From a virus, in IMG/VR virus record IMGVR_UViG_3300042294_002093, positions 1-64,000 of that record: a stretch of 64,000 bases of DNA, one strand, 5' to 3'. The translations under genes and the position numbers were made by a program. The notes below the pieces were generated by a model. The model did no database searches. It was not told where the DNA came from and saw only the letters and a program-made list of their open reading frames with translations. Positions 1 through 64,000 of the stretch are shown here, one piece after another (position 1 is the first letter of the stretch; every line of letters begins with the position of its first letter).

Positions 1-143
1 ATTCTCTTAATGGAGAAATTATTAGCGGTGAAAAAACAGACCATTGGTTTGGTAATGATAAAGAAGCGTATCGTGTTTTAATTCGCACACCGCATTCTTA
101 TAAAGACCACTATCGCATAATTGCGGTTAAGGTAGGTGACTAA
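1..143 (+). CDS. Hypothetical protein, 3' end only
   Basis: An open frame enters from the window edge and gives 46 C-terminal residues ending at TAA 141-143. The last A of the stop is the first base of the next ATG, the TAATG overlap used throughout this genome. The residues are hydrophilic, ending RIIAVKVGD. No family recognised. The 5' end is outside the window. Confidence 0.6.
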   Translation, partial: SLNGEIISGEKTDHWFGNDKEAYRVLIRTPHSYKDHYRIIAVKVGD

Positions 144-250
144 TGTCTGATTACCTTAACTATCTAGATGAGGTCTATACCGATCTAGTTGCTGAGTATG
201 GTGAGGGCATAACCCTTGCCTACCATGAGGCTAATAAATCGGAGATGTGA
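143..250 (+). CDS. Acidic microprotein, 35 aa
   Basis: Starts on the ATG that overlaps the preceding stop (TAATG) and ends at TGA 248-250. Rich in Tyr, Asp and Glu. Translational coupling to the upstream gene is the main support. No family recognised. Confidence 0.5.
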   Translation: MSDYLNYLDEVYTDLVAEYGEGITLAYHEANKSEM

Positions 251-345
251 GGCAACTCACACTCCAACACACCCCCTACAATTAGAAAATGTCAGCGATA
301 ACTGATAGAATTACAATTCAACAAACAAACGAAAGGTGGTCAGAA

Positions 346-534
346 ATGACTTATACTGTAAAACTAGAAACCTTTAATGGTTCTGTAAAAAAAATCAACC
401 TACCTTCTCAGGGTGCGGTTGCTCAATTCATAAACACCTACCCAAACCAATTACCCGTTGGCGTATCCGTAAAACTTTCCTGTGATGTCTTAGGTGTTAG
501 TGGCACACTAAGAGGAAAGGCATTGGTGAAATAA
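346..534 (+). CDS. Hypothetical protein, 62 aa
   Basis: The start at 346 follows a purine-rich GAAAGGTGG ribosome binding site at 331-339. An earlier in-frame ATG at 289 lacks a comparable site. The protein opens MTYTVKLETFNG and looks like a small beta-rich fold (alternating Val/Lys/Ser). The stop at 532-534 overlaps the next ATG. No family recognised. Confidence 0.6.
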   Translation: MTYTVKLETFNGSVKKINLPSQGAVAQFINTYPNQLPVGVSVKLSCDVLGVSGTLRGKALVK

Positions 535-683
535 TGATAAACACTTTAATGCGTTTTGACTGTGATGAGTGTAATGGTGTTGGTCTTATCTTTTGGGGTA
601 ATGACCTTGACTATGATGTAGAAAAATGCGACTGTAATGATTTCGCACTAGGAACTTTATTTACTACGAAAGAGGCTGACTAA
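534..683 (+). CDS. Cys-pair microprotein, 49 aa (copy A)
   Basis: ATG overlaps the previous stop and TAA 681-683 overlaps the next ATG. The protein has a CDEC pair near the N-terminus and a CDC pair about 20 residues later, around a central GNDLDYDV segment. This suggests a small metal-binding knuckle (inference). It is a clear paralogue of the 1259-1423 product, which keeps both Cys pairs and the G-N-D-x-D-Y-D-V core. Confidence 0.65.
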   Translation: MINTLMRFDCDECNGVGLIFWGNDLDYDVEKCDCNDFALGTLFTTKEAD

Positions 684-889
684 TGAAAACAATTACACAC
701 TCACTAAAATTCGTAACTGAATTAGATGAAACTAATGAAACTGCACAACGCTTACTTGCCTTACCGCAAGAAATGCAAATTGCTATGTTAGAAGGTATGC
801 TAAAAAATTTAGTTGTGCCTGCACTAAAACCAGTTATTGATGAATTAAACGCAGGCAATTCTTACGCAACGCTAAAGGTGGCTAACTAA
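683..889 (+). CDS. Hypothetical protein, 68 aa
   Basis: Coupled to both neighbours by TAATG overlaps. Helical and Leu-rich (segments such as LPQEMQIAMLEGMLKNL), with no Cys or membrane segment. No family recognised. Part of a four-gene microprotein unit that ends with the pseudoknot at 1084-1111. Confidence 0.65.
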   Translation: MKTITHSLKFVTELDETNETAQRLLALPQEMQIAMLEGMLKNLVVPALKPVIDELNAGNSYATLKVAN

Positions 890-1077
890 TGACTAGAAAA
901 GACTATATACAAACCGCTAATATCTTAAAAGAGTTTAGAGATGAAATTCCGCAAACTACTTATGAGGATATAGTAGATTTATTTTGCCAATGGTTCAAAT
1001 CAGATAATCCAAATTTTGACTATGCAAGATTTGAAACTGCTTGCGGTATTGATGAAATTGGTTTAATTCCAGCATAA
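889..1077 (+). CDS. Hypothetical protein, 62 aa
   Basis: ATG overlaps the preceding stop; ends at TAA 1075-1077. Acidic, aromatic-rich and probably helical (motif QTTYEDIVDLFCQWF). The last gene of its unit: six bases after the stop the conserved pseudoknot element begins. No family recognised. Confidence 0.65.
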   Translation: MTRKDYIQTANILKEFRDEIPQTTYEDIVDLFCQWFKSDNPNFDYARFETACGIDEIGLIPA

Positions 1078-1083
1078 TAAAAA

Positions 1084-1111
1084 ATTCCTGAGCAAGAATA
1101 AAAACTGCTCA
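1084..1111 (+). ncRNA. 3'-UTR pseudoknot element, copy 1
   Basis: H-type pseudoknot. Stem 1 is ATTC 1084-1087 with GAAT 1096-1099. Loop 1 is C1088. Stem 2 is TGAGCA 1089-1094 with TGCTCA 1106-1111. One base joins the stems and loop 3 is AAAAAC. It sits directly downstream of the 889-1077 gene. Flanking AAAATT and AATTTT can also pair with each other. It is one of six copies. No name is known to me for this motif. Confidence 0.7.
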
Positions 1112-1129
1112 AATTTTGGCCAGCGTGTC

Positions 1130-1148
1130 GTCCACAGGCTTATCCACA
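1130..1148 (+). promoter_or_regulatory. DnaA-box-like site pair
   Basis: TTATCCACA at 1140-1148 matches the consensus bacterial DnaA box exactly. A partial copy GTCCACAGG lies at 1130-1138, so CCACAGG occurs twice 11 bp apart. It lies in the non-coding 1078-1258 gap next to pseudoknot copy 1. A single perfect 9-mer can occur by chance, so origin function is speculative. Confidence 0.35.
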
Positions 1149-1258
1149 GGGTTTATGATGTGATTAAAATCACTCCCGAAATCTCCCTGAAAACCTGCTT
1201 GAGAGTGGCAAGTGTCGGTTGTATCTGATAGGATAAAGATATAAAGAAAGAAGGCAAA

Positions 1259-1423
1259 ATGGGTAAAGTAAAATCAACAATAATGGATATATTGGAATGC
1301 GATAGTTGCTATGGCTATGGTTGGCAATTCGCAGGAAATGATGTAGACTATGATGTATGGGCTTGCGAATGTAATCCTTACAATATCTCTGCTGATGAAC
1401 TAATAGATTGGAAACTAAACTAA
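1259..1423 (+). CDS. Cys-pair microprotein, 54 aa (copy B)
   Basis: Begins after AGAAAGAAGG at 1245-1254, a good ribosome binding site, and ends at TAA 1421-1423, overlapping the next ATG. Shares with the 534-683 product an N-terminal CDSC pair, a G-Y-G-W turn, the core GNDVDYDV, and a second Cys pair (CEC). Probably a small metal-binding protein; a function is not assignable. Confidence 0.65.
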   Translation: MGKVKSTIMDILECDSCYGYGWQFAGNDVDYDVWACECNPYNISADELIDWKLN

Positions 1424-1632
1424 TGGAATATAACTATTCACTTACTACTTCCTATGATGGGAAGTTAATTCATACCCTGCGAGTTAGCGATATGCTAGAG
1501 GCAGTAGACGCTTGGACTAAATGTGTAGACTATGGCACAGCCAAAGAATACGCAACCTATAACTTGTCAGACCCAACAGGAAAGATGTATACTAAAACCT
1601 TCTACACCAACGGAGAGGTCGTAATTAAATAA
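1423..1632 (+). CDS. Hypothetical protein, 69 aa
   Basis: I start it at 1423, where ATG overlaps the stop of the previous gene, not at the in-frame ATG at 1408. Tyr/Thr-rich, likely beta structure. The stop 1630-1632 overlaps the next ATG. No family recognised. Confidence 0.65.
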   Translation: MEYNYSLTTSYDGKLIHTLRVSDMLEAVDAWTKCVDYGTAKEYATYNLSDPTGKMYTKTFYTNGEVVIK

Positions 1633-1919
1633 TGGGAAGCGTAACAGCAATAGGTTTAGCAGATACAACGCTAGACCTAGAAACACAATTACTTTATCAC
1701 TTAAAGGGTAATCATTATCCACCAGTCCCCGCAGAAATGGTTAAGCCTTGCATTGAAGCAATTGACGCTTACTATGATAAAGATTGGTCACGCATGATTG
1801 AAATGCCTATGGTTGGCGACTTTCAGATTTTGTATAAAGGCATGACACACGCACCTGCTAGTGCTATTGTAAGTCAGCACCACTTAGAGTGGTTCATTGA
1901 GCCTAGTGATGAGGAATAA
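1632..1919 (+). CDS. Hypothetical protein, 95 aa
   Basis: Coupled by TAATG to the upstream gene. Contains helical segments and a Trp/His-rich C-terminal part (motif SQHHLEWF) followed by acidic residues. One base separates its stop from the next ATG at 1921. No family recognised. Confidence 0.65.
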   Translation: MGSVTAIGLADTTLDLETQLLYHLKGNHYPPVPAEMVKPCIEAIDAYYDKDWSRMIEMPMVGDFQILYKGMTHAPASAIVSQHHLEWFIEPSDEE

Positions 1920-1920
1920 A

Positions 1921-2157
1921 ATGTCTGCTACAATAAACGATATGGAATTGATTCACGCAGATAGTTTAACACCAGATCAATTAATGATTGGTGATTTAAT
2001 AAAAATTGGTGATGATATAGTTGAAGTTACTTTTATTGAAAGTGATTCAACAGGAGACAACTATGACATACAAACAAAAAATGAGTTTGGTGAATTAGAA
2101 ATTACTCAACACTCATACACTGATTTAATTCCTCTCTACGTTTTTATTCAAGAATAA
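1921..2157 (+). CDS. Hypothetical acidic protein, 78 aa
   Basis: I choose ATG 1921 because GATGAGG just upstream can act as a ribosome binding site; an upstream non-ATG start would overlap the preceding gene. Ile/Asp-rich with a pattern (LMIGDLIKIGDDIVEV) that suggests a small beta barrel. Last gene before the promoter at 2222. Confidence 0.65.
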   Translation: MSATINDMELIHADSLTPDQLMIGDLIKIGDDIVEVTFIESDSTGDNYDIQTKNEFGELEITQHSYTDLIPLYVFIQE

Positions 2158-2184
2158 TAATGCGTAGCCTTTCGGGGCCAGCCG

Positions 2185-2250
2185 ATGTCCGCTTTGTCCG
2201 ATTTTTATTAATTACGTAGACTTGTATTTTTTCCCTAAAAATGTTATACT
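2185..2250 (+). promoter_or_regulatory. Leaderless promoter with TGTCC repeats
   Basis: -35 TTGTAT 2222-2227, 17-bp spacer, -10 TATACT 2245-2250. The -10 ends five bases before ATG 2256, so transcription should start at or next to the start codon. Upstream, ATGTCCGCTTTGTCC (2185-2199) carries two TGTCC half-sites 9 bp apart. The same block precedes the promoters at 3135 and 4936. The spacer (TTTTCCCTAAAAATGT) resembles those at 3135 and 3910. Confidence 0.7.
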
Positions 2251-2255
2251 AAATT

Positions 2256-2978
2256 ATGACCCAATTAAAAAGATCTCATGACAGAAAGGTGGCTAACCTT
2301 GTCACAAAAAATGGAAAACAGGCCGCAATTGCAAACACGTTCGGTCTCCCTGCTGGAAAAGATTACTCATGCCCTGGTGCCACTAGTGTTTGTGAAAGCG
2401 TTTGCTACGCAGGAAAACTTGAAAAGTTATTCAAAGGAGTAAAGACTAACCTCCTACACAATTGGGAGTTATTGAAAGACGCAGACCATGAAACTATGGT
2501 TGGATTGTTGTATACGATGATTGCTGATTTCAGAAAAGATTGTGAAAAGAAAAATGCTCCATTGCTATTTCGTATTCATTGGGACGGTGATTTCTTTAAT
2601 GATACCTATACCAAAGCATGGAAAGAAGTTATAGAGTATCACAGTGATATAAAGTTTTGGGTATACACTAGAGTACACTCTGCAGCGGTAATGCTTAAGG
2701 GTATACCTAATCTATCTTTATACTATTCCACAGATAGTGAGAATAAAGAGATAGGTGTTAGTTTAAAGAAAGATCATGGTGTGCGCCTTGCATACCTTGC
2801 AAAGAATTTCGCCATAGGCCAAGCAGATATGAAAGAGTTATTTAATAAGCCTGGCGCTAAGTGTCCTGAAAACTTAAAGTCTATTCCACTTATCTCATCT
2901 AGTGGCTCCGCTTGCGTATCTTGCGGATTATGTGTATACTCTAAAGCAGACGTAGTATTTTCTGCGAGTAAGAAGTGA
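2256..2978 (+). CDS. GP88-like Cys-rich phage protein
   Basis: A 240-aa protein resembling the actinophage Gene product 88 family, which is conserved but uncharacterised. Near the N-terminus a Cys cluster (C39, C46, C50 in CPGATSVCESVCYAG) and near the C-terminus ACVSCGLC suggest a metal or Fe-S site (inference). The middle contains FRIHWDGDFF and WVYTR segments typical of these proteins. No ribosome binding site is visible and the promoter -10 lies 5 bp upstream, so translation is probably leaderless. Confidence 0.7.
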   Translation: MTQLKRSHDRKVANLVTKNGKQAAIANTFGLPAGKDYSCPGATSVCESVCYAGKLEKLFKGVKTNLLHNWELLKDADHETMVGLLYTMIADFRKDCEKKNAPLLFRIHWDGDFFNDTYTKAWKEVIEYHSDIKFWVYTRVHSAAVMLKGIPNLSLYYSTDSENKEIGVSLKKDHGVRLAYLAKNFAIGQADMKELFNKPGAKCPENLKSIPLISSSGSACVSCGLCVYSKADVVFSASKK

Positions 2979-2980
2979 TA

Positions 2981-3049
2981 ATGGAGATATTAGCAATAGT
3001 ATTAGTAGTTATATTTATGCTGTTTATGTTTGACTCCCCTTTTGGGTAG
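2981..3049 (+). CDS. Membrane micropeptide, 22 aa
   Basis: Starts two bases after the GP88-like gene and encodes one hydrophobic stretch (EILAIVLVVIFMLFMF) followed by DSPFG. This is one membrane helix and little else. Too short to place in a family. Support is coupling and composition only. Confidence 0.4.
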   Translation: MEILAIVLVVIFMLFMFDSPFG

Positions 3050-3060
3050 GGGTGTCCTAA

Positions 3061-3163
3061 ATGTCCGATTTGTCCTAATGTGATGTATCTCACAGAGAAA
3101 TAATCTCAAAATGTGAGAAATCTAAGAAATAGATTTGTATTTTTATCCAAAAAATGTTAGACT
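3061..3163 (+). promoter_or_regulatory. Promoter with TGTCC direct repeat
   Basis: -35 TTGTAT 3135-3140, 17-bp spacer, -10 TAGACT 3158-3163. Spacer bases TTTTATCCAAAAAATGT closely match the promoters at 2222 and 3910. ATGTCCGATTTGTCC at 3061-3075 repeats the upstream block of 2185-2199. The leader that follows contains AAAGGAG ahead of ATG 3201, so this transcript has a normal 5' UTR. Confidence 0.65.
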
Positions 3164-3200
3164 TAAACAGTAAGAAAAAACCAAACAAAGGAGAAACACA

Positions 3201-3365
3201 ATGTCCGTAGCAACCGCAACATACAAGGTAGGCGACCTCTACACAACACAAAAGTCAAAGGTAGTAGGAACTATCGTGGAAATCACACCACAGGCAAATG
3301 GTAATGTCCGTGTTAAGTTAGATGTAAATGGTTCATACCGATACACAACTTGGACGGCAAAGTAA
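3201..3365 (+). CDS. Small beta protein, 54 aa (copy A)
   Basis: Preceded by AAAGGAG at 3187-3193. The product carries YKVGDLYTT near its N-terminus and is a paralogue of the 3983-4153 product (YQIGDLFTT), with alternating hydrophobic and polar residues throughout. It looks like a single small barrel. It has its own promoter, a hairpin and a pseudoknot after the stop, so it is a one-gene unit. No family recognised. Confidence 0.65.
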   Translation: MSVATATYKVGDLYTTQKSKVVGTIVEITPQANGNVRVKLDVNGSYRYTTWTAK

Positions 3366-3367
3366 TC

Positions 3368-3383
3368 TTAGCCTAGTGGCTAA
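3368..3383 (+). other. Hairpin after gene 3201-3365
   Basis: TTAGCC 3368-3373 pairs perfectly with GGCTAA 3378-3383 across a TAGT loop, two bases after the stop. No T-tract follows, so it is not a standard intrinsic terminator. It abuts pseudoknot copy 2. Confidence 0.5.
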
Positions 3384-3384
3384 A

Positions 3385-3411
3385 GTCCTGAGCATGACCA
3401 AAAACTGCTCA
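3385..3411 (+). ncRNA. 3'-UTR pseudoknot element, copy 2
   Basis: Stem 1 GTC 3385-3387 with GAC 3396-3398 (3 bp, the weakest copy). Loop 1 is C3388. Stem 2 TGAGCA 3389-3394 with TGCTCA 3406-3411. Loop 3 is CAAAAAC. Same order and spacing as the other copies. Confidence 0.65.
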
Positions 3412-3460
3412 ACTTAATACCCCCATCAAACCCACTAAACAGAAACGGAAACAAAAACAA

Positions 3461-3883
3461 ATGGCAAGAGGCAAAGCAATAAATGTAAAAATCGCTACAC
3501 CAAAGGTTATTACAGCCCTAACAAATAAGTTAGCAGAACTAGAGGCTAACTACAAAAAGCAAGACGAGAACGAAGCAAAGTATAACGAAGCACTAGAGGC
3601 TTGGAAAAAAGAATTATTTACTTTCGCTATCGCTAACATAGATAAGGCTCAAAATGTGCGAACCAACTATCGCCAATGGTCAAGCAACCTTAATGTTGAT
3701 TTTGATTTAACAGTTAAGGAAGGCGAGTTCCCTGCTGAGCCAACTAGGGATTTTGAGCAAATCCATCAGCACACTTATCGTGAGATGAAAGAGGAAATCT
3801 CTAACGCTATCCGTATCCTTTTAATGACGGACGAGGAAACAGTTAGCACTAGCACCTATAACGCTATTGCTCGTTATCTTTAA
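3461..3883 (+). CDS. Hypothetical coiled-coil protein, 140 aa
   Basis: ATG 3461 follows a purine-rich leader (ACAGAAACGGAAAC). Residues 15-60 are Ala/Glu/Lys-rich and likely a coiled coil; the rest is helical (QHTYREMKEEISNAIRILL). No catalytic motif, Cys pair or membrane segment. It lies between pseudoknot copy 2 and the promoter at 3910. No family recognised. Confidence 0.7.
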   Translation: MARGKAINVKIATPKVITALTNKLAELEANYKKQDENEAKYNEALEAWKKELFTFAIANIDKAQNVRTNYRQWSSNLNVDFDLTVKEGEFPAEPTRDFEQIHQHTYREMKEEISNAIRILLMTDEETVSTSTYNAIARYL

Positions 3884-3909
3884 TTAGATAAATAGGTGGG
3901 GAAGGGTAT

Positions 3910-3938
3910 TTGACTTCCCCCCTAAAAAATGTTAGACT
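3910..3938 (+). promoter_or_regulatory. Promoter, TTGACT-17-TAGACT
   Basis: -35 TTGACT 3910-3915, 17-bp spacer, -10 TAGACT 3933-3938. The spacer CCCCCCTAAAAAATGT shares CC-TAAAAAATGT with the promoters at 2222 and 3135, more conservation than sigma recognition needs. It drives the gene at 3983 through a leader with AAACAGAAAGG. Confidence 0.65.
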
Positions 3939-3982
3939 AAGTAAGTAATGACCCCAAACCCAAACAGAAAGGCAAGACCCAA

Positions 3983-4153
3983 ATGACACTAGGCGGATAC
4001 ACATACCAAATCGGTGATTTATTCACCACAAGCAAAACAGGTATCACAGGTAGAATTGTAAAGTTCTCACCTATTAACTCTAAGACCACTAGAGTATCCT
4101 TACAGTTAGCAAATGGCGCAAGACGCCTTGCTATGGTAAGCACAACTAAATAA
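3983..4153 (+). CDS. Small beta protein, 56 aa (copy B)
   Basis: Preceded by CAGAAAGGCAAG. Paralogue of the 3201-3365 product: both have Y-x-(V/I)-G-D-L-(Y/F)-T-T followed by an S/K turn and a strand with (G)-x-I-V. A one-gene unit with its own promoter and a pseudoknot four bases after the stop. Function unknown. Confidence 0.65.
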   Translation: MTLGGYTYQIGDLFTTSKTGITGRIVKFSPINSKTTRVSLQLANGARRLAMVSTTK

Positions 4154-4157
4154 TAAA

Positions 4158-4186
4158 AACTCCTGAGCATGAGTTAAAACTGCTCA
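4158..4186 (+). ncRNA. 3'-UTR pseudoknot element, copy 3
   Basis: Stem 1 AACTC 4158-4162 with GAGTT 4171-4175 (5 bp). Loop 1 is C4163. Stem 2 TGAGCA 4164-4169 with TGCTCA 4181-4186. Loop 3 is AAAAC. Stem 1 bases differ from copies 1, 2 and 4 yet stay complementary. Confidence 0.75.
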
Positions 4187-4198
4187 CCTATAGGATCT

Positions 4199-4228
4199 TT
4201 GACAAATGTCAGTGGCCGATAGTATAAT
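4199..4228 (+). promoter_or_regulatory. Promoter, TTGACA-18-TATAAT
   Basis: Consensus -35 TTGACA 4199-4204 and -10 TATAAT 4223-4228, 18-bp spacer. It lies downstream of an in-frame ATG at 4206 and so forces the real start of the next gene to 4263. The leader contains CCAAACAAACAGAAAGAAG, similar to the leaders at 3165 and 4965. Confidence 0.75.
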
Positions 4229-4262
4229 TAAATTAACCAAACAAACAGAAAGAAGCCCCACA

Positions 4263-4742
4263 ATGTCAACTAACATTAATGACGCCGTAACAATTGATAA
4301 ACTAGAAGTACCGTACAACCCAAATCTTCTTGTAACATATAAAGCCATTGCTGGTACATATGCTGCTCCTGAAGAGCCAACTTATTTAACATCCAAGGTA
4401 ACAGACCTTGAATGGGAACTACACAGTGCACGTGCTCGTGAAGAAGCGCTACGTAGTCTTCAAGGAACAGTGAGACAACTTGAAGACAATATTGTAGAAT
4501 GGTATGACCCTAACTATTCTAAAGAAGAAGTTCTTGTAGCGCTATGCGAACTCTTTGGTATTAATCCAGTCAAAGAAATTGAAGTACAAGGAACTGTTTC
4601 ATTCAGTGGAACAATCAGTGTACCAATGTCAGAGATTGCAGACTTTGATTTAAGTAATGTCACGATTGATGTTGATTTAAGTTCATATGAGTATGACGCT
4701 GACTTAAATGTAGACGAGGTTTCTTTGGAAGACCACTACTGA
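4263..4742 (+). CDS. Acidic hypothetical protein, 159 aa
   Basis: Start at 4263, after the promoter and GAAAGAAG. Residues 45-75 are a likely coiled coil. The C-terminal half is very acidic and repetitive (DFDLSNVTIDVDLSSYEYD), probably beta. Actinophages carry proteins of this general look, but I cannot name a family. No Cys or membrane segment. Followed by pseudoknot copy 4. Confidence 0.65.
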   Translation: MSTNINDAVTIDKLEVPYNPNLLVTYKAIAGTYAAPEEPTYLTSKVTDLEWELHSARAREEALRSLQGTVRQLEDNIVEWYDPNYSKEEVLVALCELFGINPVKEIEVQGTVSFSGTISVPMSEIADFDLSNVTIDVDLSSYEYDADLNVDEVSLEDHY

Positions 4743-4793
4743 GATCTGTAGCAACCGCTGCAGGGACCGTTTAAATTTGATAGGGGGCTATCA

Positions 4794-4822
4794 AAATCCT
4801 GGCCATGATTTAAAACTGGCCT
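4794..4822 (+). ncRNA. 3'-UTR pseudoknot element, copy 4
   Basis: Stem 1 AAATC 4794-4798 with GATTT 4807-4811. Loop 1 is C4799. Stem 2 GGCCA 4801-4805 with TGGCC 4817-4821, where the other copies have GAGCA/TGCTC, so two pairs have changed on both sides. Loop 3 is AAAAC. A T-rich run follows, so this copy could also terminate transcription. Confidence 0.8.
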
Positions 4823-4902
4823 ATTTTTTATTTAAAAAAGCCAGCCACAAAAATCTAAAATGTCAAACAACACGCCGATGTGTTTACGATCACATAATAA
4901 AA

Positions 4903-4964
4903 ATGTCCGAATTGTCCATGTTTAACTATCTGGATTTGCATTTGTCAGCCTGTCCTGTTATACT
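4903..4964 (+). promoter_or_regulatory. Promoter with TGTCC direct repeat
   Basis: -35 TTGCAT 4936-4941, 17-bp spacer, -10 TATACT 4959-4964. ATGTCCGAATTGTCC 4903-4917 is the third copy of the upstream block, ending 18 bp before the -35. The leader includes ACAGAAAGAAGGAAAC ahead of ATG 4996. Confidence 0.7.
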
Positions 4965-4995
4965 TAAATTAACAACAACAGAAAGAAGGAAACTC

Positions 4996-6012
4996 ATGGC
5001 ACATGACCTAGAAACACAAAACGGAAAGACATCTTTTGCATCTTTTCGTGAACCTGCATGGCATGGATTGGGTACTGTCTTTACAGAAGAAAAAACAACC
5101 GTAGAAATGTTGGAAGCAGCAAATCTTAATGGTTGGAATGTTCGTCTTGAAGATTTGGAAACCCCAACACACTTAACAAGCGACAAGGCATATCAATATG
5201 TTTTGCGTACTAACCCAACAGACAAAACACAAACAGACATTTTAGGCGTTGTTGGTGAGCGCTACCATGTTTTACAAAATGAAGATTTATTTTCATTTGG
5301 TGATAACATTCTTGATGGTGGCGGACGCTGGGAAACTGCTGGTTCAATCAAGGGTGGGCGTGTAGTATTTGGCGCTCTTGCTCTTGAGCGTGAAACAGTT
5401 CTTGACCCTAATGGTGTTGCGGATAAGGTAAAAACTTATTTGCTGATTAACACATCACATGACGGTTCAATCGCTATTCAAGCAAGCATTACACCTGTTC
5501 GTGTTGTTTGCGCCAACACTCTCAATCTTGCGTTAGGTGCTAAGAAAAAGAAGAATGGCATCAAACAATCATTCAAGATTCGCCACACACAAACTGCAAA
5601 TGGTAAAGTGCAGATTGCTCGTGAAACTCTTGGTCTTGCTAATGCTTACATGGACGAATTTGATATTATGGCTAAGGCTATGATTGAAAAAGAAGTTTCT
5701 GCTAAGCAATTTAACGACATTATTCTTACAGCGTATGCAAAACCTGAAAAAGATACTAAGGGTGCGCTAAAGAAATGGGAAAACAAAATAGATGTTATTA
5801 ACGACATCTACACAGGCGAGTTTAATGGTATGATTGCTAATACTGCTTGGGGTGCTTTCAATGCACTAACTGAGCGTTTAGATTGGTATCGTTCTGCTCG
5901 TGGTGGTTCTAACGAATCTATTCTCGCATCTGCTAGTGGATTTGACCCTGCAATTAACGCAGAGAAAAATCGTTTGCTAAAAGTTGTGCAGAATGTTATG
6001 CAAATTGCATAG
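4996..6012 (+). CDS. DUF932 phage/plasmid-like protein
   Basis: A 338-aa protein of the DUF932 (phage/plasmid-like, TIGR03299-type) family, common in actinophages and plasmids; biochemical role unknown. It opens with the typical REPAWHGLGT segment (about residues 24-33), later VVGERYHVLQN and RVVCANTLNLAL, all landmarks of the family. The start is set by the promoter at 4936 and AGAAGGA at 4984-4990; upstream in-frame starts lie before the promoter. A one-gene unit followed by pseudoknot copy 5. Confidence 0.85.
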   Translation: MAHDLETQNGKTSFASFREPAWHGLGTVFTEEKTTVEMLEAANLNGWNVRLEDLETPTHLTSDKAYQYVLRTNPTDKTQTDILGVVGERYHVLQNEDLFSFGDNILDGGGRWETAGSIKGGRVVFGALALERETVLDPNGVADKVKTYLLINTSHDGSIAIQASITPVRVVCANTLNLALGAKKKKNGIKQSFKIRHTQTANGKVQIARETLGLANAYMDEFDIMAKAMIEKEVSAKQFNDIILTAYAKPEKDTKGALKKWENKIDVINDIYTGEFNGMIANTAWGAFNALTERLDWYRSARGGSNESILASASGFDPAINAEKNRLLKVVQNVMQIA

Positions 6013-6028
6013 CACAATTTAATATATG

Positions 6029-6060
6029 CCACCTGAGTAAGTGGATGCAAAAACTGCTCA
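6029..6060 (+). ncRNA. 3'-UTR pseudoknot element, copy 5
   Basis: Stem 1 CCAC 6029-6032 with GTGG 6041-6044. Loop 1 is C6033. Stem 2 TGAGTA 6034-6039 with TGCTCA 6055-6060, one G-U pair. Loop 3 is longer (10 nt) but still ends AAAAAC. It ends three bases before tRNA-Asp. Confidence 0.7.
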
Positions 6061-6063
6061 CAA

Positions 6064-6137
6064 GGTTCCATAGATCAATTGGTTAGATCGCTACCCTGTC
6101 ACGGTAGAGGTTACGGGTTCAAGTCCCGTTGGAATCG
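6064..6137 (+). tRNA. tRNA-Asp (GTC)
   Basis: Complete cloverleaf. Acceptor GGTTCCA/TGGAATC (one G-U), D stem GATC/GATC, anticodon stem CTACC/GGTAG with loop CTGTCAC (anticodon GTC), T arm ACGGG-TTCAAGT-CCCGT, discriminator G73 as expected for Asp. CCA is not encoded. Confidence 0.93.
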
Positions 6138-6187
6138 CAAAGCGGGGCCAGCCATGTGATCAATATAACATTTTTGAAAAAATTCGA

Positions 6188-6228
6188 TTACGAAGAGTCT
6201 TGACTTTTCCCTAAATTTCTGCAATAAT
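6188..6228 (+). promoter_or_regulatory. Leaderless promoter for microprotein operon
   Basis: -35 TTGACT 6200-6205, 17-bp spacer, -10 AATAAT 6223-6228, six bases before ATG 6235. The spacer begins TTTCCCTAAA as in other promoters here. ATTACGAAGAGT just upstream (6188-6199) recurs exactly at 9351-9362 and in part near 2211. Confidence 0.65.
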
Positions 6229-6234
6229 TAATAC

Positions 6235-6390
6235 ATGACCCAAACAATAAATGACCTAATAAATGAAATCTATGATGACAACTTCTCTCACCTTGAGTTT
6301 GAAGAAAATATGGGGGGAACAGATTGTGACTGCCATATCCATATTACACTAAACACTATCGCTAAGTATGCAGGAATTGAGGTAGGATAA
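6235..6390 (+). CDS. Microprotein with CDCH motif, 51 aa
   Basis: Leaderless start 7 bp after the -10. Acidic, with a central CDCHIH cluster that could bind a metal. The stop 6388-6390 overlaps the next ATG. No family recognised. Confidence 0.6.
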   Translation: MTQTINDLINEIYDDNFSHLEFEENMGGTDCDCHIHITLNTIAKYAGIEVG

Positions 6391-6548
6391 TGCTAGGTTA
6401 TATTAGCACTGATGTAGATGATATGGTTTATGCGTTGGATTCTGTACTTACCACGATAAATTCAGATGACGACCCTTGGCTATATAACAATACTTGGAGA
6501 GCCATGGATTTCTTAAAAGGTTTGCAAATAGAAGGGTACTTTGACTAA
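6390..6548 (+). CDS. Microprotein, 52 aa (tandem copy A)
   Basis: TAATG-coupled on both sides. Begins MLGY and ends GLQIEGYFD. The next gene begins MLGY and ends GLLAEGYIADVD with matching spacing of aromatic residues, so the two look like a tandem duplication. Function unknown. Confidence 0.6.
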   Translation: MLGYISTDVDDMVYALDSVLTTINSDDDPWLYNNTWRAMDFLKGLQIEGYFD

Positions 6549-6715
6549 TGTTAGGTTATACCTATAAAGATATACAGGCCTTTGGTAATAGTCTTACTTG
6601 GGCTATTGATACCGCCAAATTTCAGGGGGATGAACAAAACTATAAACAATTACTAATAGTATGGGACTTCTTTGAGGGACTACTAGCAGAGGGGTATATA
6701 GCAGATGTGGACTAA
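6548..6715 (+). CDS. Microprotein, 55 aa (tandem copy B)
   Basis: Paralogue of the gene before it: shared MLGY start, central W, and (E)GL-x-x-EGY near the C-terminus. Its last 11 bases overlap the start of the zinc-ribbon gene at 6705. Function unknown. Confidence 0.6.
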   Translation: MLGYTYKDIQAFGNSLTWAIDTAKFQGDEQNYKQLLIVWDFFEGLLAEGYIADVD

Positions 6716-6917
6716 GTATGATTATCTATGTACTAACTGTGATGCTTTAATTGAAGTTACCGCCCTGGAAATACCAAGAGTAGATCCTGATTGTATTTGT
6801 GGCAATGGAATGGTTATTAATATTGGTACATCTCCTGCTTTTGAGCCTATCATTACAGATGTGAGCAAGGTCACACCTACTAGACTTGTCAAAATCAACA
6901 CCAACCCTTATAATTAA
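6705..6917 (+). CDS. Zinc-ribbon-like protein, 70 aa
   Basis: Has CTNC near residue 9 and CIC near residue 32, a short FmdB-like or rubredoxin-like knuckle, followed by a beta-rich tail. Overlaps the preceding gene by 11 bases. Metal binding is inferred from the Cys pairs only. Confidence 0.65.
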   Translation: MWTKYDYLCTNCDALIEVTALEIPRVDPDCICGNGMVINIGTSPAFEPIITDVSKVTPTRLVKINTNPYN

Positions 6918-6920
6918 TAT

Positions 6921-7073
6921 ATGGACCTAAACACATTAAGAGAGTATATAAGAATTCACACAATATCCCTTGAACAGGATTTGCAAAACGAGGACGGTGC
7001 TGATAGTATTGTTCCTTACCTTGAAGGAGCCATTCACGTATCTAAGCACTACTTGGAGATGATTGATGAATGA
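6921..7073 (+). CDS. Helical microprotein, 50 aa
   Basis: Starts three bases after the preceding stop and ends at TGA 7071-7073, overlapping the next gene by eight bases. One amphipathic helical protein with many Glu/Ile/Leu. No family recognised. Confidence 0.55.
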   Translation: MDLNTLREYIRIHTISLEQDLQNEDGADSIVPYLEGAIHVSKHYLEMIDE

Positions 7074-7344
7074 ATTATCAGATAGTTTAGCACCACACCT
7101 ACAACGCATGGTAGACGCTGGAGTATCAGGTCTTGATATTATGCATGGTGAGTTAAAGAATCTAATGTTAATTGCTGAGCAAGACCTTGCAAGCGCATTG
7201 GAGCAAGAAGAGAAGTCTGAAGAGGCAATGGATTCTATGGTCCGTACAGAATGTGAAGGACGATTAGATATGCTAGTAGAACTATATAAACTAACATATG
7301 ATTTATCATTTGCTATCAATGACAGGACAAAGAGCAATGAATAA
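7066..7344 (+). CDS. Helical acidic protein, 92 aa
   Basis: ATG 7066 follows GGAGA at 7055-7059; an upstream TTG at 7063 is less likely. Almost entirely helical and Glu-rich (EQEEKSEEAMDSM). Overlaps both neighbours by eight bases. No family recognised. Confidence 0.6.
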   Translation: MNELSDSLAPHLQRMVDAGVSGLDIMHGELKNLMLIAEQDLASALEQEEKSEEAMDSMVRTECEGRLDMLVELYKLTYDLSFAINDRTKSNE

Positions 7345-7771
7345 CTTTATTGAAATGGATTATGATGAATGGTTTGATACCTATAAGCCCATCCTTAATC
7401 ATATAGATACAAATGCTTCCTTTGACGGTACGATGTTTGAGACCTATGGTGATGAGGTAGAGTTTGTTAAATCTCAATCCCCTGACAAAATCTGGATGTA
7501 TGGGGACGGAGACGACGGTGGCTCTTTCATATGGGCAGGTTGGGGATTTGTAAATAGAATAGGATACTTTATCACTGAGGTTCCTTTCCCTGCAGATACA
7601 GATATACAAATCAGAGTTAGCCACAACTGGTTCTATTGCGAATCCTGTAGCGCTGAATTCGAAGACCCTAATAATACTATTAGAGATGCCTTTGATGAGG
7701 CAGACTTGCAAAAGTGCCCAGAGTGCGCTACAATTGAGGAAATGACCCTAGTAGGATTGGACAACAAATGA
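7337..7771 (+). CDS. Protein with C-terminal zinc ribbon, 144 aa
   Basis: The N-terminal two thirds are acidic and aromatic (YGDGDDGGSFIWAGWGF). The C-terminal third carries CESC and CPEC pairs about 32 residues apart, a zinc-ribbon arrangement. I use ATG 7337, giving the usual short overlap; in-frame starts at 7298 or 7319 are possible. The end overlaps the next ATG by four bases. Confidence 0.65.
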   Translation: MNNFIEMDYDEWFDTYKPILNHIDTNASFDGTMFETYGDEVEFVKSQSPDKIWMYGDGDDGGSFIWAGWGFVNRIGYFITEVPFPADTDIQIRVSHNWFYCESCSAEFEDPNNTIRDAFDEADLQKCPECATIEEMTLVGLDNK

Positions 7772-8106
7772 AAACAGAAATAACTGGACTAACATATATT
7801 GGTTCTTTTACAGTAGATTCAGGACAGGCCATGGTCGGTGACCCTTGCTATCTTGATGAGTGGAAAAACTGGGACTCAGATAAACAAAACTTTGATGAGC
7901 ACCCTAAGCATAAAGGTGAATACAGTTACCTAGGTGCCTCTAATGCTACAATTGTAGAAGGCTTTGGTGACCTTGGCCTTGGCCGTGCTGTTGCCTTTTC
8001 TACTGGATACGGTGACGGTATTTATCCTGTTTACGCAAAATTAGACGGAACTCGTGTTTTAAAAATTATTATCGACTTTGAAACAGAGGATGAGGAGTCC
8101 AACTAA
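7768..8106 (+). CDS. DUF4241-like protein, 112 aa
   Basis: A 112-aa protein with the GDPCYL turn and a later GYGDG(x)YPVYAK segment, resembling small phage proteins annotated DUF4241-like. The pattern is beta-rich and acidic. Coupled to the 5' neighbour by ATGA overlap and to the 3' neighbour by TAATG. Function unknown; family assignment is by motif only. Confidence 0.6.
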   Translation: MKTEITGLTYIGSFTVDSGQAMVGDPCYLDEWKNWDSDKQNFDEHPKHKGEYSYLGASNATIVEGFGDLGLGRAVAFSTGYGDGIYPVYAKLDGTRVLKIIIDFETEDEESN

Positions 8107-8264
8107 TGGCAAGATGGGAAATTGAAGTAATCTTTGAACCAACAGGCGACTACATGAATTTTGAATATGAGACTGACAATGAAGATGAAGACAGCATCTT
8201 TAATGAGATAAGTAATCAACTATCAATCGTACCTAACCTAGTAGAGAGTAATGAGGTAGAGTAA
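8106..8264 (+). CDS. Acidic microprotein, 52 aa
   Basis: TAATG-coupled on both sides. Begins MARWEIEVIFEPTGDY and is then strongly acidic. The size and strand-turn pattern suggest a small ferredoxin-like or beta fold without cofactors. No family recognised. Confidence 0.55.
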   Translation: MARWEIEVIFEPTGDYMNFEYETDNEDEDSIFNEISNQLSIVPNLVESNEVE

Positions 8265-8614
8265 TGGGAGCACGTATTAACTTTGTATTTAGGGACCGTG
8301 AGGATACCCCTGCAGTAGTACTATATAGCCACTGGGGTGAGACTGAATGGCAGCGGGACATAGCAATGGCCCTGGAGCATTCAAAACCTAGATGGGAAGA
8401 CACATCCTACTTTACACGTATGATGATCAGTTATCTTATTCAAGATGAAATATTAGGGGAAACAGGGTTTGGTATTTTTGCTATTAATGATATCACTCAG
8501 GACCTAGGTGATGACACTGTAATTATTGACATGACTAATAAAACTATCATGAGCAATGTAGCGGTTGATTGGGATAAATTTGTGGCTGCTTACTCGCCAC
8601 TCGTCAACGCCTAG
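8264..8614 (+). CDS. Conserved phage hypothetical, 116 aa
   Basis: Begins MGARINFVF and continues VLYSHWGE, WEDTSYFTRMMI and DMTNKTI. This arrangement (short strand, SHWG turn, helix) is frequent in actinophage hypotheticals. No catalytic motif visible. Last gene of the unit begun at 6235; the strong terminator at 8644 follows. Confidence 0.65.
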   Translation: MGARINFVFRDREDTPAVVLYSHWGETEWQRDIAMALEHSKPRWEDTSYFTRMMISYLIQDEILGETGFGIFAINDITQDLGDDTVIIDMTNKTIMSNVAVDWDKFVAAYSPLVNA

Positions 8615-8643
8615 AGAGGGGTCTACTAGGCTGATAACAAGGT

Positions 8644-8690
8644 GGGGCGCTGAGATTCTTGCCAGTCTTGCGCCCCCCTTACTTTTTTGG
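8644..8690 (+). terminator. Intrinsic terminator
   Basis: GGGGCGC 8644-8650 pairs with GCGCCCC 8670-8676, followed by CCTTACTTTTTT. The stem is GC-rich in an AT-rich genome. The -35 of the next promoter lies inside its 3' arm. Confidence 0.8.
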
Positions 8691-8696
8691 TATAAT
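8668..8696 (+). promoter_or_regulatory. Promoter overlapping terminator
   Basis: -35 TTGCGC 8668-8673, 17-bp spacer, -10 TATAAT 8691-8696. GAGGAGAG at 8703-8710 gives a strong ribosome binding site for ATG 8713. Confidence 0.65.
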
Positions 8697-8712
8697 GAAA
8701 TAGAGGAGAGTT

Positions 8713-8931
8713 ATGACATACAGCGTTCGAAGAAAACCTGAGAATACAAAAGAACAGCGTTATGCTGAGAGAATTGCTAAACTCCTCAATGAGGACATGG
8801 GACTTAACTTAGAAGCGGTTGGTTATTTTTTAGTTAGAAATAATCCTGTTATAGCCTATAAGCGTTTAGAGGTAGTTAGTTTAATGGCAGGGGAAGAATA
8901 TGATACACTTATGGAAGAGATGAAAGGTTAA
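8713..8931 (+). CDS. Helical hypothetical protein, 72 aa
   Basis: Strong Shine-Dalgarno GAGGAG. Basic N-terminal part (SVRRKPENTKEQRYAERI) then helices; could bind nucleic acid, but no motif proves it. First of a two-gene unit. Confidence 0.65.
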   Translation: MTYSVRRKPENTKEQRYAERIAKLLNEDMGLNLEAVGYFLVRNNPVIAYKRLEVVSLMAGEEYDTLMEEMKG

Positions 8932-8937
8932 CTAACT

Positions 8938-9231
8938 ATGGCAATACCTAGCGCAGACAAAGCGGCGATCCTATCCCAATTTTGGATGGAATTTAGAGAT
9001 GATGAAGAGTTAAAAGATTTTGTAGAATTTAACGATATGGGATTACCCCTAGCATTTTTCGTGGCATCAGGAATAGTACAAGAAAGTCCAATGGCAGAGA
9101 CATACATTTCAGAAACATTTGATTTATTTTTAGTTGCTCTTGAGATTGAAGAACAAGAGATTGACGGAATGGAAACACTTAATGATGTCTTGGACTATGC
9201 AAGGTCTAAGAAAGAAGGAGACGTCAACTAA
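8938..9231 (+). CDS. Acidic helical protein, 97 aa
   Basis: Begins six bases after the preceding stop. Acidic, helical, with no Cys pairs. A hairpin CCTGC-TATT-GCAGG at 9245-9258 follows the stop without a clear T-tract. No family recognised. Confidence 0.65.
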   Translation: MAIPSADKAAILSQFWMEFRDDEELKDFVEFNDMGLPLAFFVASGIVQESPMAETYISETFDLFLVALEIEEQEIDGMETLNDVLDYARSKKEGDVN

Positions 9232-9299
9232 GTTTAACACACATCCTGCTATTGCAGGGGTGGGGCTGGCCACATAATATCATATCAAACCACATTTGT

Positions 9300-9425
9300 C
9301 AAACCTTATTACGATAGATAAAAAAATTTCCCAGATCCTTGGCCAAACCTTATTACGAAGAGTATAAAAATTTCCAGATTCTTAGACAAACCTTATATAT
9401 CAAACCTTTATATCTCCCAAACCTT
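9300..9425 (+). repeat. CAAACCTT iteron-like repeats
   Basis: CAAACCTT occurs at 9300, 9344, 9387, 9401 and 9418. The first two head a tandem repeat of 44 and 43 bp (CAAACCTTATTACGA, then A-rich, AATTTCC, AGAT-CTT). The spacings of 43-44 bp are about four helical turns. Nothing here codes convincingly. Possible replication-initiator or repressor site array. Confidence 0.6.
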
Positions 9426-9443
9426 TATTTCTTATATCAGGTG

Positions 9444-9449
9444 TATAAT
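9444..9449 (+). promoter_or_regulatory. -10 box of leaderless gene 9456
   Basis: TATAAT 9444-9449, six bases before ATG 9456. The -35 region coincides with the last CAAACCTT repeat, so the repeats could control this promoter. Confidence 0.5.
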
Positions 9450-9455
9450 AATCAT

Positions 9456-9668
9456 ATGAGTCCAAGACATTTTTCAAGAATGATGAATCCTCAAATGGCA
9501 AAACAAGAAGATGAGGCTTTGGCACAAGCCTTTACTTCCTTTACTGTTGCTATTGGATTAGGAAGATACTTTACTTCATCCCCCGCCGTTCAAATGATTA
9601 ATAGTCCTATCGAAGATCCCGCCAAAGCGGGGGATCAAAAGATAAACCATGGATCTTTCTACAAGTAA
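9456..9668 (+). CDS. Hypothetical protein, 70 aa
   Basis: Start at 9456 is set by the -10 box; an ATG at 9339 lies before it inside the repeats. Basic N-terminal (SPRHFSRMMNPQMAK), then Ala/Thr/Phe helix. Near its end a GC-rich inverted repeat (GATCCCGC/GCGGGGGATC, 9615-9636) sits within the coding sequence. No family recognised. Confidence 0.5.
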   Translation: MSPRHFSRMMNPQMAKQEDEALAQAFTSFTVAIGLGRYFTSSPAVQMINSPIEDPAKAGDQKINHGSFYK

Positions 9669-9817
9669 TACCCTATATACAAACACTATATTATCCAAAC
9701 ATTATTTTCTGATGTTTTTGATATTTTTTATATCTTTTTAAATAAAATATTACGATAATCAAACATTTATCCTGAAATTTGGACAAATTTGTCATAGTGT
9801 TTTGGTACAAAACATAC

Positions 9818-9846
9818 TTGACAAACACTAATGTTTGGTATATAAT
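9818..9846 (+). promoter_or_regulatory. Perfect consensus promoter with operator-like palindrome
   Basis: TTGACA 9818-9823, 17-bp spacer, TATAAT 9841-9846, the best sigma70-type match in the window. CAAACACTAATGTTTG (9822-9837; first C shared with the -35) is a perfect 6+6 inverted repeat in the spacer. No protein gene follows for 230 bp, so an untranslated RNA is likely. Confidence 0.7.
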
Positions 9847-10042
9847 CCGCTATGGGGATATGAAGATATAAGGTTTGGATATGTGGTATAAGAGATAGGA
9901 AGGTTTGGGGATAGGTGGTTTGGGCCGTGGGGATTACGACGCCCTTATTAAAAATGCTCAATACTCCACTATCCTCCACTTCACTCCACTTCTAGACTAT
10001 CTAATTAAATTATCAGTAAGATTAATATGTGAACAACTCTTA

Positions 10043-10071
10043 TTGACAAACCACTTTATTTAACATATAAT
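10043..10071 (+). promoter_or_regulatory. Leaderless consensus promoter
   Basis: TTGACA 10043-10048, 17-bp spacer, TATAAT 10066-10071, six bases before ATG 10078. The spacer starts AACCACTTT, so CAAACC overlaps the -35 as in the repeat block. Confidence 0.75.
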
Positions 10072-10077
10072 AGATAT

Positions 10078-10266
10078 ATGATAAATCTCAGAGGTATCCC
10101 AACACCTGTTTGTCCTTGTTGTGGATCAAGTTTATTAAGGGTAACAGTCCAGTTTGATCAAGAAACCTATGAGATCGCAGGGTATCTATTAAATGATGCT
10201 CAGTGTATGGAGTGTAAATGTCTTATTACAGCACCTACTCCATTAGACCATCCAGACTATATCTAA
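10078..10266 (+). CDS. Zinc-ribbon microprotein, 62 aa
   Basis: CPCC at about residues 13-16 and CMEC about 29 residues later form a zinc ribbon with a short beta linker. Leaderless start. Related in look to the 34-aa product at 10296. Confidence 0.7.
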   Translation: MINLRGIPTPVCPCCGSSLLRVTVQFDQETYEIAGYLLNDAQCMECKCLITAPTPLDHPDYI

Positions 10267-10295
10267 CCTGATCAAAACCATGATATGATCTATTA

Positions 10296-10400
10296 ATGAT
10301 TAACCTAGATGTCTTATGCTTTAATTGTGGTGCTATGTATCAAGTAGCCTATGGAACAAAAAATATCACCAAACAATGTCCAAAATGCAACGGTAAATAA
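10296..10400 (+). CDS. Zinc-knuckle micropeptide, 34 aa
   Basis: CFNCG and CPKCNG pairs with 19 residues between, a minimal zinc ribbon. TATGAT at 10284-10289 ends six bases before ATG, the leaderless spacing. Ends just before tRNA-Arg. Confidence 0.6.
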   Translation: MINLDVLCFNCGAMYQVAYGTKNITKQCPKCNGK

Positions 10401-10426
10401 TAACCATGCTATACTGATTAAGGCGA

Positions 10427-10497
10427 TTCAGGTTCCTATAATGGTCGTAGAGCAGTTTCCGAAACTGATAATGAAGGTCCGATTCCTTCACCTGAAG
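10427..10497 (+). tRNA. tRNA-Arg (CCG), candidate
   Basis: Acceptor TTCAGGT/ACCTGAA (7 perfect pairs), D arm CTAT/GTAG, anticodon loop TTCCGAA (CCG) on GCAGT/ACTGA (first pair G-A mismatched), T arm GAAGG-TCCGATT-CCTTC, G73. T1-A72 is unusual for Arg. Outside the acceptor, GGC 10422-10424 can pair with GCC 10497-10499. TATACT at 10410-10415 is a likely -10. Confidence 0.65.
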
Positions 10498-10532
10498 CCT
10501 ATTTGTTAACCTTCATGTGCTAGTATAGGGTT

Positions 10533-10664
10533 ATGGAATGTAAACACTACTATGAAATTGATCTAGATGGCAAGGTAACTTGCTATAACTGTCATGCTGT
10601 AGTAGATGAAACTAAAACAAATAATGATGATTTCTGGGAATCGCAAATGAGTTTTGAGGAATAA
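10533..10664 (+). CDS. Microprotein with Cys pair, 43 aa
   Basis: A possible -10 TAGTAT (10521-10526) ends six bases before ATG. The protein has C3/H5 near the start and CYNCH later, then an acidic tail. Possibly a zinc knuckle. It faces the minus-strand nuclease gene across 18 bases. Confidence 0.55.
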   Translation: MECKHYYEIDLDGKVTCYNCHAVVDETKTNNDDFWESQMSFEE

Positions 10665-10682
10665 AACCAGGGTAAATAAAGA

Positions 10683-10997
10683 TTACGATACACCCTTTAT
10701 AGCCTTATTGACCATACGTATCAAACCTTTTCTTGTTATTTTTGACGCATCAAATGTCTCCGTATAACCCCCTTGTGGCATATCTTCCTTATCTAGGAAA
10801 GAACCATGTTTATTAGTAAGTGTCTTTACTACTATAGATTCTACTGCTCTTGCTTTATCCCGTTCGGAAAACCACCAATACTTGATTAATATCCAACCCT
10901 TGGTCTTATGGCTTGCAAACCTTTTACCTGAGATATCTGATATCCCTATTTTGATAGCCTTGTGTATAGGGCTATAGAGTATGTATAGTAGGGTCAT
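10683..10997 (-). CDS. GIY-YIG / T5orf172-like endonuclease
   Basis: A 104-aa protein starting MTLLYILYSPIHKAIKIGIS: Y-I-L-Y-S then K-I-G-I-S is the GIY-YIG core as found in T5orf172-type proteins, followed by a R-x5-H-x4-GW segment and a Glu (AVESIV) at the metal-ligand position. Likely a small single-domain nuclease, either homing-type or host-DNA cutting. Start at 10997, six bases after its TATAAT (11009-11004). The only minus-strand gene in the left arm, divergent from 11046. Confidence 0.65.
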   Translation of the reverse strand: MTLLYILYSPIHKAIKIGISDISGKRFASHKTKGWILIKYWWFSERDKARAVESIVVKTLTNKHGSFLDKEDMPQGGYTETFDASKITRKGLIRMVNKAIKGVS

Positions 10998-11003
10998 AGG
11001 TAT

Positions 11004-11039
11004 ATTATACTTGACATTCCCTTCGATTTTTGATATGAT
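11004..11039. promoter_or_regulatory. Overlapping divergent leaderless promoters
   Basis: Rightward: TTGACA 11011-11016, 17-bp spacer, TATGAT 11034-11039, ATG 11046 six bases on. Leftward: TATAAT 11009-11004, ATG 10997 six bases on. The leftward -10 lies next to the rightward -35, so the two promoters should compete for polymerase. Confidence 0.65.
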
Positions 11040-11045
11040 GAATAC

Positions 11046-11243
11046 ATGACAAATCATATGAAAAATTCAATTTGTGCCTATGAGCGTGAAGAGCCTTATT
11101 TTACTAACTATCACTGGTGTACTAGATGTCCTTCTGCTGATGAGTACCGTGTGATAGAGCGTCAACAAAAACTTAAGTGGGCAAATTTTAACAAAGAAAA
11201 AGCCGCTGCTTTGAAAAATAAAAATATAAAGAAAGATAAATAA
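11046..11243 (+). CDS. Cys/Lys-rich small protein, 65 aa
   Basis: Leaderless start. C10, then CTRC at about residues 25-28, with H23 nearby: a plausible Zn site. The C-terminal third is a basic Lys/Ala/Asn helix. May bind nucleic acid (inference). Confidence 0.6.
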   Translation: MTNHMKNSICAYEREEPYFTNYHWCTRCPSADEYRVIERQQKLKWANFNKEKAAALKNKNIKKDK

Positions 11244-11244
11244 T

Positions 11245-11403
11245 ATGAGAAAAATCAATGACAAAGTATCACAGCATAAAGTAAAAAGAGCAAAAAAGAA
11301 TAAAAAAAGAATCTCCGCCCACCCATATCACAAGATATCAAGGTTTGAAAGAGAGCAAGAGTTTATCAGAAGAAGGATCATTGCTTCTGGAATTTCTGCG
11401 TAA
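11245..11403 (+). CDS. Highly basic protein, 52 aa
   Basis: ATG one base after the previous stop. About 40% Lys/Arg/His, with runs such as KVKRAKKNKKR and IRRRI. Probably nucleic-acid binding; no family recognised. Confidence 0.5.
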   Translation: MRKINDKVSQHKVKRAKKNKKRISAHPYHKISRFEREQEFIRRRIIASGISA

Positions 11404-11431
11404 GCAGCAAAAATAGGATACTAATAGAATC

Positions 11432-11539
11432 ATGTCAAGGATAGTCATTTGCTCTACTTGTAACAAGGAATGGGAACTTAGATGGGGTATCTTTGCTCAC
11501 GAATCATTGGCTAGGCATATGAAGGATACTCACCGATAG
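11432..11539 (+). CDS. C2H2 zinc-finger micropeptide, 35 aa
   Basis: Almost the whole protein is one classical finger: CSTC, 12-residue aromatic/Leu centre, then H-x4-H near the end (RHMKDTHR). Followed directly by the hairpin module at 11540. Single C2H2 fingers of this size occur in actinophages. Confidence 0.55.
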   Translation: MSRIVICSTCNKEWELRWGIFAHESLARHMKDTHR

Positions 11540-11600
11540 TGCCCTTGTAGGGCATGGAGAGGTTTTGTTACTTCTATTTTTCGCCGAACTTTGATATACT
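11540..11600 (+). promoter_or_regulatory. Hairpin plus promoter module, copy 1
   Basis: TGCCC-TTGTA-GGGCA hairpin 11540-11554, a T-rich stretch, then TTCTATTTTTCGCCGAACTT 11572-11591, then -10 TATACT 11595-11600. The 20-mer recurs exactly at 12110-12129, also after a hairpin and before a promoter. Confidence 0.55.
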
Positions 11601-11623
11601 AGATATAACGACAGGAGGTTAGA

Positions 11624-11707
11624 GTGATTAATTTATTATTTCTTATACCAGCATTTATTTTGGGATACGTTGCATGTTATTTTGTAATGACATACAAGGT
11701 TGACTAA
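11624..11707 (+). CDS. Membrane micropeptide, 27 aa (GTG start)
   Basis: AGGAGG 11613-11618 is a full Shine-Dalgarno before GTG 11624. The product is one hydrophobic helix (LLFLIPAFILGYVACYFVM) with a short polar end. TAA overlaps the next ATG. Possibly a membrane-active phage peptide. Confidence 0.5.
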   Translation: MINLLFLIPAFILGYVACYFVMTYKVD

Positions 11708-11817
11708 TGAAAGAACCTAAGATTATAAGCATGGATTGGCGTGGCCTTGGATATTGGCCTGTCTGGAAAGATGGTAGAATAGTATGGGAAAAAGAAGATA
11801 AGGAAACTTGTGATTAA
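11707..11817 (+). CDS. Trp-rich micropeptide, 36 aa
   Basis: TAATG-coupled. Contains DWRGLGYWPVWKDG and a Glu/Lys tail. Overlaps the next GTG start by eight bases. No family recognised. Confidence 0.45.
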   Translation: MKEPKIISMDWRGLGYWPVWKDGRIVWEKEDKETCD

Positions 11818-11956
11818 AAGTAAAGAGTGGCGAGTCAGTAATAAGGTTTGGTTTTCTGCTGGTTTTTCTTCCCGTAGGTTTGGATTAGGGTTTAGTGTAG
11901 ACAAATATAACCTAAGCATAGACTTTGTGTGTTTCTGGATAAACCTTGAATATTAA
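11810..11956 (+). CDS. Small hypothetical, 48 aa (GTG start)
   Basis: AAGGAA upstream and a short overlap support GTG 11810. Aromatic and Ser-rich (VWFSAGFSSRRFGLGFSV). No family recognised. Confidence 0.45.
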   Translation: MIKSKEWRVSNKVWFSAGFSSRRFGLGFSVDKYNLSIDFVCFWINLEY

Positions 11957-11969
11957 TGAAATAGTCAGG

Positions 11970-12074
11970 ATGTCTGTTATTATGACTGAAATAGATACTG
12001 GCTTTATTATTACCACAGAATATCGTGAAGATATGATTAAAAGAATAGTGGCCAAAATAGAAAAATCTATCTAA
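11970..12074 (+). CDS. Small hypothetical, 34 aa
   Basis: Short frame ending at TAA 12072-12074 just before the second hairpin module; could instead start at ATG 11982. Ile/Glu/Lys-rich helix. Weak support. Confidence 0.35.
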   Translation: MSVIMTEIDTGFIITTEYREDMIKRIVAKIEKSI

Positions 12075-12077
12075 TAG

Positions 12078-12150
12078 TGCACTGCTAGGTGCATAGATTA
12101 GTTTACTCTTTCTATTTTTCGCCGAACTTAAAAAATTTATAGGGTATAAT
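12078..12150 (+). promoter_or_regulatory. Hairpin plus leaderless promoter module, copy 2
   Basis: A TGCAC/GTGCA hairpin (12078-12092) is followed by TTCTATTTTTCGCCGAACTT 12110-12129 and then ATAGGGTATAATTAA with -10 TATAAT 12145-12150, six bases before ATG 12157. ATAGGGTATAATTAA recurs exactly before ATG 12780. Confidence 0.6.
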
Positions 12151-12156
12151 TAACAT

Positions 12157-12765
12157 ATGGCACACATAGTTAACAATATTCCAGTTGGTCACGATCCAAG
12201 CGAAATTGAGCGTATTCAGTCTTATAATGATTTTTTTGAAAAAGTTGGTAACTCATCAGAAAATATCAAACTAATATCAAATTTTTTATCCGATGATGAG
12301 ATTAAGTATTTGCTTGATAATGTTACTGAAAACAGAAAATTTAGTTTTGAGTCACAAAAAGATGATTCAGGTAATGCTATAAACTGGATGCACATTTATG
12401 CTGGTATAGAAGATAAGTTTAAGATTCGAGATAAAGTAAAAGTAGAAATTGTCAGTGCCTATGGCTTTGACTCTATACGCCCTAAAGAGTCTCATCTGCA
12501 AGTGGCTAAATGGGAAAAAGGAACTAGTTTAAACTTACATGTTGATGATCTGGGATATGTTACAGACAATCATATCCCTACTCTTATCTATTTAAATGAT
12601 GATTACGAAGGTGGCGAAATTAGTTTTGCTACACACGATATTACTATAAAGCCTAAAGTTGGAGATCTTTTAATATTCCCTGGAAATATGCACTATGCAC
12701 ACGAAGTAAAAGAAGTGCTTTCTGGAACAAGATATACCCTGCCAATCTGGTTTACAATCATATAG
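12157..12765 (+). CDS. 2OG-Fe(II) oxygenase, prolyl-hydroxylase-like (Oxy1)
   Basis: A 202-aa double-stranded beta-helix dioxygenase. Fe ligands H128-x-D130 (LHVDD) and H182 (YAHEV), with R192 (TRYTLP) to hold 2-oxoglutarate. Between them the P4H-type YLNDDYEGGEISF strand pair. Such enzymes hydroxylate proteins, nucleobases or small molecules; the substrate cannot be read from the sequence. Leaderless start. First of a run of metabolic genes and the intact relative of the degenerate copy at 13892. Confidence 0.85.
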   Translation: MAHIVNNIPVGHDPSEIERIQSYNDFFEKVGNSSENIKLISNFLSDDEIKYLLDNVTENRKFSFESQKDDSGNAINWMHIYAGIEDKFKIRDKVKVEIVSAYGFDSIRPKESHLQVAKWEKGTSLNLHVDDLGYVTDNHIPTLIYLNDDYEGGEISFATHDITIKPKVGDLLIFPGNMHYAHEVKEVLSGTRYTLPIWFTII

Positions 12766-12779
12766 GGTATAATTAAATA

Positions 12780-13046
12780 ATGACAGATGGCATATCAAAA
12801 GAAACCAATAAAAAAAGAAAACTTCTTGATGGATCTGAGGTAAATGATTACGACTACCCCATTGATCTAATTCTGCACACAAAGGCTCCTGGAAAATGGA
12901 AGTTGATAGACCTTGAAACTGGTCAAGAGTATCTTGGATCAGATATATCACACGAAACATTTGGAGAAATATTAAGAACTAAAGTGGCAAAGTCTAAAAT
13001 TGGTTCTTGGTTTAAAACAAAAGGAAGAACAATAAACAATGGATAA
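12780..13046 (+). CDS. Hypothetical protein, 88 aa
   Basis: TATAAT 12768-12773 begins just after the Oxy1 stop and ends six bases before ATG 12780. The centre, PGKWKLIDLETGQEYLG, looks like a small beta domain also seen in marine phage hypotheticals. Its last eight bases overlap the monooxygenase gene. Function unknown. Confidence 0.65.
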   Translation: MTDGISKETNKKRKLLDGSEVNDYDYPIDLILHTKAPGKWKLIDLETGQEYLGSDISHETFGEILRTKVAKSKIGSWFKTKGRTINNG

Positions 13047-13890
13047 TGTAAATAAGCCTATAACATTTCACTGGATGTGGAGAAGGCATTGGCAGATAAA
13101 CGATAGTATTGAAAACTTAGATCTAAATGGAATTCTTAATATGGCTAAAGAACTAGACGGTGCTAACGTAAAATCTGTTTTACTCCCTTATGGGCCAGGT
13201 GGCATTGACTTTTCTTTAGTTATACAAGAAGCATTACAAAAAACAAATCAATTAATTATGACTATTGCTTTACCAGCATATGGAACAAGCCCAGATTATG
13301 CTGCCAAAATTTGTGAAACATTAAATCGCTTTGCACCTGGAAGAATTGGTGTAAATCTTGTTGCTGGAAGATGGGGAGATGAAGGCAATGGACCTTCTGA
13401 AAAACTAGTTTTAGATCACTATATGCACGACTCAAGTTTGATTGATACATTGGAAAAAAGAGTAGCAATATCTGCAGTATGGATGGACAAAGTTATGGAT
13501 TTGATGAAAAGACATCAACATAAAACACACATGGCTGTTGTAGGATCTTCGGATACAACAATCCAAATAGCAAACAAGCATTGTGAATACATATATGTAG
13601 ATGACAATTTATTGTACAGAGATCAGTTTAAAAAAATTGATCTTGGTCGTGTAAAACCAATACTTATTATTGATCCACTTATTATTAATCATCCAGATGA
13701 AGAACAAAAAATCAAGTATGATAAAAATGCACCAGTTAGAAAACAACATCATCATGTAAAAGGAACACAGGAAGAAGTTGTTCGTCAAATTAGAGATTTA
13801 TCAAATAAATTTAATATATATGATTTTATGATTCACACTGATCAAGCAGACATAAGTCAGTTATTAAAATTAGTAAAGGAGTTTAATTAA
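13039..13890 (+). CDS. Luciferase-like (LLM) flavin monooxygenase
   Basis: A 283-aa protein of the luciferase-like monooxygenase class, which uses FMNH2 and O2 and typically cleaves alkanesulfonates, long-chain amines or aldehydes. The characteristic core strand-turn APGRIGVNLVAGRWGDEGN lies at about residues 98-116; residues 65-80 give the preceding TIALPAYGTSP strand. It is shorter than SsuD (about 380 aa). It lies between two oxygenase-like genes, overlapping 12780-13046 by eight bases and one base before 13892. A flavin reductase partner is not evident nearby. Confidence 0.75.
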   Translation: MDNVNKPITFHWMWRRHWQINDSIENLDLNGILNMAKELDGANVKSVLLPYGPGGIDFSLVIQEALQKTNQLIMTIALPAYGTSPDYAAKICETLNRFAPGRIGVNLVAGRWGDEGNGPSEKLVLDHYMHDSSLIDTLEKRVAISAVWMDKVMDLMKRHQHKTHMAVVGSSDTTIQIANKHCEYIYVDDNLLYRDQFKKIDLGRVKPILIIDPLIINHPDEEQKIKYDKNAPVRKQHHHVKGTQEEVVRQIRDLSNKFNIYDFMIHTDQADISQLLKLVKEFN

Positions 13891-13891
13891 T

Positions 13892-14446
13892 ATGCAGATA
13901 TCTGAAGAAACTAAAGAAAAATTTAATAAAATAGGTAGCGGTATTGATAACGTAAAAATATTTAACAATTATCTTGGTGCAGTTGAATGTAAAAATATTA
14001 TTAAGTTAATTAAAATAACACAAACAAGTAATAGTAGGCTTCTTCAATCTGAGGAGTCATCTGGACACAATACGCTGTCTTTGGTGTATTACGACTCACT
14101 TTCTCTTCCAGAAAAATATGTACCAGGAATTAATTCTATTGTAGAAAAAGAATATAATGTAAAATTAAAGGCAAGACATTCTCGTTTTGCTGAGTGGAAA
14201 CACAACAACAGTAAGTCAATACCAATAGATGATATGGGTTCTAAAGATTCAAATCATATTGCTGGTTGGGTATATCTTAATGACGATTATGAAGGTGGAG
14301 ATCTTTCTTTTATTAATCAAAATTTATCTTTTAAGCCAAAGACTGGCGATTTAGTTTTATTCCCTGGAAATATTCACTATTGGTATAACGTAGGACCTGC
14401 AAATGGGTCAAGGTATATAATGCCAATTTGGTTTGATTTTTTATAA
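13892..14446 (+). CDS. Degenerate 2OG-oxygenase-like protein (Oxy2)
   Basis: A 184-aa homologue of Oxy1. The YLNDDYEGGDLSF strands, the NIHY turn and R174 are kept, but the Fe ligands are gone: HxD has become P111-I-D113 and the distal His has become Y165 (Oxy1 YAHEV, here YWYNV). It should not bind Fe in the normal way, so it may be a binding or regulatory pseudoenzyme. Good ribosome binding site AAAGGAG before ATG 13892. Directly behind the LLM gene. Confidence 0.75.
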   Translation: MQISEETKEKFNKIGSGIDNVKIFNNYLGAVECKNIIKLIKITQTSNSRLLQSEESSGHNTLSLVYYDSLSLPEKYVPGINSIVEKEYNVKLKARHSRFAEWKHNNSKSIPIDDMGSKDSNHIAGWVYLNDDYEGGDLSFINQNLSFKPKTGDLVLFPGNIHYWYNVGPANGSRYIMPIWFDFL

Positions 14447-14462
14447 TGGTAGAATTAGTTAT

Positions 14463-15029
14463 ATGAAATATAAACTTCCTTATTTATTAACCTATCCAAG
14501 AAGCGGTTCTCATTATTTTGATGACCTTGTTTATAAAGAAGCAAAAATCCACATTGAAAAATCTCATTTTGTAAATTTGCTATTTGATAAAAATAATAAT
14601 AAAGAAAAAACAATACTCACAATAGTAAGAGATCCAATAGATAGCATTAATTCTGTTGTAGCAGCAGAAACACAGAATGCATCCATGAGAATAAACCCAC
14701 ATTTTGTTAGGCCAAAAGTTAATGAACTTATAACATTCTACATATTGCTATATAGTTTTTTGTGTGACCATGCAGATTACGTTATTGATTTTAATGATTT
14801 AGTAGAATATCCAGATGCCGTAATTAAAAAAACATTGAATTTATTAGAAATAAATGAAGAAAATTATAATCTTTTTTATAGAGGAGAACAGCCCTATGCT
14901 AAAGAATATATTCCATCAAGCAAAAAATTACCAAATTATGACAAAGATATTCTAAGCAAATATAATTTTAATATTGATTTGTGCTATTTTTACTATAACA
15001 GGCTTTTAGAAAAAAAGATTATAGTTTAA
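14463..15029 (+). CDS. Sulfotransferase (PAPS-dependent), putative
   Basis: A 188-aa protein with both PAPS-binding signatures: YPRSGSHYF (residues 11-19, 5'-phosphosulfate loop) and IVRDPIDSINS (R56, S64, 3'-phosphate site). Sulfotransferases move sulfate from PAPS to hydroxyls or amines of glycans, lipids, tyrosines or small molecules. At 188 aa it is a compact version. Start set by -10 TAGAAT (14450-14455), leaderless. A PAPS-making APS kinase domain is encoded at 21950-22708, so donor and user may be paired. Confidence 0.75.
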   Translation: MKYKLPYLLTYPRSGSHYFDDLVYKEAKIHIEKSHFVNLLFDKNNNKEKTILTIVRDPIDSINSVVAAETQNASMRINPHFVRPKVNELITFYILLYSFLCDHADYVIDFNDLVEYPDAVIKKTLNLLEINEENYNLFYRGEQPYAKEYIPSSKKLPNYDKDILSKYNFNIDLCYFYYNRLLEKKIIV

Positions 15030-15057
15030 TAAACTTGTAGATATGATATAATTTTAT

Positions 15058-16068
15058 ATGGCCTTTTTAACAAGAAATATCTTAGACTTTTACAAACAAA
15101 ATGATGATCCACAAAATCTTTGGTATTTAGAAAAAAACTTTACAAATACAAGCAACCTTGGGTTATATAGTCCATATGCCGAAAATGTTGTTACTAATAA
15201 ATGGGATGGAAAAATTTCTGATATTAGAACAATTGATGAAGACAATACATATGAAATTAATAGTCTTGGTTTTCGTGGCGAAGTTTATGAAAACCCAGAA
15301 ATTATTGCATCTGGTTGTTCTATAACTTTTGGTCTTGGAGTTCCAGAATTAGGAAGATGGACAAATATATTAGGCAACAAAATTAATAAGAACGTTATGA
15401 ATTTAGGAAATCCTGGAGCATCTGTAGAAAGTATTTGTACTCATATAATTCAATATTGTATGAATAATAAAATGCCTAAAGAAATTTTTTGTTTGTTTCC
15501 AGATTTTTTCAGAAGCATGGTTGTAGTAGATAAAGAATTTTATAAAACAAAAGTAAAAAGAGACGATGCTTTTAAAGAAAAAGATTCTTTACAACAAATT
15601 TTCTGTAACCCAATTATTCATAAATATGATGATCGTGTATTTATGGAAATAGAAGATCAAAAATATATAGAAGACGCAACTTCTCCACATCAACTAATCT
15701 TAAACTCTATAAACTTTATTTATATTTTAGAGTCATTTTGTTTAGCAAATAATATAAAACTACATTGGACAACATGGCATGTACCAACTGCTACAATTAT
15801 AGAAGAATTACTTAAAATTAAAAATTTTAAATTAAAGAATTTTGCAGATTTTGTTTTTTCGCCTGATGTAAATAATACTGATTTTCGTTCTGTTTCATTT
15901 AAGTGTTCTTCATCACATGATTCTGAGTTCTATGATAGCATTTATTGGAAAAGAGGGACTGATTATTCTATAGAAAACTATAAGAAGGTATCTGATCATG
16001 CTCACCCAGGAATTCATTTTCAATACCATTTTGCAGATTTATTTTATAAACTACACAATATGATATAA
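15058..16068 (+). CDS. SGNH/GDSL-like hydrolase, putative
   Basis: A 336-aa protein with GCSITFGLGVPELGRW at about residues 87-102, a block-I variant (GCS for GDS) where the Ser would be the nucleophile. NLGNPGAS follows as block II/III, and SDHAHPGIHFQ near the C-terminus supplies the Asp-x-x-His pair of block V. Family members deacetylate sugars or hydrolyse esters; glycan O-acetyl editing is one possibility. TATAAT 15047-15052 lies five bases before ATG. Follows the sulfotransferase. Confidence 0.65.
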   Translation: MAFLTRNILDFYKQNDDPQNLWYLEKNFTNTSNLGLYSPYAENVVTNKWDGKISDIRTIDEDNTYEINSLGFRGEVYENPEIIASGCSITFGLGVPELGRWTNILGNKINKNVMNLGNPGASVESICTHIIQYCMNNKMPKEIFCLFPDFFRSMVVVDKEFYKTKVKRDDAFKEKDSLQQIFCNPIIHKYDDRVFMEIEDQKYIEDATSPHQLILNSINFIYILESFCLANNIKLHWTTWHVPTATIIEELLKIKNFKLKNFADFVFSPDVNNTDFRSVSFKCSSSHDSEFYDSIYWKRGTDYSIENYKKVSDHAHPGIHFQYHFADLFYKLHNMI

Positions 16069-16075
16069 TATTTGT

Positions 16076-16201
16076 ATGACTAATCCTAAATGTTTCTTTT
16101 GTGAAAAAGATGCTACACACTACGATGTAGTAGTTAATCATTCTGACTACATTGTTGCCGATGTGTGTTTCAAACATTTATCTATGGGATTATTTTCATA
16201 A
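16076..16201 (+). CDS. Cys/His microprotein, 41 aa
   Basis: TATAAT 16064-16069 spans the stop of the previous gene and ends six bases before ATG 16076. CFFC and CFKH pairs suit a small zinc site, with an arrangement resembling the DUF7455-like protein at 25353. Confidence 0.6.
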   Translation: MTNPKCFFCEKDATHYDVVVNHSDYIVADVCFKHLSMGLFS

Positions 16202-16223
16202 AATAAAATTAGACAAAATTGAC

Positions 16224-16252
16224 TTGACTTAATCTTTACCTTAAGGTATACT
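16224..16252 (+). promoter_or_regulatory. Leaderless promoter
   Basis: TTGACT 16224-16229, 17-bp spacer, TATACT 16247-16252, six bases before ATG 16259. Confidence 0.75.
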
Positions 16253-16258
16253 TAATAT

Positions 16259-16708
16259 ATGAAACAAAAAGCATATATTTTTGACGTAGACGGCACTCTT
16301 GCAAATGTAGATCCTTACATTCACCTTGTTCGTGGCTCTACTAGGGATTATAAGGCTTTTCATGAGGCTTCTGTTGATGCCCTGCCAAATTTTGAAGTAG
16401 TCCAGATGCTAAATGAAGCATTTTTTGATCAGATGCACATTATTATTGTAACATCTCGAAAAGAAGTTTGGCGTGGATTGACGTCTTACTGGCTTGCTAA
16501 AAATGATATTAGCCACCACGCACTATATATGCGTAAGGATGATGACAATAGACCAGACTATGAAGTAAAAAAAGATATATTACTTGAAATAAAAAAATAT
16601 TGGAATGTTCTACACGCAATAGATGATAACCCAAATGTGATTAAACTATGGGAAGAGCACGGCATCACTACTACCAAGATTGGTACATGGGATGGAAATA
16701 AAGGATAA
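16259..16708 (+). CDS. HAD phosphatase, PNK 3'-phosphatase-like
   Basis: A 149-aa HAD-superfamily protein. Motif I FDVDGT (nucleophile D9, acid D11), motif II Thr/Ser (VTSRKE, 65-66), motif III Lys (VKKD, 104-105), motif IV IDDNP (D122, D123). The MRKDDDNRPDYEVKK stretch matches polynucleotide kinase 3'-phosphatase domains, which remove 3' phosphates from DNA or RNA ends, as in T4 Pnkp repair of cut tRNA. No kinase domain is present. tRNA genes lie just downstream. Leaderless start. Confidence 0.75.
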   Translation: MKQKAYIFDVDGTLANVDPYIHLVRGSTRDYKAFHEASVDALPNFEVVQMLNEAFFDQMHIIIVTSRKEVWRGLTSYWLAKNDISHHALYMRKDDDNRPDYEVKKDILLEIKKYWNVLHAIDDNPNVIKLWEEHGITTTKIGTWDGNKG

Positions 16709-16709
16709 C

Positions 16710-17144
16710 ATGCCTTATCCATGGCGTATAGACTTTCAATCAGAATCTAAAAAAAGCGGAGATCAATTTGAAGATGCAGTATATGAAGACTTGGTTGGTC
16801 GTGGATTTGGTGTTATTGATAGAAATTATTTTTTTATTGGTACTGGGTGTGAGGTAGACTTTAAAGCGCAATCAGATACAAAGGTAGAATATGTAGAAGC
16901 AAAAGGAGGTAATGCTGGTGAAGGAAAACGACCAGGAGCACAAAGAACAGATAGTGTAAAAAAAGCAATTGCAAATGGTGCTTTAATAAAAACATTTAAT
17001 GATATTTATTATGTTGTATATTTTTCAGCAAAACCTGAATTAGGAAGTTACTCTGATCAAATGATTGAAACTGCATTAAAGTATAAGATTGTTGATGAAG
17101 TTAGATATATAGAAATTTTAAACACCAGTGGCCAAGTTGGTTAA
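16710..17144 (+). CDS. PD-(D/E)XK nuclease-like protein
   Basis: A 144-aa protein with a restriction-endonuclease-like core: GDQFEDAVYEDL (Glu of helix 1), then CEVDF (the D) and VEYVEAKGG (E-x-K). This arrangement is typical of small phage or resolvase-like nucleases. AAAGGA upstream supports ATG 16710; an in-frame TTG at 16680 would overlap the HAD gene. Its last 23 bases lie inside tRNA-Met/Ile2. Confidence 0.65.
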   Translation: MPYPWRIDFQSESKKSGDQFEDAVYEDLVGRGFGVIDRNYFFIGTGCEVDFKAQSDTKVEYVEAKGGNAGEGKRPGAQRTDSVKKAIANGALIKTFNDIYYVVYFSAKPELGSYSDQMIETALKYKIVDEVRYIEILNTSGQVG

Positions 17145-17195
17145 GGCACCGAACTCATAATTCGGCTATCGTAGGTTCAAGTCCTACCTGGTGTA
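17122..17195 (+). tRNA. tRNA with CAT anticodon (Met or Ile2)
   Basis: Acceptor ACACCAG/CTGGTGT, D stem GCC/GGC, anticodon stem CCGAA/TTCGG with loop CTCATAA, T arm GTAGG-TTCAAGT-CCTAC, A73. Pairing at 1-72 (A-U) argues against an initiator. Elongator Met and lysidine-modified Ile2 cannot be told apart by eye. The 5' end overlaps the nuclease gene. Confidence 0.9.
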
Positions 17196-17199
17196 CGAT

Positions 17200-17273
17200 G
17201 CGGATGTTGCATATTGGTAGTGCCTCTGCCTTCCAAGCAGAAGGGGTCAGTTCGATTCTGATCATCCGCTCCA
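17200..17273 (+). tRNA. tRNA-Gly (TCC), CCA encoded
   Basis: Acceptor GCGGATG/CATCCGC, anticodon stem TCTGC/GCAGA, loop CTTCCAA, T loop TTCGATT, T73 and an encoded CCA (17271-17273), unlike the other tRNAs here. Confidence 0.92.
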
Positions 17274-17274
17274 A

Positions 17275-17347
17275 GTCTCTATCGTCTAGTGGCCTAGGAC
17301 TCTGCCCTTTCACGGCAGCAACACGGATTCGAATTCCGTTAGAGATA
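17275..17347 (+). tRNA. tRNA-Glu (TTC)
   Basis: Acceptor GTCTCTA/TAGAGAT, anticodon stem CTGCC/GGCAG, loop CTTTCAC, T arm ACGGA-TTCGAAT-TCCGT. One base separates it from tRNA-Gly. Ends the plus-strand arm; convergent minus-strand genes begin at 17375. Confidence 0.92.
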
Positions 17348-17374
17348 CAATACCTCTGTAGTTCATTTGTATAT

Positions 17375-18031
17375 TTATACTAAAGGTATGTAGTGTTGTG
17401 CAGGATGAACGTTATCGCTTATAAATCTTAGTGGAATTATGTCGTATGCTATTGTTATTCTTTTTCCATCCCAGTCCCAATCGCCCATGGCGTGAGGGTG
17501 ACCCATCTCAGAAAGTATTAGCCTATTGTTTAAATTTTTATTTTCTATTGTTTTATTTTTGTCATTTTCTATCATATAAAACGTTGAGGAAGGTTCAGCC
17601 TTGACACAATAGTAGCCATGAAAATATGGAGCCCAGGGTCCTCCATGATCGTGCCAATTTAATTTACCAATGTTTCTGTCATTAATGTTAAACCAACCTT
17701 GGACCATATACTTCTGACTTTTAAAATCAATTTCATAATACTCACAAGCCTCTTCTACGGTCTCTTTTAATGAAGAAAAAAGGTTGTATATCTCTTCATT
17801 GTAGAATTGAAAAACATTATATTCTCTCCATTTTACAGTAGAAAGACTTCCAGAGTCTACCCATGGTTCGTTATCTTTAAAATCTTTTATTCCTCTTAAT
17901 GACCCATTTTCAATTTGAGAATACTTTTTTTCTAAGAATGCAGAAAGTTTGTCTAGGTCATTGTTTAAAAATCTTTCAAAGAACTTATGCTCTTTATTAT
18001 GTAGTCTTGGCTTGTTATATGTATTGTTCAT
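17375..18031 (-). CDS. 2OG-Fe(II) oxygenase-like, HxH type (Oxy3)
   Basis: A 218-aa protein close to the 31103 product along its whole length. NWHDHGG (H127, H129) fits the H-x-H variant of putative 2OG-Fe(II) oxygenases; the distal site is GHPH (H178/H180) and R191 follows (KRITIAYD). FHGYYCVKAEPSSTFY is the intervening strand pair. Substrate unknown. Last gene of the minus-strand block, facing the tRNAs. Confidence 0.7.
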   Translation of the reverse strand: MNNTYNKPRLHNKEHKFFERFLNNDLDKLSAFLEKKYSQIENGSLRGIKDFKDNEPWVDSGSLSTVKWREYNVFQFYNEEIYNLFSSLKETVEEACEYYEIDFKSQKYMVQGWFNINDRNIGKLNWHDHGGPWAPYFHGYYCVKAEPSSTFYMIENDKNKTIENKNLNNRLILSEMGHPHAMGDWDWDGKRITIAYDIIPLRFISDNVHPAQHYIPLV

Positions 18032-18034
18032 ACT

Positions 18035-18163
18035 TTACTTTTTAGGATGTTTTGGTTTATATGGTTCTATTTTAGATTTAATTCGACCATCTTTATATAA
18101 TCTTACAATCCATCCATCTTTAATTTGCATTGGATTAAATGCTGTTGCTTTTTTCTTTGGCAT
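18035..18163 (-). CDS. Basic microprotein, 42 aa
   Basis: ATG 18163 overlaps the upstream stop (TAATG). Lys-rich ends around a WIVRLYKDGRIKSK core; MPKKKA start and KPKHPKK end. Conserved-looking but no family recognised. Confidence 0.55.
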   Translation of the reverse strand: MPKKKATAFNPMQIKDGWIVRLYKDGRIKSKIEPYKPKHPKK

Positions 18164-18771
18164 TATAGAGAGTGTCTTTCTGTTTTATTTCTTGTATAAT
18201 CTTTTCCAAAATCAGAAAATAAGGCCTTATCTTTTTCACGATTAACTATTGATCTTGACCAAGAGAATCCTGCGTCTCCACCCCATGCTAACCACATTAT
18301 GTATCCGTTAGATGGGTTTGCTGAGTTACCCCAGTCTTTACCTTTCTTGTCTACTTCATGGCGTGAGAAGTATGAATACATTCTTTTAACAGTACTAAGA
18401 GAAATAGTTTCTCCTCTTGCTAATTGTCCTGCACGAGTCCAGCCAACTGCAGTTCCTGCACCATTAGCCTTTCCATCTTCTTTAAATTTAATTGCTCTAC
18501 GAGCAGCAGATCTTGCTCCTGCTGGTGGGGAATATCCTTCAGCCTTTGATACTGTGTCAATATCGTATTCAACTGTATCATCATCTTCAAATAGATCATC
18601 TGCTTTTGCAGCAGGTACACAATTAGGAACTGGTCTACCGTTTTCTCCTGGCTTCATTCCTCTTTGTACATATCCATCCCAACAAGGTGCTTGTTTGTTA
18701 CCTTGATAAGTTTCTGTTGGCATCATTGAATCATCTTGTTTCCCCATTTGAGCATCACCTTCAATTATCAT
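18163..18771 (-). CDS. Phage protein with head-maturation-associated domain
   Basis: A 202-aa protein. The C-terminal half (about 80-175) contains GARSAARRAI, a G-x-A-x-G-x-x-R-A segment, TVKRMYSYFSRHEVDKKG and IMWLAWGGDAG. This conserved domain often occurs alone or fused to phage head proteases in actinophages; its role is unknown. The N-terminal half is acidic and Pro/Gly-rich. Start set by an extended -10 box six bases upstream. Confidence 0.65.
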   Translation of the reverse strand: MIIEGDAQMGKQDDSMMPTETYQGNKQAPCWDGYVQRGMKPGENGRPVPNCVPAAKADDLFEDDDTVEYDIDTVSKAEGYSPPAGARSAARRAIKFKEDGKANGAGTAVGWTRAGQLARGETISLSTVKRMYSYFSRHEVDKKGKDWGNSANPSNGYIMWLAWGGDAGFSWSRSIVNREKDKALFSDFGKDYTRNKTERHSL

Positions 18772-18777
18772 TTAACA

Positions 18778-18783
18778 ATTATA
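18778..18783 (-). promoter_or_regulatory. Extended -10 leaderless promoter
   Basis: On the minus strand TGCTATAAT gives an extended -10 (18783-18778) six bases before ATG 18771. The usual -35 position falls inside pseudoknot copy 6. Confidence 0.6.
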
Positions 18784-18793
18784 GCACAGTAAA

Positions 18794-18825
18794 TGAGCAG
18801 TTTATAGACTACTGCTCAGGTCTAT
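18794..18825 (-). ncRNA. Pseudoknot element, copy 6
   Basis: Minus strand: stem 1 ATAGAC (18825-18820) with GTCTAT (18809-18804); loop 1 C; stem 2 TGAGCA (18818-18813) with TGCTCA (18799-18794), extendable to TGAGCAGT/ACTGCTCA. The sequence before the last arm is again AAAC. It lies about 100 bases after the hsp20 stop and just before the next promoter. Confidence 0.7.
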
Positions 18826-18920
18826 TAGCCACGAAGATTCGACTCCTGCTAACTTTCCTGTCAAAGGAACATCCGTTGTAAAACTTTTTAAAGTCTCATA
18901 GCGGAATAGTATATATTATA

Positions 18921-19337
18921 CTACTTAATTTTAATAGATTTAGGCTTCTTTTCTTCAGGAACAACACGAACTACATTAACATGTAGCATACCGTCCTTAA
19001 GTTCTGCAGATGTTACTTCCATGTACTCTCCCAGTGCAAAAGATCTTACGAACTTTCTTCCTGCGATACCTTTGTGGACGACCTCTGCATCTGTCACTTC
19101 AATAATCTCACCCTTGATAATTAATGTTCCGTTGTCTACTGAAACATCAATATTTTCCTTAGTAAACCCTGCAATAGCAAGTGATAGCCTATATGTGTCT
19201 TCATCTAATTTAAGAAGATCATACGGAGGATATGATTGAGAGTTTATTTTGTGTGCATTATTTAGACGGGCAAGGTCTCTGTTAAAGCCAATAAAAAAAG
19301 GATCATTAAATAGATCCATTGCAAATTGTGTTACCAT
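18921..19337 (-). CDS. Small heat-shock protein, HSP20/IbpA family
   Basis: A 138-aa alpha-crystallin-domain protein, an ATP-independent holdase that binds unfolding proteins. The domain covers about residues 35-130: YRLSLAIAGFTKENIDVSV, GTLIIKGE and the terminal LKDGMLHVNVVR strand are diagnostic, with a C-terminal I-x-I-like KSIKIK for oligomer contacts. Known in large myophages such as cyanophages, where it may help capsid or host protein stability. Own promoter and ribosome binding site GAAAGGGG. Confidence 0.9.
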   Translation of the reverse strand: MVTQFAMDLFNDPFFIGFNRDLARLNNAHKINSQSYPPYDLLKLDEDTYRLSLAIAGFTKENIDVSVDNGTLIIKGEIIEVTDAEVVHKGIAGRKFVRSFALGEYMEVTSAELKDGMLHVNVVRVVPEEKKPKSIKIK

Positions 19338-19392
19338 TTTATTCCCCTTTCAAGCGAATAATTTAATTCCCCCCATTTGGGCAGGTATATAT

Positions 19393-19434
19393 ATTATAGC
19401 ATAGAAAAACAGGCCAGTCAAATAGACTGACCTG
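19393..19434 (-). promoter_or_regulatory. hsp20 promoter overlapping a terminator
   Basis: Minus strand: hairpin CAGG-CAGTC/GACTG-CCTG (19434-19410) followed by TTTTT terminates the upstream gene. Its 3' arm contains -35 TTGACT (19421-19416), then a 17-bp spacer and -10 TATAAT (19398-19393) for hsp20. Confidence 0.75.
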
Positions 19435-19447
19435 CTAATCTAATTGA

Positions 19448-19729
19448 TTACTTCTTTGCTGCTGCTTTTTTTGCAGGAGCGCTCTTTGCAGTCTTCTTGA
19501 CTACCTTAGCAGTCTTAACTGCTAAATCTACCTCTTCAACAGATGGCAACTTACCGAATGCCTTGTCGTTAGGATTGAATGCTCTAATTGCAACGGGCAC
19601 GATAGCGCCTAGCAATGAATAAGCAAGTGTCTTTGGATCAGTTACGCCTGAAGCGTAAAGCGCAATTGCAGCGCCAAGGACTGATCGTCCATAAGATGCA
19701 AGCATTGCTTTTAGTTGTGTTGTGTTCAT
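19448..19729 (-). CDS. Holin-like small membrane protein
   Basis: A 93-aa protein with one or two hydrophobic segments (about 16-50: SVLGAAIALYASG and AYSLLGAIVPVAIRAF) and a Lys/Ala-rich histone-like tail. This layout is seen in actinophage holin-like proteins, but it is not proof. AGGAGG lies before ATG. Ends with the terminator shared with the hsp20 promoter. Confidence 0.5.
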   Translation of the reverse strand: MNTTQLKAMLASYGRSVLGAAIALYASGVTDPKTLAYSLLGAIVPVAIRAFNPNDKAFGKLPSVEEVDLAVKTAKVVKKTAKSAPAKKAAAKK

Positions 19730-19739
19730 ATTATTCCTC

Positions 19740-19826
19740 CTAGGATATAACGTTTGTTAATTTGAATGCAGCATGATTTGAACCACATCCAAAACCTGTT
19801 ATTATTGATAATATATTATCTTTCAT
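19740..19826 (-). CDS. Possible micropeptide, 28 aa
   Basis: Starts one base after the Oxy4 stop and ends at a TAG that overlaps the AGGAGG site of the next gene. Gly/Ser/Ile-rich. Coupling is the only support. Confidence 0.3.
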   Translation of the reverse strand: MKDNILSIITGFGCGSNHAAFKLTNVIS

Positions 19827-19827
19827 T

Positions 19828-20403
19828 TTAATATTCAACAGTCTTAGCGGTTCCTTCTATATCGTTTATATTTCCACGATAAGATGAATCTTTAAAATTA
19901 AACCACAAGGTAGAAGAGTATCGGTTTCCAGTATTCTTAAGCACTTCGTGCAAATAGTTTTGATTGCTAGGGAACATAATAAAACTGTTAGCCTTTGGTT
20001 TAATTGTTAACTCATGCCAAGGAAAATTTATTTCCCCTCCCTGATAGTCGTCATTAATGTAATATATTACCGCAAAATCCCCTGCTGTATCTACATGCTT
20101 ATTCATATAAAAATCTGTTTGAAATCTAACTAAATGAACTTCGCCTTTGTTAAAAACACGAAGTTTTACACCATAGTCTTCTTCACATTTCTTAAAAGCA
20201 ATTCTAAATACTTTGTCTAATATGTCAGCAATTTCGGGCGCCATTCCTTTTTCAGAATTAAAAAATTCAACTCCCCAAGGCTGTTTATGCCATCCATTAA
20301 CAGTAACCACATAATCAAGTATTTTTTTATGTTCTTCTGTAGATAATACATTTTCTACAGTTTGTATATTACTTACAGAATTTTCTGAGTTAACTTCTAT
20401 CAT
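19828..20403 (-). CDS. 2OG-Fe(II) oxygenase (Oxy4)
   Basis: A 191-aa P4H-like dioxygenase with H103-x-D105 (KHVDT), YYINDDYQGGEINF, H152 (YLHEV) and R161 (NRYSS). Tandem with its paralogue Oxy5 at 20400, with a four-base overlap. All Fe and 2-oxoglutarate residues present, so probably active. Substrate unknown. Confidence 0.85.
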   Translation of the reverse strand: MIEVNSENSVSNIQTVENVLSTEEHKKILDYVVTVNGWHKQPWGVEFFNSEKGMAPEIADILDKVFRIAFKKCEEDYGVKLRVFNKGEVHLVRFQTDFYMNKHVDTAGDFAVIYYINDDYQGGEINFPWHELTIKPKANSFIMFPSNQNYLHEVLKNTGNRYSSTLWFNFKDSSYRGNINDIEGTAKTVEY

Positions 20404-21008
20404 TTTTTATCATACCATTCTGCATTTTTATTAAAAGTGGAACCAGTAAATTGAAACCACATTGACGAACTATATCGATTTCCTTCTACAATTTTTTTAA
20501 CTTCATGCAAATAATTTTCATTTCCAGGAAAAAAGATTAAACTGTTTGGCTTTGGTTTAATGTTTACATTAAGTTCTGGAAAACACAGTTCTCCACCAAT
20601 GTAATCATCGTTAATATAATATATTGAAGCAACATGATTTGATTCTGCTGAATTAGTATCTACGTGTGGATGCAAAACAAGACCTTTTGCAAATTTAATC
20701 AAAGCAATATTCTCTTTTTGAAAATAATTAATATCTACACCGTAAGTCTCTGTAGCATTTTTGTGAACAACTGCAAATATTTTTTCTAACATACTTAAAA
20801 TATTTGCTGGTAACTGATCCATTGCAACAGTATAGGCATCCCATGGTTCAAGAATCCACAAACTACGATTCAATACATAATCAAGTAAAACCGCATGCTC
20901 TTCTTTAGATAAAACATCTTCTATATATTTTATGTTTTCTACAGAGTTTCCTATTTTTTCAACATTCTTTAAATAGATCTCGTCTTTTTCAGAAGGGTTT
21001 TTAATCAT
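20400..21008 (-). CDS. 2OG-Fe(II) oxygenase (Oxy5)
   Basis: A 202-aa paralogue of Oxy4. H115-x-D117 (HPHVDT), YYINDDYIGGELCF, H168 (YLHEV), R178 (NRYSS). Start ATGA overlaps the upstream stop. The matched motifs (INDDY-x-GGE, NYLHEV, NRYSS) in Oxy4 and Oxy5 point to tandem duplication. Confidence 0.85.
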   Translation of the reverse strand: MIKNPSEKDEIYLKNVEKIGNSVENIKYIEDVLSKEEHAVLLDYVLNRSLWILEPWDAYTVAMDQLPANILSMLEKIFAVVHKNATETYGVDINYFQKENIALIKFAKGLVLHPHVDTNSAESNHVASIYYINDDYIGGELCFPELNVNIKPKPNSLIFFPGNENYLHEVKKIVEGNRYSSSMWFQFTGSTFNKNAEWYDKK

Positions 21009-21433
21009 GTATCTATTTTACCATATTCTTCAGGCAAGAGTTTTTTTAGTTCTTTATATGCCTCTGATATTTTTTTCATAGAGTTATAATTTGGCTGGGA
21101 TCTCATAATTTCCCCGTATTCATCAAAATATAATATTTCTGGCTCAATATCAGTAATAAACTTATTTAACACAAATTGAGTATCTTCTATATATTTATAT
21201 GCTATATCTCTTGAATCTGAAATAAATTTTAAAAATGCCTCAGAAGATTCGTCTTTTTTTATTAAATCTGAAGAAGATAACTCAGAAAGTTTTTTAGACA
21301 AAACATTTTTATTTATTTCTGATTGAAGCAATCGTTCTGTTATTAAAGAAATTTTTATATTTAAACGCATATTATTAAATAATACAATAACAAAAAATAT
21401 AGTAAAAATAAAAAATACAAACCACTCTATCAT
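21005..21433 (-). CDS. Membrane-anchored helical protein, 142 aa
   Basis: One N-terminal membrane helix (WFVFFIFTIFFVIVLF), then a long Ser/Glu/Lys coiled-coil-like region facing the cytoplasm or periplasm. No family recognised. Overlaps both neighbours by four bases, so part of the oxygenase operon. Confidence 0.65.
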   Translation of the reverse strand: MIEWFVFFIFTIFFVIVLFNNMRLNIKISLITERLLQSEINKNVLSKKLSELSSSDLIKKDESSEAFLKFISDSRDIAYKYIEDTQFVLNKFITDIEPEILYFDEYGEIMRSQPNYNSMKKISEAYKELKKLLPEEYGKIDT

Positions 21434-21666
21434 AGTTCTTTGCCACCTTCACGAACTAATAAAACTATAGCGCCATTATCTTCTAATGCCTTTTTTACAC
21501 GTATCATATACTCTACTGCAGCAATACGATCCTCAACTGTTAACTTCATAAAGTCTGGCTCACTAGCCTTTACAGTAATAAAATTATTATTATCTACCAA
21601 TGTAAGGTTAAAGTTTTTAGGTGCGTGAATAGATCTAAAGGCTCTTTTCATTTGATCTGTATACAT
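21430..21666 (-). CDS. Hypothetical protein, 78 aa
   Basis: A small alpha/beta protein with IHAPKNFNLTLVDNNNF and EDRIAAVEYMIRVKKALE segments; the C-terminus VLLVREGGKEL closes a sheet. TAATG-coupled upstream. No family recognised. Confidence 0.6.
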   Translation of the reverse strand: MYTDQMKRAFRSIHAPKNFNLTLVDNNNFITVKASEPDFMKLTVEDRIAAVEYMIRVKKALEDNGAIVLLVREGGKEL

Positions 21667-21869
21667 TATTTTCTACCCCATTGTATATAGTTCCATCCAC
21701 GCTCATGTGCGTAGTAGATGAATATTTTAACTACCGTTTCCCAAAAGGCAATAGTTACAGAAAGACCAGCATTTCTTGTAATAACATAGGCAACAGCAAC
21801 AGAGGAAAGCGTTCCCCATATGCGATAACTTAATGCCTTGGCAAAAGATCTAGCCCTAGTTACTGTCAT
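21666..21869 (-). CDS. DUF2061 membrane protein (copy A)
   Basis: A 67-aa protein matching DUF2061: SFAKALSYRIWGTLSSVAVAY, then a second hydrophobic helix, ETVVKIFIYYAHERGW. The family is found in bacteria, often beside sulfate-assimilation (cys) genes. Here it lies next to an APS kinase fusion, the same association. A paralogue sits at 26704-26904. Confidence 0.8.
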   Translation of the reverse strand: MTVTRARSFAKALSYRIWGTLSSVAVAYVITRNAGLSVTIAFWETVVKIFIYYAHERGWNYIQWGRK

Positions 21870-21993
21870 CTTTATCTTTCTTCTTAAACATTGCTGCTAC
21901 CATTCGGTCTTCAGCATCATTTATTGCTTTTCCTGATTTTTCTAATTGTTTAAATACCCAACTGCTTGCGTTTTTCAGTAGCCGAAATAGCAT
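21856..21993 (-). CDS. Small protein between DUF2061 and APS kinase, 45 aa
   Basis: A frame from ATG 21993 to TAG 21856 that overlaps both neighbours. Hydrophobic/basic start (MLFRLLKNASSWVFKQLEK) and a Lys/Asp tail. It fills an otherwise empty 80-bp gap. No ribosome binding site is obvious, so support is moderate. Confidence 0.4.
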   Translation of the reverse strand: MLFRLLKNASSWVFKQLEKSGKAINDAEDRMVAAMFKKKDKDDSN

Positions 21994-22708
21994 GAATGTC
22001 TGCCCCCAAATCTACTTGTTCAATTTTATATCCTACATCACGACCATATACAATGTTGGTAATGTTAGGTAGTCTTAGTACTAATGCACCATCCATAAAT
22101 TCATCCTTGGCAATGTATCCCTTTACTTGATCAAAAGTTAATGGATCTTTTTCGCTTGTATTATAGGTATTGCGAACTCCAAGCAAAACTTGCTCTGTTC
22201 TCTTCCCTGCCTCTTTATAAAGAGCGTGATGTCCTTCATGCCACGGCTGATATCTGCCCAGCATAAGGGTTGTAGGGGCTGTCCAGTCGTGTAACTGGCA
22301 AGCAGCAATGATAAGGTCAGCCTCTTCTTCTATAGTCATGCCAGAAAGGATTCTGATATCGCATGACTCTGGATCTTCCCACATCTTATTTGTATCTTCA
22401 AATCTTCCAGACTCAATTCTGTCTACCCAAATCAAAATATCTGGTTTGCCAAATGCTGCACGTGTTAGGTCAGTTGGACATACGAAGTCAACTATTACTG
22501 GAGCAATTCCTTGCTTAGCGATAAGCCTTGCCATTTCCCCCATACGCCTTGCTTGTTCAATTCTATCTTCAGGGCTAAAGCCTAGGTCTGAGTTTACTGT
22601 TGCACGAACTTCATCAGCATTAAGATGAATAGCGTTAATGCGTTCCTTAAGGGCTTTTGCTAATTCGGTTTTGCCAGAACCAGGTAGTCCAATTATTTGT
22701 ATAATCAT
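21950..22708 (-). CDS. APS kinase - nucleotidyltransferase fusion
   Basis: A 252-aa two-domain protein. Residues 1-135 are adenylylsulfate kinase-like: Walker A GLPGSGKT (7-14), HLNADEVR (28-35), NSDLGFSPEDRIEQARR (39-55), all APS-kinase landmarks. This domain phosphorylates APS to PAPS. Residues 145-252 are a cytidylyltransferase-type fold: GRYQPWHEGHHAL with HxGH 157-160 and ISATEKR 241-247. Start at ATG 22708 overlaps the WhiB stop. PAPS would feed the sulfotransferase at 14463. Confidence 0.8.
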   Translation of the reverse strand: MIIQIIGLPGSGKTELAKALKERINAIHLNADEVRATVNSDLGFSPEDRIEQARRMGEMARLIAKQGIAPVIVDFVCPTDLTRAAFGKPDILIWVDRIESGRFEDTNKMWEDPESCDIRILSGMTIEEEADLIIAACQLHDWTAPTTLMLGRYQPWHEGHHALYKEAGKRTEQVLLGVRNTYNTSEKDPLTFDQVKGYIAKDEFMDGALVLRLPNITNIVYGRDVGYKIEQVDLGADIHAISATEKRKQLGI

Positions 22709-22992
22709 TACTGCTCCATTGTTAGTCGTTGCCAAGTGTTTGCCCAGTCTTCTTTGCTTCTGTGACTGTTAAACTCTTTGGATATTGCACCACCTTCTAG
22801 GTATATACCGCCCCAGACGCCCCACTCTTTTCCAGATATCCCAACAGCAAAACACTGCTTGGAAACTGGACATGTAGAACAAAGTTTATCTATTGCTCCT
22901 CTTAAATTTTCTTCGTCTTCATATTTTTCAAAAAATATATTTGTGTCGTACTCAAAGCATGAAGCATTATCTTTCCATTTATCTTTATGCAT
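22708..22992 (-). CDS. WhiB-family Fe-S regulator
   Basis: A 94-aa WhiB-like protein. Four Fe-S Cys: C12, C38, C41, C47 (LCSTCPVSKQC), followed by the turn GVWGG (58-62). WhiB proteins occur in actinobacteria and their phages, bind the primary sigma factor and tune promoters; some phage copies shut down host septation genes. A strong indicator of an actinobacterial host. The basic C-terminal end typical of DNA binding is short. Confidence 0.93.
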   Translation of the reverse strand: MHKDKWKDNASCFEYDTNIFFEKYEDEENLRGAIDKLCSTCPVSKQCFAVGISGKEWGVWGGIYLEGGAISKEFNSHRSKEDWANTWQRLTMEQ

Positions 22993-22994
22993 GA

Positions 22995-23204
22995 TTACTC
23001 TACAAACTTGTCAGGTAATTCCCATCCATCAGATCCTAATTGAAATCTACGTGTGATGTGCCACTTACCATTTATGTAAGCGCCAAACTTTGATGTTCCG
23101 CCTTTTTCAGAAGGATAGGCATGAATAACGTCCCAGCCGTCCCATGAAAGTGATTTGTTGTTTAAGACAACTGTTTCCATTTTTTCTAATTCTTTAATCT
23201 TCAT
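22995..23204 (-). CDS. Hypothetical protein, 69 aa
   Basis: Ribosome binding site AGGGGAG before ATG. Trp/Gly-rich beta protein (LSWDGWDVIHAYPS, YINGKWHITRRF) that looks like a small ligand- or DNA-binding barrel. No family recognised. Confidence 0.65.
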   Translation of the reverse strand: MKIKELEKMETVVLNNKSLSWDGWDVIHAYPSEKGGTSKFGAYINGKWHITRRFQLGSDGWELPDKFVE

Positions 23205-23216
23205 GCTGATCTCCCC

Positions 23217-23567
23217 TTAGTAGTTAAAAATTCCCACATCGACTTTATTAAGTTTTGCTTCGCTAACTAATTTTGACAAACTTTCTTTTTCTTTTGATAA
23301 AAAAATAAAGTAGTTAAAATCAGACATGTTTTCTAAAATCCAGTCTGGTGCAACTTTATAAAACTTAATTTTTTTTCCTCTACTCTTCATACTACGTTCT
23401 GATAAATTTACAAACTCCATTACCATTGAATTAACTTTTGCTGGTCCTGCTGAGTAAATGTAAAAATACTGGTCATTTTCTTGTAAACCAGAAAGGGCAA
23501 CCCCAATAGATCGCAAGAAGACATTGTAATCTTCGAAACTATTCGTTCCTTGCACTCCCACTATCAT
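23217..23567 (-). CDS. Rossmann-like phage protein, 116 aa
   Basis: Begins IVGVQGTNSFEDYNVF and continues YIYSAGPAKVNSMVMEFVNL. The G-(T/S)-x-x-F-x-D-Y plus SAGP arrangement is that of SLOG/DUF2493-type nucleotide-binding proteins. The ligand is unknown. Overlaps the 5' neighbour by 29 bases. Confidence 0.55.
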   Translation of the reverse strand: MIVGVQGTNSFEDYNVFLRSIGVALSGLQENDQYFYIYSAGPAKVNSMVMEFVNLSERSMKSRGKKIKFYKVAPDWILENMSDFNYFIFLSKEKESLSKLVSEAKLNKVDVGIFNY

Positions 23568-23961
23568 CGTCTAATCCCTCTCGCAATTTATCCATAATAA
23601 ACAGCATTTTATCTAATTCTACACTATCCATACCTATTGTGTCAACTACCTTTGTCGTTGCTGAGTCCACCCCATTATTATTTATAGATGCCTCGTAAAA
23701 AATATTATCTTTAACCCAATATGCCATACCCTCAATTATTATTACTCTAACATTTGTTTTGTTTTTATAAATTGTTGATTGGCACATTTTTTTCTTAATA
23801 GTTTTATTTATCATTGTTGGCAAAAGTGGTCGCACTAAATCAAAAATATGACTTTGACTATACCTTACTGTAAGTTTTTGTTTTTTTGTTTCTTCTTTTT
23901 TAATAAAAAACATACAAACAATTAAAATAAAGGTAGTAAAAGAGCCAATCAAATATTCCAT
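23539..23961 (-). CDS. Membrane-anchored protein, 140 aa
   Basis: One N-terminal membrane helix (IGSFTTFILIVCMFFI), a basic stretch, then a beta-rich soluble part with IIIEGMAYWVKDNIFYEA and a Thr/Val/Asp-rich end. No family recognised. Confidence 0.6.
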   Translation of the reverse strand: MEYLIGSFTTFILIVCMFFIKKEETKKQKLTVRYSQSHIFDLVRPLLPTMINKTIKKKMCQSTIYKNKTNVRVIIIEGMAYWVKDNIFYEASINNNGVDSATTKVVDTIGMDSVELDKMLFIMDKLREGLDDDSGSARNE

Positions 23962-23982
23962 TTTAACCCCTTAATAATTATA

Positions 23983-24315
23983 CTACCTTTCTTTTTTTAA
24001 TGCCTTAAGAACTTCTTTTAATGTTATTTTGTTATTTTTTTTAAGTTTTTGCACTTCTTTATTGTCAAATGCTTTTTCTGTCAAACTTACAATTGGGTTG
24101 TTGTCAGTAACATCCATGTCAATAAATCCGTATTCCCAAAGTTGCATCATTTCTTGTGAAAAATATAGATTTACCTCATTTTGCAACTCACTTGAAAAAT
24201 CTTTTAGTTTGTCTGTAAAGGTATAAAGAATTTCCCCAGTCTCCTGATCAATTCCAGAAAACTCTAAACTTCCGTTTAAGATTAACTCCTCAATAAATTT
24301 ATCTTCTGGCTCCAT
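23983..24315 (-). CDS. Hypothetical protein, 110 aa (paralogue of 42669)
   Basis: The N-terminal 45 residues (IEELILNGSLEFSGIDQETG, then ILYTFTDKLKD) match the 42669-42893 product. The shared part looks like a two-helix/strand module; the C-terminal Lys-rich half is unique here. Function unknown. Confidence 0.6.
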   Translation of the reverse strand: MEPEDKFIEELILNGSLEFSGIDQETGEILYTFTDKLKDFSSELQNEVNLYFSQEMMQLWEYGFIDMDVTDNNPIVSLTEKAFDNKEVQKLKKNNKITLKEVLKALKKER

Positions 24316-24336
24316 TTATTTATCCAATATAAAAAT

Positions 24337-24744
24337 TTATTTGCCAGACTTTTTTCTAGCCTTAACAAGTGCATCAAAGTCTTTAACCTTAGTATCTCCT
24401 AAGTATCCCCATGCATATCCATCGTTAATCATCATGTCATTTAAGGATACTGTGTCTCCATTAATATATACCCAGCCCAAAATGCGACCATACTTTTCAG
24501 ATGAGTCCATCTTTTCAGTCTTAATAACAACAGACTTAGCATCCTTTAAAGCCTTCTTTAGGTACTCCTTAGACTCAAGACCAAGAGCCTTTTCTTTAAG
24601 ATCCTTTGTGCGAGACTCTGGTGTATCAATACCAGCCAATCTTACACGGGATTGAAAAAGAATGTCAAAACCCAAATCAATAAGAACGTCAATGGTATCT
24701 CCATCTACTACATTCTCTACTTTTCTTACATAATACTCATACAT
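24337..24744 (-). CDS. Staphylococcal-nuclease-like (SNase) thermonuclease
   Basis: A 135-aa SNase-fold nuclease. Key pieces are present: VVDGDTIDV (Ca site), RLAGIDTPESR (catalytic Arg/Glu region), SEKYGRILGWVY (second Arg). Cleaves DNA or RNA with calcium. No signal peptide, so it should act in the cytoplasm, for example on host nucleic acid. AGAGGA ribosome binding site. Confidence 0.85.
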   Translation of the reverse strand: MYEYYVRKVENVVDGDTIDVLIDLGFDILFQSRVRLAGIDTPESRTKDLKEKALGLESKEYLKKALKDAKSVVIKTEKMDSSEKYGRILGWVYINGDTVSLNDMMINDGYAWGYLGDTKVKDFDALVKARKKSGK

Positions 24745-24760
24745 ATTCTGTCCTCTTTTT

Positions 24761-25360
24761 CTATACGTAGTCTATGTTTAATACAATTCTTAGCAAGTTA
24801 TCACTTGGTGGGGTTGATGAGTGGAAATAAGATCCATCAAAAACAATACCAGTTCCTGCTTTTGGTGAAACCGTTTCAATTATATCCATACTGCCTTCGT
24901 CTGAACCAAACTTTTTATTAAAAAATATAGTATCTCCGTCAGAATCATTTAGATAATAAAGAAAAACATTGTGCTTTATTGGTGTATCAACATGCATAAG
25001 GTTGTGATGTCCAGGTTTATTCATTGTTAAAACATTTATTCTGCATCTTAAGATTTTATTGTAAGATATTTTGTGTTTTTTACAAAACTTATCAAAAACC
25101 ATGGAGTGTTCATTATTGTTTAAATCTCCAATAATCTGAAAGCCACCTTTTGCATTTGGACTATTCATAGCAAGAGGCGTTTCATTAAAAGGAAAAACAT
25201 TTTGCTCTTTTAGGTAATCTGCTTTAAGTGCTGTTGTAATCCCTTTTAAAAGCCAGTTAATATTATTAGACTTTTCACTATTAAAGATTGTTTTAATAAA
25301 CAAATCTTGCTCTTCTTTAGACAAAAAATCATTATCTTTTATTAATACTGGACTACCCAT
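24761..25360 (-). CDS. 2OG-Fe(II) oxygenase (Oxy6)
   Basis: A 199-aa dioxygenase of a different branch. H123-x-D125 (MHVDT), YYLNDSDGDTIFF, H180 (YFHSS), R191 (LLRIVL). I start at ATG 25360, overlapping the preceding stop by eight bases; an in-frame TTG at 25381 adds seven residues. Fe and 2-oxoglutarate ligands look complete. Confidence 0.8.
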   Translation of the reverse strand: MGSPVLIKDNDFLSKEEQDLFIKTIFNSEKSNNINWLLKGITTALKADYLKEQNVFPFNETPLAMNSPNAKGGFQIIGDLNNNEHSMVFDKFCKKHKISYNKILRCRINVLTMNKPGHHNLMHVDTPIKHNVFLYYLNDSDGDTIFFNKKFGSDEGSMDIIETVSPKAGTGIVFDGSYFHSSTPPSDNLLRIVLNIDYV

Positions 25361-25580
25361 TAAGTTTTTTTCTTTCGTCAAGGATTGTTATTGCAAACTT
25401 CATCATTTTTTCATATCCTACAGGATTATCCATAACACTATTATAGTGATGACCACAAAACAAAAGATCTCCATTTAAACCAGTTACCTGAACAAGTGCC
25501 TCTGCATTGCAGGAATCACATCGATCTAGTGGTGTAAGTGTCCATTGTTCTTTAACGTTATCTTTAGTCATTGTAAACAT
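25353..25580 (-). CDS. DUF7455-like actinobacterial zinc protein
   Basis: A 75-aa protein with DRCDSCNAEALVQV (C-x2-C) and LLFCGHHY (C-x2-H), the hallmark of the small actinobacterial DUF7455 family. Function unknown. Supports an actinobacterial host. GGAAGG precedes ATG 25580 behind the promoter at 25611-25639. Confidence 0.75.
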   Translation of the reverse strand: MFTMTKDNVKEQWTLTPLDRCDSCNAEALVQVTGLNGDLLFCGHHYNSVMDNPVGYEKMMKFAITILDERKKLNG

Positions 25581-25610
25581 ATTATACCTTCCGATTGTTG
25601 CCTATACATA

Positions 25611-25639
25611 AGTATATCCTAGTATGGCTAGTATGTCAA
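25611..25639 (-). promoter_or_regulatory. Promoter with TATAC-N4-GTATA repeat
   Basis: Minus strand TTGACA (25639-25634), 17-bp spacer, TATACT (25616-25611). The -10 is part of the inverted repeat TATAC-TTAT-GTATA. The same design (TATAC-TTAG-GTATA) covers the promoter at 34836-34864. Confidence 0.75.
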
Positions 25640-25641
25640 AG

Positions 25642-26244
25642 TTAGATATACTTAAGTCTTGATGCTTCTTCAGCAAGGGTAAATGTTATCCTAGATCTTT
25701 CATCTACTATTTTATGAAAGTCTTCATATACAACCCCATTGCTATAGTATCTGTAATACTCTCTTCTAAAATGAAAATTACAATAAAAAATACTTTCTGA
25801 AATTTTATCCATGTCTTTTATTGCAGTCCAATTTATTTTACCAATAACTAACTTAGTGGGAATAACTTTTACAAAGGCATCAGCAATACATCCCATAGTT
25901 TTATTATATGAATTAATTAATGAGCAACTGTGCCCAACGGTTTCTGTAGTTGTTACATTTTGTGCAAATGTTTCTTTTACCTTTTCTGTTTCATCTATTA
26001 TAAATTCTTGAATATTTTCTCCAGGTTTTAAATATCCATGTTTAATCATATGTACTTCATAGTAGTAATGATAGTCACATAGAAATTTTTTACCGTGTGT
26101 TCCCTCTATATAAACAAATGCTGGGGCAGCGCAAGATACCGTGGCATTTTGAGTAACTTTTTGCACTTCTAATATTGATAAAGGCAAGTGCATTTTTGCA
26201 TCAAATTGTTGACAGATTTGTCCTTTTGGTATGCTTGTTATCAT
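25642..26244 (-). CDS. Tandem DUF7455-like Cys/His protein, 200 aa
   Basis: Two weakly similar halves, each with a C-x-A-x-AFV strand followed by FLCDYHYYYE or FYCNFHFRREYY, the C-x2-H end of DUF7455-like proteins. Looks like a duplicated, diverged version of the neighbour. TAGGAA ribosome binding site. Function unknown. Confidence 0.55.
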   Translation of the reverse strand: MITSIPKGQICQQFDAKMHLPLSILEVQKVTQNATVSCAAPAFVYIEGTHGKKFLCDYHYYYEVHMIKHGYLKPGENIQEFIIDETEKVKETFAQNVTTTETVGHSCSLINSYNKTMGCIADAFVKVIPTKLVIGKINWTAIKDMDKISESIFYCNFHFRREYYRYYSNGVVYEDFHKIVDERSRITFTLAEEASRLKYI

Positions 26245-26426
26245 TTTTTCCTATTATCTGTGGAATAAAATCCACTACCGTTAAAAAGTGCTCCTACATT
26301 AGAGTATACACGAACTAAAGAAGTATTGCAAGTTTCACACTTATACCCAGGATCTCTATCCTTAATAGATCTTTCCTTGGTATATCTTTGTGCACATGGC
26401 ATGCAATCGTATTCGTAAACTGCCAT
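26241..26426 (-). CDS. FmdB-like zinc ribbon, 61 aa
   Basis: VYEYDCMPCAQRYTKERSI then YKCETC 20 residues on: the FmdB/putative-regulatory zinc-ribbon pattern, with a Ser/Gly tail. Overlaps 25642-26244 by four bases. Confidence 0.75.
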   Translation of the reverse strand: MAVYEYDCMPCAQRYTKERSIKDRDPGYKCETCNTSLVRVYSNVGALFNGSGFYSTDNRKK

Positions 26427-26429
26427 GCT

Positions 26430-26534
26430 TTATTTCTTCTTTGCTTTTACTGTCCAAACTGGAAGGTTAAGTTTATCTCCACGCCACTCATAACCAAGGA
26501 GTTTAACAACAAGTTTAATAATTTTAATTCTCAT
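26430..26534 (-). CDS. Basic microprotein, 34 aa
   Basis: ATG 26534 overlaps the upstream stop (TAATG). Ile/Leu/Lys helix (RIKIIKLVVKLLGYEW) with a Lys-rich end; amphipathic, perhaps membrane associated. Confidence 0.45.
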   Translation of the reverse strand: MRIKIIKLVVKLLGYEWRGDKLNLPVWTVKAKKK

Positions 26535-26707
26535 TACTTTACCTTTCTTTCCCATTTTGTTTTTTCTTGTATAATTCCATCTTTGTCTCTGTCTACAGCA
26601 TTTGGATTAAAGCCTTCGGCAATTTTTTTATTCAGGATATTTTCTTTAATTGTGATAATAGAAATAGACAAAGCCATACCAACGTAAACTAATAATGCTT
26701 CTATCAT
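26534..26707 (-). CDS. Membrane protein with EF-hand-like loop, 57 aa
   Basis: Start at ATG 26707 (MIEALLVYVGMALSISII, one membrane helix) followed by DRDKDGIIQEK, which fits a Ca-binding D-x-D-x-D/G loop. Coupled to both neighbours. Confidence 0.55.
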   Translation of the reverse strand: MIEALLVYVGMALSISIITIKENILNKKIAEGFNPNAVDRDKDGIIQEKTKWERKVK

Positions 26708-26904
26708 TTTATTTTCTTTCCAAATCTTGCCCACAATCTTTCATGAACAAAGTACCCAAATGCTTCAATAGCAATGTAAAGAATAGCACCAAGACTTGCA
26801 TATTCCCACTCACCAGTAAAAATATAAATGATTCCAGCAAGAACTACAAGATGAAATGTTTCCCAACTAATTGTTTTAAGTGAAGATTTCTTGGTTGATT
26901 CCAT
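26704..26904 (-). CDS. DUF2061 membrane protein (copy B)
   Basis: A 66-aa protein: SLKTISWETFHLVVLAGIIY, a G-EW turn, second helix, then AFGYFVHERLWARFG. Same layout as the copy at 21666. ATG overlaps the endolysin stop (TAATG). Confidence 0.7.
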   Translation of the reverse strand: MESTKKSSLKTISWETFHLVVLAGIIYIFTGEWEYASLGAILYIAIEAFGYFVHERLWARFGKKIK

Positions 26905-27452
26905 TACTTTACCTTGTTTAGCAAAGGAGTGTTTTCTTCTCCAACATATACTGGACGACCCCAACCAACAACACCATTAAGCAACTTCTTCTTATTGTTT
27001 TTTACATAACCACGAGTCTTCTCTACGCACATTCCTCCGTTGCGTTGATCTCCCTTTGCAGTTCCTGAAGTATTTCCTTCAATAACTTGAATCGTTCCAT
27101 CGCCATTGTTCTTTATACAAATACCAACATGAGAAATTCTGTTAACACCATCTTCTGGGAAATCAAAATAAATCCAGTCACCTGGAGTTGGATCATCATT
27201 ACGTGCATCTGCCCAACGGTTATTCTTTTTAAACCAATCAGATGCTGCGACTGTTGATGCAGACTTTGGATACTTCTTTGGATCTAATCCTGATGTGAAT
27301 GCACACCAAGAAACAAATGACTGGCACCATGGTTGAAAATTCACTCCAGTCCATTTACCGTACTTTGTTTCATTGTCTTTTGGACCTTCAATGGTTCCAA
27401 CTTCTTTTTTAGCCACTTCAATAATTGCCTTTAGTGTTCCTTTATCAGCCAT
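26904..27452 (-). CDS. CHAP-domain endolysin
   Basis: A 182-aa cysteine amidohydrolase/peptidase. C43 (PWCQSF), H108 (ISHVG) and E125 (VIEGN) form the CHAP triad; the fold covers about residues 5-135. Cuts peptidoglycan stem peptide or amide bonds at lysis. No separate wall-binding domain, only a basic/Gly-rich end. Full AGGAGG ribosome binding site and its own promoter. DUF2061 and other membrane proteins lie downstream. Confidence 0.85.
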   Translation of the reverse strand: MADKGTLKAIIEVAKKEVGTIEGPKDNETKYGKWTGVNFQPWCQSFVSWCAFTSGLDPKKYPKSASTVAASDWFKKNNRWADARNDDPTPGDWIYFDFPEDGVNRISHVGICIKNNGDGTIQVIEGNTSGTAKGDQRNGGMCVEKTRGYVKNNKKKLLNGVVGWGRPVYVGEENTPLLNKVK

Positions 27453-27479
27453 TTTATTCCTCCTATAGAATATGTATTA

Positions 27480-27508
27480 ATTATACCAGATTAGCGTGTA
27501 ATTGTAAA
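27480..27508 (-). promoter_or_regulatory. Endolysin promoter with conserved spacer
   Basis: Minus strand TTTACA (27508-27503), 17-bp spacer, TATAAT (27485-27480). The spacer ATTACACGCTAATCTG is identical and in the same phase at 44581-44566. It overlaps the 3' end of the carbamoyltransferase gene. Confidence 0.7.
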
Positions 27509-28915
27509 GTTATATGTTTTTTCCCATGCCTGAATGTCTAGTTCATCATTGAGAAGTGGTTGGCCTTTAATATTAAGGCTAGTATTAAGAAGAACTGGCA
27601 CCCCAGTCTGTAAATAAAATTTATTTAAAGTCCTCCATAGTCCACGATGTTGATATTTATTTACAGTCTGAACTCTTGATGTTCCATCTTTATGCACTAC
27701 TGATGGTATTTTATCAGGCTGTAAACATTTAACTGTATATTGCATATATGGGGAATCAAAGTCCATATCAAACCATTTGTCTGCACACTCCTCCATAACA
27801 ACTGGAGCAAATGGCCTAAATAATTCTCTTTGTTTAATTAAATTAACTTTGTCCTTGATTAAAGGATCTCTTGGATCTGCCAAGATACTTCTATTACCCA
27901 ATGCTCTTGGACCATACTCTGCTCTCCCTGTTGCTACTGCTACGATTCCGTCTTTTAATATACCGTCAACAATTTGCTGAACAGGGTACTCTCCTCCAAG
28001 ATCATGGCCAAGGTATGGATCTTTCCATTCTAAATGTTTGCCATATAGTGCTGCTGCTGCACCCAAAGAACTTCCAGCATCTCCAGGGTTTGGCATAATC
28101 CAAACATCATCAAATATATTCCATAACAAGGTATTTGCAGAAGAGTTTAAAGCACATCCACCCATAAAAACTAGTTCATGTTTACCAGTTATTTTTTTTG
28201 CATGAACCATAAAATCAAACAGCCTTAATTCATAAACTTTTTGAACTGCTGCTGCTATGTCAAACTTATCTTGCTCGGTTATTTCTTGTCCCCAGTCAGT
28301 GATTCCTTTATGAAAATTATATTTTTGATAACCTATTGAGGGAAAATACTGAAAAACTTTTTGATAATATTTAGTCCAGTCTCCATATGCTGCCATACCC
28401 ATCATTATATATTCTTCCTGATTTGGCATTAAGCCAACCAATTTAGTGAATGCGGAATAAAATAGTCCGAAACTAAAAGGGTAGTTTATTTTTTCTTTGA
28501 GAGTTATTGAAGATCCTTCTCCAACCCAGATAGTGGAAGTGTTATATTCACCCATTGAATCTAATACTACAATAACGGCATCATCAAACTTGCTTGTATA
28601 GTACCCCGCTGCTGCGTGAGAGTAGTGATGTTTAAAAGATATTCTTGGAATATTTTCTATATTAAAACGTGGTCTCCATTCTCCTAAACCACCCTTAATA
28701 AACAATCTAGAGGCCTTTAGGAGAGGCTTTTCGTAATAGGCAATGTAATCTGGTGTGCCATACTGCAAAGCATCTTTTATTAAACTATCATTGATATACC
28801 AGTCATTTTTTTGTTTGCTATACCTTTCAGCATGCCCCGCAAAAATAATTTCGCCATCTTTAATCAATGACACAGAGGCATCATGAGACGTTTCGTTTAC
28901 TCCAAGAATTATCAT
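27491..28915 (-). CDS. Carbamoyltransferase, NodU/CmcH/TobZ family
   Basis: A 474-aa two-domain enzyme that makes carbamoyl-AMP and transfers the carbamoyl group to a hydroxyl of a sugar or natural product. N-terminal Kae1-like domain: ILGVNETSHDASV at the start, FKHHYSHAAAGYY (metal His), VVLDSMGEYN. C-terminal domain: EYGPRALGNRSILADPR and LFRPFAPVV, both highly conserved. Start at ATG 28915 after AAGGA. It lies between the endolysin and oxygenases, consistent with a glycan or small-molecule tailoring cluster. Confidence 0.88.
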   Translation of the reverse strand: MIILGVNETSHDASVSLIKDGEIIFAGHAERYSKQKNDWYINDSLIKDALQYGTPDYIAYYEKPLLKASRLFIKGGLGEWRPRFNIENIPRISFKHHYSHAAAGYYTSKFDDAVIVVLDSMGEYNTSTIWVGEGSSITLKEKINYPFSFGLFYSAFTKLVGLMPNQEEYIMMGMAAYGDWTKYYQKVFQYFPSIGYQKYNFHKGITDWGQEITEQDKFDIAAAVQKVYELRLFDFMVHAKKITGKHELVFMGGCALNSSANTLLWNIFDDVWIMPNPGDAGSSLGAAAALYGKHLEWKDPYLGHDLGGEYPVQQIVDGILKDGIVAVATGRAEYGPRALGNRSILADPRDPLIKDKVNLIKQRELFRPFAPVVMEECADKWFDMDFDSPYMQYTVKCLQPDKIPSVVHKDGTSRVQTVNKYQHRGLWRTLNKFYLQTGVPVLLNTSLNIKGQPLLNDELDIQAWEKTYNFTITR

Positions 28916-29005
28916 TTTGTCCTTAATAAATATATCTTTGGCCTTTGTCATGCTTCTTTATTTTTTTTAAAAGAAAATACATTTTAATTTTTTTAATAAT
29001 TTTTT

Positions 29006-29665
29006 TCATGCTTCTCCTGTTGAGTGTATCATATTTTTCATATTGTGGAACCAATGTGGCAAAGAATATCTAAATCCAGAAGTAATTGGATGAACTTCAT
29101 GTATGTATAAAAAATTTGAAGGGAAAAATATAATGCTTCCTGCTGGTGGTTTAATCTTTATATTAGAGTTAACAAACTCAATTTCTCCGCCTTCATAGTC
29201 ATCATTTAAATACATGACTGTTGATAATACCCTGCTGCTTACGCCATGATCTTGATGTGCTGGAAGAAATCCATTAACTCCGTACTTTAATAAATGAATG
29301 TTGTATTCTCTGTTTTTGATATTTTGTCCAGCAAATGGATACAAAACATTGGTATAGTGATCGGCGCTTCTATCTAATGCTCTATACAATTCTGTTGATA
29401 TTAACTTTTGGTCGTTGTAATAAAAATCATTTTCTTGAATATCTTCTGGTTTTGGGAAAAACTTTTGCTCACAAAACAACTTATCTCCATGTGACCAATT
29501 TTTCCAATGCTCTGCCTGAGTAAAAGATCCATTGTGAGCGTTAATTTTTAGTCTATCATCTATACCATTAACCATCTCTATAATTTTTTGTGGATTATTA
29601 ATTACATTTTTATAAAGAACCAAACCAAGATCAAAAACTTCATAATCAAATGTTTCTGTATTCAC
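29006..29665 (-). CDS. 2OG-Fe(II) oxygenase (Oxy7, GTG start)
   Basis: A 219-aa P4H-like dioxygenase: H137-x-D139 (AHQDHG), MYLNDDYEGGEIEF, H189 (YIHEV), R199 (FRYSLP). GTG 29665 overlaps the 3' end of Oxy8 by 20 bases; GGAGG lies ten bases before. Ligands complete. Confidence 0.8.
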   Translation of the reverse strand: MNTETFDYEVFDLGLVLYKNVINNPQKIIEMVNGIDDRLKINAHNGSFTQAEHWKNWSHGDKLFCEQKFFPKPEDIQENDFYYNDQKLISTELYRALDRSADHYTNVLYPFAGQNIKNREYNIHLLKYGVNGFLPAHQDHGVSSRVLSTVMYLNDDYEGGEIEFVNSNIKIKPPAGSIIFFPSNFLYIHEVHPITSGFRYSLPHWFHNMKNMIHSTGEA

Positions 29666-30239
29666 TTTGAATCGCCCTCCACTTCATGTCGTCGTCTTCT
29701 GGTGCAAACTCTGGATCACAATGTTCTGGTAGGCTAGTATGCATATACAGTGCTGTATGCCTTTTCCCAGATTTAATTTCAGTTATTCCATGAATGTATT
29801 CTGATCCTGCACTTGGAAAAAATACAGCAGAATATTTTTTGGGTTTGTATACAAAATTTTGATTTGGAAAATATATATCTCCACCTTCAAACTCATCATT
29901 AAGGTATATTATGGTGCTCCACTCAATAAATGGCTCAGGACCTTGAGCATCTATATGAAGGTCTCCTTTTGTTCCTGGAAGCCAACAAGAACCAAATGCT
30001 TTGAATGTGTATATTGGATTAACAAACCCATTAAACTCTTTGTGTTTTTCATTAGAAAGAAAACTATATTTTTTTAATACATCCATAACATTTTTATTAT
30101 ATGGGAAAGCGGTACCACCAAATCTTTCTTTGTAATATTCTGGATAGGGGTTTGTTTCGCTTGGACTTAACTGTTCATCAATCAAAATCCTTGCATCTTC
30201 TTCGCTTATAAAGTTATCAACTATACTAATTCTATGCAT
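29646..30239 (-). CDS. 2OG-Fe(II) oxygenase (Oxy8)
   Basis: A 197-aa dioxygenase: H95-x-D97 (LHIDA), IYLNDEFEGGDIYF, H150 (YIHGI), R160 (KRHTAL). AAAGGGAAA precedes ATG 30239 and TATAAT lies upstream. Tandem with Oxy7. Confidence 0.8.
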   Translation of the reverse strand: MHRISIVDNFISEEDARILIDEQLSPSETNPYPEYYKERFGGTAFPYNKNVMDVLKKYSFLSNEKHKEFNGFVNPIYTFKAFGSCWLPGTKGDLHIDAQGPEPFIEWSTIIYLNDEFEGGDIYFPNQNFVYKPKKYSAVFFPSAGSEYIHGITEIKSGKRHTALYMHTSLPEHCDPEFAPEDDDMKWRAIQSEYRNI

Positions 30240-30281
30240 ACGATTTCCCTTTACTAAACATATTTTAATGCCTTTATTCTA

Positions 30282-31106
30282 TTATACTATAGATATAAAA
30301 CTATATGGTTTTAAGAATCTGCCTTCATCTAAATGCGATAGATTAGTTTCCGCAGTATTGTATTCAACATCATCAACCTGGTATGGCATTTTTGATATAG
30401 TTTTTAGATCAACTCCATGAACATTTTTAAACATCTCTGTATCATATGAACGCAAAAATTTTATCAGTTTATTATATCCATTATATATAGAGTATGGTCT
30501 ATAAACCTTATAGTCAAAAGATCCTGTTGAACAAAATTTGCTTGGCAAAGAATATATTTGATAACTGTTATTTATTAATGTTAAAGATAACAGTAAATCT
30601 TGACCAACACCCTTTAGACTAATAAGTTTATTTAAAAAAATAAAACAGTTTCCACCCATAAAAATAAATGACATATCAGCATAGTTTGTCAAAAGAAGTT
30701 CAGTAGACGTCTCTACTTCTTTTTTTATAAAATAGCCGTCTATATTTATTTTTACCTTACCAGTACCAGAAATAATCATCTTACCTTTAAGGCTATTTAT
30801 TAAAAAAACATCCCAGTCTGGCTCTATATATTTTATAGAAGACACTTCCATATAAAAATCAGATTTGTCTAATGAAAGAACTTTTTTTCTATAAACAGAA
30901 ATGCCAGAATAGTCATTCCAATTTACAAAATTATAAACAACTCCTTCTATGTTTTTAAAAATATACTCACGATTTATATTGCTTTGATCGTAAACATAAT
31001 AAACTACTTTGTTTGTTCTACTTTCATTATTTTTTAAAAGTAATATTTGGTCATATAAATCTTTTTCTTTGTAAGAATAAATAAAAACCTTTATATACTT
31101 TTTCAT
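30282..31106 (-). CDS. Glycosyltransferase-like protein, 274 aa
   Basis: The N-terminus IKVFIYSYKEKDLYDQILLL, then KVVYYVYDQSN and the YSGISVYRKKVL segment, resembles GlcNAc-type family-2-like glycosyltransferases (DQ at the end of strand 2, R-x-x-x at the sugar site). A clear DxD is not obvious (PDWDVF is the nearest). Could modify a host or virion glycan. Sits between oxygenases. Confidence 0.45.
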   Translation of the reverse strand: MKKYIKVFIYSYKEKDLYDQILLLKNNESRTNKVVYYVYDQSNINREYIFKNIEGVVYNFVNWNDYSGISVYRKKVLSLDKSDFYMEVSSIKYIEPDWDVFLINSLKGKMIISGTGKVKINIDGYFIKKEVETSTELLLTNYADMSFIFMGGNCFIFLNKLISLKGVGQDLLLSLTLINNSYQIYSLPSKFCSTGSFDYKVYRPYSIYNGYNKLIKFLRSYDTEMFKNVHGVDLKTISKMPYQVDDVEYNTAETNLSHLDEGRFLKPYSFISIV

Positions 31107-31762
31107 ATTAATGGAATATAGTGTTGTTCTGGAGTAAGGTGATTAAGCATTTTAAGAGGAATTACGTCATAGGCTAAAGTTACACGAGCCCCGTCCCAAT
31201 CCCAATCACCCATTGCATGTGGGTGACCCATCTCAGAGACAATTAGTCGATTATCTAAATTTTTATTCTCAAAAATCTTTTCTTCCTTATTGTCAATTTT
31301 ATACCAAGTAGATGAAGGCTCTGCTTTTATACAGTAATAGCCATGAAAAAATGGTGCCCATGGTCCACCGTGATCATGCCAGTTCAACTTTCCAACTTTT
31401 CTATCATTAATATTAAACCAACCTTGGACCATATATTGCTGCTCTTCAAAATTAATTCCGTAGTATTCACATGCTTCTTTTACTGTATCTCTAAGAGCAA
31501 CAAAGATCTTGTAGATTTCAGGACTGTAGAATTGAAAAACGTTATACTCTTTCCATTTTATAGTTGATAAACTTCCAGACTCAAGCCAGTATTCCTGTCC
31601 TTCTGAGTGTAATGGCTTAACTCCCTTAAGAGTGGCTTGTTCAATCTCTGTATACTTTGACTTTAAAAATTTTTCTAACTGATCTAGATCATTATCTAAA
31701 AATCTTTCAAAAAACTTATGAGGCTTATCATATGTCTTTGGCTTGTTGTATATGTTGTTCAT
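31103..31762 (-). CDS. 2OG-Fe(II) oxygenase-like, HxH type (Oxy9)
   Basis: A 219-aa near-twin of Oxy3 (17375): MVQGWFNINDR, LNWHDHGGPWAP, FFHGYYC, SEMGHPHAMGDWDWDG and QHYIPL all shared. Two such copies 13 kb apart in one genome suggest duplication with different substrates or control. Confidence 0.7.
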   Translation of the reverse strand: MNNIYNKPKTYDKPHKFFERFLDNDLDQLEKFLKSKYTEIEQATLKGVKPLHSEGQEYWLESGSLSTIKWKEYNVFQFYSPEIYKIFVALRDTVKEACEYYGINFEEQQYMVQGWFNINDRKVGKLNWHDHGGPWAPFFHGYYCIKAEPSSTWYKIDNKEEKIFENKNLDNRLIVSEMGHPHAMGDWDWDGARVTLAYDVIPLKMLNHLTPEQHYIPLI

Positions 31763-31772
31763 TCTTTCTCCT

Positions 31773-32510
31773 TTAGTAGTTTTTCTTTTGCCAAGTTGTT
31801 TTTTTGTAATGCGCTGTAACGTGAGACCTTCTTTTTTCTTCTCTGATCCTGTGCTCAGAAACAGACTCTAAACTTGTATCAATTTCAAGTTCCCAGTCAT
31901 CCCTTTTAATCGGAATCATTTGAAAAAGTGGAGTTCCAGCCTCTATTATACCAATAAAATCCCTTTTTAGAAAAAATGGTACAAATACAGGAAGGCCCCA
32001 TATGTCTGAATCAACTATTGCTGAAGGTACATAGAATGGAAGGTCAAACCTATTCATTGGGTGAGTTATTAAAAGTGAGTATCCTGGAGGTGTTTTATAA
32101 TACCAAGACATCTTCCATCCAAACTGAACAGGGTAACACTCTTTTGGTATTGGCATATCTACCTTTGGCCTACTATCTAAAATAATAAATTTAGATTGCC
32201 AAGATATTTTAGGTTTTCCTAAAGTATTAACCTCTACGGTTAAGTCTTCTGATAGTGGTTGCAAGTATCCAGAAACCATTGCATCCAAAAATGGCGGACA
32301 AAGTTTTGTTGATACATCTGATCCATCGCTACCTCTGTCATTTACTGGATGTAAGTATGCAATATTTTTGCTAGATGACTGATTATATCCACCTAAGTCT
32401 TTATACCAATCTGGTATAGCATCTTTTGCGGATATTGGACTTTTGTTATAATCTATAAATTCTTTGTTTTCAGAAATAGAAATAAAAGACATCTTATTCT
32501 TTATACTCAT
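31773..32510 (-). CDS. DUF6065-like phage protein, 245 aa
   Basis: Recognisable landmarks AIPDWYKD, LCPPFLDAMVSGYLQPL, YYKTPPGYSLL, PMNRFDLPF, AIVDSD and EAGTPLFQMIPIKRDDW. This conserved protein is frequent in marine and freshwater phages beside oxygenases; its role is unknown, although a cupin-like fold is likely. Overlaps 32494-33162 by 17 bases. Confidence 0.65.
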   Translation of the reverse strand: MSIKNKMSFISISENKEFIDYNKSPISAKDAIPDWYKDLGGYNQSSSKNIAYLHPVNDRGSDGSDVSTKLCPPFLDAMVSGYLQPLSEDLTVEVNTLGKPKISWQSKFIILDSRPKVDMPIPKECYPVQFGWKMSWYYKTPPGYSLLITHPMNRFDLPFYVPSAIVDSDIWGLPVFVPFFLKRDFIGIIEAGTPLFQMIPIKRDDWELEIDTSLESVSEHRIREEKRRSHVTAHYKKTTWQKKNY

Positions 32511-33162
32511 TTATCAAACTTTCTACTATTTCTTTATCTTTTATTATAATATCAAACTGTGGTGAACCTATTTCTAGTATACCATAATCTATATTTTCAT
32601 AAGAACTCATATACTCTTTACTATTTATAATAGAGAAGTCAACCCAGGATGGTTCTAAAAATTGATCACTAGTACTAACTTTTTTAAAATTTATTGTTTT
32701 ATTAAAAATAAAAAATGGGGATCCGTCTATTCCAGAAATATCAAACTCTATATCTTTATCAAAAACCCAAGGAGTATAAAATCTATAAATTGCATTAAAG
32801 CATTTGCTTGGAACATCGTATATATTTGGTGATGGATAAAACTGCCTTTGCCACGTTTTATCTAGTGCATATAAACCATTAACTTGTGGTTCAACCCATA
32901 TTTCAGCGTGTGTTTTTTGTCTTATAATTGCAAAATCTTCTTGCAATATAAGTTCTGGCTTATTTGAAAAATGAAATGCATATCCATTTATTGGCTTAAT
33001 TAATTTATTATCGTAGTTCCTGTTGCGATATATATATGATTCCGACCACTCAGGAAAAATTGTACGGTTATCTGTACATATATCTTTAAATGTTTTTGTT
33101 GATGAGTTAATCCATGATAGTGAACCAACTATATTATTTTTACAAAAACTATTAATATCCAT
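32494..33162 (-). CDS. Diverged DUF6065-like protein, 222 aa
   Basis: Same plan as the neighbour: FPEWSE for IPDWYK, IKPINGYAFHF, YRFYTPWVFD and ILEIGSPQFDIIIKDKE in the place of IEAGTPLFQMIPIKRD. Probably a duplicated, fast-evolving copy. First gene after tRNA-Asn. Confidence 0.5.
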   Translation of the reverse strand: MDINSFCKNNIVGSLSWINSSTKTFKDICTDNRTIFPEWSESYIYRNRNYDNKLIKPINGYAFHFSNKPELILQEDFAIIRQKTHAEIWVEPQVNGLYALDKTWQRQFYPSPNIYDVPSKCFNAIYRFYTPWVFDKDIEFDISGIDGSPFFIFNKTINFKKVSTSDQFLEPSWVDFSIINSKEYMSSYENIDYGILEIGSPQFDIIIKDKEIVESLINEYKE

Positions 33163-33174
33163 TCATTTCCTTTG

Positions 33175-33247
33175 CTGGGGTGGCAGGCATCGATCCTGCG
33201 ACATCCGAATTAACAGTTCGGCACTCTACCATCTGAGTTACACCCCA
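33175..33247 (-). tRNA. tRNA-Asn (GTT)
   Basis: Minus strand: acceptor TGGGGTG/CACCCCA, D stem ACTC/GAGT, anticodon stem CCGAA/TTCGG with loop CTGTTAA, T arm GCAGG-ATCGATG-CCTGC, G73. T1-A72 and G73 fit Asn. No CCA encoded. A-T at the first T-loop position (A54) is slightly unusual. Confidence 0.9.
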
Positions 33248-33255
33248 CCATTCTC

Positions 33256-34038
33256 TTAATTAGAGAGAATTGTTACCATTTTTGAAGATGGTGCTATTGA
33301 TTTTGAATTTGCTGCAACGGCTGCTGAGGCTGCTGAAGTATGAAATTCAATAGATATGCCTGGAATTAACCCCTTAAGTAGTGCATCTTTATCAGGAGTT
33401 ACTAAAGTTGCTAAAATGTCAACTTCTCCAGTCTTGTATGTGCTCTTATACATATATGATCCAACAGAAACAACCTCTGATACGCATGCTGGGAAATCAA
33501 TTGGTTTTGCTGGATTATTTCCTGCTGAAGCATATACCTGAATACCCTTTAGATTAAGAGAGATAACAGAAGACTTTACCTTATCAAAACCTGTTTGCGG
33601 TGTGTATGGTGCTGATGCTGGAGGAAAACACTGTCCAGCCAACCTTGGTGTAGTATTGTTTATGTATCTTGAGAATGATACTGCAGATACAGCATTAGAA
33701 TTGCTATTTACAAAATCTAAAGCATTAATAAATCCATGAAGGTTAACATCAGTAGCAATACCCCTTTTGCTTACTGGCGCTGCCTGAATTAAAACCAATG
33801 TTGCAGATGGATTTTGCTGACGAGCAATAAGTGCCATCTGTGTTCCATGATCTTTATTTGATACTGTTTTGTTTACACAACGATCTGACGCAACACAAAC
33901 AAACTCAACACTTCCAGTAATCTGTGATAGATTAAATGCATCGTCAATAATAACAATTCGCTCACCTACTGCTGCTTGTGATTGAATTGGTACTACAACT
34001 GAAAACAATACTGCTAATAGTACTACGATCTTTTTCAT
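33256..34038 (-). CDS. Secreted subtilisin-like protease (S8)
   Basis: A 260-aa protein with a signal peptide (KKIVVLLAVLFSVVVPIQSQA). Triad: D32/D33 (VIIDDAF), H64 (DHGTQMA), S235 (FHTSAASAAVA); oxyanion N174 (YASAGNN). The Ser motif is HTSAA where most subtilases have GTSMA, so activity may differ. At about 240 residues mature it is short. Start at ATG 34038 after AAAAGGA. A secreted protease in a phage could act on the host surface or on virion proteins. Confidence 0.75.
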   Translation of the reverse strand: MKKIVVLLAVLFSVVVPIQSQAAVGERIVIIDDAFNLSQITGSVEFVCVASDRCVNKTVSNKDHGTQMALIARQQNPSATLVLIQAAPVSKRGIATDVNLHGFINALDFVNSNSNAVSAVSFSRYINNTTPRLAGQCFPPASAPYTPQTGFDKVKSSVISLNLKGIQVYASAGNNPAKPIDFPACVSEVVSVGSYMYKSTYKTGEVDILATLVTPDKDALLKGLIPGISIEFHTSAASAAVAANSKSIAPSSKMVTILSN

Positions 34039-34054
34039 TTTATTCCTTTTCATT

Positions 34055-34258
34055 TTACGATATCATCAATCTGATGACATGACAACATGGGTCGCCACCT
34101 TGGCCCCACTCTTCACCTTCTTCTTCACTCATGTACTCATATCCGCCATCATGAGTATTGCAGTATGGTGGTGTTACCCAACCTCTTTCAATACCGTTTT
34201 CAAGCCAGATACCAAACTCCTGCTCTTCTGGAGATATGTCTTCGTGCAAATGGTTCAT
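34055..34258 (-). CDS. Conserved actinophage protein, 67 aa
   Basis: FGIWLENGIERGWVTPPYCNTHDGG, an acidic SEEEGEEWGQGGDPCCHVIRL end. This pattern is widespread in mycobacteriophage and other actinophage hypotheticals. CNTHD and DPCCH could bind a metal. Function unknown. Confidence 0.75.
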   Translation of the reverse strand: MNHLHEDISPEEQEFGIWLENGIERGWVTPPYCNTHDGGYEYMSEEEGEEWGQGGDPCCHVIRLMIS

Positions 34259-34273
34259 GTATTAATTATAGCC

Positions 34274-34804
34274 TTAAACACTGACTACGTCAACTGGGCC
34301 CATGCAAGATGGGCTAAACTTTATTGCTGAATTTACTGCTCCAACAACTCTTTTACGAGGATCTTTAGATTTTTCTGTAGCATTTAAGTATCCATATGCA
34401 TATTCAGCGCCAGAGCCCATTGCCAAATAACCTAAATTATATTTAGATAAAGACATATCTACAGAACTGTGTTCATATATCTGTCCTTTAATACAAATAA
34501 TAAGACCAAGGTCGCCTTCTTTAGTTGTGTCTACCCACCAGTCATTATAAAAATTTCTTAGTTGTTTAATAAATTTAGTTTGCATAAACTTATCTGTATC
34601 TTTTATGTCTGGCACATATGGATTAAAGTTATAACGAATGCGCTCACCGTCCAATGCCCCAGCATATCCAATTAAATATGGTCCAAGTTTCCAAACCTTT
34701 GGTGCTGTTAAAGAAAGAATTGTGTTGTCATCGGAAGCACCACGATCACCAGCCATATATATTTTATTAGTTAATTCATCACGAACAACAGCAAGCACAG
34801 TCAT
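34274..34804 (-). CDS. Proteasome/HslV-like Ntn-hydrolase
   Basis: A 176-aa beta-subunit-like peptidase. Start at ATG 34804 gives MTVLAVV, so Met removal would expose Thr as the N-terminal nucleophile. MAGDRGAS supplies the active-site Asp and PKVWKLG the Lys (K36/K39), followed by IGYAGALDG. A promoter and GGAGAGGG fix the start. No ATPase partner gene is near. Actinobacteria have their own proteasome, so this could form a separate ring or mix with host subunits. Confidence 0.8.
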   Translation of the reverse strand: MTVLAVVRDELTNKIYMAGDRGASDDNTILSLTAPKVWKLGPYLIGYAGALDGERIRYNFNPYVPDIKDTDKFMQTKFIKQLRNFYNDWWVDTTKEGDLGLIICIKGQIYEHSSVDMSLSKYNLGYLAMGSGAEYAYGYLNATEKSKDPRKRVVGAVNSAIKFSPSCMGPVDVVSV

Positions 34805-34835
34805 AGGCAAAGCCCTCTCCAGAGATATATACCTA

Positions 34836-34864
34836 AGTATATCATTCCTAGAAAGGGCTGTCAA
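34836..34864 (-). promoter_or_regulatory. Peptidase promoter with TATAC-N4-GTATA repeat
   Basis: Minus strand TTGACA (34864-34859), 17-bp spacer, TATACT (34841-34836). The -10 forms TATAC-TTAG-GTATA, like the promoter at 25611-25639. Confidence 0.75.
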
Positions 34865-34880
34865 CTATGGTCAATAATGA

Positions 34881-35165
34881 CTAATTAGCCTTTTTGTCTA
34901 CTGTTTTAAACGCATCATTGATCTCTGACAATGTGAGTCTTCCATCGTCCAAAAAAGCCCTTGCCAGTCTTTCAATAACGCTTGCTACGCCAAGTAGTCC
35001 CGCTAACATTACTGCTTGAATTGTATCAATTCCAACAACTGCTCCAGCGCCTAGTACTGATAGGCCAGATGCTGCAAAAACTGCGACAATACGCATTAAT
35101 ATATTAGAAAGGGCTTTTTGTGGGCTCTCTTTTTTATGATCTACTAACACTTTTTTAGTTGCCAT
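34881..35165 (-). CDS. Holin-like membrane protein, 94 aa
   Basis: Polar Lys-rich N-terminus, two hydrophobic segments (ALSNILMRIVAVFAASGLSV and TIQAVMLAGLLGVASVI), then a charged tail. Typical of actinophage holins near a lysis or structural cassette. GGAAT ribosome binding site. Confidence 0.65.
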   Translation of the reverse strand: MATKKVLVDHKKESPQKALSNILMRIVAVFAASGLSVLGAGAVVGIDTIQAVMLAGLLGVASVIERLARAFLDDGRLTLSEINDAFKTVDKKAN

Positions 35166-35167
35166 AT

Positions 35168-35350
35168 TTATTCCTCATTTCTATTTCTGATCGGACTTGT
35201 AATTATCCAAAGAGCAGTTGTAGCCATAATTCCATAGCCAACAACAGTCTTTGCACTTCCATCCAAAACGACCCAAGCAATAAACATACCAAGAAGGGTC
35301 CATGCTTGGTCTACCATATCTTTTAGGATATTCTTTATTATTCTTACCAT
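35168..35350 (-). CDS. Small membrane protein, 60 aa
   Basis: Two predicted membrane helices (AWTLLGMFIAWVVLDG and VGYGIMATTALWIITSPI). Directly before the holin-like gene and could be its partner or antiholin. Overlaps the end of the large secreted gene by seven bases. Confidence 0.6.
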   Translation of the reverse strand: MVRIIKNILKDMVDQAWTLLGMFIAWVVLDGSAKTVVGYGIMATTALWIITSPIRNRNEE

Positions 35351-37413
35351 TTTCTTCCTCCTCGTGAACCTGGTGAATTTGCTCCTGATGAGCCTCCCCC
35401 AGAACTTCCTCCGCCTCCAGTGCTGCCTCCTGTGGCTCCTCCTGCAGCAACTGCTGCTGCGTTAATTGCTGCACCTGCTGCTACAACTGTAGCAACAACC
35501 ATATCTGTTGCTTCTTCTCTTTCTTCATCTGACATATCTGCACCTATATTTCCCAATGCCTGGAGTGCTGCTCCAGGATCTGCAAATGCTGTTGATAATA
35601 ACTCTGCTGGATTTTCAAGTAATACTAAAGATGCTGCTACCTCTGCAGTAATAACAACTTCGTTACCATTTTCATCTTGTCTTACCTCAACTGGAGTATC
35701 TGCAGGCAAATCCTTATATTCAATTCCTGCCTCCTGTATCTGTTCTTTAGTCAAAGATTCTCCCTCTTCAAGTGATTCTATAAGAGCATCTGCAATCAAT
35801 TCTTTTTCTACATTAGTTAATTTTCCGTCTTCAGATAAAGTATCTGCAAGATTTTGAACTTCTTCTGCAGTTACTTCACCATCACTCGCAAGTTCATTTA
35901 AAATATCTTCTGCTTCTTCTGTATTTATTCGCCCATCAGATAATGCGTCATTAACAGATTCTTCTACTGCTTCTTCTGATCCTACTTCTGGCTCTTCTGC
36001 AGGTTGCTCTTCTATAATTGGTTCTTCAATTCCTGGTTCTTCAGTAATAGGCTCTTCTACTATAGGCTCTTCTACTATAGGCTCTTCTGTAACTGGCTCT
36101 TCTGTAGGCATTTCTTCTATAGGTGGCTCAAATACAGGTGGTTCAGGTAGCGAAGGTTCAATATAAACTGGTGTAGATTCTGCAATCTCTGCTATTTTTG
36201 TTGCTAATATTGTGGCTGCTTCTGATAATGTAGTAATATTGTTTTGTGAAACAGTTAGTATTGGAGCAATAACGATATTTGCATTTGCTGTATTTGTTGC
36301 AACAACTGCTGTGATTGCTGAATTTAATGTGGCAATTTGTGCATTTGCTGTATCAATTGCTGCCAGTACTGTTGCATTGTCTGGATCAGGGGTAGGAGTA
36401 AATGCAGAGCCCTGACTGATTGTTCCAGTAAATCCTGTAGTAGTACTTGTATTATTAATATTTGTTACAACACCATTAGTTGTCTCTCTTACGTTAAACC
36501 TTGCGCCATTTGGAATAGGTCCAGTCACGCTTACGTCTGCCTGCCAGGCACCATCTGATGGGTTTACATCTGCGTTAAATCTAACTTGAGTCATTTGTGT
36601 ATCGGCGGTAGTTAGTGGAAATACTCTAAGATCCCAAGCAATGTCAAGTGTATTAGTAGTTGTTGAATATGTAATCCCAGAACCATTACTCCATGTAGTC
36701 CAGTCATATCCTGCTATAGAAATAGAAGGGGCATTAGGAGTAGAGTAATAATTTCCACCTTCATTTACACCAAAGGTAATAGTTGCATTAGATCCAACGT
36801 AAACATTATTATATGTTACTCCTCCCATCTGTAAATTAAATGGAAGGTTCATGCGGATACCCGCATCATCTGTATTTGCTAAAACATTTGATGTTGTCCC
36901 AACTGTGGCTACTAAAGCATTTACCGCATCTTGAGCGTTATTAATTGCTACATTTGCTTGAGTTAATTGTGTTTGAGCCTCTGTCCGTGCAGGAGTTACT
37001 GCTGCTACCGCCGTGGTTGCAGTTGCTATAGTTGCTGTAGTTGACTCTACTAATGTTTGTGCTGATTGAATTAAAGTGGTTGCTGTTTCTATAACCAAAG
37101 GCACTTCTGCTACCGCAGTAATTGCTTCAGTGACTGCAGTATTTGCTATTGTTACGGCAGTGTTAGATGTTGTTACTGCTTGGACTGCAGTTTCTATTGT
37201 GGCTGTTGCGGTATCTGATGCTGCTTCTGCCTGTGCTACTTCTGTAGCAGCAGTGTCCAAGGCTGTATTGACTGCCTGTTGGGCAGGACTTACAACAACC
37301 TGCTCTGCTGGGGGTGGAACATCATTAGCATGTGCATGATCGACTGGAGATATAAGCATCCATAAAGTTAAAAACAAACCGATTAATCCAATTTTTATAA
37401 GTAATGATTTAAT
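35344..37413 (-). CDS. Large secreted Pro/Glu-repeat protein
   Basis: About 690 aa. A signal peptide (KSLLIKIGLIGLFLTLWMLI ending PVDHAHA), long Ala/Thr/Val-rich helical section (about 30-170), beta domain (170-330), repeats of EEPIV/EEPIT (about 430-475), three EF-hand-like repeats (SDGRINTEEAEDIL, SDGEVTAEEVQNL, EDGKLTNVEKELI), and a Gly/Ser-rich tail. No ATG fits the signal peptide: the best start is ATT 37413 behind AAGGGGGAAAGG; a TTG at 37377 would cut into the peptide. Role probably surface or fibre. Confidence 0.65.
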   Translation of the reverse strand: MKSLLIKIGLIGLFLTLWMLISPVDHAHANDVPPPAEQVVVSPAQQAVNTALDTAATEVAQAEAASDTATATIETAVQAVTTSNTAVTIANTAVTEAITAVAEVPLVIETATTLIQSAQTLVESTTATIATATTAVAAVTPARTEAQTQLTQANVAINNAQDAVNALVATVGTTSNVLANTDDAGIRMNLPFNLQMGGVTYNNVYVGSNATITFGVNEGGNYYSTPNAPSISIAGYDWTTWSNGSGITYSTTTNTLDIAWDLRVFPLTTADTQMTQVRFNADVNPSDGAWQADVSVTGPIPNGARFNVRETTNGVVTNINNTSTTTGFTGTISQGSAFTPTPDPDNATVLAAIDTANAQIATLNSAITAVVATNTANANIVIAPILTVSQNNITTLSEAATILATKIAEIAESTPVYIEPSLPEPPVFEPPIEEMPTEEPVTEEPIVEEPIVEEPITEEPGIEEPIIEEQPAEEPEVGSEEAVEESVNDALSDGRINTEEAEDILNELASDGEVTAEEVQNLADTLSEDGKLTNVEKELIADALIESLEEGESLTKEQIQEAGIEYKDLPADTPVEVRQDENGNEVVITAEVAASLVLLENPAELLSTAFADPGAALQALGNIGADMSDEEREEATDMVVATVVAAGAAINAAAVAAGGATGGSTGGGGSSGGGSSGANSPGSRGGRKW

Positions 37414-37430
37414 TAACCTTTCCCCCTTAT

Positions 37431-37458
37431 ACAGACAATGTCTGTTAGGATGATTATA
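37431..37458 (-). promoter_or_regulatory. -10 box and 15-bp palindrome
   Basis: Minus strand -10 TATAAT (37458-37453). Seven bases downstream lies ACAGACA-A-TGTCTGT (37431-37445), a perfect 7+7 inverted repeat covering the expected first transcribed bases. Likely operator or 5' hairpin of the secreted-protein gene. Confidence 0.6.
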
Positions 37459-37470
37459 CCATTTTATTAC

Positions 37471-37502
37471 AAAAAAAAGAGGGCAGAAATTAATCTGCCC
37501 CC
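37471..37502 (-). terminator. Intrinsic terminator
   Basis: Minus strand: GGGCAG/CTGCCC stem (37500-37495 with 37486-37481), then CTC and eight T. It ends the 37520-39208 gene. Confidence 0.85.
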
Positions 37503-37519
37503 TAATTTAGAGAAGTTAA

Positions 37520-39208
37520 TTACTTCTTTTTGTATCCTGTAGGACATACAGGTGCAACGGCTGTAACCTTTTTAGTTAACTTACCCTTTACACATGTGAT
37601 TGTTTTCTTAGGAGCAATCATTAATTGAAGTTGCTCAATTTGCTTTGTGATAGATGCAATAAGTGCTACGATTCCATTAAGAACCTCAGCATTGCTAATT
37701 GCGCCATCAGCAATCTTGTAAGATACAGTTTTTGCTGCATCAGTTGCTACATAGGCTGGAAGATCTACGATCATATTGTATGCACCATTGACATTGCCAA
37801 CAGTAAACTTGTATGTCTTTACTCCTTGAGCAAATGTATCTGCTGATGTTGGAGCAGCAATTGCTGTTAATCCACCACCAGAAATGGCAACGCCACTTCC
37901 AACTGTAGAGGTATCTGCAACCTTTGCGCCATTAATATCAGTAGCAGAGATTGTAAGTGTAGCAATTTCTCCTGGAACATAAGAGTTCTTATCGAGAGAT
38001 GCTGTGTACTTGTTTACGCCTAGACCACATGCTGCAACAAACTCGTTTGAGTAAATTTCAGACAGGTCTGATAATACATGCTTGATTCTTACAATAGAAG
38101 AACCAGATGTAGCAGCGCATGTCCAACCACCAGTTTGTACTGCTGTAGCGGATGAAGATCCACCTACAGAAACTGCAGTAACTTGAGAAGTATACTTTGT
38201 GGTATCAGCAGTTGGAGTAATTCCAGCCAATTGATTACCAGCAGCATCCTTAACTACAAAGTCATAAGTTCCTGTGCGTGTTCCATTAGATAATGCAATG
38301 TCAACACCTGTTACGGAAATTGATGCTGCACGACCTGAGAATGCAATACTTTTAGTTGCAAGAGTTACACCATTAAAAGTAATTGTAATTGTTGTATTTA
38401 CTGGCTTGTTTTCATTTGCAGTTCCTTGAACTACATATAAAACTCCAGAAGTTCCTGTTTTGGCTGCTGTATTAACCTGTGTGCTTGGAGCAGCATCCCA
38501 TGCTACTACCGCACCATTAGTTGCAGTTGCTTGAATTACACCGCTAGTTGATAGTTGTGCTGCATAAGCATCCATTGTACGAACGTTTACGTATCCCGTT
38601 CCTGCATTAGTAACGCTTGTAGCAGTTGCAACATCTACACTAGATGTTAGTGTTCCCGCTGTTGCTGAATCTTGTACACGAACATAAGAGTCTGCTACAG
38701 ACAAAACGTTTGTTTTTACAGTTGTTCCAGCATAGATAGTTTTAATATCAATAGTAGAAGTAGTTGATCCAACTTTCTTCTTTTGTGTTACCGTTACGGT
38801 ACCTGCACCATTAACAGTCAACTTAACATTTGTTGGCAGTGTAACTGCTGTTGATGTTGTTGCTGTAAATGTAAATGTCTTACCTAAATTAGTAAGTGTT
38901 GCTCCCGTAGGGTTTGATCCTGCTGCTGTGTAATCAGTAAATGTTGCTGGACCAGAAATTTCTAGCGATAGATTGTCGTCTGCAGTAGCAGCCAAGGTAT
39001 CGCTTGTTGTTAATGCAACAATTGCGTTAACTCCAGCCTCTGCCTTGGTTGTGTCTGTTAATACGGTTACACCACGTGCACCAGCAGCAAGTGAATCAGA
39101 TAATACATATCCGTTTGTCACTGCAGCAGAAGCCTGTGGAATTGCAACCAAAAATGTGCTTGATACGGCTGCAGCCATAACTAAAGCGATTTTTTTGAAT
39201 GAATTCAT
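37520..39208 (-). CDS. Secreted Ig-like surface protein, host-like tail
   Basis: A 562-aa exported protein. Signal peptide (KKIALVMAAAVSSTFLVA ending ASAA), then Thr/Ala/Val-rich beta repeats of Ig/S-layer type. Near the end a helical IVALIASITKQIEQLQLMI segment and a Cys/Lys tail (TITCVKGKLTKKVT, CPTGYKKK). This tail resembles exported proteins I recall from acI actinobacteria, so it may be host-derived. Strong AAAGGAAA site. Could coat the host or virion. Confidence 0.7.
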   Translation of the reverse strand: MNSFKKIALVMAAAVSSTFLVAIPQASAAVTNGYVLSDSLAAGARGVTVLTDTTKAEAGVNAIVALTTSDTLAATADDNLSLEISGPATFTDYTAAGSNPTGATLTNLGKTFTFTATTSTAVTLPTNVKLTVNGAGTVTVTQKKKVGSTTSTIDIKTIYAGTTVKTNVLSVADSYVRVQDSATAGTLTSSVDVATATSVTNAGTGYVNVRTMDAYAAQLSTSGVIQATATNGAVVAWDAAPSTQVNTAAKTGTSGVLYVVQGTANENKPVNTTITITFNGVTLATKSIAFSGRAASISVTGVDIALSNGTRTGTYDFVVKDAAGNQLAGITPTADTTKYTSQVTAVSVGGSSSATAVQTGGWTCAATSGSSIVRIKHVLSDLSEIYSNEFVAACGLGVNKYTASLDKNSYVPGEIATLTISATDINGAKVADTSTVGSGVAISGGGLTAIAAPTSADTFAQGVKTYKFTVGNVNGAYNMIVDLPAYVATDAAKTVSYKIADGAISNAEVLNGIVALIASITKQIEQLQLMIAPKKTITCVKGKLTKKVTAVAPVCPTGYKKK

Positions 39209-39222
39209 TTGTTTCCTTTTCT

Positions 39223-40998
39223 TTATAGTAGATTGAATCTATCCAGATAATCTTTTACATCATCTGGCATAGACTTTAATTGTATCACATTGGTGCTGTT
39301 TGAGTCAAGTGGATCCTTTGGTCTATCTCTAAACGTATGAATCTCTATCTCCTCATTTGTATTTTTTGGGGTATGTGATATAGCCCCAAATATTGCTCCA
39401 CACACAGCATCTGCCAAGTCCTTGGAAGATTTTCTTGGGTGGTCAACTCTATTGTTTTTCATAATTTTTAACTCTGTTAACTCTTCAAACAAAAGTTCAA
39501 TTGCAGGCATTATTAGTCTTTCTTCATATACTAGCATAGCCATATCTTCATAATGTTTTTTTGCAATAGAAACAGTTTCGGTTCTAATTCCAACTTGTTT
39601 TAATTCATTCTGAATATCAAATGACTGCCAACGGTCAAACGAAACCATTCCAATATCAAAACCCTGTCTACGTAAATTCTGAATCCACAATTTTACTTCA
39701 GAAAGATTTACTGGGCCTTCAACCTTTGGCTCCCAATATACTACTGCATCTACTACGACTACAGGTGCTACTTGCTGATAATCTTTAATTACCTGAATAT
39801 TTACCCATTTTTCTACGTGTGCAATTGCAACCGCACATTTGTCATGCTTTTGTGCAAGGTCTGCATGGATATAATATTTTTTGTTTGGATCTGGTTTAAA
39901 TGTTTCGTCAAATCTTTTATGTGTATCTATTGGATTTCTTAAAGTCATGCATGCTCTTATTTTTTCTACCTGCTTAAAAAATGCATCAGTAGAGTGTGTT
40001 GGAACACATGCAAAGCGTTGCATAGCATCACCTAAGTCTGTCATAAATGCAATTTTAAAATCATCGATCTTGCGAGTAGGATTAACTTCCCATGTTGGAC
40101 GTTTAAGAGCAAATACTCCTGGATACTTGTATGAAATAATTGCATCCTCATCCCACTCAATTTCAAAAGAATTACCTTCCATATCTTCTGGCAAATCTTC
40201 ATTAATAATAAACTTATGTGTCTTACGTATAACATCTTTTTCTAAAATAACTTTGTCATATTGTGTTGAAATAAAGTCTCCAGGGTAACGAGGAAATGAA
40301 AGTAGTGCAACTTTTCCAAGGTCAGGAAAACGAGAATCTACTGAAGCACGAAATGCTTTATAGATATTCTCAGCAGTCTTTCCTTGGTCATTTCCAGTAC
40401 CAACTTGATTTGCAAAACCAGAAATTTCATCAAGAACTGCAAGGATCAAGTTTAAACCCTCGTGTGATTCTCTTTCTGAGTGACCAGAGTAAACAGTAAT
40501 AGCATTATCAAACTCAATGCTTTCTGCTTTTGGATTATACTTCCCAGCAAACCATGGAGACTTTTCAATTTTTGTTTTAAAACCTTTAAAAAATACATTC
40601 TTGGCCTGTTGTGCGTTAATAGCAACGTTAATAATATCTATAGCATCTCCAGATGGCTTACCAAAATATTTTGCTGGGTCTTTTAAACATAGAAGTTTGT
40701 ATACAATGTATGCACACGCTACTGTAGATGTGAAGTCTTTACCAGATCCCTTGCCAAGTTGCAGAATAACCTCATTCTTTGTATACTTTTTATAATATCT
40801 TGAACCTTCTTCTTGGCCCATTAGATCAATTAAATCTTCTTTTTTATATATTTGACTCATTGCTTCAATGATGTCATATTGAATTTGAGATAGGGGTGGT
40901 TGACCTAAAAAATCTTTGCCTTCAACAAAAGTAATTGCATCAACAGGAGTTTCTTTAAAGTTATTGTTTTTAAGTACTTCTAAAAATTCATCATACAT
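39223..40998 (-). CDS. Terminase large subunit
   Basis: A 591-aa packaging motor. Walker A LGKGSGKDFT (about 81-90), Walker B ILAVLDE (D190, E191). The C-terminal RNase-H-like nuclease begins YYIHADLAQKHDKCA, with later Asp residues in VVDAVVYW and SKDLADAVCG. Drives DNA into procapsids and cuts it. The small subunit lies directly upstream with an eight-base overlap. Confidence 0.9.
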   Translation of the reverse strand: MYDEFLEVLKNNNFKETPVDAITFVEGKDFLGQPPLSQIQYDIIEAMSQIYKKEDLIDLMGQEEGSRYYKKYTKNEVILQLGKGSGKDFTSTVACAYIVYKLLCLKDPAKYFGKPSGDAIDIINVAINAQQAKNVFFKGFKTKIEKSPWFAGKYNPKAESIEFDNAITVYSGHSERESHEGLNLILAVLDEISGFANQVGTGNDQGKTAENIYKAFRASVDSRFPDLGKVALLSFPRYPGDFISTQYDKVILEKDVIRKTHKFIINEDLPEDMEGNSFEIEWDEDAIISYKYPGVFALKRPTWEVNPTRKIDDFKIAFMTDLGDAMQRFACVPTHSTDAFFKQVEKIRACMTLRNPIDTHKRFDETFKPDPNKKYYIHADLAQKHDKCAVAIAHVEKWVNIQVIKDYQQVAPVVVVDAVVYWEPKVEGPVNLSEVKLWIQNLRRQGFDIGMVSFDRWQSFDIQNELKQVGIRTETVSIAKKHYEDMAMLVYEERLIMPAIELLFEELTELKIMKNNRVDHPRKSSKDLADAVCGAIFGAISHTPKNTNEEIEIHTFRDRPKDPLDSNSTNVIQLKSMPDDVKDYLDRFNLL

Positions 40999-41524
40999 CT
41001 GAAATTACCGTTATAACTTCGTTTTCTTTTGATATTGTAGAAAGTTTACGCATAATTAAATCACGAACTTCTGGATGTGATGATGCTATATCTCTAAGTA
41101 TTCCAACAAGAACCTCTTGCCTATTTTCAATCTCTAACATTTCATCTGCAAGTTCTTTGTTTTCTAATAGACCAGCCTTTTGTAACATATCAATACGCTT
41201 AGACTCAATATCCATAACAAGTTTGATGGCTGCTGTTTTAGCGCTAAGGTTGTTTGTCATTGATGCTTCATCAATAACCTCATATGATTTTGATATTAGT
41301 TTGCTATAGTGAGTGTCTGCTCCAGAAAGCGCTTCTTTTGCACGAGCACGGATAGCAGCACTATTAGATGCAGTAACCTTCCATTCATCAATATACGCAA
41401 CAACACGTTGTCTTGGAATGTCTAGTTGTTTTGAAATTACTGTTGGGTCGTTTCCTTTTAAATATTCTTCAACAACGTTATTTACCTGATCAAGGTGTTT
41501 TACTAAATCTTCTTCAGTTGACAT
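40991..41524 (-). CDS. Terminase small-subunit-like protein
   Basis: A 177-aa helical protein with an N-terminal HTH (DPTVISKQLDIPRQRVVAYIDEW) and long helices later, matching terminase small subunits or their phage equivalents that recognise DNA ends. Position next to the large subunit supports it. Confidence 0.75.
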   Translation of the reverse strand: MSTEEDLVKHLDQVNNVVEEYLKGNDPTVISKQLDIPRQRVVAYIDEWKVTASNSAAIRARAKEALSGADTHYSKLISKSYEVIDEASMTNNLSAKTAAIKLVMDIESKRIDMLQKAGLLENKELADEMLEIENRQEVLVGILRDIASSHPEVRDLIMRKLSTISKENEVITVISDV

Positions 41525-41756
41525 GCTTGCCTTCTAGCCTATTAATTTCATCTTTAATGTAAAATATTGCTTTTTCAAGGTCTTGTATTGTTTTTGATTC
41601 ATCTTTAAGTCCTGCTCTCCAAAGGTATTTAAAAGCATTCCCAATATTAAAATTACGATGGCGAGTTATTTCTATACATTCAATACCAGAAGGATCTGAA
41701 GTATAGTGTAATGGGTTATTAACTTGATCAACAGTTATGTTAAGATTCTCACTCAT
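41514..41756 (-). CDS. DUF3310-family protein, 80 aa
   Basis: VNNPLHYTSDPSGIECIEITRH, then GNAFKYLWRAGLKD and DLEKAIFYIKDEI: all DUF3310 landmarks. The family is phage-encoded, function not firmly known. Three ATGs in a row lie behind GGGAG; I use 41756, with 41759 and 41762 equally possible. Confidence 0.85.
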   Translation of the reverse strand: MSENLNITVDQVNNPLHYTSDPSGIECIEITRHRNFNIGNAFKYLWRAGLKDESKTIQDLEKAIFYIKDEINRLEGKHVN

Positions 41757-41868
41757 CATCATTCTCCCAATCAAATACGTCTGGTAAGTCTTTTAATGTA
41801 GATAGTGCATAGGTAATTCCAACTGCCCCTACAATTGCTAAGGCTAAAATAATTTTATTTTTATTCAT
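41749..41868 (-). CDS. Membrane micropeptide, 39 aa
   Basis: One helix (KIILALAIVGAVGITYAL) then an acidic tail. It overlaps its neighbours by a few bases on both sides, which supports it as a gene. Confidence 0.5.
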   Translation of the reverse strand: MNKNKIILALAIVGAVGITYALSTLKDLPDVFDWENDDE

Positions 41869-42047
41869 CGTCTAGATTTCCTTAATTTAAATTTTGCAAG
41901 GTATACATATATAGTTTCCACTGTACATCCACACTCTTTAGCAATGTCTTCTGGAGTCTTTTTATCTAAAACGTAACGTTTACGAAGCCAAGACTCACTT
42001 GTATATAGTTTAGCAGCCATGGCTTTATTTGTCAACCTCTTTTTCAT
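41865..42047 (-). CDS. HTH protein, 60 aa
   Basis: TPEDIAKECGCTVETIYVYLAKF is a clear helix-turn-helix, with basic ends. Likely DNA-binding regulator or packaging helper. ATG 42047 is inside the end of 42025-42669. Confidence 0.7.
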   Translation of the reverse strand: MKKRLTNKAMAAKLYTSESWLRKRYVLDKKTPEDIAKECGCTVETIYVYLAKFKLRKSRR

Positions 42048-42669
42048 TAATATCATAATTAAATCTATTAGAGTTTTCTATGATCCACTTATCTTGATTT
42101 TCAACATCGTATTTTCTTTCATTAATTATCCTATCAATTAAATAGTCTTTTTCAAGAGTAAATGATGGCTCATATACACGAACCCTATTGTTTGGCTGGA
42201 TGGCAAAATTTCCATCATCTCTTTGTATAACATGACCACATTTGTGATCTGCAGGGCTTTCAGAGTACCCATCGTCTAAAACATTTGTGTCTGGGTTATG
42301 CCAATCCAATGTAAATAAGTATGTTCCTTTCTGCATTGTTTTTGTTCTGTCTATATAAGACATTCTAAGGTTTGTTAAATTTTCAAATCTTGTTACGGCA
42401 ACGTGGTGACTAAAAGAATTCCATAACACTAGATTGTGTAGGTCAACTTCAGGAACTCCTGGCTCTGTACAGAAAGCAGAAATTGGAAGTCTCCACCACA
42501 ATCCACCATCTGGCATCATAATATGAAACAGTGGGCTTCTAGACTTTAAACTTGAAACACCAAAAATAACACACTCAAAATATTTATCATGGCTGTCTTG
42601 ATGATTTCTTAAATAATTTCCTCTTACATAACAGTTTATAGGTGGTATGTTTGCATTTAACTCTGGCAT
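42025..42669 (-). CDS. Conserved phage hypothetical, 214 aa
   Basis: Start ATG 42669 (TAATG overlap). Contains HIMMPDGGLWWRLPISAFC, HNLVLWNSFSHHVAVTRF, LFTLDWHNPD and VRVYEPSF. Distinctive and probably a folded beta protein; I do not recognise the family. Could be a virion-linked or enzyme protein. Confidence 0.6.
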   Translation of the reverse strand: MPELNANIPPINCYVRGNYLRNHQDSHDKYFECVIFGVSSLKSRSPLFHIMMPDGGLWWRLPISAFCTEPGVPEVDLHNLVLWNSFSHHVAVTRFENLTNLRMSYIDRTKTMQKGTYLFTLDWHNPDTNVLDDGYSESPADHKCGHVIQRDDGNFAIQPNNRVRVYEPSFTLEKDYLIDRIINERKYDVENQDKWIIENSNRFNYDINEKEVDK

Positions 42670-42893
42670 TATATATTTATTTTCCAATTCATTGTCTTGG
42701 GACCTTGATCAATTAATTCAAACATCTGTTGTTCAAATTGTTTTCTTAGTTGCTCATACAGTTTAGGGTTAACTTCTTTTAGTTTGTCTGTAATAGAATA
42801 TAACATTTCTCCAGTATTACTGTCAATACTTGATATCTCTAAAGCATTTTGTAAAACTAGATGCTCTATCATTGCTTCTGTTCTAATGTCCAT
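42669..42893 (-). CDS. Hypothetical protein, 74 aa (paralogue of 23983)
   Basis: Start at 42893 directly after the RuvC-like stop. IEHLVLQNALEISSIDSNTG and MLYSITDKLKE match the N-terminal module of 23983-24315. Function unknown. Confidence 0.6.
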   Translation of the reverse strand: MDIRTEAMIEHLVLQNALEISSIDSNTGEMLYSITDKLKEVNPKLYEQLRKQFEQQMFELIDQGPKTMNWKINI

Positions 42894-42894
42894 T

Positions 42895-43482
42895 TTATAA
42901 AAACGCCTTCTCCCAGTTATGCATTGCCCAGTGGCCGATTCCACAAGCATCTGCTATATCATTATCCGTAATAGCCTTATCATATTGAACATTAATAAAT
43001 TTAATAGTTCTTTGCTTTCTTAATTCTCTTTCATATGATTTAAACCAAGAATCTGATTTTCCTGGATTTTGTGATCGAATAAATAATTTTTCATCTTTAG
43101 AAATCTTTTTGTTGCCAATGAAGTTTTGCCATGTAATTGGTGCAACCTTTCCTATTGTCTTTGTTCCAGATTGCCCTGCTGCTCCAAGAATAGCACCCTG
43201 AACTAGTGCAAGATCTGCAGCAGTCTTAGGACTATTCATAAATACAGTATGCTCAATTACTATTGCTTCAAACCCATCATAATAATCAAGAAATGCCTTT
43301 ACTTTTTGACCAGCATCCATTACCTTTTGATATGTGTCATTTCCAGAAAAGTTTATCTTTCCAACAGTGCTCAATATTTTTTCTTGAGTGTTAAACAAAG
43401 CAAAAGCAAGACTATTGGTACTAGCATCTATAGAACAAATGGTCTTTGGAATAATTTCTAAACCCCACTTATTTTTTACCAT
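42895..43482 (-). CDS. RuvC-like Holliday-junction resolvase
   Basis: A 195-aa RNase-H-fold nuclease. CSIDASTN gives the first Asp, VIEHTVF the Glu, and DNDIADACGIGHWA the last Asp pair. These phage RuvC-like enzymes resolve recombination and packaging junctions. AAAGG site. Lies with Cas4-like and RecA-like genes. Confidence 0.8.
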   Translation of the reverse strand: MVKNKWGLEIIPKTICSIDASTNSLAFALFNTQEKILSTVGKINFSGNDTYQKVMDAGQKVKAFLDYYDGFEAIVIEHTVFMNSPKTAADLALVQGAILGAAGQSGTKTIGKVAPITWQNFIGNKKISKDEKLFIRSQNPGKSDSWFKSYERELRKQRTIKFINVQYDKAITDNDIADACGIGHWAMHNWEKAFL

Positions 43483-43756
43483 TACCTTTTCCTTTTATCT
43501 CTTTTAGTGCTTTTTGAACACTGCTTGGATTTACATTACATAAAACACAAAGATTTTCATCATTATATATAGATAACTGAGATCCACATTGTTTGCAAGA
43601 TCTTTCCTTACCCTTTCTTTTTTGCCGACGAGTGGCAATATATCTTTCTGCAATCTTTTGTTTTGTAGCATCTTCTCTACAAATTGGAGAGCAATATATC
43701 TGATAACTTATATCTGAGTTAAACTCAGTGTCACACCAACTACAATGCTTCGTCAT
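43469..43756 (-). CDS. Double zinc-finger protein, 95 aa
   Basis: Two Cys clusters: CSWC with CSPIC in the first half, CKQC with CVLC in the second, separated by a basic RRQKRKGKER linker. Probably DNA or RNA binding. Typical of actinophage recombination regions. Confidence 0.7.
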   Translation of the reverse strand: MTKHCSWCDTEFNSDISYQIYCSPICREDATKQKIAERYIATRRQKRKGKERSCKQCGSQLSIYNDENLCVLCNVNPSSVQKALKEIKGKGNGKK

Positions 43757-44534
43757 TCAAAGGCTCCAAGGAATTAATCTTAATATCCCCTACCTCTGCT
43801 GACGCACACGCTTTTTGAATTGGACAGTTTTTACAGATCTTAGAATTTGATCTATAATTTTTTTTAGGTAGAGTCCTATCTACCCAAGCCTTTCTAACTG
43901 TCCTCATCCAATCAAACGCTTGGTCTACCCACCTGCGATAGTGATCATTTACTTCTACTGGCAAAATTAATAACTCATGATTATTTTTATTTTCATAAAT
44001 TAACACAGCCTTTGCCTTTTTTAAAATTTTCATATAGATTAACAATTGAATAAGGTGACCAGTCTTTGGCTTCATGTGTGCCTTACGGTATTCAAAACCT
44101 TCGTTCATCACTGTTTTAATTTCACCAAGCAGTGGCTCTCCCTGCCAGTTAAGCATAACGTCTCCATAGCCAAAAATTGGTGGATCAGAGTGTGTAATAG
44201 TAAATTCTGAATCAATTAAAAAATCTGGAACATTTCCCATAGCAGATTGAATTCTTTCATGCGATTTAGTTCCTGCTGTCATATTAGCAGCGCCATAGGC
44301 ATCTGCATTGTCCTCAAATGTCTGACCATCAAAAGCCAGGTACCAGTATCTTGGACATTCTCCATGACCGTAGGCAATTGTAGATGGAGCAAAAGTTTTC
44401 TTTTGCGTATGTTTATCAATTCTGTTAATTGTATAACCACTTTTTATCATATCAGTTAACCCAGCCACATCTATTGAATGTACTGGAGGAACTTCTTTTT
44501 TAACCATAATCTGCTGTAATAAACTTTTTGTCAT
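43740..44534 (-). CDS. Cas4/RecB-like exonuclease
   Basis: A 264-aa PD-(D/E)XK nuclease with Fe-S Cys. Core GYGDVML and LLGEIKT (D, E-x-K), HLIQLLIYM helix (Gln motif III), and Cys at GECPRYW and CKNCPIQKAC (C-x2-C-x5-C) for a 4Fe-4S cluster. 5'-3' end resection in recombination. Has its own promoter. Confidence 0.85.
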   Translation of the reverse strand: MTKSLLQQIMVKKEVPPVHSIDVAGLTDMIKSGYTINRIDKHTQKKTFAPSTIAYGHGECPRYWYLAFDGQTFEDNADAYGAANMTAGTKSHERIQSAMGNVPDFLIDSEFTITHSDPPIFGYGDVMLNWQGEPLLGEIKTVMNEGFEYRKAHMKPKTGHLIQLLIYMKILKKAKAVLIYENKNNHELLILPVEVNDHYRRWVDQAFDWMRTVRKAWVDRTLPKKNYRSNSKICKNCPIQKACASAEVGDIKINSLEPLNDEAL

Positions 44535-44558
44535 TTTTTACTCGTTTCTATTAGTATA

Positions 44559-44581
44559 AGTATAGCAGATTAGCGTGTAAT
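44559..44581 (-). promoter_or_regulatory. Promoter with the endolysin-type spacer
   Basis: Minus strand -10 TATACT (44564-44559) with the spacer ATTACACGCTAATCTG (44581-44566) found at the endolysin promoter, in the same phase. The -35 AAATAT is poor, so an activator is likely. It overlaps the last codons of 44570-44875. Confidence 0.6.
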
Positions 44582-44875
44582 ATATTTTAATGCAGACACT
44601 AAATTGTTTAGTGATTCTGCTGCAGTGTAATAAAGGTTCTTTTTCCCACGATCTGACTTGTCTACATTTGCCATCCAGGTTGCTTTAAAAGCCATCTTTG
44701 CTGCGATAGCCTGAAGACGCACAATTTCAATATGTGCTACATTTAAAGGAATATCTGGCTTAATAATAATCTTAGCAATAAATGTAAGCGCTGCAGTTAG
44801 TTCCTCGTCTTGCATATAGTCTGCAATTTCTGAAAGACCATTTACCATATCAATTGTTGTGTTTTCGTTTTGCAT
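44570..44875 (-). CDS. Hypothetical helical protein, 101 aa
   Basis: Helical, Ala/Ile-rich (EEL-TAALTFIAKIIIK; AIAAKMAFKATWMANV). This look is known from actinophage hypotheticals near recombination genes. Function unknown. Confidence 0.65.
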   Translation of the reverse strand: MQNENTTIDMVNGLSEIADYMQDEELTAALTFIAKIIIKPDIPLNVAHIEIVRLQAIAAKMAFKATWMANVDKSDRGKKNLYYTAAESLNNLVSALKYITR

Positions 44876-44894
44876 TTTTTATCCCATCTAGTAG

Positions 44895-45602
44895 TTATTT
44901 ATGTGCCTCTGATATTTTTTTCAAAGACTCTTCTTTTTTGGTAAAATTTTCTTTATGCTGTAAAAATACTGGATCCAAGTTCCATTTTTTAATTTTTTCT
45001 TTTTTTAATTCTAGTGATTTAGTAACAAAGTCTAAATCTTCAAAATCTTTTTTTGTTGAAAAATGCATAGTTAAAATTTCTGTATTGTCTCCTTCTTTAA
45101 ATAGTACTGGCTCTCTCCAGTGTGCTTGACCTGCACCCCAAAAAATAAGAAGGTCTCCATATTCAAGACTAAAACTTTTATCTTCAATTACTATTGGCCA
45201 GTCAATGTTTGTATACAATTGACAGTACATTGTAAGTTTAGAGAAATAATTGTCTAAGTCGTAGCGAACTGGAAATTTTGGATTTGCATTTATATTATGT
45301 TTTTTGTTATAACTAAAATAACTGTTACGGTACATAAATACCTCTTCACCAACTATTTTTGAAGCAAAATCTTCAAGTTTTTTTTGTATAGGCTCTGGGT
45401 AAATTACTTCTATTTGCATTCGTGCTATAGATAGCAAAACAAGTGGAGAATAAAACTCATCTAAATCTTTAGCCTTTTTTTGATATTTTACTATTGAAAG
45501 TAAAGCCTCTACTTCTTCAGCAGTAAGAAAACCTTTTATAATTTGTGGAACTATTTTATTTTTTGGTTCGTATCCTGTATTTATAACTTTTTCAGACAAC
45601 AT
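44895..45602 (-). CDS. 2OG-oxygenase-like, altered HxD (Oxy10)
   Basis: A 235-aa member of the third subfamily here (with 45608 and 46299). The DWPIVIEDKSFSLEYGDLL strand pair and H161 (AHWRE) are kept, but the first His is lost: VRYDLDN has R113 where the neighbour has H116 (FHYDSDN). Fe binding may be weak or absent. Confidence 0.65.
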   Translation of the reverse strand: MLSEKVINTGYEPKNKIVPQIIKGFLTAEEVEALLSIVKYQKKAKDLDEFYSPLVLLSIARMQIEVIYPEPIQKKLEDFASKIVGEEVFMYRNSYFSYNKKHNINANPKFPVRYDLDNYFSKLTMYCQLYTNIDWPIVIEDKSFSLEYGDLLIFWGAGQAHWREPVLFKEGDNTEILTMHFSTKKDFEDLDFVTKSLELKKEKIKKWNLDPVFLQHKENFTKKEESLKKISEAHK

Positions 45603-45607
45603 TATTT

Positions 45608-46297
45608 TTATCTAACGACTTTGTTATCTAATTTATTTTCTTTAAAGTATTTAGTTTTCATTTCAACTAGGTGTTTGATTCTTTCTTTTCTTTCTTCTTC
45701 ATTTCTTGCTTTTAAATTTAATTCATTATAATCTTTTAGATTAGAAAAGTGACAGGTTAACATTTTTACACTATCATCAGTATTAAATTTTTGTTTTTCT
45801 CTCCAATGTAACCTTCCAGCACCCCAAAAAATTAACAAATCCATGTATTCTAAAACAAATTTTTCGCTTTCTACAAATATTGGCCAATCAATTGTTTTAT
45901 CTAATTGATAATCAAAAGTTATTTTTGAATAATAGTTATCAGAGTCATAATGAAATGGAAGTTCTGATGTGTTGTTCTCTCCAAAGTCTGAACCAGAATA
46001 TTCTAAATAACTGTTATGAGTCATTACAACCTCTTCTCCACAAATACTGGATGCAAGATCTTCAAATTTTTTCTTAATATGTTCTGGATAAACTAATTCT
46101 ACATGCATTCTTCCAAGATTATTTAAAACAATTTTTTGATAAAATTCATCATCTCCGTTATAAGATTTGGCAGAATTAATTACATTTTCCATTTCTTCTA
46201 CTTCGGATTTTGATAAAACGCCTTTAATTATTTGTGCATCAAAATTATTTTTTGCAGCAAAAGGTTTTGCATATTTATTTATATAATCATTTTTCAT
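45608..46297 (-). CDS. 2OG-Fe(II) oxygenase-like (Oxy11)
   Basis: A 229-aa protein with H116-x-D118 (FHYDSD), DWPIFVESEKFVLEYMDLLIF and H164 (LHWRE). Paralogue of Oxy10 and, more distantly, Oxy12. Coupled to both neighbours. Confidence 0.7.
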   Translation of the reverse strand: MKNDYINKYAKPFAAKNNFDAQIIKGVLSKSEVEEMENVINSAKSYNGDDEFYQKIVLNNLGRMHVELVYPEHIKKKFEDLASSICGEEVVMTHNSYLEYSGSDFGENNTSELPFHYDSDNYYSKITFDYQLDKTIDWPIFVESEKFVLEYMDLLIFWGAGRLHWREKQKFNTDDSVKMLTCHFSNLKDYNELNLKARNEEERKERIKHLVEMKTKYFKENKLDNKVVR

Positions 46298-46298
46298 A

Positions 46299-46835
46299 TT
46301 AGTTTTTCTCCTTTTTAGTAAACTTAACTAGTAAAACTTTTTCAAAATCTAAATCAGACATCTTAATAAAAGGTCTAGAATGATACTGATTTACGCCATC
46401 AAAAAGAACTGCTGAATTGTTTTCTAAAACAAAACTTTTGTCTTCTACAACAACTGGCCAAACAATATTTGTTTCAATACAATAGTCAACAACTATTGCA
46501 TCAAACCCATCTCCATCTTTATGGGGCAATAACTTGGGAATTCCATACTTATTGCTATATTCTATATATGTTGTGTTTCCAGCATAATAATAATCATCCC
46601 AGTTATTATCTATTAAAATTTTTTTAAATTCGTTAAGACATTCATCTGATAATGGTACATTTTGAATAGTAACTCTACCCATTGATTTTCGCCAAATCTT
46701 TACTGGATAAGTAATATTTTTATCAAATTCTTCTTCTGTGACTTCTAGGGAATTAAAATAGTGATCAACAGTATCTTTTATTTCTTGTATACTTTTGTCT
46801 GATAAAACGTTTTCTACATATATATTATTAAACAC
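46299..46835 (-). CDS. 2OG-Fe(II) oxygenase-like (Oxy12)
   Basis: A 178-aa protein: H105-x-D107 (PHKDGD), VWPVVVEDKSFVLENN, H152 (QYHSRP). The shared (D/V)WP-x-V-E-x-x-SF strand pair links it to Oxy10 and Oxy11. Substrate unknown. Confidence 0.7.
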   Translation of the reverse strand: MFNNIYVENVLSDKSIQEIKDTVDHYFNSLEVTEEEFDKNITYPVKIWRKSMGRVTIQNVPLSDECLNEFKKILIDNNWDDYYYAGNTTYIEYSNKYGIPKLLPHKDGDGFDAIVVDYCIETNIVWPVVVEDKSFVLENNSAVLFDGVNQYHSRPFIKMSDLDFEKVLLVKFTKKEKN

Positions 46836-46859
46836 TTAAACTCCTTTTATTATACACTA

Positions 46860-47147
46860 TTATACACTATCCTCTATGATTTGTTCTAAAATACTCATTT
46901 CAATTATAGCAAGTCTGACCTTAGAATTCCCCTCGCCTATTACTACAACAATTGCTGGGTCGTTGCCATTTTTTATAGCATCAGTTGTTGCCTTAGCCCA
47001 TACTTCTTTGTTTAAAGTAAAAGACTTTCCAACTTCTTTAAAGTCCACAGTAAAATTTTCCCAAGATGCGTCACCTTTGTGTGTTCCACGTCCTGAGTTC
47101 TTGTGCTGTTTAGCACCTATTCTTTTACTTTCACTCTTCTCCGTCAA
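46860..47147 (-). CDS. PD-(D/E)XK resolvase-like nuclease
   Basis: A 95-aa protein: NSGRGTHKGDASWENFTVDFKEV gives GD-x(n)-D-F-K of a Holliday-resolvase-like core, then SFTL and a VVVIGEG strand. Start TTG 47147 has AGAGGAG; an upstream TTG at 47171 has none. Sits right after the RecA-like gene. Confidence 0.6.
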   Translation of the reverse strand: MTEKSESKRIGAKQHKNSGRGTHKGDASWENFTVDFKEVGKSFTLNKEVWAKATTDAIKNGNDPAIVVVIGEGNSKVRLAIIEMSILEQIIEDSV

Positions 47148-47307
47148 AATCTCTCCTCTTTCTTTTTCCAAGATAAACCGTTGTTAAATGTTTTTGTTTG
47201 CACATCCAGGTAAGAGTTTTAGTTTCAGCGTAACATCTTAATGTTAAAACAACTTCTTTGCATGTATGGCATGGCCACTTTCCTGGATAGACTGTGTAAT
47301 TAGACAC
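47131..47307 (-). CDS. Zinc-knuckle microprotein, 58 aa (GTG start)
   Basis: GTG 47307 overlaps the end of the RecA-like gene. CHTC, then C and CKQKH about 25 residues on, and a Lys/Arg-rich end. It fills the gap between recA-like and nuclease genes. Confidence 0.5.
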   Translation of the reverse strand: MSNYTVYPGKWPCHTCKEVVLTLRCYAETKTLTWMCKQKHLTTVYLGKRKRRDFDGEE

Positions 47308-48310
47308 TTAGTCTTGCCTTAATAGATTCTTGTAAATCAAGATCTTCTCTTACACGATTGACAAATGCTTCTTTACCCTGAACCTTTGTACCATCAGGAA
47401 GTATATACCAAGCGCCTGTGCGTTCAACAATACCATTTAGTTCTGCGGTAGTAACTAAATCACCGATTGTGTCAAGACCAATGTTGTCACCTCTAAAATA
47501 AAAATCATATTCACCAGACTGGAATCCTGGAGAAGTTTTAGAAAACTGTAACTCCCAACGAATAGTTCTTCCAACCTTTTCTTCAATAAGTTTATCCCCT
47601 ACTTGAATCTTGCCTTTAATTGCTTGATTGTCTGATTCCGAACTAAATAGTTTAACAATGCAAGAGGAATAAAACTTAGTAGCCTGACCACCAGAAGGCT
47701 GCTGACTAGTATACATAGCATTAATATTATTACGAGACTGGCTAATAAGCACAAGCAAAGTAGGCTTAACTTTATTATTAGCATAGTTAAGCATTTTCCA
47801 TGCATTGCTAAAGTCACGAGACTCTGCTCCAATCTGTTTAGTATTTTCTAAAGGCTTCATTTCATCTGTATCTTTTTCAAAATAGATTGCAGGAAGCATT
47901 GATGTAATAGAGTCTACCACAATTAAGTCAACTCCTGCATTCATTAAGCCAACACCTACATCAACCATGTCACTAATAGTTCTGGCTTGTGAGTAGATTA
48001 GTTTTTCTGGATCTACACCAAGAGTTCTAGCCCAGTCCTCTGAGTATGACATCTCTGAATCAATCCATGCACAAAGTTTTCCTTCTGCTTGTGCTAAAGC
48101 AATCATTTGAAGGCACATAGAAGACTTTGCAGAGGACTTTGAGCCCCATATAAGGACTTGTCTACCGTAAGGCAAACCACCTCCTAGGGCACGGTTTAAA
48201 CCAAAACTAGGTGTAGGTTGATATTCATAATTAACGCCTACTCCGCTACCTAATTTCTTTCTCAACTTGGGATCAAGTTGTGCTAATGCTTCTTCTATAC
48301 TAACCGACAT
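47300..48310 (-). CDS. RecA/Sak4-like recombinase
   Basis: A 336-aa RecA-fold ATPase. Walker A GSKSSAKSS (56-64) departs from the usual GPESSGKTT at several positions. DLIVVDSITSML is Walker B. L1/L2-like segments follow (VLISQSRNNINAM, SGGQATKFYSS). Homologous strand pairing. I use ATG 48310 with GGAGG six bases before. Overlaps dnaE by 11 bases. Confidence 0.85.
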   Translation of the reverse strand: MSVSIEEALAQLDPKLRKKLGSGVGVNYEYQPTPSFGLNRALGGGLPYGRQVLIWGSKSSAKSSMCLQMIALAQAEGKLCAWIDSEMSYSEDWARTLGVDPEKLIYSQARTISDMVDVGVGLMNAGVDLIVVDSITSMLPAIYFEKDTDEMKPLENTKQIGAESRDFSNAWKMLNYANNKVKPTLLVLISQSRNNINAMYTSQQPSGGQATKFYSSCIVKLFSSESDNQAIKGKIQVGDKLIEEKVGRTIRWELQFSKTSPGFQSGEYDFYFRGDNIGLDTIGDLVTTAELNGIVERTGAWYILPDGTKVQGKEAFVNRVREDLDLQESIKARLSV

Positions 48311-51300
48311 GTACATCCTCCAATGTGACTGTTCCGTCTTTTGTTTTTCCAAAATCAAACTTGTATGACTTTCCTTCTTCAATATTCATATATGCCTTTG
48401 CAAATGATGTAGGAAATACAGTAATGGAGTGAAGGTCTCTCCTTGTATCAGCAAGCGTAAGAGATGCCATCTTCTTTCCTGTCTTTGTAATTCTTGGTTT
48501 AAAGGAGACTACAAACATTTCTTCATCTGTATATGGTAGTTGCTTATAACTTAAAAACTTTACAAGTGCATGAGATGATTCTTTTATCTCGTCTGAAGGT
48601 ATGAAAGACACAATCCTATTATCATTACACAAGACCAAATAAGAACGACCTGTCTCAATAGTCGTATTTTCATCATCAAATATACCGACACTGCCAGTTT
48701 TGTCCAAAATTTCAACTCGTGACCATCCTGTTCCTCGCTTAATTGATTTTACCATACCCATAAAAATGTATGATCCCTTTTCTTCAAAGTCAACAATGTC
48801 CTGAATAAATGCGTAATAGTGAGAAGGTATTGTAATGTTAAACTCTGGAAGGTTTAAGTACTCATATAGATTCTCTTTAATTTCCTGATCATTTCTAGGA
48901 TTATCATTAAAGGTTGCAGCACCAGTTACTCTTAGTGCTTGCAGTGCACGACTGTTTACTCCGTTTCCTTTAGTAAATGTAAATTCTTCAAGTTCTTTGT
49001 ACGAATTGAATGGTCGTGCAGATATGTATCTTTCGCCAATCTTGTCAGATATGAACTTGATAGCACTGAGTCCAAACCTAATACCTTTACCCTCAATTTT
49101 AAAATCAATATCCGAATCGTTAATGTGAGGTAACTTAACGCTAATACCCATTCTTTTTGCTTCAATAAGATATTCAGTTCTTGCATCTTTGTCCTTTTCA
49201 TTTTTTAATACTGAGTACATAAACTCAAGTGGGTAATAATATTTTAGCCATGCAGTCCAATAAGATAGTGTCGAATATGCTACTGCGTGAGACTTGTTAA
49301 ATGAATAACCTGCGTGAGCCTCAAAGTCATGCCATAAATCACGAGCAGCATTAGGAGTAATAAACTTAGATGCTCCCTCTACAAACTTTTCTTTAAACTG
49401 ATCAAACTCTTTAGCATCTTTTTTCTTTCCAATAATTTTCCTAACTTTATCTGCTTCTGACATTGACATACCGCCAAGGTGTACGCATGCTTGCATAACT
49501 TGTTCCTGGTAAAGAATACAGCCGTAAGTGTCTTCCGTAAATTCTTTTAGGACTTGGTGTGTGTAAGATATGTTTTGACGACCATGCTTACGATCAACAT
49601 AGTCTTTTCCAATAGTATTCATTGCACCTGGACGAACAAGAGCATTTGATGCTGCAAGTTCATTTAGATTCTTTACACCCATCTTAACAATAAGATTTGT
49701 ATATGGTGCTGCTTCACACTGAAACACTCCTTTTGTATATCCGTCTGAGAGCATTTGATAAACATTTGTATCATCCATCTTTATCTTAAGAAGATCTATT
49801 TTTTTGCCATCTCGTTCTTTAATTATATCAATTGTGTTCTTAAGAACTGATAAAGTTTTAAGACCCAAAGCATCAATCTTAATTAAGCCAATTCTTTCTG
49901 CTTCTTCCATATCAACGCCAACCACAGGAATTCTTTCATCCGATCCAGGAGAAGATCTTGTTTCTAATGGTGCATATCTAAAGATTGGTTCTTTACTTGT
50001 TACTACACCTGCTGCGTGGATTCCTGTACCACGAATACGACCACGAAGTTGCTCTCCGTATATTTCTACTTCTGGATATTTTTCACGGAACTCTATTGTT
50101 GACTTTGAGGTACAGTAGTCGTCCCATGAGTCTACTGTTTTTAAAACCTTATTAACATCTGACAACGGAATATTAAGTACTCTTGAAACATCTCTAACAA
50201 TTCCTTTACCTGTAAACTCAAGAAAGGTAGCAATAGATGCAACATGTCTGTACTGTCTAACAAGATAATCTTTTACTTCTTCACGACGAGTGTCTTGAAT
50301 ATCTGTATCAATATCTGGAAAGTCGTTGCGGTCTGGATTAATAAAACGAAAAAACAAAAGATTGTGTTTAATGGGATCAATGTCTGTAATCTTTAGTGCA
50401 TAACAAACAAGTGATCCAGCAGAAGAACCTCTCCCTGGTCCAACCATAATGTCTTCTTTTTTAGCCCAATTAATCATGTTACTCACAACAAGAAAATATG
50501 GAGCAAACTTCTTGTCTTTAATAATCTGCAACTCTTCTTCAAGCCTATCAAGATACTCTTGATTATTTGATAAACCTCTTTCTGCAAGACCAGCAAGTGC
50601 TAACTCTTTTAACTCTTTATCTGGATTCTTGTATTGCGCTGGTAGTAAATCTAATCCTTCTTGGATTCCATAGTCCCCAATTTTTTCTGCAACCTCTAAA
50701 GTGTTTGAATAAATGTCTGGACGATCAATCCCCTGAGCCTCCATTGCAGACTTAATTTCTTCATATGAAAGTAAATGAATGTCAAACTTGTTAAATGTAA
50801 TTTGTCGGTCTTCTCCATAAAGATAATCAAGTCTTTTCATCATGTCAGGCTTCTTCTTGGATTTTTCAAAAGTGTGTTCTTTATCAATCTTTACATGTGT
50901 ATTAAGAAGTAATTTAAATTCTTGAATTTCTTTTTGATCTGTATGGCTGTGATGACAGTCTGGTGTTACAACAACTTTTACGTTATACTCATCTGCCAAA
51001 GCAATTAATTGTTTGTTTATTTCTGCAGTATTGTGTGGCATTACCTCAACATAATAATCATTATTAAATACACGCTTAAACCATGCAATATAATCTTTTG
51101 CTATAGCAAATTCGCTATTCTCAAGTGCCTTAACTAATACGCTGCTTGGGCATGCAGATGTTACGATAATTCCTTCAGAATACTTTTCAAGTATTTCAAA
51201 GTCAAATCTTGGCTTTTTAAAGTATCCTTCTGTCCAAGATATTTCACTAATTTTATTTAAATTCTCTAAACCAATTTGATTCTTGGCGAGAAGAACTATA

Positions 51301-51575
51301 TGGTTATAGACTAGATCTAGATCTCCGTCTCTTTCAGACTTATCTCTAGTGTCAAATCTATCTTTACACATATAGCCTTCTACGCCAAGTATAGGCTTAA
51401 TACCCTTTGCTTTTGCAATACGGTGCAGTTCCCTATGCCCAGATAAAGTACCGTGGTCAGTGATAGCAATTGCTGGCATCCCTAACTCAACTGCACGGTC
51501 AACGTATTCTTCTGGAGTAGCAATCCCGTCAAATAACGAGTAATGAGTATGTACGTGTAAGCCTACGTAAGACAT
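48300..51575 (-). CDS. dnaE: DNA polymerase III alpha subunit (DnaE)
   Basis: A 1091-aa C-family polymerase. N-terminal PHP domain with HVHTHYSLFDG and ITDHGTLSG, palm with GPGRGSSAGSLV and FPDIDTDIQD (catalytic Asp), then YGCILYQEQVMQ, an HhH region and an OB-type end (FMGMVKSIKRGTGW). It probably copies the phage genome. Phage-encoded DnaE is common in large actinophages. Confidence 0.95.
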   Translation of the reverse strand: MSYVGLHVHTHYSLFDGIATPEEYVDRAVELGMPAIAITDHGTLSGHRELHRIAKAKGIKPILGVEGYMCKDRFDTRDKSERDGDLDLVYNHIVLLAKNQIGLENLNKISEISWTEGYFKKPRFDFEILEKYSEGIIVTSACPSSVLVKALENSEFAIAKDYIAWFKRVFNNDYYVEVMPHNTAEINKQLIALADEYNVKVVVTPDCHHSHTDQKEIQEFKLLLNTHVKIDKEHTFEKSKKKPDMMKRLDYLYGEDRQITFNKFDIHLLSYEEIKSAMEAQGIDRPDIYSNTLEVAEKIGDYGIQEGLDLLPAQYKNPDKELKELALAGLAERGLSNNQEYLDRLEEELQIIKDKKFAPYFLVVSNMINWAKKEDIMVGPGRGSSAGSLVCYALKITDIDPIKHNLLFFRFINPDRNDFPDIDTDIQDTRREEVKDYLVRQYRHVASIATFLEFTGKGIVRDVSRVLNIPLSDVNKVLKTVDSWDDYCTSKSTIEFREKYPEVEIYGEQLRGRIRGTGIHAAGVVTSKEPIFRYAPLETRSSPGSDERIPVVGVDMEEAERIGLIKIDALGLKTLSVLKNTIDIIKERDGKKIDLLKIKMDDTNVYQMLSDGYTKGVFQCEAAPYTNLIVKMGVKNLNELAASNALVRPGAMNTIGKDYVDRKHGRQNISYTHQVLKEFTEDTYGCILYQEQVMQACVHLGGMSMSEADKVRKIIGKKKDAKEFDQFKEKFVEGASKFITPNAARDLWHDFEAHAGYSFNKSHAVAYSTLSYWTAWLKYYYPLEFMYSVLKNEKDKDARTEYLIEAKRMGISVKLPHINDSDIDFKIEGKGIRFGLSAIKFISDKIGERYISARPFNSYKELEEFTFTKGNGVNSRALQALRVTGAATFNDNPRNDQEIKENLYEYLNLPEFNITIPSHYYAFIQDIVDFEEKGSYIFMGMVKSIKRGTGWSRVEILDKTGSVGIFDDENTTIETGRSYLVLCNDNRIVSFIPSDEIKESSHALVKFLSYKQLPYTDEEMFVVSFKPRITKTGKKMASLTLADTRRDLHSITVFPTSFAKAYMNIEEGKSYKFDFGKTKDGTVTLEDVHVG

Positions 51576-51578
51576 CTA

Positions 51579-52232
51579 CTACCAGTCGATATTAGTGCTG
51601 GTAACAGATGGAGTGTCAAATCCAAAGTAGAATGCTTCTTGCTCTGGATATGGAACCTCACGAACAACCTTTTCTAGGTTGAAGAATTCAAAACCTTCCC
51701 ATGCAAATGGTTCTGCATCTGGCTTTGAAGGTAGAAGTGTGTAATTGGTTTCAGTTCCCTGACCATTACGCTTTAACTTCCACTCAAGATTTGAAATGCT
51801 ACCTGTATCAAGTGCATATTCACGAATGTTATTAAATGCTGATTGTTTAGAAATTCCTTGGGACCAAACAGCAATGTATGGATCTTCAAGTCCGTCATTC
51901 ATTAGAACGTTGCAATAGAAACGCAAACGTGCTCTCCAACCTGACTTTGGTTCCTTACGTGCCATTTCGCATCCAAAACAACGTCCCTCAGAGTCCTGAG
52001 TACATGCTGCCTTGCGCTTGTAATCCTTTGGATTTGTGTGTTCTGAAACTACTACAGAAAGACCACGAGTCTCTGAATAGTTTGCTGAGTCAACGTCTAG
52101 TTCTTCAACAAAACGAACCTTTGCTGATTGCCCATCCGCAAGTTTTACCCAGCGAACTTTTTGTCCTGTGCCTTCGTACTTTGGTTTTTCGAGCAGGGCA
52201 TTGATATCTTTTAGTCCCTTAATTACGCTCAT
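51579..52232 (-). CDS. ssDNA-binding protein, gp32-like
   Basis: A 217-aa protein: KVRWVKLADGQSAKVRF as first OB strands, then CTQDSEGRCFGCEMA (zinc Cys), RARLRFYCNVLM and an acidic end. This resembles the OB-fold, Zn-containing SSB of T4 gp32 type found in actinophages. Sits between dnaE and the halogenase gene. AAGGAG site. Confidence 0.75.
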   Translation of the reverse strand: MSVIKGLKDINALLEKPKYEGTGQKVRWVKLADGQSAKVRFVEELDVDSANYSETRGLSVVVSEHTNPKDYKRKAACTQDSEGRCFGCEMARKEPKSGWRARLRFYCNVLMNDGLEDPYIAVWSQGISKQSAFNNIREYALDTGSISNLEWKLKRNGQGTETNYTLLPSKPDAEPFAWEGFEFFNLEKVVREVPYPEQEAFYFGFDTPSVTSTNIDW

Positions 52233-53755
52233 ACTTTTTCTCCTTCGTTTTTTATTTTATGTAGATATTCGTCAAACACTATTGATGATTTTATAATCTC
52301 ATCATTTTTTTGAACTATATCAGTATACATCAAAATTGACTCATTGTCAACTAAAGAATGTAATAGTTTATAATCATATAACTCATTGCCTAAATATACG
52401 GCAAGCCATGATGGATAAGAAAACACACTATTTATGCTATTCCCAAAAACATCAGAAAATAAATTATTTTTCATATCTTTCAAAAACTTTTTTAATTTTG
52501 GTGGCATAGTGTTTTTTTGAATAAAATTTTCCCAAAAAACAGTATTAGTTTTATTTGTTATGTAATGCAAATATATAAAAGAATGAACTTCTTCATTTAT
52601 ATTACAAAAAATATTATTAAAATCATTTTCTTTCTTTTTTGACCTATTATAGAAAATTTCTATAAAGTTTTTATCAGTAATAGTCTCTAGCATTTGAGAT
52701 AGTATTGATAAGGAGGTAGCCTCTAGTGGTTCAAAAAAACCAGAAGAAAGTCCAAGAGCAAGACAATTATTTCTTAATGGCGTATAAAAATACCCACTAT
52801 CAAATTTTATTTTTTTCTTTATATCTACATCATTACCAAATTTATTTTGTATTTCTTTAATAGCATCAGATTCAGAAATAAAAGAAGAGTCGTAGACATA
52901 TCCACAACCATACCTATCTTGAACTGGAGCCTTCCATGCCCAGCCATAGTCCATTGCTATTGATTCTGTGTATAATTTAATTTTGTCTTCTTTTATCCAA
53001 AAGGCTATTGCTGAATCACATGGCAAACTATTTGACAAATCATTCCACTCAGAGTTAAACTTTTTTCCTATCAAAAGCCTATTGGATCCAGTACAATCAA
53101 TAACAAAATCACAATCAACTTTACTATTTGAAAAAATTAATTCTTTAATATCTCCATTTGTATCAAACACACAATCTTCAAAGTCATCATCAATTATTTT
53201 AATATTTCTTTCAATTGCAATAGATCTTAAGAACGACAACATTTTTTGTGCATCAAAATGTAATGAATGATGTGCTTTATTAAATTTATGATTATCAGAT
53301 AGATATGAAAATGGATTTATTTTATTCAAATTTCCATCTTTTAAAACTGCATATGATGCAGCCTTGGAAAATTCTTTATGCATTTCTACCTTAAAATCTA
53401 AATAATTTTTATATTTGTTTTTTGATAGTAAGTTTGTCTTTATAAAATTTTTAATAGATTTTTTAAAATTTATAGGATCATAAATATGAAGCCAGTAATA
53501 TTTGTTATTGTTTGCCCATCCAGTAAACTTAATTCCATTTTTGACGGTAGCCTCGGCATTCATTAAAGATTTATCAATATCAACATCTATTTTTTTTAAT
53601 AAATAAAAGAAGTTTGGATTGGTGCCTTCCCCAACACCTATCGCACCAATCCTACTGCTATCAATAATAGTTACTTCAGCGTTTTTGATTGTTTTTTGTA
53701 AATAAAGTGCACTGACATACCCAGCGTTTCCCCCACCTACAACAACTATTTTCAC
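52229..53755 (-). CDS. Flavin-dependent halogenase, tryptophan-halogenase-like
   Basis: A 508-aa FAD-dependent halogenase. GGGNAG (7-12) FAD loop, IGVGEGT (39-45), active-site Lys K76 (GIKFTGW), GWAWKAP (271-277) in the place of WxWxIP (Ile replaced by Ala), FFEPLEATS (340-348; E345 matches the second active-site residue). Makes HOCl/HOBr-type Lys adducts to halogenate aromatic rings. A related viral enzyme, VirX1, is known from a cyanophage. GTG start; four-base overlap with the SSB gene. Confidence 0.88.
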   Translation of the reverse strand: MKIVVVGGGNAGYVSALYLQKTIKNAEVTIIDSSRIGAIGVGEGTNPNFFYLLKKIDVDIDKSLMNAEATVKNGIKFTGWANNNKYYWLHIYDPINFKKSIKNFIKTNLLSKNKYKNYLDFKVEMHKEFSKAASYAVLKDGNLNKINPFSYLSDNHKFNKAHHSLHFDAQKMLSFLRSIAIERNIKIIDDDFEDCVFDTNGDIKELIFSNSKVDCDFVIDCTGSNRLLIGKKFNSEWNDLSNSLPCDSAIAFWIKEDKIKLYTESIAMDYGWAWKAPVQDRYGCGYVYDSSFISESDAIKEIQNKFGNDVDIKKKIKFDSGYFYTPLRNNCLALGLSSGFFEPLEATSLSILSQMLETITDKNFIEIFYNRSKKKENDFNNIFCNINEEVHSFIYLHYITNKTNTVFWENFIQKNTMPPKLKKFLKDMKNNLFSDVFGNSINSVFSYPSWLAVYLGNELYDYKLLHSLVDNESILMYTDIVQKNDEIIKSSIVFDEYLHKIKNEGEKV

Positions 53756-53788
53756 AAAATTGCCTCACTAACTATTGTATTTAAAATT

Positions 53789-54316
53789 TTACTTAGCCAT
53801 ATTTCTTTGATCATATCCAAACTTATTTATCATTTCAACAGATGGCATCCAGGTATGAGAGTTTTCTTCTACTCCATGACCTTCTACAATTCTATTAAAC
53901 ATATTAAATGCTGCACAAACAACGATTGCTTCTTTTAACTGATCTTCAGAAAATCCAGCATTCAGAACTGCTTCAACATGTGTGCTATTTATGCTTGATG
54001 GTGAAGTAGTTAAAACTTTTACATAATCTAAAATAGTTTTTAATTTATTTTCTTCATAATTTCCGTCAATGGCATCTTCTAACGCTTTTTCGTCTGCACC
54101 AATTGAAATTGCAAAAGCCTTATGTGATCCTGTACAAAACTTACAAGAGTTTAGTGATGATGTGAATGCTGCAATAAACTCTCTATCCTTTGGATCTAAA
54201 AACCCAGGCTCTCTTAGTATTTCTTGAGCAAAAGAAAGTAATGGCATAAACTTGTTTGGCTGTTGCATAAATACATCTGCTATAGTTTGTCCGCTTGGAA
54301 CTGATTGTAGTAACAT
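53789..54316 (-). CDS. AhpD-like peroxidase / carboxymuconolactone decarboxylase
   Basis: A 175-aa AhpD-fold protein. E46 (DREFIAAF), C58-x2-C61 (CKFCTGSH) and H65 form the AhpD redox centre. It reduces peroxides or disulfides with thiol donors. Follows the primase with no gap and precedes the halogenase, so it could recycle oxidants of the halogenase reaction (inference). Confidence 0.85.
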   Translation of the reverse strand: MLLQSVPSGQTIADVFMQQPNKFMPLLSFAQEILREPGFLDPKDREFIAAFTSSLNSCKFCTGSHKAFAISIGADEKALEDAIDGNYEENKLKTILDYVKVLTTSPSSINSTHVEAVLNAGFSEDQLKEAIVVCAAFNMFNRIVEGHGVEENSHTWMPSVEMINKFGYDQRNMAK

Positions 54317-55264
54317 TTATTTTCCTATCATTAGTTGGATTGAATCTGAAAAGTTTGAATTTAATTTAGTAATTTCGGAATCGTCCATATCACCAATATC
54401 TTTATACTTGCTATCCAGATTTATTACAGAAACTCTTGAGCCAAGTTTTTCAATAATCTTTGTCTTCATATTTCCACCTGCTTCATCGTTGTCTGCAATA
54501 ACTATTATATCATTAAAACATTTTTGAAGCAATTCTATCTGAGTGTTTGAAACATTAGATCCAAGAGTGGCAACTGAGGACAGTCCACACTGATCAAGTC
54601 TAATAGCATCAAAGGATGACTCAACCACATATACTCTGCTAGATGACTTAACCCTATTTAGATTAAAGAGTGTTTTTGATTTTGGTAATCCTGGAGTATT
54701 CTTAAATTCTTTTCCGTCAACAGATCTTCCAACAAATCCAATTGGCATTCCATCTGGACTGTGAACTGGAACAGTTACCATATCTTGTTTTTCTGAATAA
54801 CCAAGAGAGAATTTAGACCAAGAAATATTTGTTATTTTTCTGTAATTAAAATAATCTTTTGCCCTGTCTGAAGATAGCAAATTGTTATGAAGCCTTTTTA
54901 AAATTAATTCATCAAATAGGGTGAACTCTGGTTTTTGATAAAGAGCCTTATTTATATCTTGCTCTAGGTTTCCTTCTTGCTCTTTGCTTTTGATAAATCT
55001 AATTGACTCAAAATATGTTCGTCCAGAAACATGCATTACAAACTCAACAAGACTAGCAACGTGATGGCAAGAAAAACAAAAAAATGTTCCGTTATACTTA
55101 TCAATTTCACCAGCAGGTGTGCGATTATTATTATGAAATGGACAAAAAATTATGTAGTCAGAATCTATTTCTGATTCAACTGTGATACCTGAGCCTGTGA
55201 CGACTCTTTTAATTTGTTCTTTAGTGTATAAATTGCTTTGCTTCCGTCTATTCCATTTATCCAT
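54317..55264 (-). CDS. DnaG-type primase
   Basis: A 315-aa primase with a CHC2 zinc finger (C41, H44, C63, C66: CPFHNN, FFCFSCHH) and a TOPRIM domain (VVESSFDAIRL; IADNDEAGG). Makes RNA primers. Shorter than bacterial DnaG; no helicase-binding C-terminus. Its first 100 bases overlap the 55165-55509 gene. Confidence 0.9.
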   Translation of the reverse strand: MDKWNRRKQSNLYTKEQIKRVVTGSGITVESEIDSDYIIFCPFHNNNRTPAGEIDKYNGTFFCFSCHHVASLVEFVMHVSGRTYFESIRFIKSKEQEGNLEQDINKALYQKPEFTLFDELILKRLHNNLLSSDRAKDYFNYRKITNISWSKFSLGYSEKQDMVTVPVHSPDGMPIGFVGRSVDGKEFKNTPGLPKSKTLFNLNRVKSSSRVYVVESSFDAIRLDQCGLSSVATLGSNVSNTQIELLQKCFNDIIVIADNDEAGGNMKTKIIEKLGSRVSVINLDSKYKDIGDMDDSEITKLNSNFSDSIQLMIGK

Positions 55265-55509
55265 TCGCTTTGCTTTCTCCCTGTACGTATCCCATATATT
55301 GTTATTTCAAATTCAAAATATTTCTTTTTTTCATTATAGTCTATTGTAAAATCTATGTCAATATCAAGTCTAGGGACATATCCAGATAAACGCATTTCAG
55401 ACTCAATAAGTCTGGTGTATTCGTTTTTAAGTCGGCCAATTGCTGACTCATCGTAGATTACTCCACTTAAATTGAACCTTTTTATAGGTTTGTGATGATA
55501 GTTCGCCAT
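55165..55509 (-). CDS. Hypothetical protein, 114 aa
   Basis: A beta/alpha protein (RLDIDIDFTIDYNEKKKYF, EFEITIYGIRTGR) between helicase and primase. It overlaps the primase N-terminus by 100 bases in another frame. Both frames look real because the primase CHC2 domain needs the overlap. No family recognised. Confidence 0.6.
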   Translation of the reverse strand: MANYHHKPIKRFNLSGVIYDESAIGRLKNEYTRLIESEMRLSGYVPRLDIDIDFTIDYNEKKKYFEFEITIYGIRTGRKQSEWINGIDGSKAIYTLKNKLKESSQAQVSQLNQK

Positions 55510-55523
55510 GTAACATATTATAC

Positions 55524-56744
55524 CTACTTATCTTCAAAATCTTTATATCTGTAATATCCCTTGTCAAAATCAACCTGTACAAGAAAGTCTCCCATAAATC
55601 CATTACGATTCTTTCTAAAGGCACACTCAATAACATCGCTATTTTGTGCACGACCAAGTGCAATTACCCAGTCAGCATCATATGCAATCTGTCTTGACCA
55701 AGAAGTTTGTCCTAGAGTAGGGACGCTTGTTAAATCATTTGCATCATCTGGTGTAGCAGAAGAGATAGCAATAATAGGAACTTCTTCACCAATAGCCATT
55801 AGTTTAAGTTCTCTTGAAAGGTTTTTCATTCGTACCGTTTCATTTTCTGATTTTTGATTTGGAGACATTAACTGAAGATAGTCAACAATAACAAAGTCTG
55901 GCTTATACTGGTCAATCTTTCCACGAAGAACTGATGGATTAATTTCTCCACCTTGATCATTTGAGATAATGTGAAACTCTGGCTTACCCTGTAGATGTTT
56001 AGCATGCCAAGCCTTAAGAGTGTCTAACTCTACATTTCCGTTACTTAATTTTCTGTGGGACCAAAGACCCTCACCCATAATAGTAAATACACGATTACGA
56101 ACTTCTGTTTCTGACATTTCAAGTGAAATTATAAGAGGCGTCTTACCCTGTTTCCAGGCCTGTACAGCAAAGTAAAGAGCAAGCCAAGACTTTCCAATAC
56201 CTGGATATGCAAGGAAGACTCCTAACTGTCCTGGCATAATTCCTGAAGGAAGATAGTTGTCAAATCCTGGTAGTCCAGTTTTAATACCAACATGGCCTGC
56301 AGCCTGTTGTACTTTAAGATTTTCAAAATAAGCAACTGCAGATTCTAGATCTGTTACATCAATGTCACGAATTGCAGACGTGTTCTTTTTTAATTCTGAT
56401 GTTTGTGTAATTAGGTTATCTAATGCCTTGTTACCTTCGCCCTGCTGAACATCTCCAGCAGCAGATCTTAAAATATCTTTTAGGCTGTCAGTTAAATATT
56501 CTGTTTGCAATTCTTCAAGATGATGTTTTGTTGCTCCAACACCTTCTATTGGTTGGAAGTCTCTAAATTTATCTACAACAAGATTGGTTGGTGGAACAGA
56601 ACTGTTGTGCTCAAAATAATTTCTTATAAACTCCCAAACATCATTGTGAGTTCTAAGAAGGTTATCGATGTTTGCCTGAAGAAGTACATGCACCTGCTTA
56701 TCATTTAGGACTGCTGAAATTACTTTTGCTTCTGCATTATTCAC
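55524..56744 (-). CDS. DnaB-type replicative helicase
   Basis: A 406-aa RecA-fold helicase. N-terminal helical domain (1-120), Walker A YPGIGKSW (180-187), ISLEMSETEVRNR, Walker B FVIVDYLQLM, and a terminal RKNRNGFMGDF arginine finger region. Unwinds the fork together with the primase downstream. Confidence 0.9.
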   Translation of the reverse strand: MNNAEAKVISAVLNDKQVHVLLQANIDNLLRTHNDVWEFIRNYFEHNSSVPPTNLVVDKFRDFQPIEGVGATKHHLEELQTEYLTDSLKDILRSAAGDVQQGEGNKALDNLITQTSELKKNTSAIRDIDVTDLESAVAYFENLKVQQAAGHVGIKTGLPGFDNYLPSGIMPGQLGVFLAYPGIGKSWLALYFAVQAWKQGKTPLIISLEMSETEVRNRVFTIMGEGLWSHRKLSNGNVELDTLKAWHAKHLQGKPEFHIISNDQGGEINPSVLRGKIDQYKPDFVIVDYLQLMSPNQKSENETVRMKNLSRELKLMAIGEEVPIIAISSATPDDANDLTSVPTLGQTSWSRQIAYDADWVIALGRAQNSDVIECAFRKNRNGFMGDFLVQVDFDKGYYRYKDFEDK

Positions 56745-57045
56745 TTAGCCACTCCTTTGCCATTCTTCTTCTTTCTGCTCTTTCTTTATTATCCTGATCT
56801 TTATCTAATTTTGCTTGTAATATTTTTTCCGCATTGTAAGCAAAGTAACTCCAAGAAGGAGACAAAGAAACGTTAAAGTAATACTCAAGAATATCATAGC
56901 ACTGTCCTATTCCATATGACTCAATAAGAGCATCTGAAGCCCATTGTTCTACATTTAAATTTAATGATGGCTTTTTTTCATACTTTGCAGTATGATGCTT
57001 GCTGTATCTTGAAAGCAAAGCCATTCGGTCTTTGCGTTCGGCCAT
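56737..57045 (-). CDS. Hypothetical protein, 102 aa
   Basis: Basic start (AERKDRMALLSRYSKHH), a Trp/Tyr-rich middle and a Lys/Glu helix at the end. Overlaps the helicase by eight bases. Possibly a helicase partner by position only. Confidence 0.55.
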   Translation of the reverse strand: MAERKDRMALLSRYSKHHTAKYEKKPSLNLNVEQWASDALIESYGIGQCYDILEYYFNVSLSPSWSYFAYNAEKILQAKLDKDQDNKERAERRRMAKEWLSE

Positions 57046-57251
57046 TATTCGTTAATCTCAGCCTTTGCTTCGTTAATTTTTTCAGTTAGTCTGTTTTCAA
57101 CAAACTGATAGACACGATCAAATGCTTGGTTTATATTTTCTCCATTTTTACGTGAATCAACAATTCCAAGATCAATTCTTAGTGATTGAAAGTTGCCAAG
57201 ATTAAGTGTGTATCCCAATGTAACAGATACCTTTGTGTCTTCGTTTTCCAT
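57045..57251 (-). CDS. Hypothetical protein, 68 aa
   Basis: I use ATG 57251 after GAAGGG; starts at 57302 and 57278 overlap the upstream gene. Beta strands (VSVTLGYTLNLG, LRIDLGIVD) then a Glu-rich helix. No family recognised. Confidence 0.55.
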   Translation of the reverse strand: MENEDTKVSVTLGYTLNLGNFQSLRIDLGIVDSRKNGENINQAFDRVYQFVENRLTEKINEAKAEINE

Positions 57252-57264
57252 TTCATACCCTTCG

Positions 57265-57807
57265 TTAAATAGACTCATTCCACACTGGAATAAACCTTCC
57301 ATCTTCAGTTCTTCTATATGTAAGTATACCGTCTCCCATCCTGCGTGTCAACTCTTGCTGTGATGGTGTAATGTCGTTTGTTATTAAATTATCTTTTCTT
57401 GGTCTACCAATATGGTATGAAGCAAGTATATCACGAATCTCTTTTACTTGTGATTCTGAGTAATATGACCTAACTCGAAATCCTCTTGCTCCACCCTTTT
57501 GTGATCCAGTTGGAAAAGGAATGACTCCTCGTTTCATTAATGATGGCATATATTTTTTATGACGATTAACTAAATCAGCAGTCTGGCCAACGGTGTATGC
57601 TCTTTCTCTTTTATTTTTAAAATCACTAACTAAACAACTTTCAATTCTATCTTGTGTAATGTTATAAACAGACATTATCCCATTGGATCTATTTATATGA
57701 TAAATTCTAACAAGATCTTTGTTGAGAAACCAAACCTTTTTATTCCCCTGTATTATAGGGGACTCATTGTAGCCTTCGCTCTCAATACTTCCTTTTTTAG
57801 TAGCCAT
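57265..57807 (-). CDS. MerR-like DNA-binding protein
   Basis: A 180-aa protein. Residues about 70-120 look like a MerR-type winged helix (YTVGQTADLVNRHKKYM, RGVIPFPTGS, then RSYYSESQVKEIRDIL). AGAGGG precedes ATG 57807. First regulator of the replication operon. Overlaps the zinc-ribbon gene by 55 bases. Confidence 0.65.
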   Translation of the reverse strand: MATKKGSIESEGYNESPIIQGNKKVWFLNKDLVRIYHINRSNGIMSVYNITQDRIESCLVSDFKNKRERAYTVGQTADLVNRHKKYMPSLMKRGVIPFPTGSQKGGARGFRVRSYYSESQVKEIRDILASYHIGRPRKDNLITNDITPSQQELTRRMGDGILTYRRTEDGRFIPVWNESI

Positions 57808-57944
57808 TGTCCCTCTGCCGTTGCTGTAGGTGGATGAAAAAATCTTCGTGATCCGCAGTATATGCAATGAATTTCCAAATGATCAATTTTACTGTACTGT
57901 CTGTCTATGAACATTTTCCGTGTACATTTTATACATTTTATCAT
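57753..57944 (-). CDS. Zinc-ribbon protein, 63 aa
   Basis: CIKC and CIYC pairs 24 residues apart, then a basic tail. Starts two bases after the tail-protein gene stop. Its 3' part overlaps the MerR-like gene in another frame. Confidence 0.55.
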   Translation of the reverse strand: MIKCIKCTRKMFIDRQYSKIDHLEIHCIYCGSRRFFHPPTATAEGQWLLKKEVLRAKATMSPL

Positions 57945-57946
57945 TC

Positions 57947-58390
57947 TTAATTTGGAATTCCAATTATAATAAGATTAACATCAACAGACATATCTCCAGT
58001 TGTTCCGAATCTAACAATTCCCTCAACTTTAGATGTTGTAACGGTTTTTAAAACTACTGAAACATTTTTACCAGCATCTGTGCCACCGATATTAATTGGT
58101 GTTGCAGTAGCAATTGGTGCATATTTAAAATCAGTTGGAAAATCATAAGAAAACGCAACTTCTGTTCCAGCATTTCGTGTAGAACTGTTTACAACGCTCA
58201 CATATCCACCAATAATTCTAGCCTCAGAAGCCTTTACACTTTGTTTTCCAACCCCTGGTGTGTCTACTGTTACATACTTGTATACTGCTGGAGATATTTG
58301 TGAAGATAAATCATTTATTGCTGTAGCCAACTGATAGATATAGGAAACATCTAGTGGTTGGCCTCGCTCTGGTAGTGGTAGTTTTGCCAT
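57947..58390 (-). CDS. Virion/tail-associated protein, 147 aa
   Basis: N-terminal helix (SYIYQLATAINDLSSQI) then beta strands with Gly/Thr (TTSKVEGIVRFGTTGDMSV). The short helix plus beta jelly-roll layout and position after tail genes suggest a fibre tip or decoration protein. Confidence 0.55.
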   Translation of the reverse strand: MAKLPLPERGQPLDVSYIYQLATAINDLSSQISPAVYKYVTVDTPGVGKQSVKASEARIIGGYVSVVNSSTRNAGTEVAFSYDFPTDFKYAPIATATPINIGGTDAGKNVSVVLKTVTTSKVEGIVRFGTTGDMSVDVNLIIIGIPN

Positions 58391-58408
58391 AATATATCTA
58401 TTATACCA

Positions 58409-58849
58409 TCAAACATTTTCCTGTGTTGACTCAAAAAGGGTTGAGCCTGTATATCTTTGTTTTGGAAATGTTGGTACTTGTACAGCAATCTGTACCTTAT
58501 TTGCACTAGATTTAATAACTGTAGAATAGGTTGTTGTAAAAACAGTAGAAACAAACTGCCATGGCTCATTATCCCATTTAATATAAACATCAAATTCAGA
58601 TTTTGTACCAGCCTCTGGAACCCACACTGCGGTAACTACCTCGTTTGTCGAATCTATAGCAATTCTATAATCTATAACAGTTACATCTGGAAGCGCAACG
58701 TTATACTTAATTGACCAGTGAGAACTTCTATTTTTATCTTCTGATACAACTCTAAATCTGAACGCATAGTCTTTATTTTCTCCAGATCTCTGTGGCAAAG
58801 AAGATTTTGGGATTATTACTTTTTTAATACCGTTATCTGGCAATGCCAT
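58409..58849 (-). CDS. Tail-associated Fn3-like protein, 146 aa
   Basis: Beta-rich: YAFRFRVVSEDKNRSSHWS, EFDVYIKWDNEPWQF, STVFTTTYS. Reads as a fibronectin-III-like domain found on phage tails. Coupled to 58849-59982. Confidence 0.55.
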   Translation of the reverse strand: MALPDNGIKKVIIPKSSLPQRSGENKDYAFRFRVVSEDKNRSSHWSIKYNVALPDVTVIDYRIAIDSTNEVVTAVWVPEAGTKSEFDVYIKWDNEPWQFVSTVFTTTYSTVIKSSANKVQIAVQVPTFPKQRYTGSTLFESTQENV

Positions 58850-59982
58850 TATTGAACATCCAAAGCAAACCTAAACTCAATATAGTTTGTTGTGTTTGCT
58901 AATTTAATTATAGGCTGTGCTCCTATATTTTTAATAATAGAATAACCACTCATTCCATACAATGGATTTGCAGTGCTGTTGTTTTCTAATCTAATTGCAT
59001 CAAGGCATATATAAAAATTATCTGTTACCGACCCACCATCTGTTACAGAAGCAAGAATTTTAACTACGTCAACTTGACTCCATGTAAAACCAGAACTTTT
59101 GTACAGTTCCTGTAATTGTTTTGTTGCAACTACATATCTATTTGTACTAAAGTCATGCTGACCTACTCCCGTTCCATTATTTAAGTTTACTTCAAACCTT
59201 GCCCATTCTCCAGAATTATGAATGTCTGATGACGCAAACTCAACAATAATTTTTACATTGTCTGGAACAGCGGTAGACTCTCCATTTTTATTAATTACAG
59301 TAAATGCCAATTTAATTTCATCAGTTGGAGCATTTCTGTTAAAGTCTAATTCTGCTCCAGTTAAATGAAGGTGTTCAGATCCAGCATTAATAACAAGGCG
59401 ATTATTAATATCAGTTGATATGTCTGACAAGTCTCCTCTAAGAACAACAATGTTATTAAAGAACCTACATCTTTCATATCTTAGATATCTATTTTGATTT
59501 GTAAAAATACGATTGTCAGCATTTGTTTGAAATACAGGACTTGTTGTATTTATAACGTTGTTTTGTAAATCTCCATCTAGTGGTTCGTATATAATTGGAA
59601 TAGATGTTGCTGTAGTTGTAGTATGATATTCCCAGTTCTCATCTTGAGTAAATGCATAAATTGACTTACTGTCATATGCTCCTGTAGAAGTATTTGATCC
59701 CGCAGAAAATATACCAACCTCTGTTATTTCATATCTTTCTTCTGATGGAAGTTCTGCCGTAAAAACAAGTTTTGTTATATTATCTTCAGAGACATAACCA
59801 CGAGAAATAATTGGAACACGGAACATCTCAAAATTAAGTCTTTCCTTGTTAGAATAGTCACCAAGAACGCCATCTGATGCTAATGGCTTTGCTCCGCAGC
59901 CAAGAGCAATATATGAGGCATAGGCTGGAGCCTGTCCTAGTAGGTATTTTGCTAAAATATTTTTTCCAGTATTAGTAATCAT
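58849..59982 (-). CDS. Minor tail or baseplate protein, 377 aa
   Basis: Begins GKNILAKYLLGQAPAYASYIALG, a segment typical of phage structural proteins with a small N-terminal domain, then VPIISRGYVSED, EITEVGIFS and a lectin-like C-terminal half. Probably the base for fibre proteins. Confidence 0.65.
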   Translation of the reverse strand: MITNTGKNILAKYLLGQAPAYASYIALGCGAKPLASDGVLGDYSNKERLNFEMFRVPIISRGYVSEDNITKLVFTAELPSEERYEITEVGIFSAGSNTSTGAYDSKSIYAFTQDENWEYHTTTTATSIPIIYEPLDGDLQNNVINTTSPVFQTNADNRIFTNQNRYLRYERCRFFNNIVVLRGDLSDISTDINNRLVINAGSEHLHLTGAELDFNRNAPTDEIKLAFTVINKNGESTAVPDNVKIIVEFASSDIHNSGEWARFEVNLNNGTGVGQHDFSTNRYVVATKQLQELYKSSGFTWSQVDVVKILASVTDGGSVTDNFYICLDAIRLENNSTANPLYGMSGYSIIKNIGAQPIIKLANTTNYIEFRFALDVQ

Positions 59983-60471
59983 TTAATTCACCTCATATAT
60001 TGTATCATTAAATATATCCCCACCACTAAGTATTTGTACTTCTACCTGTTCATCTTTTTCTAAATTAACTACATTTATTATTAAATTTCCTGTATCTGAG
60101 TCAATATATGCTGTTTCATTATTTCCACCAGTTCCAACTGTAGGTATTTTTTTGTCTAGTTGTATTGGAAATTTTTTAAAATAACTCTCTAGGGTATCCT
60201 GTAGCGAAATAATGTTTTGCGGATTGTATTGATAGTTTAATAATGTCAGGTTTTTGATTGGTTGATAAATAACATTTTGACCACTGACAATATCTGATCT
60301 TGATATATTAATAATTTCTTGCCCACCTATGTCTTCAAAAACAAGATCAGTCATTATTTCTATTGGAAGTGACTCATCTGTTATAACAAAAATATCTTTA
60401 GATGCTGCAAGAACACCGTCTGATGCAGTAGATGCATTAGGTCTTGGCAGATTTGGTGTTGCTTCAACCAT
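59983..60471 (-). CDS. Tail-associated protein, 162 aa
   Basis: ATG 60471 (MVEATPNLPRP) follows GAGG; an in-frame GTG at 60483 overlaps the upstream gene. Contains repeated ISLQ and DSDTGNLIINVVNL segments; beta-rich. Structural by context. Confidence 0.6.
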   Translation of the reverse strand: MVEATPNLPRPNASTASDGVLAASKDIFVITDESLPIEIMTDLVFEDIGGQEIINISRSDIVSGQNVIYQPIKNLTLLNYQYNPQNIISLQDTLESYFKKFPIQLDKKIPTVGTGGNNETAYIDSDTGNLIINVVNLEKDEQVEVQILSGGDIFNDTIYEVN

Positions 60472-60472
60472 T

Positions 60473-63400
60473 TTATACCTCACTCAGATATATATTCATA
60501 TCTGGACCTTCTGAGTTTTTTGCATACTCTATATTATATACTACAAACCTACTTGAAACACCAGAAACCTGATCAACTAAGTCATTATCTTGATAGTCAA
60601 TAGTAACAATATCTCCTAGTTGTAAGGTTGGAGTTGCAAAAATTTTTAAGCCTACAGACCTTCTAGGTTTAATCACTTTATTAACAATCCATTCCATTAA
60701 ACTATTAGCATCATCCTGTGTCTGAATATAAGGGGTTTCTAATGAAAAATCTTTTTTGCCGTATGTCATTCTACTAACTTTTATATCTTTAAAGTCATTG
60801 TCGTACTTAGTTGGAGATTTAATTAAATTTGAACCTGAAATATCTGGATTTGAAAAATCACTATTTTTACTAAAATATTCATCCATAGTTAACTCGTGCT
60901 GGGATTCTTGTGTAAATGTCACACCCTGAATTCTTAAATAATTTCCAGTTGTTTCGTCAAGGCTAATGGCAGTATCTGTTGAATTAAAAATTAAAAACTC
61001 TGCTCCGTATGAACCTGCTCTAAATCCAGAAACAACATATCCCTTTATTTTATTAAATGTTGGTGAAAGTTTTGCATAAAGAGCAGGATATGCTTTATCA
61101 TATCTGATATTAAAGTATGCTGCTTCTCTCATAATACAACCAAACTCTTCAAAGTACATATTATACTCTGGTGGTTGTGATGCGCTTATTCCTGATAGAT
61201 AGGTTGACTGAACTATTCCACTCATGGCGTACTTTCTAAATGATTCATTTACATCAATTTCTTGGTCGCTAACTGCTGACATTACTGGGGTATCTAGTGC
61301 AAAAGTTGTGTTTTGACTATAGTTATTAGTTAGTGCATAAAGGTTTTCAAACATACATCTTGCAGATCCACGAACAAACATAGCCATATTATTATAGATT
61401 GGAAGTGGAGATGTATCATCTACTGTAGACACTAACCTGTTGTTTATGTATAGATAAAATCGTCTTATGTTTCCAAGGTCTTGATATTCTACTGCTAGAT
61501 CATATACTGTTGGATTTTCTTCTCCAACCATCCTTGACTGCCCCGTAAATTTTCCGTCATCAACAATAATATTTGTTAGTCCGCCCCACAACTTTACTGG
61601 AATAGCGTTTGATGTAACCGAATCTCTCATCACTTTGTAAAAAATTACATTGTCTAGATTTTCTGCAGAATTACTATAACTATTAACATTGTTTTCAGTT
61701 AGTGCTAATATTTCAAAATAGTAGCCAACGTTAGTTGATGGGTTTAACATTACTGCTAGACCGCCAGAACCTGCGCTAATATTAATATTTTGTTCTGGTG
61801 AATTACCAGTTACAACAAAGTATGTATCGCTGCCTATTGGAGTTTGGCCACGATTTTCATTATTTTCAATTTTACCAATAATTCTCATTCGTGTTCCAAA
61901 ATGTTTAAACTTATTTGTTAGTGGCTTGTGCACATAAGAAACAAAGTCAACACCACTCTGTGTTGTTGTAAAAGATGGACCATTTAATATAAAAGCAGAA
62001 GACTGAATAGTTCCACTCTGTGTTGTTTTTAATTTATTAAGATCTGTCTCTGTTCCATAATATTGTGAAAGAAAGTTTTTGATAATTCCAGTTCTAACAG
62101 ATTGTTGTGCTAATGAGTTTGAAACGCCTGCTGCCTGTGTGTCTAAGGTAAATTCTTTTATTTTAGCATCAATAGATGACTGATCTGCAAGACTAAACAA
62201 TAGTTCTGATTTCATAGTGCAACCACGAACAGAATCGTTTGATGTCCAATAAGGATCTAACCCAGCATTGTGCGATACAACTTGTGTTCCAAACTGACCC
62301 CTACCATGTTTTGCGACTGGGCCATTTTTAAGTTTTGTAATACCATTAATATTTTGATAATTTGGAACAGAATAAATTCTTACTAGGCCAGTTGGATATA
62401 TTTTACCATTATGAGTTAATTTAGAAAAATAATTTTGATATTCAAGTACGTTGTTAATCCAAACATTGCCATATCCAGTTATGCTATATTCTACTGCATC
62501 AAACTTAATAACTTCTCCATTTGAATAAAAGTATCCATTATATCTAGATAGCCAGTAAATTCCTTCTCCAAGATCCATCACGTTGTTAAGCAAAGTATTG
62601 TTTGCAACATATGGGACAGTGGTAGACAAATTTGAATTAAGAGGAATTGCTGCAAGAGTATAACTGGACTGATTGTTTGATTGATTATTAACCGATTTTG
62701 CATTTTGATCACCAGTTACCTCCCATAAAAGTACTGGCTTATAAATCCATGTTTTTTCTTGGTCTATAAGGCTTGCCTGTTTAAGCGATCCGTATGTTTT
62801 TTGTATGTACCTAGTCTTATAATTAATGCTACCGTCATTAAAAATATCATTATTTTGAGAAGAAACAGATATTATGTTTGCCAGTTTATTTTTACTTGCT
62901 TTGTTTTGTAACACTCCATCTTTGATAAAATCTTTAGATCCGTATAACTCAAAATCTGTAAGTCTTTCGTCTACAGTTGGAAGAATATAGTTTTTGCTCA
63001 TCATAACAAAATTATTGTATTCATCAAAAAACATTGCTGTTTGAGTTGATACAGCAAGTTCATTTAAAACTTCTGCGACTGTTGTATCTGGAGATATGAA
63101 AAAGTATGGAATTATTGGATCAGGCTCTCCTGGTGTTCTCTTAAAAATGTAGTTAGAAAAACCAATAGAATCAAGAATCATAGCAACTGCATAACTAAGA
63201 GATGCACTGGTTGCAAGAGTTTGTGGAGCAGTTATTGATTCAAAATAAAAAAACATATCTCTCAATTTTAAAGATACCTGTCTATTTTCATTATCAACTT
63301 CAGGGAAACCTTCTGTGTACATTGTTTTAATTGGTACAAAATAGTCATTACCATTTACATTAATAATAATTTCATAAAATTTAATTTGAATATTTTTACT

Positions 63401-64000
63401 TATATAGTTTTTTACTATGCTTGAATTATTATTAATATTAAATGCTTGATCATAATCAAACAAATTTAGCGTACCGTTTGATGCAAGTAATTGACCAACT
63501 GGAAGACCTGACAAGCCAAGATCAGATGCAGTCTTTGTAATTGAAAAGTCAACAGTTTTATCTGAAAGATCTACAACTAGTCTTGGAGATAACTCAATTA
63601 AGTCAAAAGTTGAGTCTGATTTTGTCATTGTTTCTACAACAACTCGAAGCCCTTCAATGTATTCAAATTCTCTGTAAACATTTTTACCATCAGTAGGACT
63701 TGAGTATATTATTGGTGATGTTAAATCTGTAACAAAATTTGTAAGTCTATCTACTGATTCATCTGCAACATCCCAACCATAAGTTGGTATAAAGGTTTCA
63801 TATCTATTTTCAAACCATATATGATAAACACCAAGATCTAAGTCATTTTCCTTAATTAAATATGCATAACCATTAATGCTTTTTTCTGGAAGAAAGTTAG
63901 TAGATGAATACTCTTCTGATTTTATAAAAACATCTCTATATCTGTTTGGAACTATCAATCCATAAGATAACTCTAAGTAGCCATCTTCTGAAATTAATGG
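60473..64000 (-). CDS. Large tail/baseplate protein, 5' end missing
   Basis: An open frame of 1175 codons that reaches the window edge with no stop, so the real start is outside. The N-terminal part has phage tail-hub-like strands (YEIIINVNGNDYFVPIKT, TLNLFDY); middle segments have lectin-like VKLWGGLTNIIVDDG; the end has VGLKIFATPTLQLGDIVTIDY, a typical tail spike/baseplate C-terminal. Contacts the host surface (inference). Confidence 0.75.
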   Translation of the reverse strand, partial: PLISEDGYLELSYGLIVPNRYRDVFIKSEEYSSTNFLPEKSINGYAYLIKENDLDLGVYHIWFENRYETFIPTYGWDVADESVDRLTNFVTDLTSPIIYSSPTDGKNVYREFEYIEGLRVVVETMTKSDSTFDLIELSPRLVVDLSDKTVDFSITKTASDLGLSGLPVGQLLASNGTLNLFDYDQAFNINNNSSIVKNYISKNIQIKFYEIIINVNGNDYFVPIKTMYTEGFPEVDNENRQVSLKLRDMFFYFESITAPQTLATSASLSYAVAMILDSIGFSNYIFKRTPGEPDPIIPYFFISPDTTVAEVLNELAVSTQTAMFFDEYNNFVMMSKNYILPTVDERLTDFELYGSKDFIKDGVLQNKASKNKLANIISVSSQNNDIFNDGSINYKTRYIQKTYGSLKQASLIDQEKTWIYKPVLLWEVTGDQNAKSVNNQSNNQSSYTLAAIPLNSNLSTTVPYVANNTLLNNVMDLGEGIYWLSRYNGYFYSNGEVIKFDAVEYSITGYGNVWINNVLEYQNYFSKLTHNGKIYPTGLVRIYSVPNYQNINGITKLKNGPVAKHGRGQFGTQVVSHNAGLDPYWTSNDSVRGCTMKSELLFSLADQSSIDAKIKEFTLDTQAAGVSNSLAQQSVRTGIIKNFLSQYYGTETDLNKLKTTQSGTIQSSAFILNGPSFTTTQSGVDFVSYVHKPLTNKFKHFGTRMRIIGKIENNENRGQTPIGSDTYFVVTGNSPEQNINISAGSGGLAVMLNPSTNVGYYFEILALTENNVNSYSNSAENLDNVIFYKVMRDSVTSNAIPVKLWGGLTNIIVDDGKFTGQSRMVGEENPTVYDLAVEYQDLGNIRRFYLYINNRLVSTVDDTSPLPIYNNMAMFVRGSARCMFENLYALTNNYSQNTTFALDTPVMSAVSDQEIDVNESFRKYAMSGIVQSTYLSGISASQPPEYNMYFEEFGCIMREAAYFNIRYDKAYPALYAKLSPTFNKIKGYVVSGFRAGSYGAEFLIFNSTDTAISLDETTGNYLRIQGVTFTQESQHELTMDEYFSKNSDFSNPDISGSNLIKSPTKYDNDFKDIKVSRMTYGKKDFSLETPYIQTQDDANSLMEWIVNKVIKPRRSVGLKIFATPTLQLGDIVTIDYQDNDLVDQVSGVSSRFVVYNIEYAKNSEGPDMNIYLSEV

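Follow-up and report, generated by a model that had tools for sequence, protein, structure and literature searches.

A covarying H-type pseudoknot behind stop codons in DNA phages, tentatively read as a barrier to ribosomes

Why would a phage carry one small RNA fold again and again behind its genes, and what would meet it there? The question arose from a 64,000-nt stretch of viral DNA (the window), in which an earlier note, made from the letters alone, had listed five plus-strand copies of a pseudoknot while speaking of six. All five were found at the positions and with the stems that had been claimed, and a structural scan added a sixth copy, on the minus strand. The copies and their neighbours are as follows.

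889..1077, plus strand: ORF ahead of copy 1; the spacing of that copy is counted from the stop codon of this ORF
1084..1111, plus strand: pseudoknot copy 1, ATTC-C-TGAGCA-A-GAAT-AAAAAC-TGCTCA; stop of ORF 889-1077 is 6 nt upstream
3201..3365, plus strand: ORF ahead of copy 2
3385..3411, plus strand: pseudoknot copy 2, GTC-C-TGAGCA-T-GAC-CAAAAAC-TGCTCA; stop at 3365 is 19 nt upstream, next ORF from 3461
3983..4153, plus strand: ORF ahead of copy 3
4158..4186, plus strand: pseudoknot copy 3, AACTC-C-TGAGCA-T-GAGTT-AAAAC-TGCTCA; stop at 4153 is 4 nt upstream (5 nt to the canonical 4-bp stem)
4263..4742, plus strand: ORF ahead of copy 4
4794..4821, plus strand: pseudoknot copy 4, AAATC-CT-GGCCA-T-GATTT-AAAAC-TGGCC; a U-rich stretch then follows
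4996..6012, plus strand: ORF ahead of copy 5
6029..6060, plus strand: pseudoknot copy 5, CCAC-C-TGAGTA-A-GTGG-ATGCAAAAAC-TGCTCA; G-U pair in stem 2
6064..6138, plus strand: tRNA-Asp, directly 3' of copy 5
18794..18824, minus strand (read 18824-18794): pseudoknot copy 6, TAGAC-C-TGAGCA-GTA-GTCTA-TAAAC-TGCTCA; variant with a 3-nt L2, from the structural scan

Stem 2 of copy 4 is changed on both sides and lacks the outer pair (TGGCCA/TGGCCT); this two-sided change and the G-U pair of copy 5 are as had been described. Copy 5 lies 16 nt past the stop at 6012 and 3 nt ahead of tRNA-Asp, and copy 6 is about 22 nt ahead of the start of the minus-strand ORF 18771-18163. Each copy had been said to lie before the next promoter or tRNA. 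We found this for copies 1, 3, 4 and 5 but not for copy 2, because it sits between genes less than 100 nt apart and no promoter was visible by eye between it and the ORF starting at 3461. That every copy closes a transcription unit was not supported. Promoter-like sequences after pseudoknots reached 2.0 times the shuffled level, compared with 1.7 times in other gaps, and a promoter-linked unit end was rejected since these signals are not specially enriched relative to other gaps.

Next to the copies in the window we considered those collected from other viral loci, and measured covariation by direct pair counting rather than with a covariance model. Stem 1 was paired in 133 of 135 distinct copies from scans that did not constrain it. 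When the middle of stem 2 was left free instead, both middle positions were paired in 133 of 144 copies, 132 of which paired stem 1 as well. Pair counts amounted to 97.6%, compared with 26-34% when slid, and the covariation score was 0.513 against 0.138 for shuffled sequence. A descriptor with stem 2 free gave 164 matches in 1.14 Mb of viral loci and 7 in shuffled sequence; because these loci had been fetched for carrying the motif, it is the pairing in the free-stem scans that counts as independent evidence. A chance origin of the motif is excluded. The fold is an H-type pseudoknot of two interleaved, covarying stems, and the short L1 and A-rich loop of the earlier note were borne out with it; the two outcomes named there as telling against it, a lack of covariation and an unpaired stem 1 in homologues, did not occur. 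Stem 2 had been given as 6 bp. Its outermost pair showed no covariation and formed in only 3 of the 19 copies whose first base differs, so its core is 5 bp.

The consensus is a compact pseudoknot of about 28 nt. Stem 1 has 4 bp and is closed by a C-G pair, the core of stem 2 is GRNCA/UGNYC, L1 consists of a C and a conserved U, L2 is mostly U or A, and L3 has about 6 nt and ends in AAAAC. In IMG/VR, the C of L1 had one exception and the final C of L3 had five. Since the fetch patterns fixed the loops and the ends of stem 2, conservation there was judged from negative scans alone and not from the collected copies.

We then asked where the fold lies relative to genes. Nearly all copies were intergenic (355 of 359) and on the same strand as the upstream gene (340 of 359). 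Over 120 independent contexts, the spacing from the stop codon to stem 1 had a hard onset at 5 nt; it was 5-6 nt in 28 contexts and less than 5 nt in 6, and a long tail placed about 40% of contexts beyond 20 nt. Ordinary hairpin terminators of the same loci had no 5-6 nt peak (12 of 141). The conserved position just past stop codons, proposed from the window, is supported. In bacterial small-ORF genes the stop codon falls within the pseudoknot. The neighbours were diverse, with 97 upstream and 115 downstream protein clusters, too diverse for a single regulated gene family or pathway, which we rejected.

An element 3' of ORFs resembles an intrinsic terminator, and stem 2 followed by a U-tract might act as one of a pseudoknot type. 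T was enriched at +2 to +8 (0.36-0.48, about 0.30 by +9), T5 or longer occurred within 14 nt in 42 of 359 copies compared with 4-6 in control windows, and a few convergent ends combine pseudoknot and U-tract (L304, L108). Despite this overall enrichment, a T4 run directly followed the pseudoknot in a minority, 65 of 359 copies or 23 of 125 contexts (18%). A tRNA lay downstream in 5-10%, with 37 copies 1-13 nt ahead of one, and about 70% of copies had neither U-tract nor tRNA. Furthermore, no new promoter could fit behind copies that are followed by a tRNA within 1-13 nt or by a start codon at about 17-30 nt, stem 2 has just 5 bp under an 11-nt loop, and the sharp 5-6 nt spacing is not shared by hairpin terminators in these loci. 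Termination, which the earlier note had offered as one role, is unlikely to be the general one, given that U-tracts are missing from most copies and that some stand so near a tRNA; we consider a terminator of this type improbable. Six copies were called at convergent gene ends. Such ends were depleted over all loci (p=3.5e-6), but with relatives collapsed to 85 clusters the figures were 12% vs 8% (p=0.50); avoidance of tRNA 3' ends, although striking before this collapse, was likewise not significant in the 85 clusters. Neither was therefore used as evidence.

A spacing counted from the stop codon also recalls recoding. Luteovirus (BWYV-type) frameshift and MuLV-type readthrough pseudoknots have a short L1 with a C, a 1-nt junction and an A-rich L3. 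The phage fold is compact and H-type like these, and its 5-6 nt peak falls within the 5-9 nt that separate recoding pseudoknots from the decoded codon, an exact match in fold and spacing (PMC5009743). In contrast to them, it belongs to DNA phages of bacteria and has no open extension frame past the stop: at least 30 codons were open in 23, 14 and 23 of 190 cases (frames 0, +1 and +2). One frame meets a TGA within the core itself, and the pseudoknot also precedes tRNAs. With no frame preferred beyond the stop, readthrough and frameshifting were rejected, and we regard a recoding signal as extremely improbable.

Could the fold instead protect RNA ends? REP elements and intercistronic stem-loops of bacterial operons lie between cistrons and are compatible with differential fates of mRNA. 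A pseudoknot in such a place might block 3'-to-5' exoribonucleases (PNPase, RNase R, RNase II) and save the upstream cistron in a REP-like manner once termination has taken place, RNase P has cut ahead of a tRNA, or the downstream cistron has decayed. The pseudoknot is always behind an ORF, sometimes with a U-tract directly after it; in the copies just ahead of a tRNA, RNase P would make the 3' end, and the depletion of G over the first 8 nt downstream fits an unstructured tail. High expression is expected of several upstream genes (major head protein, SSB, Hsp20). On the other hand, a plain hairpin would suffice, so the invariant unpaired bases are left unexplained. Invariant loops in a pseudoknot, where REP-type structures are hairpins, and the phasing to the stop codon set this fold apart from them. 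No processing site was seen, and in Lactobacillus, Lactococcus and Streptococcus phages and the microvirus it is the downstream gene that encodes the abundant product (scaffold, major capsid). We consider a 3'-end cap rather unlikely; if it were the function, the fold would be a bacterial counterpart of viral exonuclease-resistant RNAs.

The near-invariant C of L1, the terminal C of L3 and the AAAA run resemble recognition or tertiary contacts. A phage or host protein might thus recognise the fold and regulate translation or decay, by analogy with gp32. In T-even phages (T2/T4/RB69) the gene 32 pseudoknot is part of the 5' leader, with the start codon 67 nt further on, and autoregulatory binding of gp32 nucleates there (PMC3014915). 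The comparison, drawn in the earlier note, holds for the fold (phage mRNA, H-type, coaxial stems, short loop 1, about 30 nt) and fails for position: the present element is intercistronic and post-stop, occurs in several copies per genome, has another conserved sequence and shows no general link to SSB genes, following ORFs of about 97 unrelated clusters. Among host proteins, ribosomal protein S1 is a known tight binder of H-type pseudoknots, including a SELEX-derived one at nanomolar affinity (PMC7708055). It also binds the standby pseudoknots of tisB and zorO (PMC7708055, PMC11228461); these too are bacterial mRNA pseudoknots acting on the ribosome, but as 5' elements that promote initiation, whereas ours lie behind stop codons, often ahead of tRNAs. 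The widely separated hosts and the lack of a common neighbouring gene make a phage-encoded partner unlikely, stop-codon phasing is not predicted, and the invariant bases also fit pure tertiary structure. We judge a protein-binding site rather unlikely.

The reading we consider best, although we hold it tentatively and at somewhat less than even chances, is that the terminating ribosome meets the pseudoknot as a mechanical barrier. When the stop codon enters the ribosomal A site, the fold would stand at the mRNA entrance and resist unwinding. Since post-termination ribosomes that fail to be recycled can drift into 3' UTRs (PMC7538156), it may be a roadblock between adjacent genes. Structure, covariation, intergenic position, strand and spacing threshold are observed; that the ribosome is the partner, that the fold acts as a barrier and that such a barrier brings a benefit is what we infer. 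We favour this barrier because the spacing has a hard 5-nt onset and a 5-6 nt peak that hairpin terminators in these loci lack, because a pseudoknot with invariant unpaired bases is kept where any hairpin could serve nuclease blocking or termination, and because so varied a set of contexts does not fit one regulated pathway. Against it, the copies at convergent ends have no downstream gene needing insulation, the spacing tail is long, stop codons inside the pseudoknot occur in the bacterial small-ORF genes, and the threshold would also be expected if the pseudoknot need only stay folded beside the terminating ribosome. If the ribosome reading is true, phages have a generic and portable element for punctuating polycistronic mRNA with no recoding involved, and synthetic operons would have a useful insulator in the pseudoknot.

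Finally, we asked whether the fold had been described. Rfam 15 gave no match at the gathering score for the window and 12 other loci, within the limits of single-stem covariance models on 28-nt pseudoknots, and none at E<=10 over positions 900-6200 of the window. The pseudoknot is not described in the open literature that we searched, and a 2010 review of T4 gave gene 32 as the only phage mRNA pseudoknot with a regulatory role (PMC3014915). These negatives agree with the earlier statement that no named RNA family with this consensus was known. One 30-nt BLAST query had no match in E. coli genomes, which says little, since BLAST with so short a motif misses copies with other stem-1 letters. It seems that the pseudoknot represents a cis-acting RNA family of DNA phages not described before; it is widespread, both its stems covary and its loop bases are near-invariant, yet it is missing from Rfam and the literature searched. 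It is possible, though we lean against it, that DNA phages of widely separated hosts, tailed double-stranded phages and single-stranded microviruses among them, share one ribosome-phased pseudoknot as general punctuation at ORF ends, a non-recoding ribosome barrier and a kind of mRNA element new to description. The core pattern had at least 120 matches in IMG/VR; its carriers, Mycobacterium phage Labelle and Lactococcus phage BM13 among them, include phages of Mycobacterium, Arthrobacter, Paracoccus, Synechococcus, Lactobacillus, Lactococcus and Streptococcus, crAss-like phages and one microvirus, and span hosts among the Actinobacteria, Firmicutes, Cyanobacteria and Alphaproteobacteria.

A recurrent post-stop pseudoknot with covarying stems had been proposed at five plus-strand sites in an earlier note from the sequence alone, and a sequence check together with a descriptor scan confirmed their positions exactly (from 1084, 3385, 4158, 4794 and 6029). 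The structural-descriptor scan of the window also revealed a sixth copy on the minus strand (18824-18794). When the full viral record containing the window (111,082 bases) was searched with a looser pattern, only the five plus-strand copies were found; copy 6, whose second loop is longer, falls outside what this pattern allows. Both this copy and one in the database locus L157 carry 3-nt L2 variants (GTA, GTC), which suggests a second pseudoknot subtype. Following copy 1, a stretch at about 1118-1150, GGCCAGCGTGTCGTCCACAGGCTTATCCACAGG, is partly common to other phages (loci L070 and L140) and holds a DnaA-box-like TTATCCACA. Unit ends lacking the pseudoknot (3893-3930 and 3030-3050) bear ordinary GC hairpins, such as GGGGAAG...CTTCCCC, one of which overlaps a promoter-like -35 box.

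The pairing of the two stems was examined in IMG/VR. The pattern CCTGAGCA-N4-14-AAAACTGCTCA, which places no constraint on stem 1, gave at least 120 matches, and among the matches listed stem 1 was nevertheless paired in 133 of 135 distinct copies, with exactly one base separating the stem-2 arm from the stem-1 partner in those 133. In two further scans the loop and the stem-2 ends were fixed, the stem-2 middle was left free and the commonest version was excluded. Both middle positions paired in 133 of 144 distinct matches, using eight Watson-Crick combinations as well as G-U forms, and stem 1 was also paired in 132 of these 133. In 111 gapless sequences picked irrespective of pairing, 97.6% of cells were paired, compared with 26-34% when the partner was slid, and the covariation score was 0.513 against 0.138 for shuffled sequences. 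Stem 1 is 4 bp long, since pairing at a fifth position showed no excess (0.41 versus 0.40 and 0.44 versus 0.43 expected). The element is a two-stem H-type fold.

Its consensus is NNNC - C - U GRNCA - W - GNNN - NN AAAAC - UGNYC A (stem 1, L1, stem 2, L2, stem 1, L3, stem 2), and the stem-2 arms lie 11 nt apart in 296 of the 359 copies in the collected loci. The C of L1 is nearly absolute (one IMG/VR match with another base versus at least 120 with C). The final base of L3 is also C; stem 1 was still paired in three of the five matches with another base. G is rare at L2 (12 matches, mostly in two lineages) and is nearly excluded (1%) just 3' of the pseudoknot, where it could pair with L1. When the outermost stem-2 U was replaced, its partner remained A in most copies and pairing was kept in only 3 of 19, so that this U...A behaves as conserved letters, not a pair. 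In its short, C-containing L1, its junction of 1 nt and its A-rich L3, the phage pseudoknot seems at the sequence level to resemble the frameshift pseudoknots of luteoviruses.

The pseudoknot matched no Rfam family, in agreement with the earlier note, and no description was found in the open-access literature; subscription journals and most preprints lay outside the search, which makes 'undescribed' provisional. The gene 32 pseudoknot is likewise of the H type, but the phage pseudoknot does not share its position. Provisionally, we regard it as a new family with a known type of fold. Viruses in which the structure was found include the following:

Synechococcus phage S-RIM4
Mycobacterium phage Labelle
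Paracoccus phage ParMal1
Arthrobacter phage Molivia
Microbacterium phage Count
Nostoc phage NMeng1
Moorella phage MTATph1
crAss-like phage cr7_1
Lactococcus phage BM13
Synechococcus phage S-EIVl, with one stem-2 mismatch
microvirus MW202581
Lactobacillus, Bacillus and Streptococcus phages, in weaker forms

A search of 84,980 bacterial and archaeal species gave 39 matches in many phyla. At least two of these matches are spacers of CRISPR arrays, judged by their flanking repeats, that contain the whole pseudoknot (L154 at ~5923 and L162 at ~930), which fits a phage origin; L127 at ~1786 is perhaps another.

Using gene calls from a simple custom script, we found that 355 of the 359 copies were intergenic and 340 lay on the same strand as the upstream gene. 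In 120 independent contexts, the distance from stop codon to stem 1 had an abrupt onset at 5 nt: none lay at 0 or 3 nt, two at 1-2 nt, four at 4 nt, seventeen at 5 nt and eleven at 6 nt, followed by a long tail. Hairpin terminators of the same loci showed no peak at 5-6 nt after the stop. A downstream start codon was rarely closer than 17 nt and lay within 30 nt in 30 of 114 contexts. A U-tract followed in 23 of 125 contexts, which distinguishes the pseudoknot from intrinsic terminators, and a tRNA in 6 of 125 (37 copies, for the most part with tRNA-Asp in related phages). Neighbouring proteins formed 97 clusters on the upstream side and 115 on the downstream side. Depletion at convergent ends, strong over all loci with terminators enriched, was gone after collapsing to 85 independent clusters (12% versus 8%, p=0.50) and was not used as evidence.

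We propose a barrier to ribosomes, as this would unite a partner present across very different hosts, a position set by the stop codon, and the retention of a specific pseudoknot over any hairpin. Frameshift stimulators usually lie 5-9 nt from the shift site, owing to their encounter at the mRNA entrance (PMC5009743), and a ribosome whose A site is occupied by the stop codon would meet the pseudoknot there. Past the stop codons at pseudoknot copies there was no open-frame sign of recoding, a difference from recoding signals. From this, together with the stop-set spacing at the mRNA entrance, we infer a plain barrier, which would shut the ORF to run-on ribosomes and shield its end. Previous work has indicated that, when recycling fails, post-termination ribosomes may drift into 3' UTRs (PMC7538156). 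The same spacing threshold would be expected if the pseudoknot had another job, such as exonuclease blocking or protein binding, and merely stayed folded beside the terminating ribosome.

Several loci showed further arrangements. In Lactobacillus, Lactococcus and Streptococcus phages and an L. salivarius plasmid (L167, L170, L171, L357, L362, L366), the pseudoknot occupies the same site, between the minor-head genes and the scaffold gene preceding the major capsid gene; stem letters differ, and stem 2 is sometimes weakened and joined by a U-tract. It lies near the phage-linked DUF2800 RNA (RF02960) in L128, L133 and L166, directly upstream in L128; RF02960 was detected in L128 and L133, and L166 has similar downstream sequence by eye. 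In Lentibacter phage ICBM2 (L165, 1481-1530) it falls inside the annotated start of a glutaredoxin gene, an annotation that may therefore begin too far upstream. In bacterial chromosomal contigs (L124, L126, L141, L144, L145, L147, L158, L161; L134 is similar), a conserved ORF of ~20 aa, of the type MKRFTMPRTAHCSEGCKLKS, runs into the pseudoknot at its end, and the TGA within CCTGAGCA is the stop codon of this ORF. These copies, with the stop codon inside the pseudoknot, violate the 5-nt spacing rule. The peptide seems real because codon changes among relatives are largely synonymous, and in L141, L158 and L161 a terminator-like hairpin follows.
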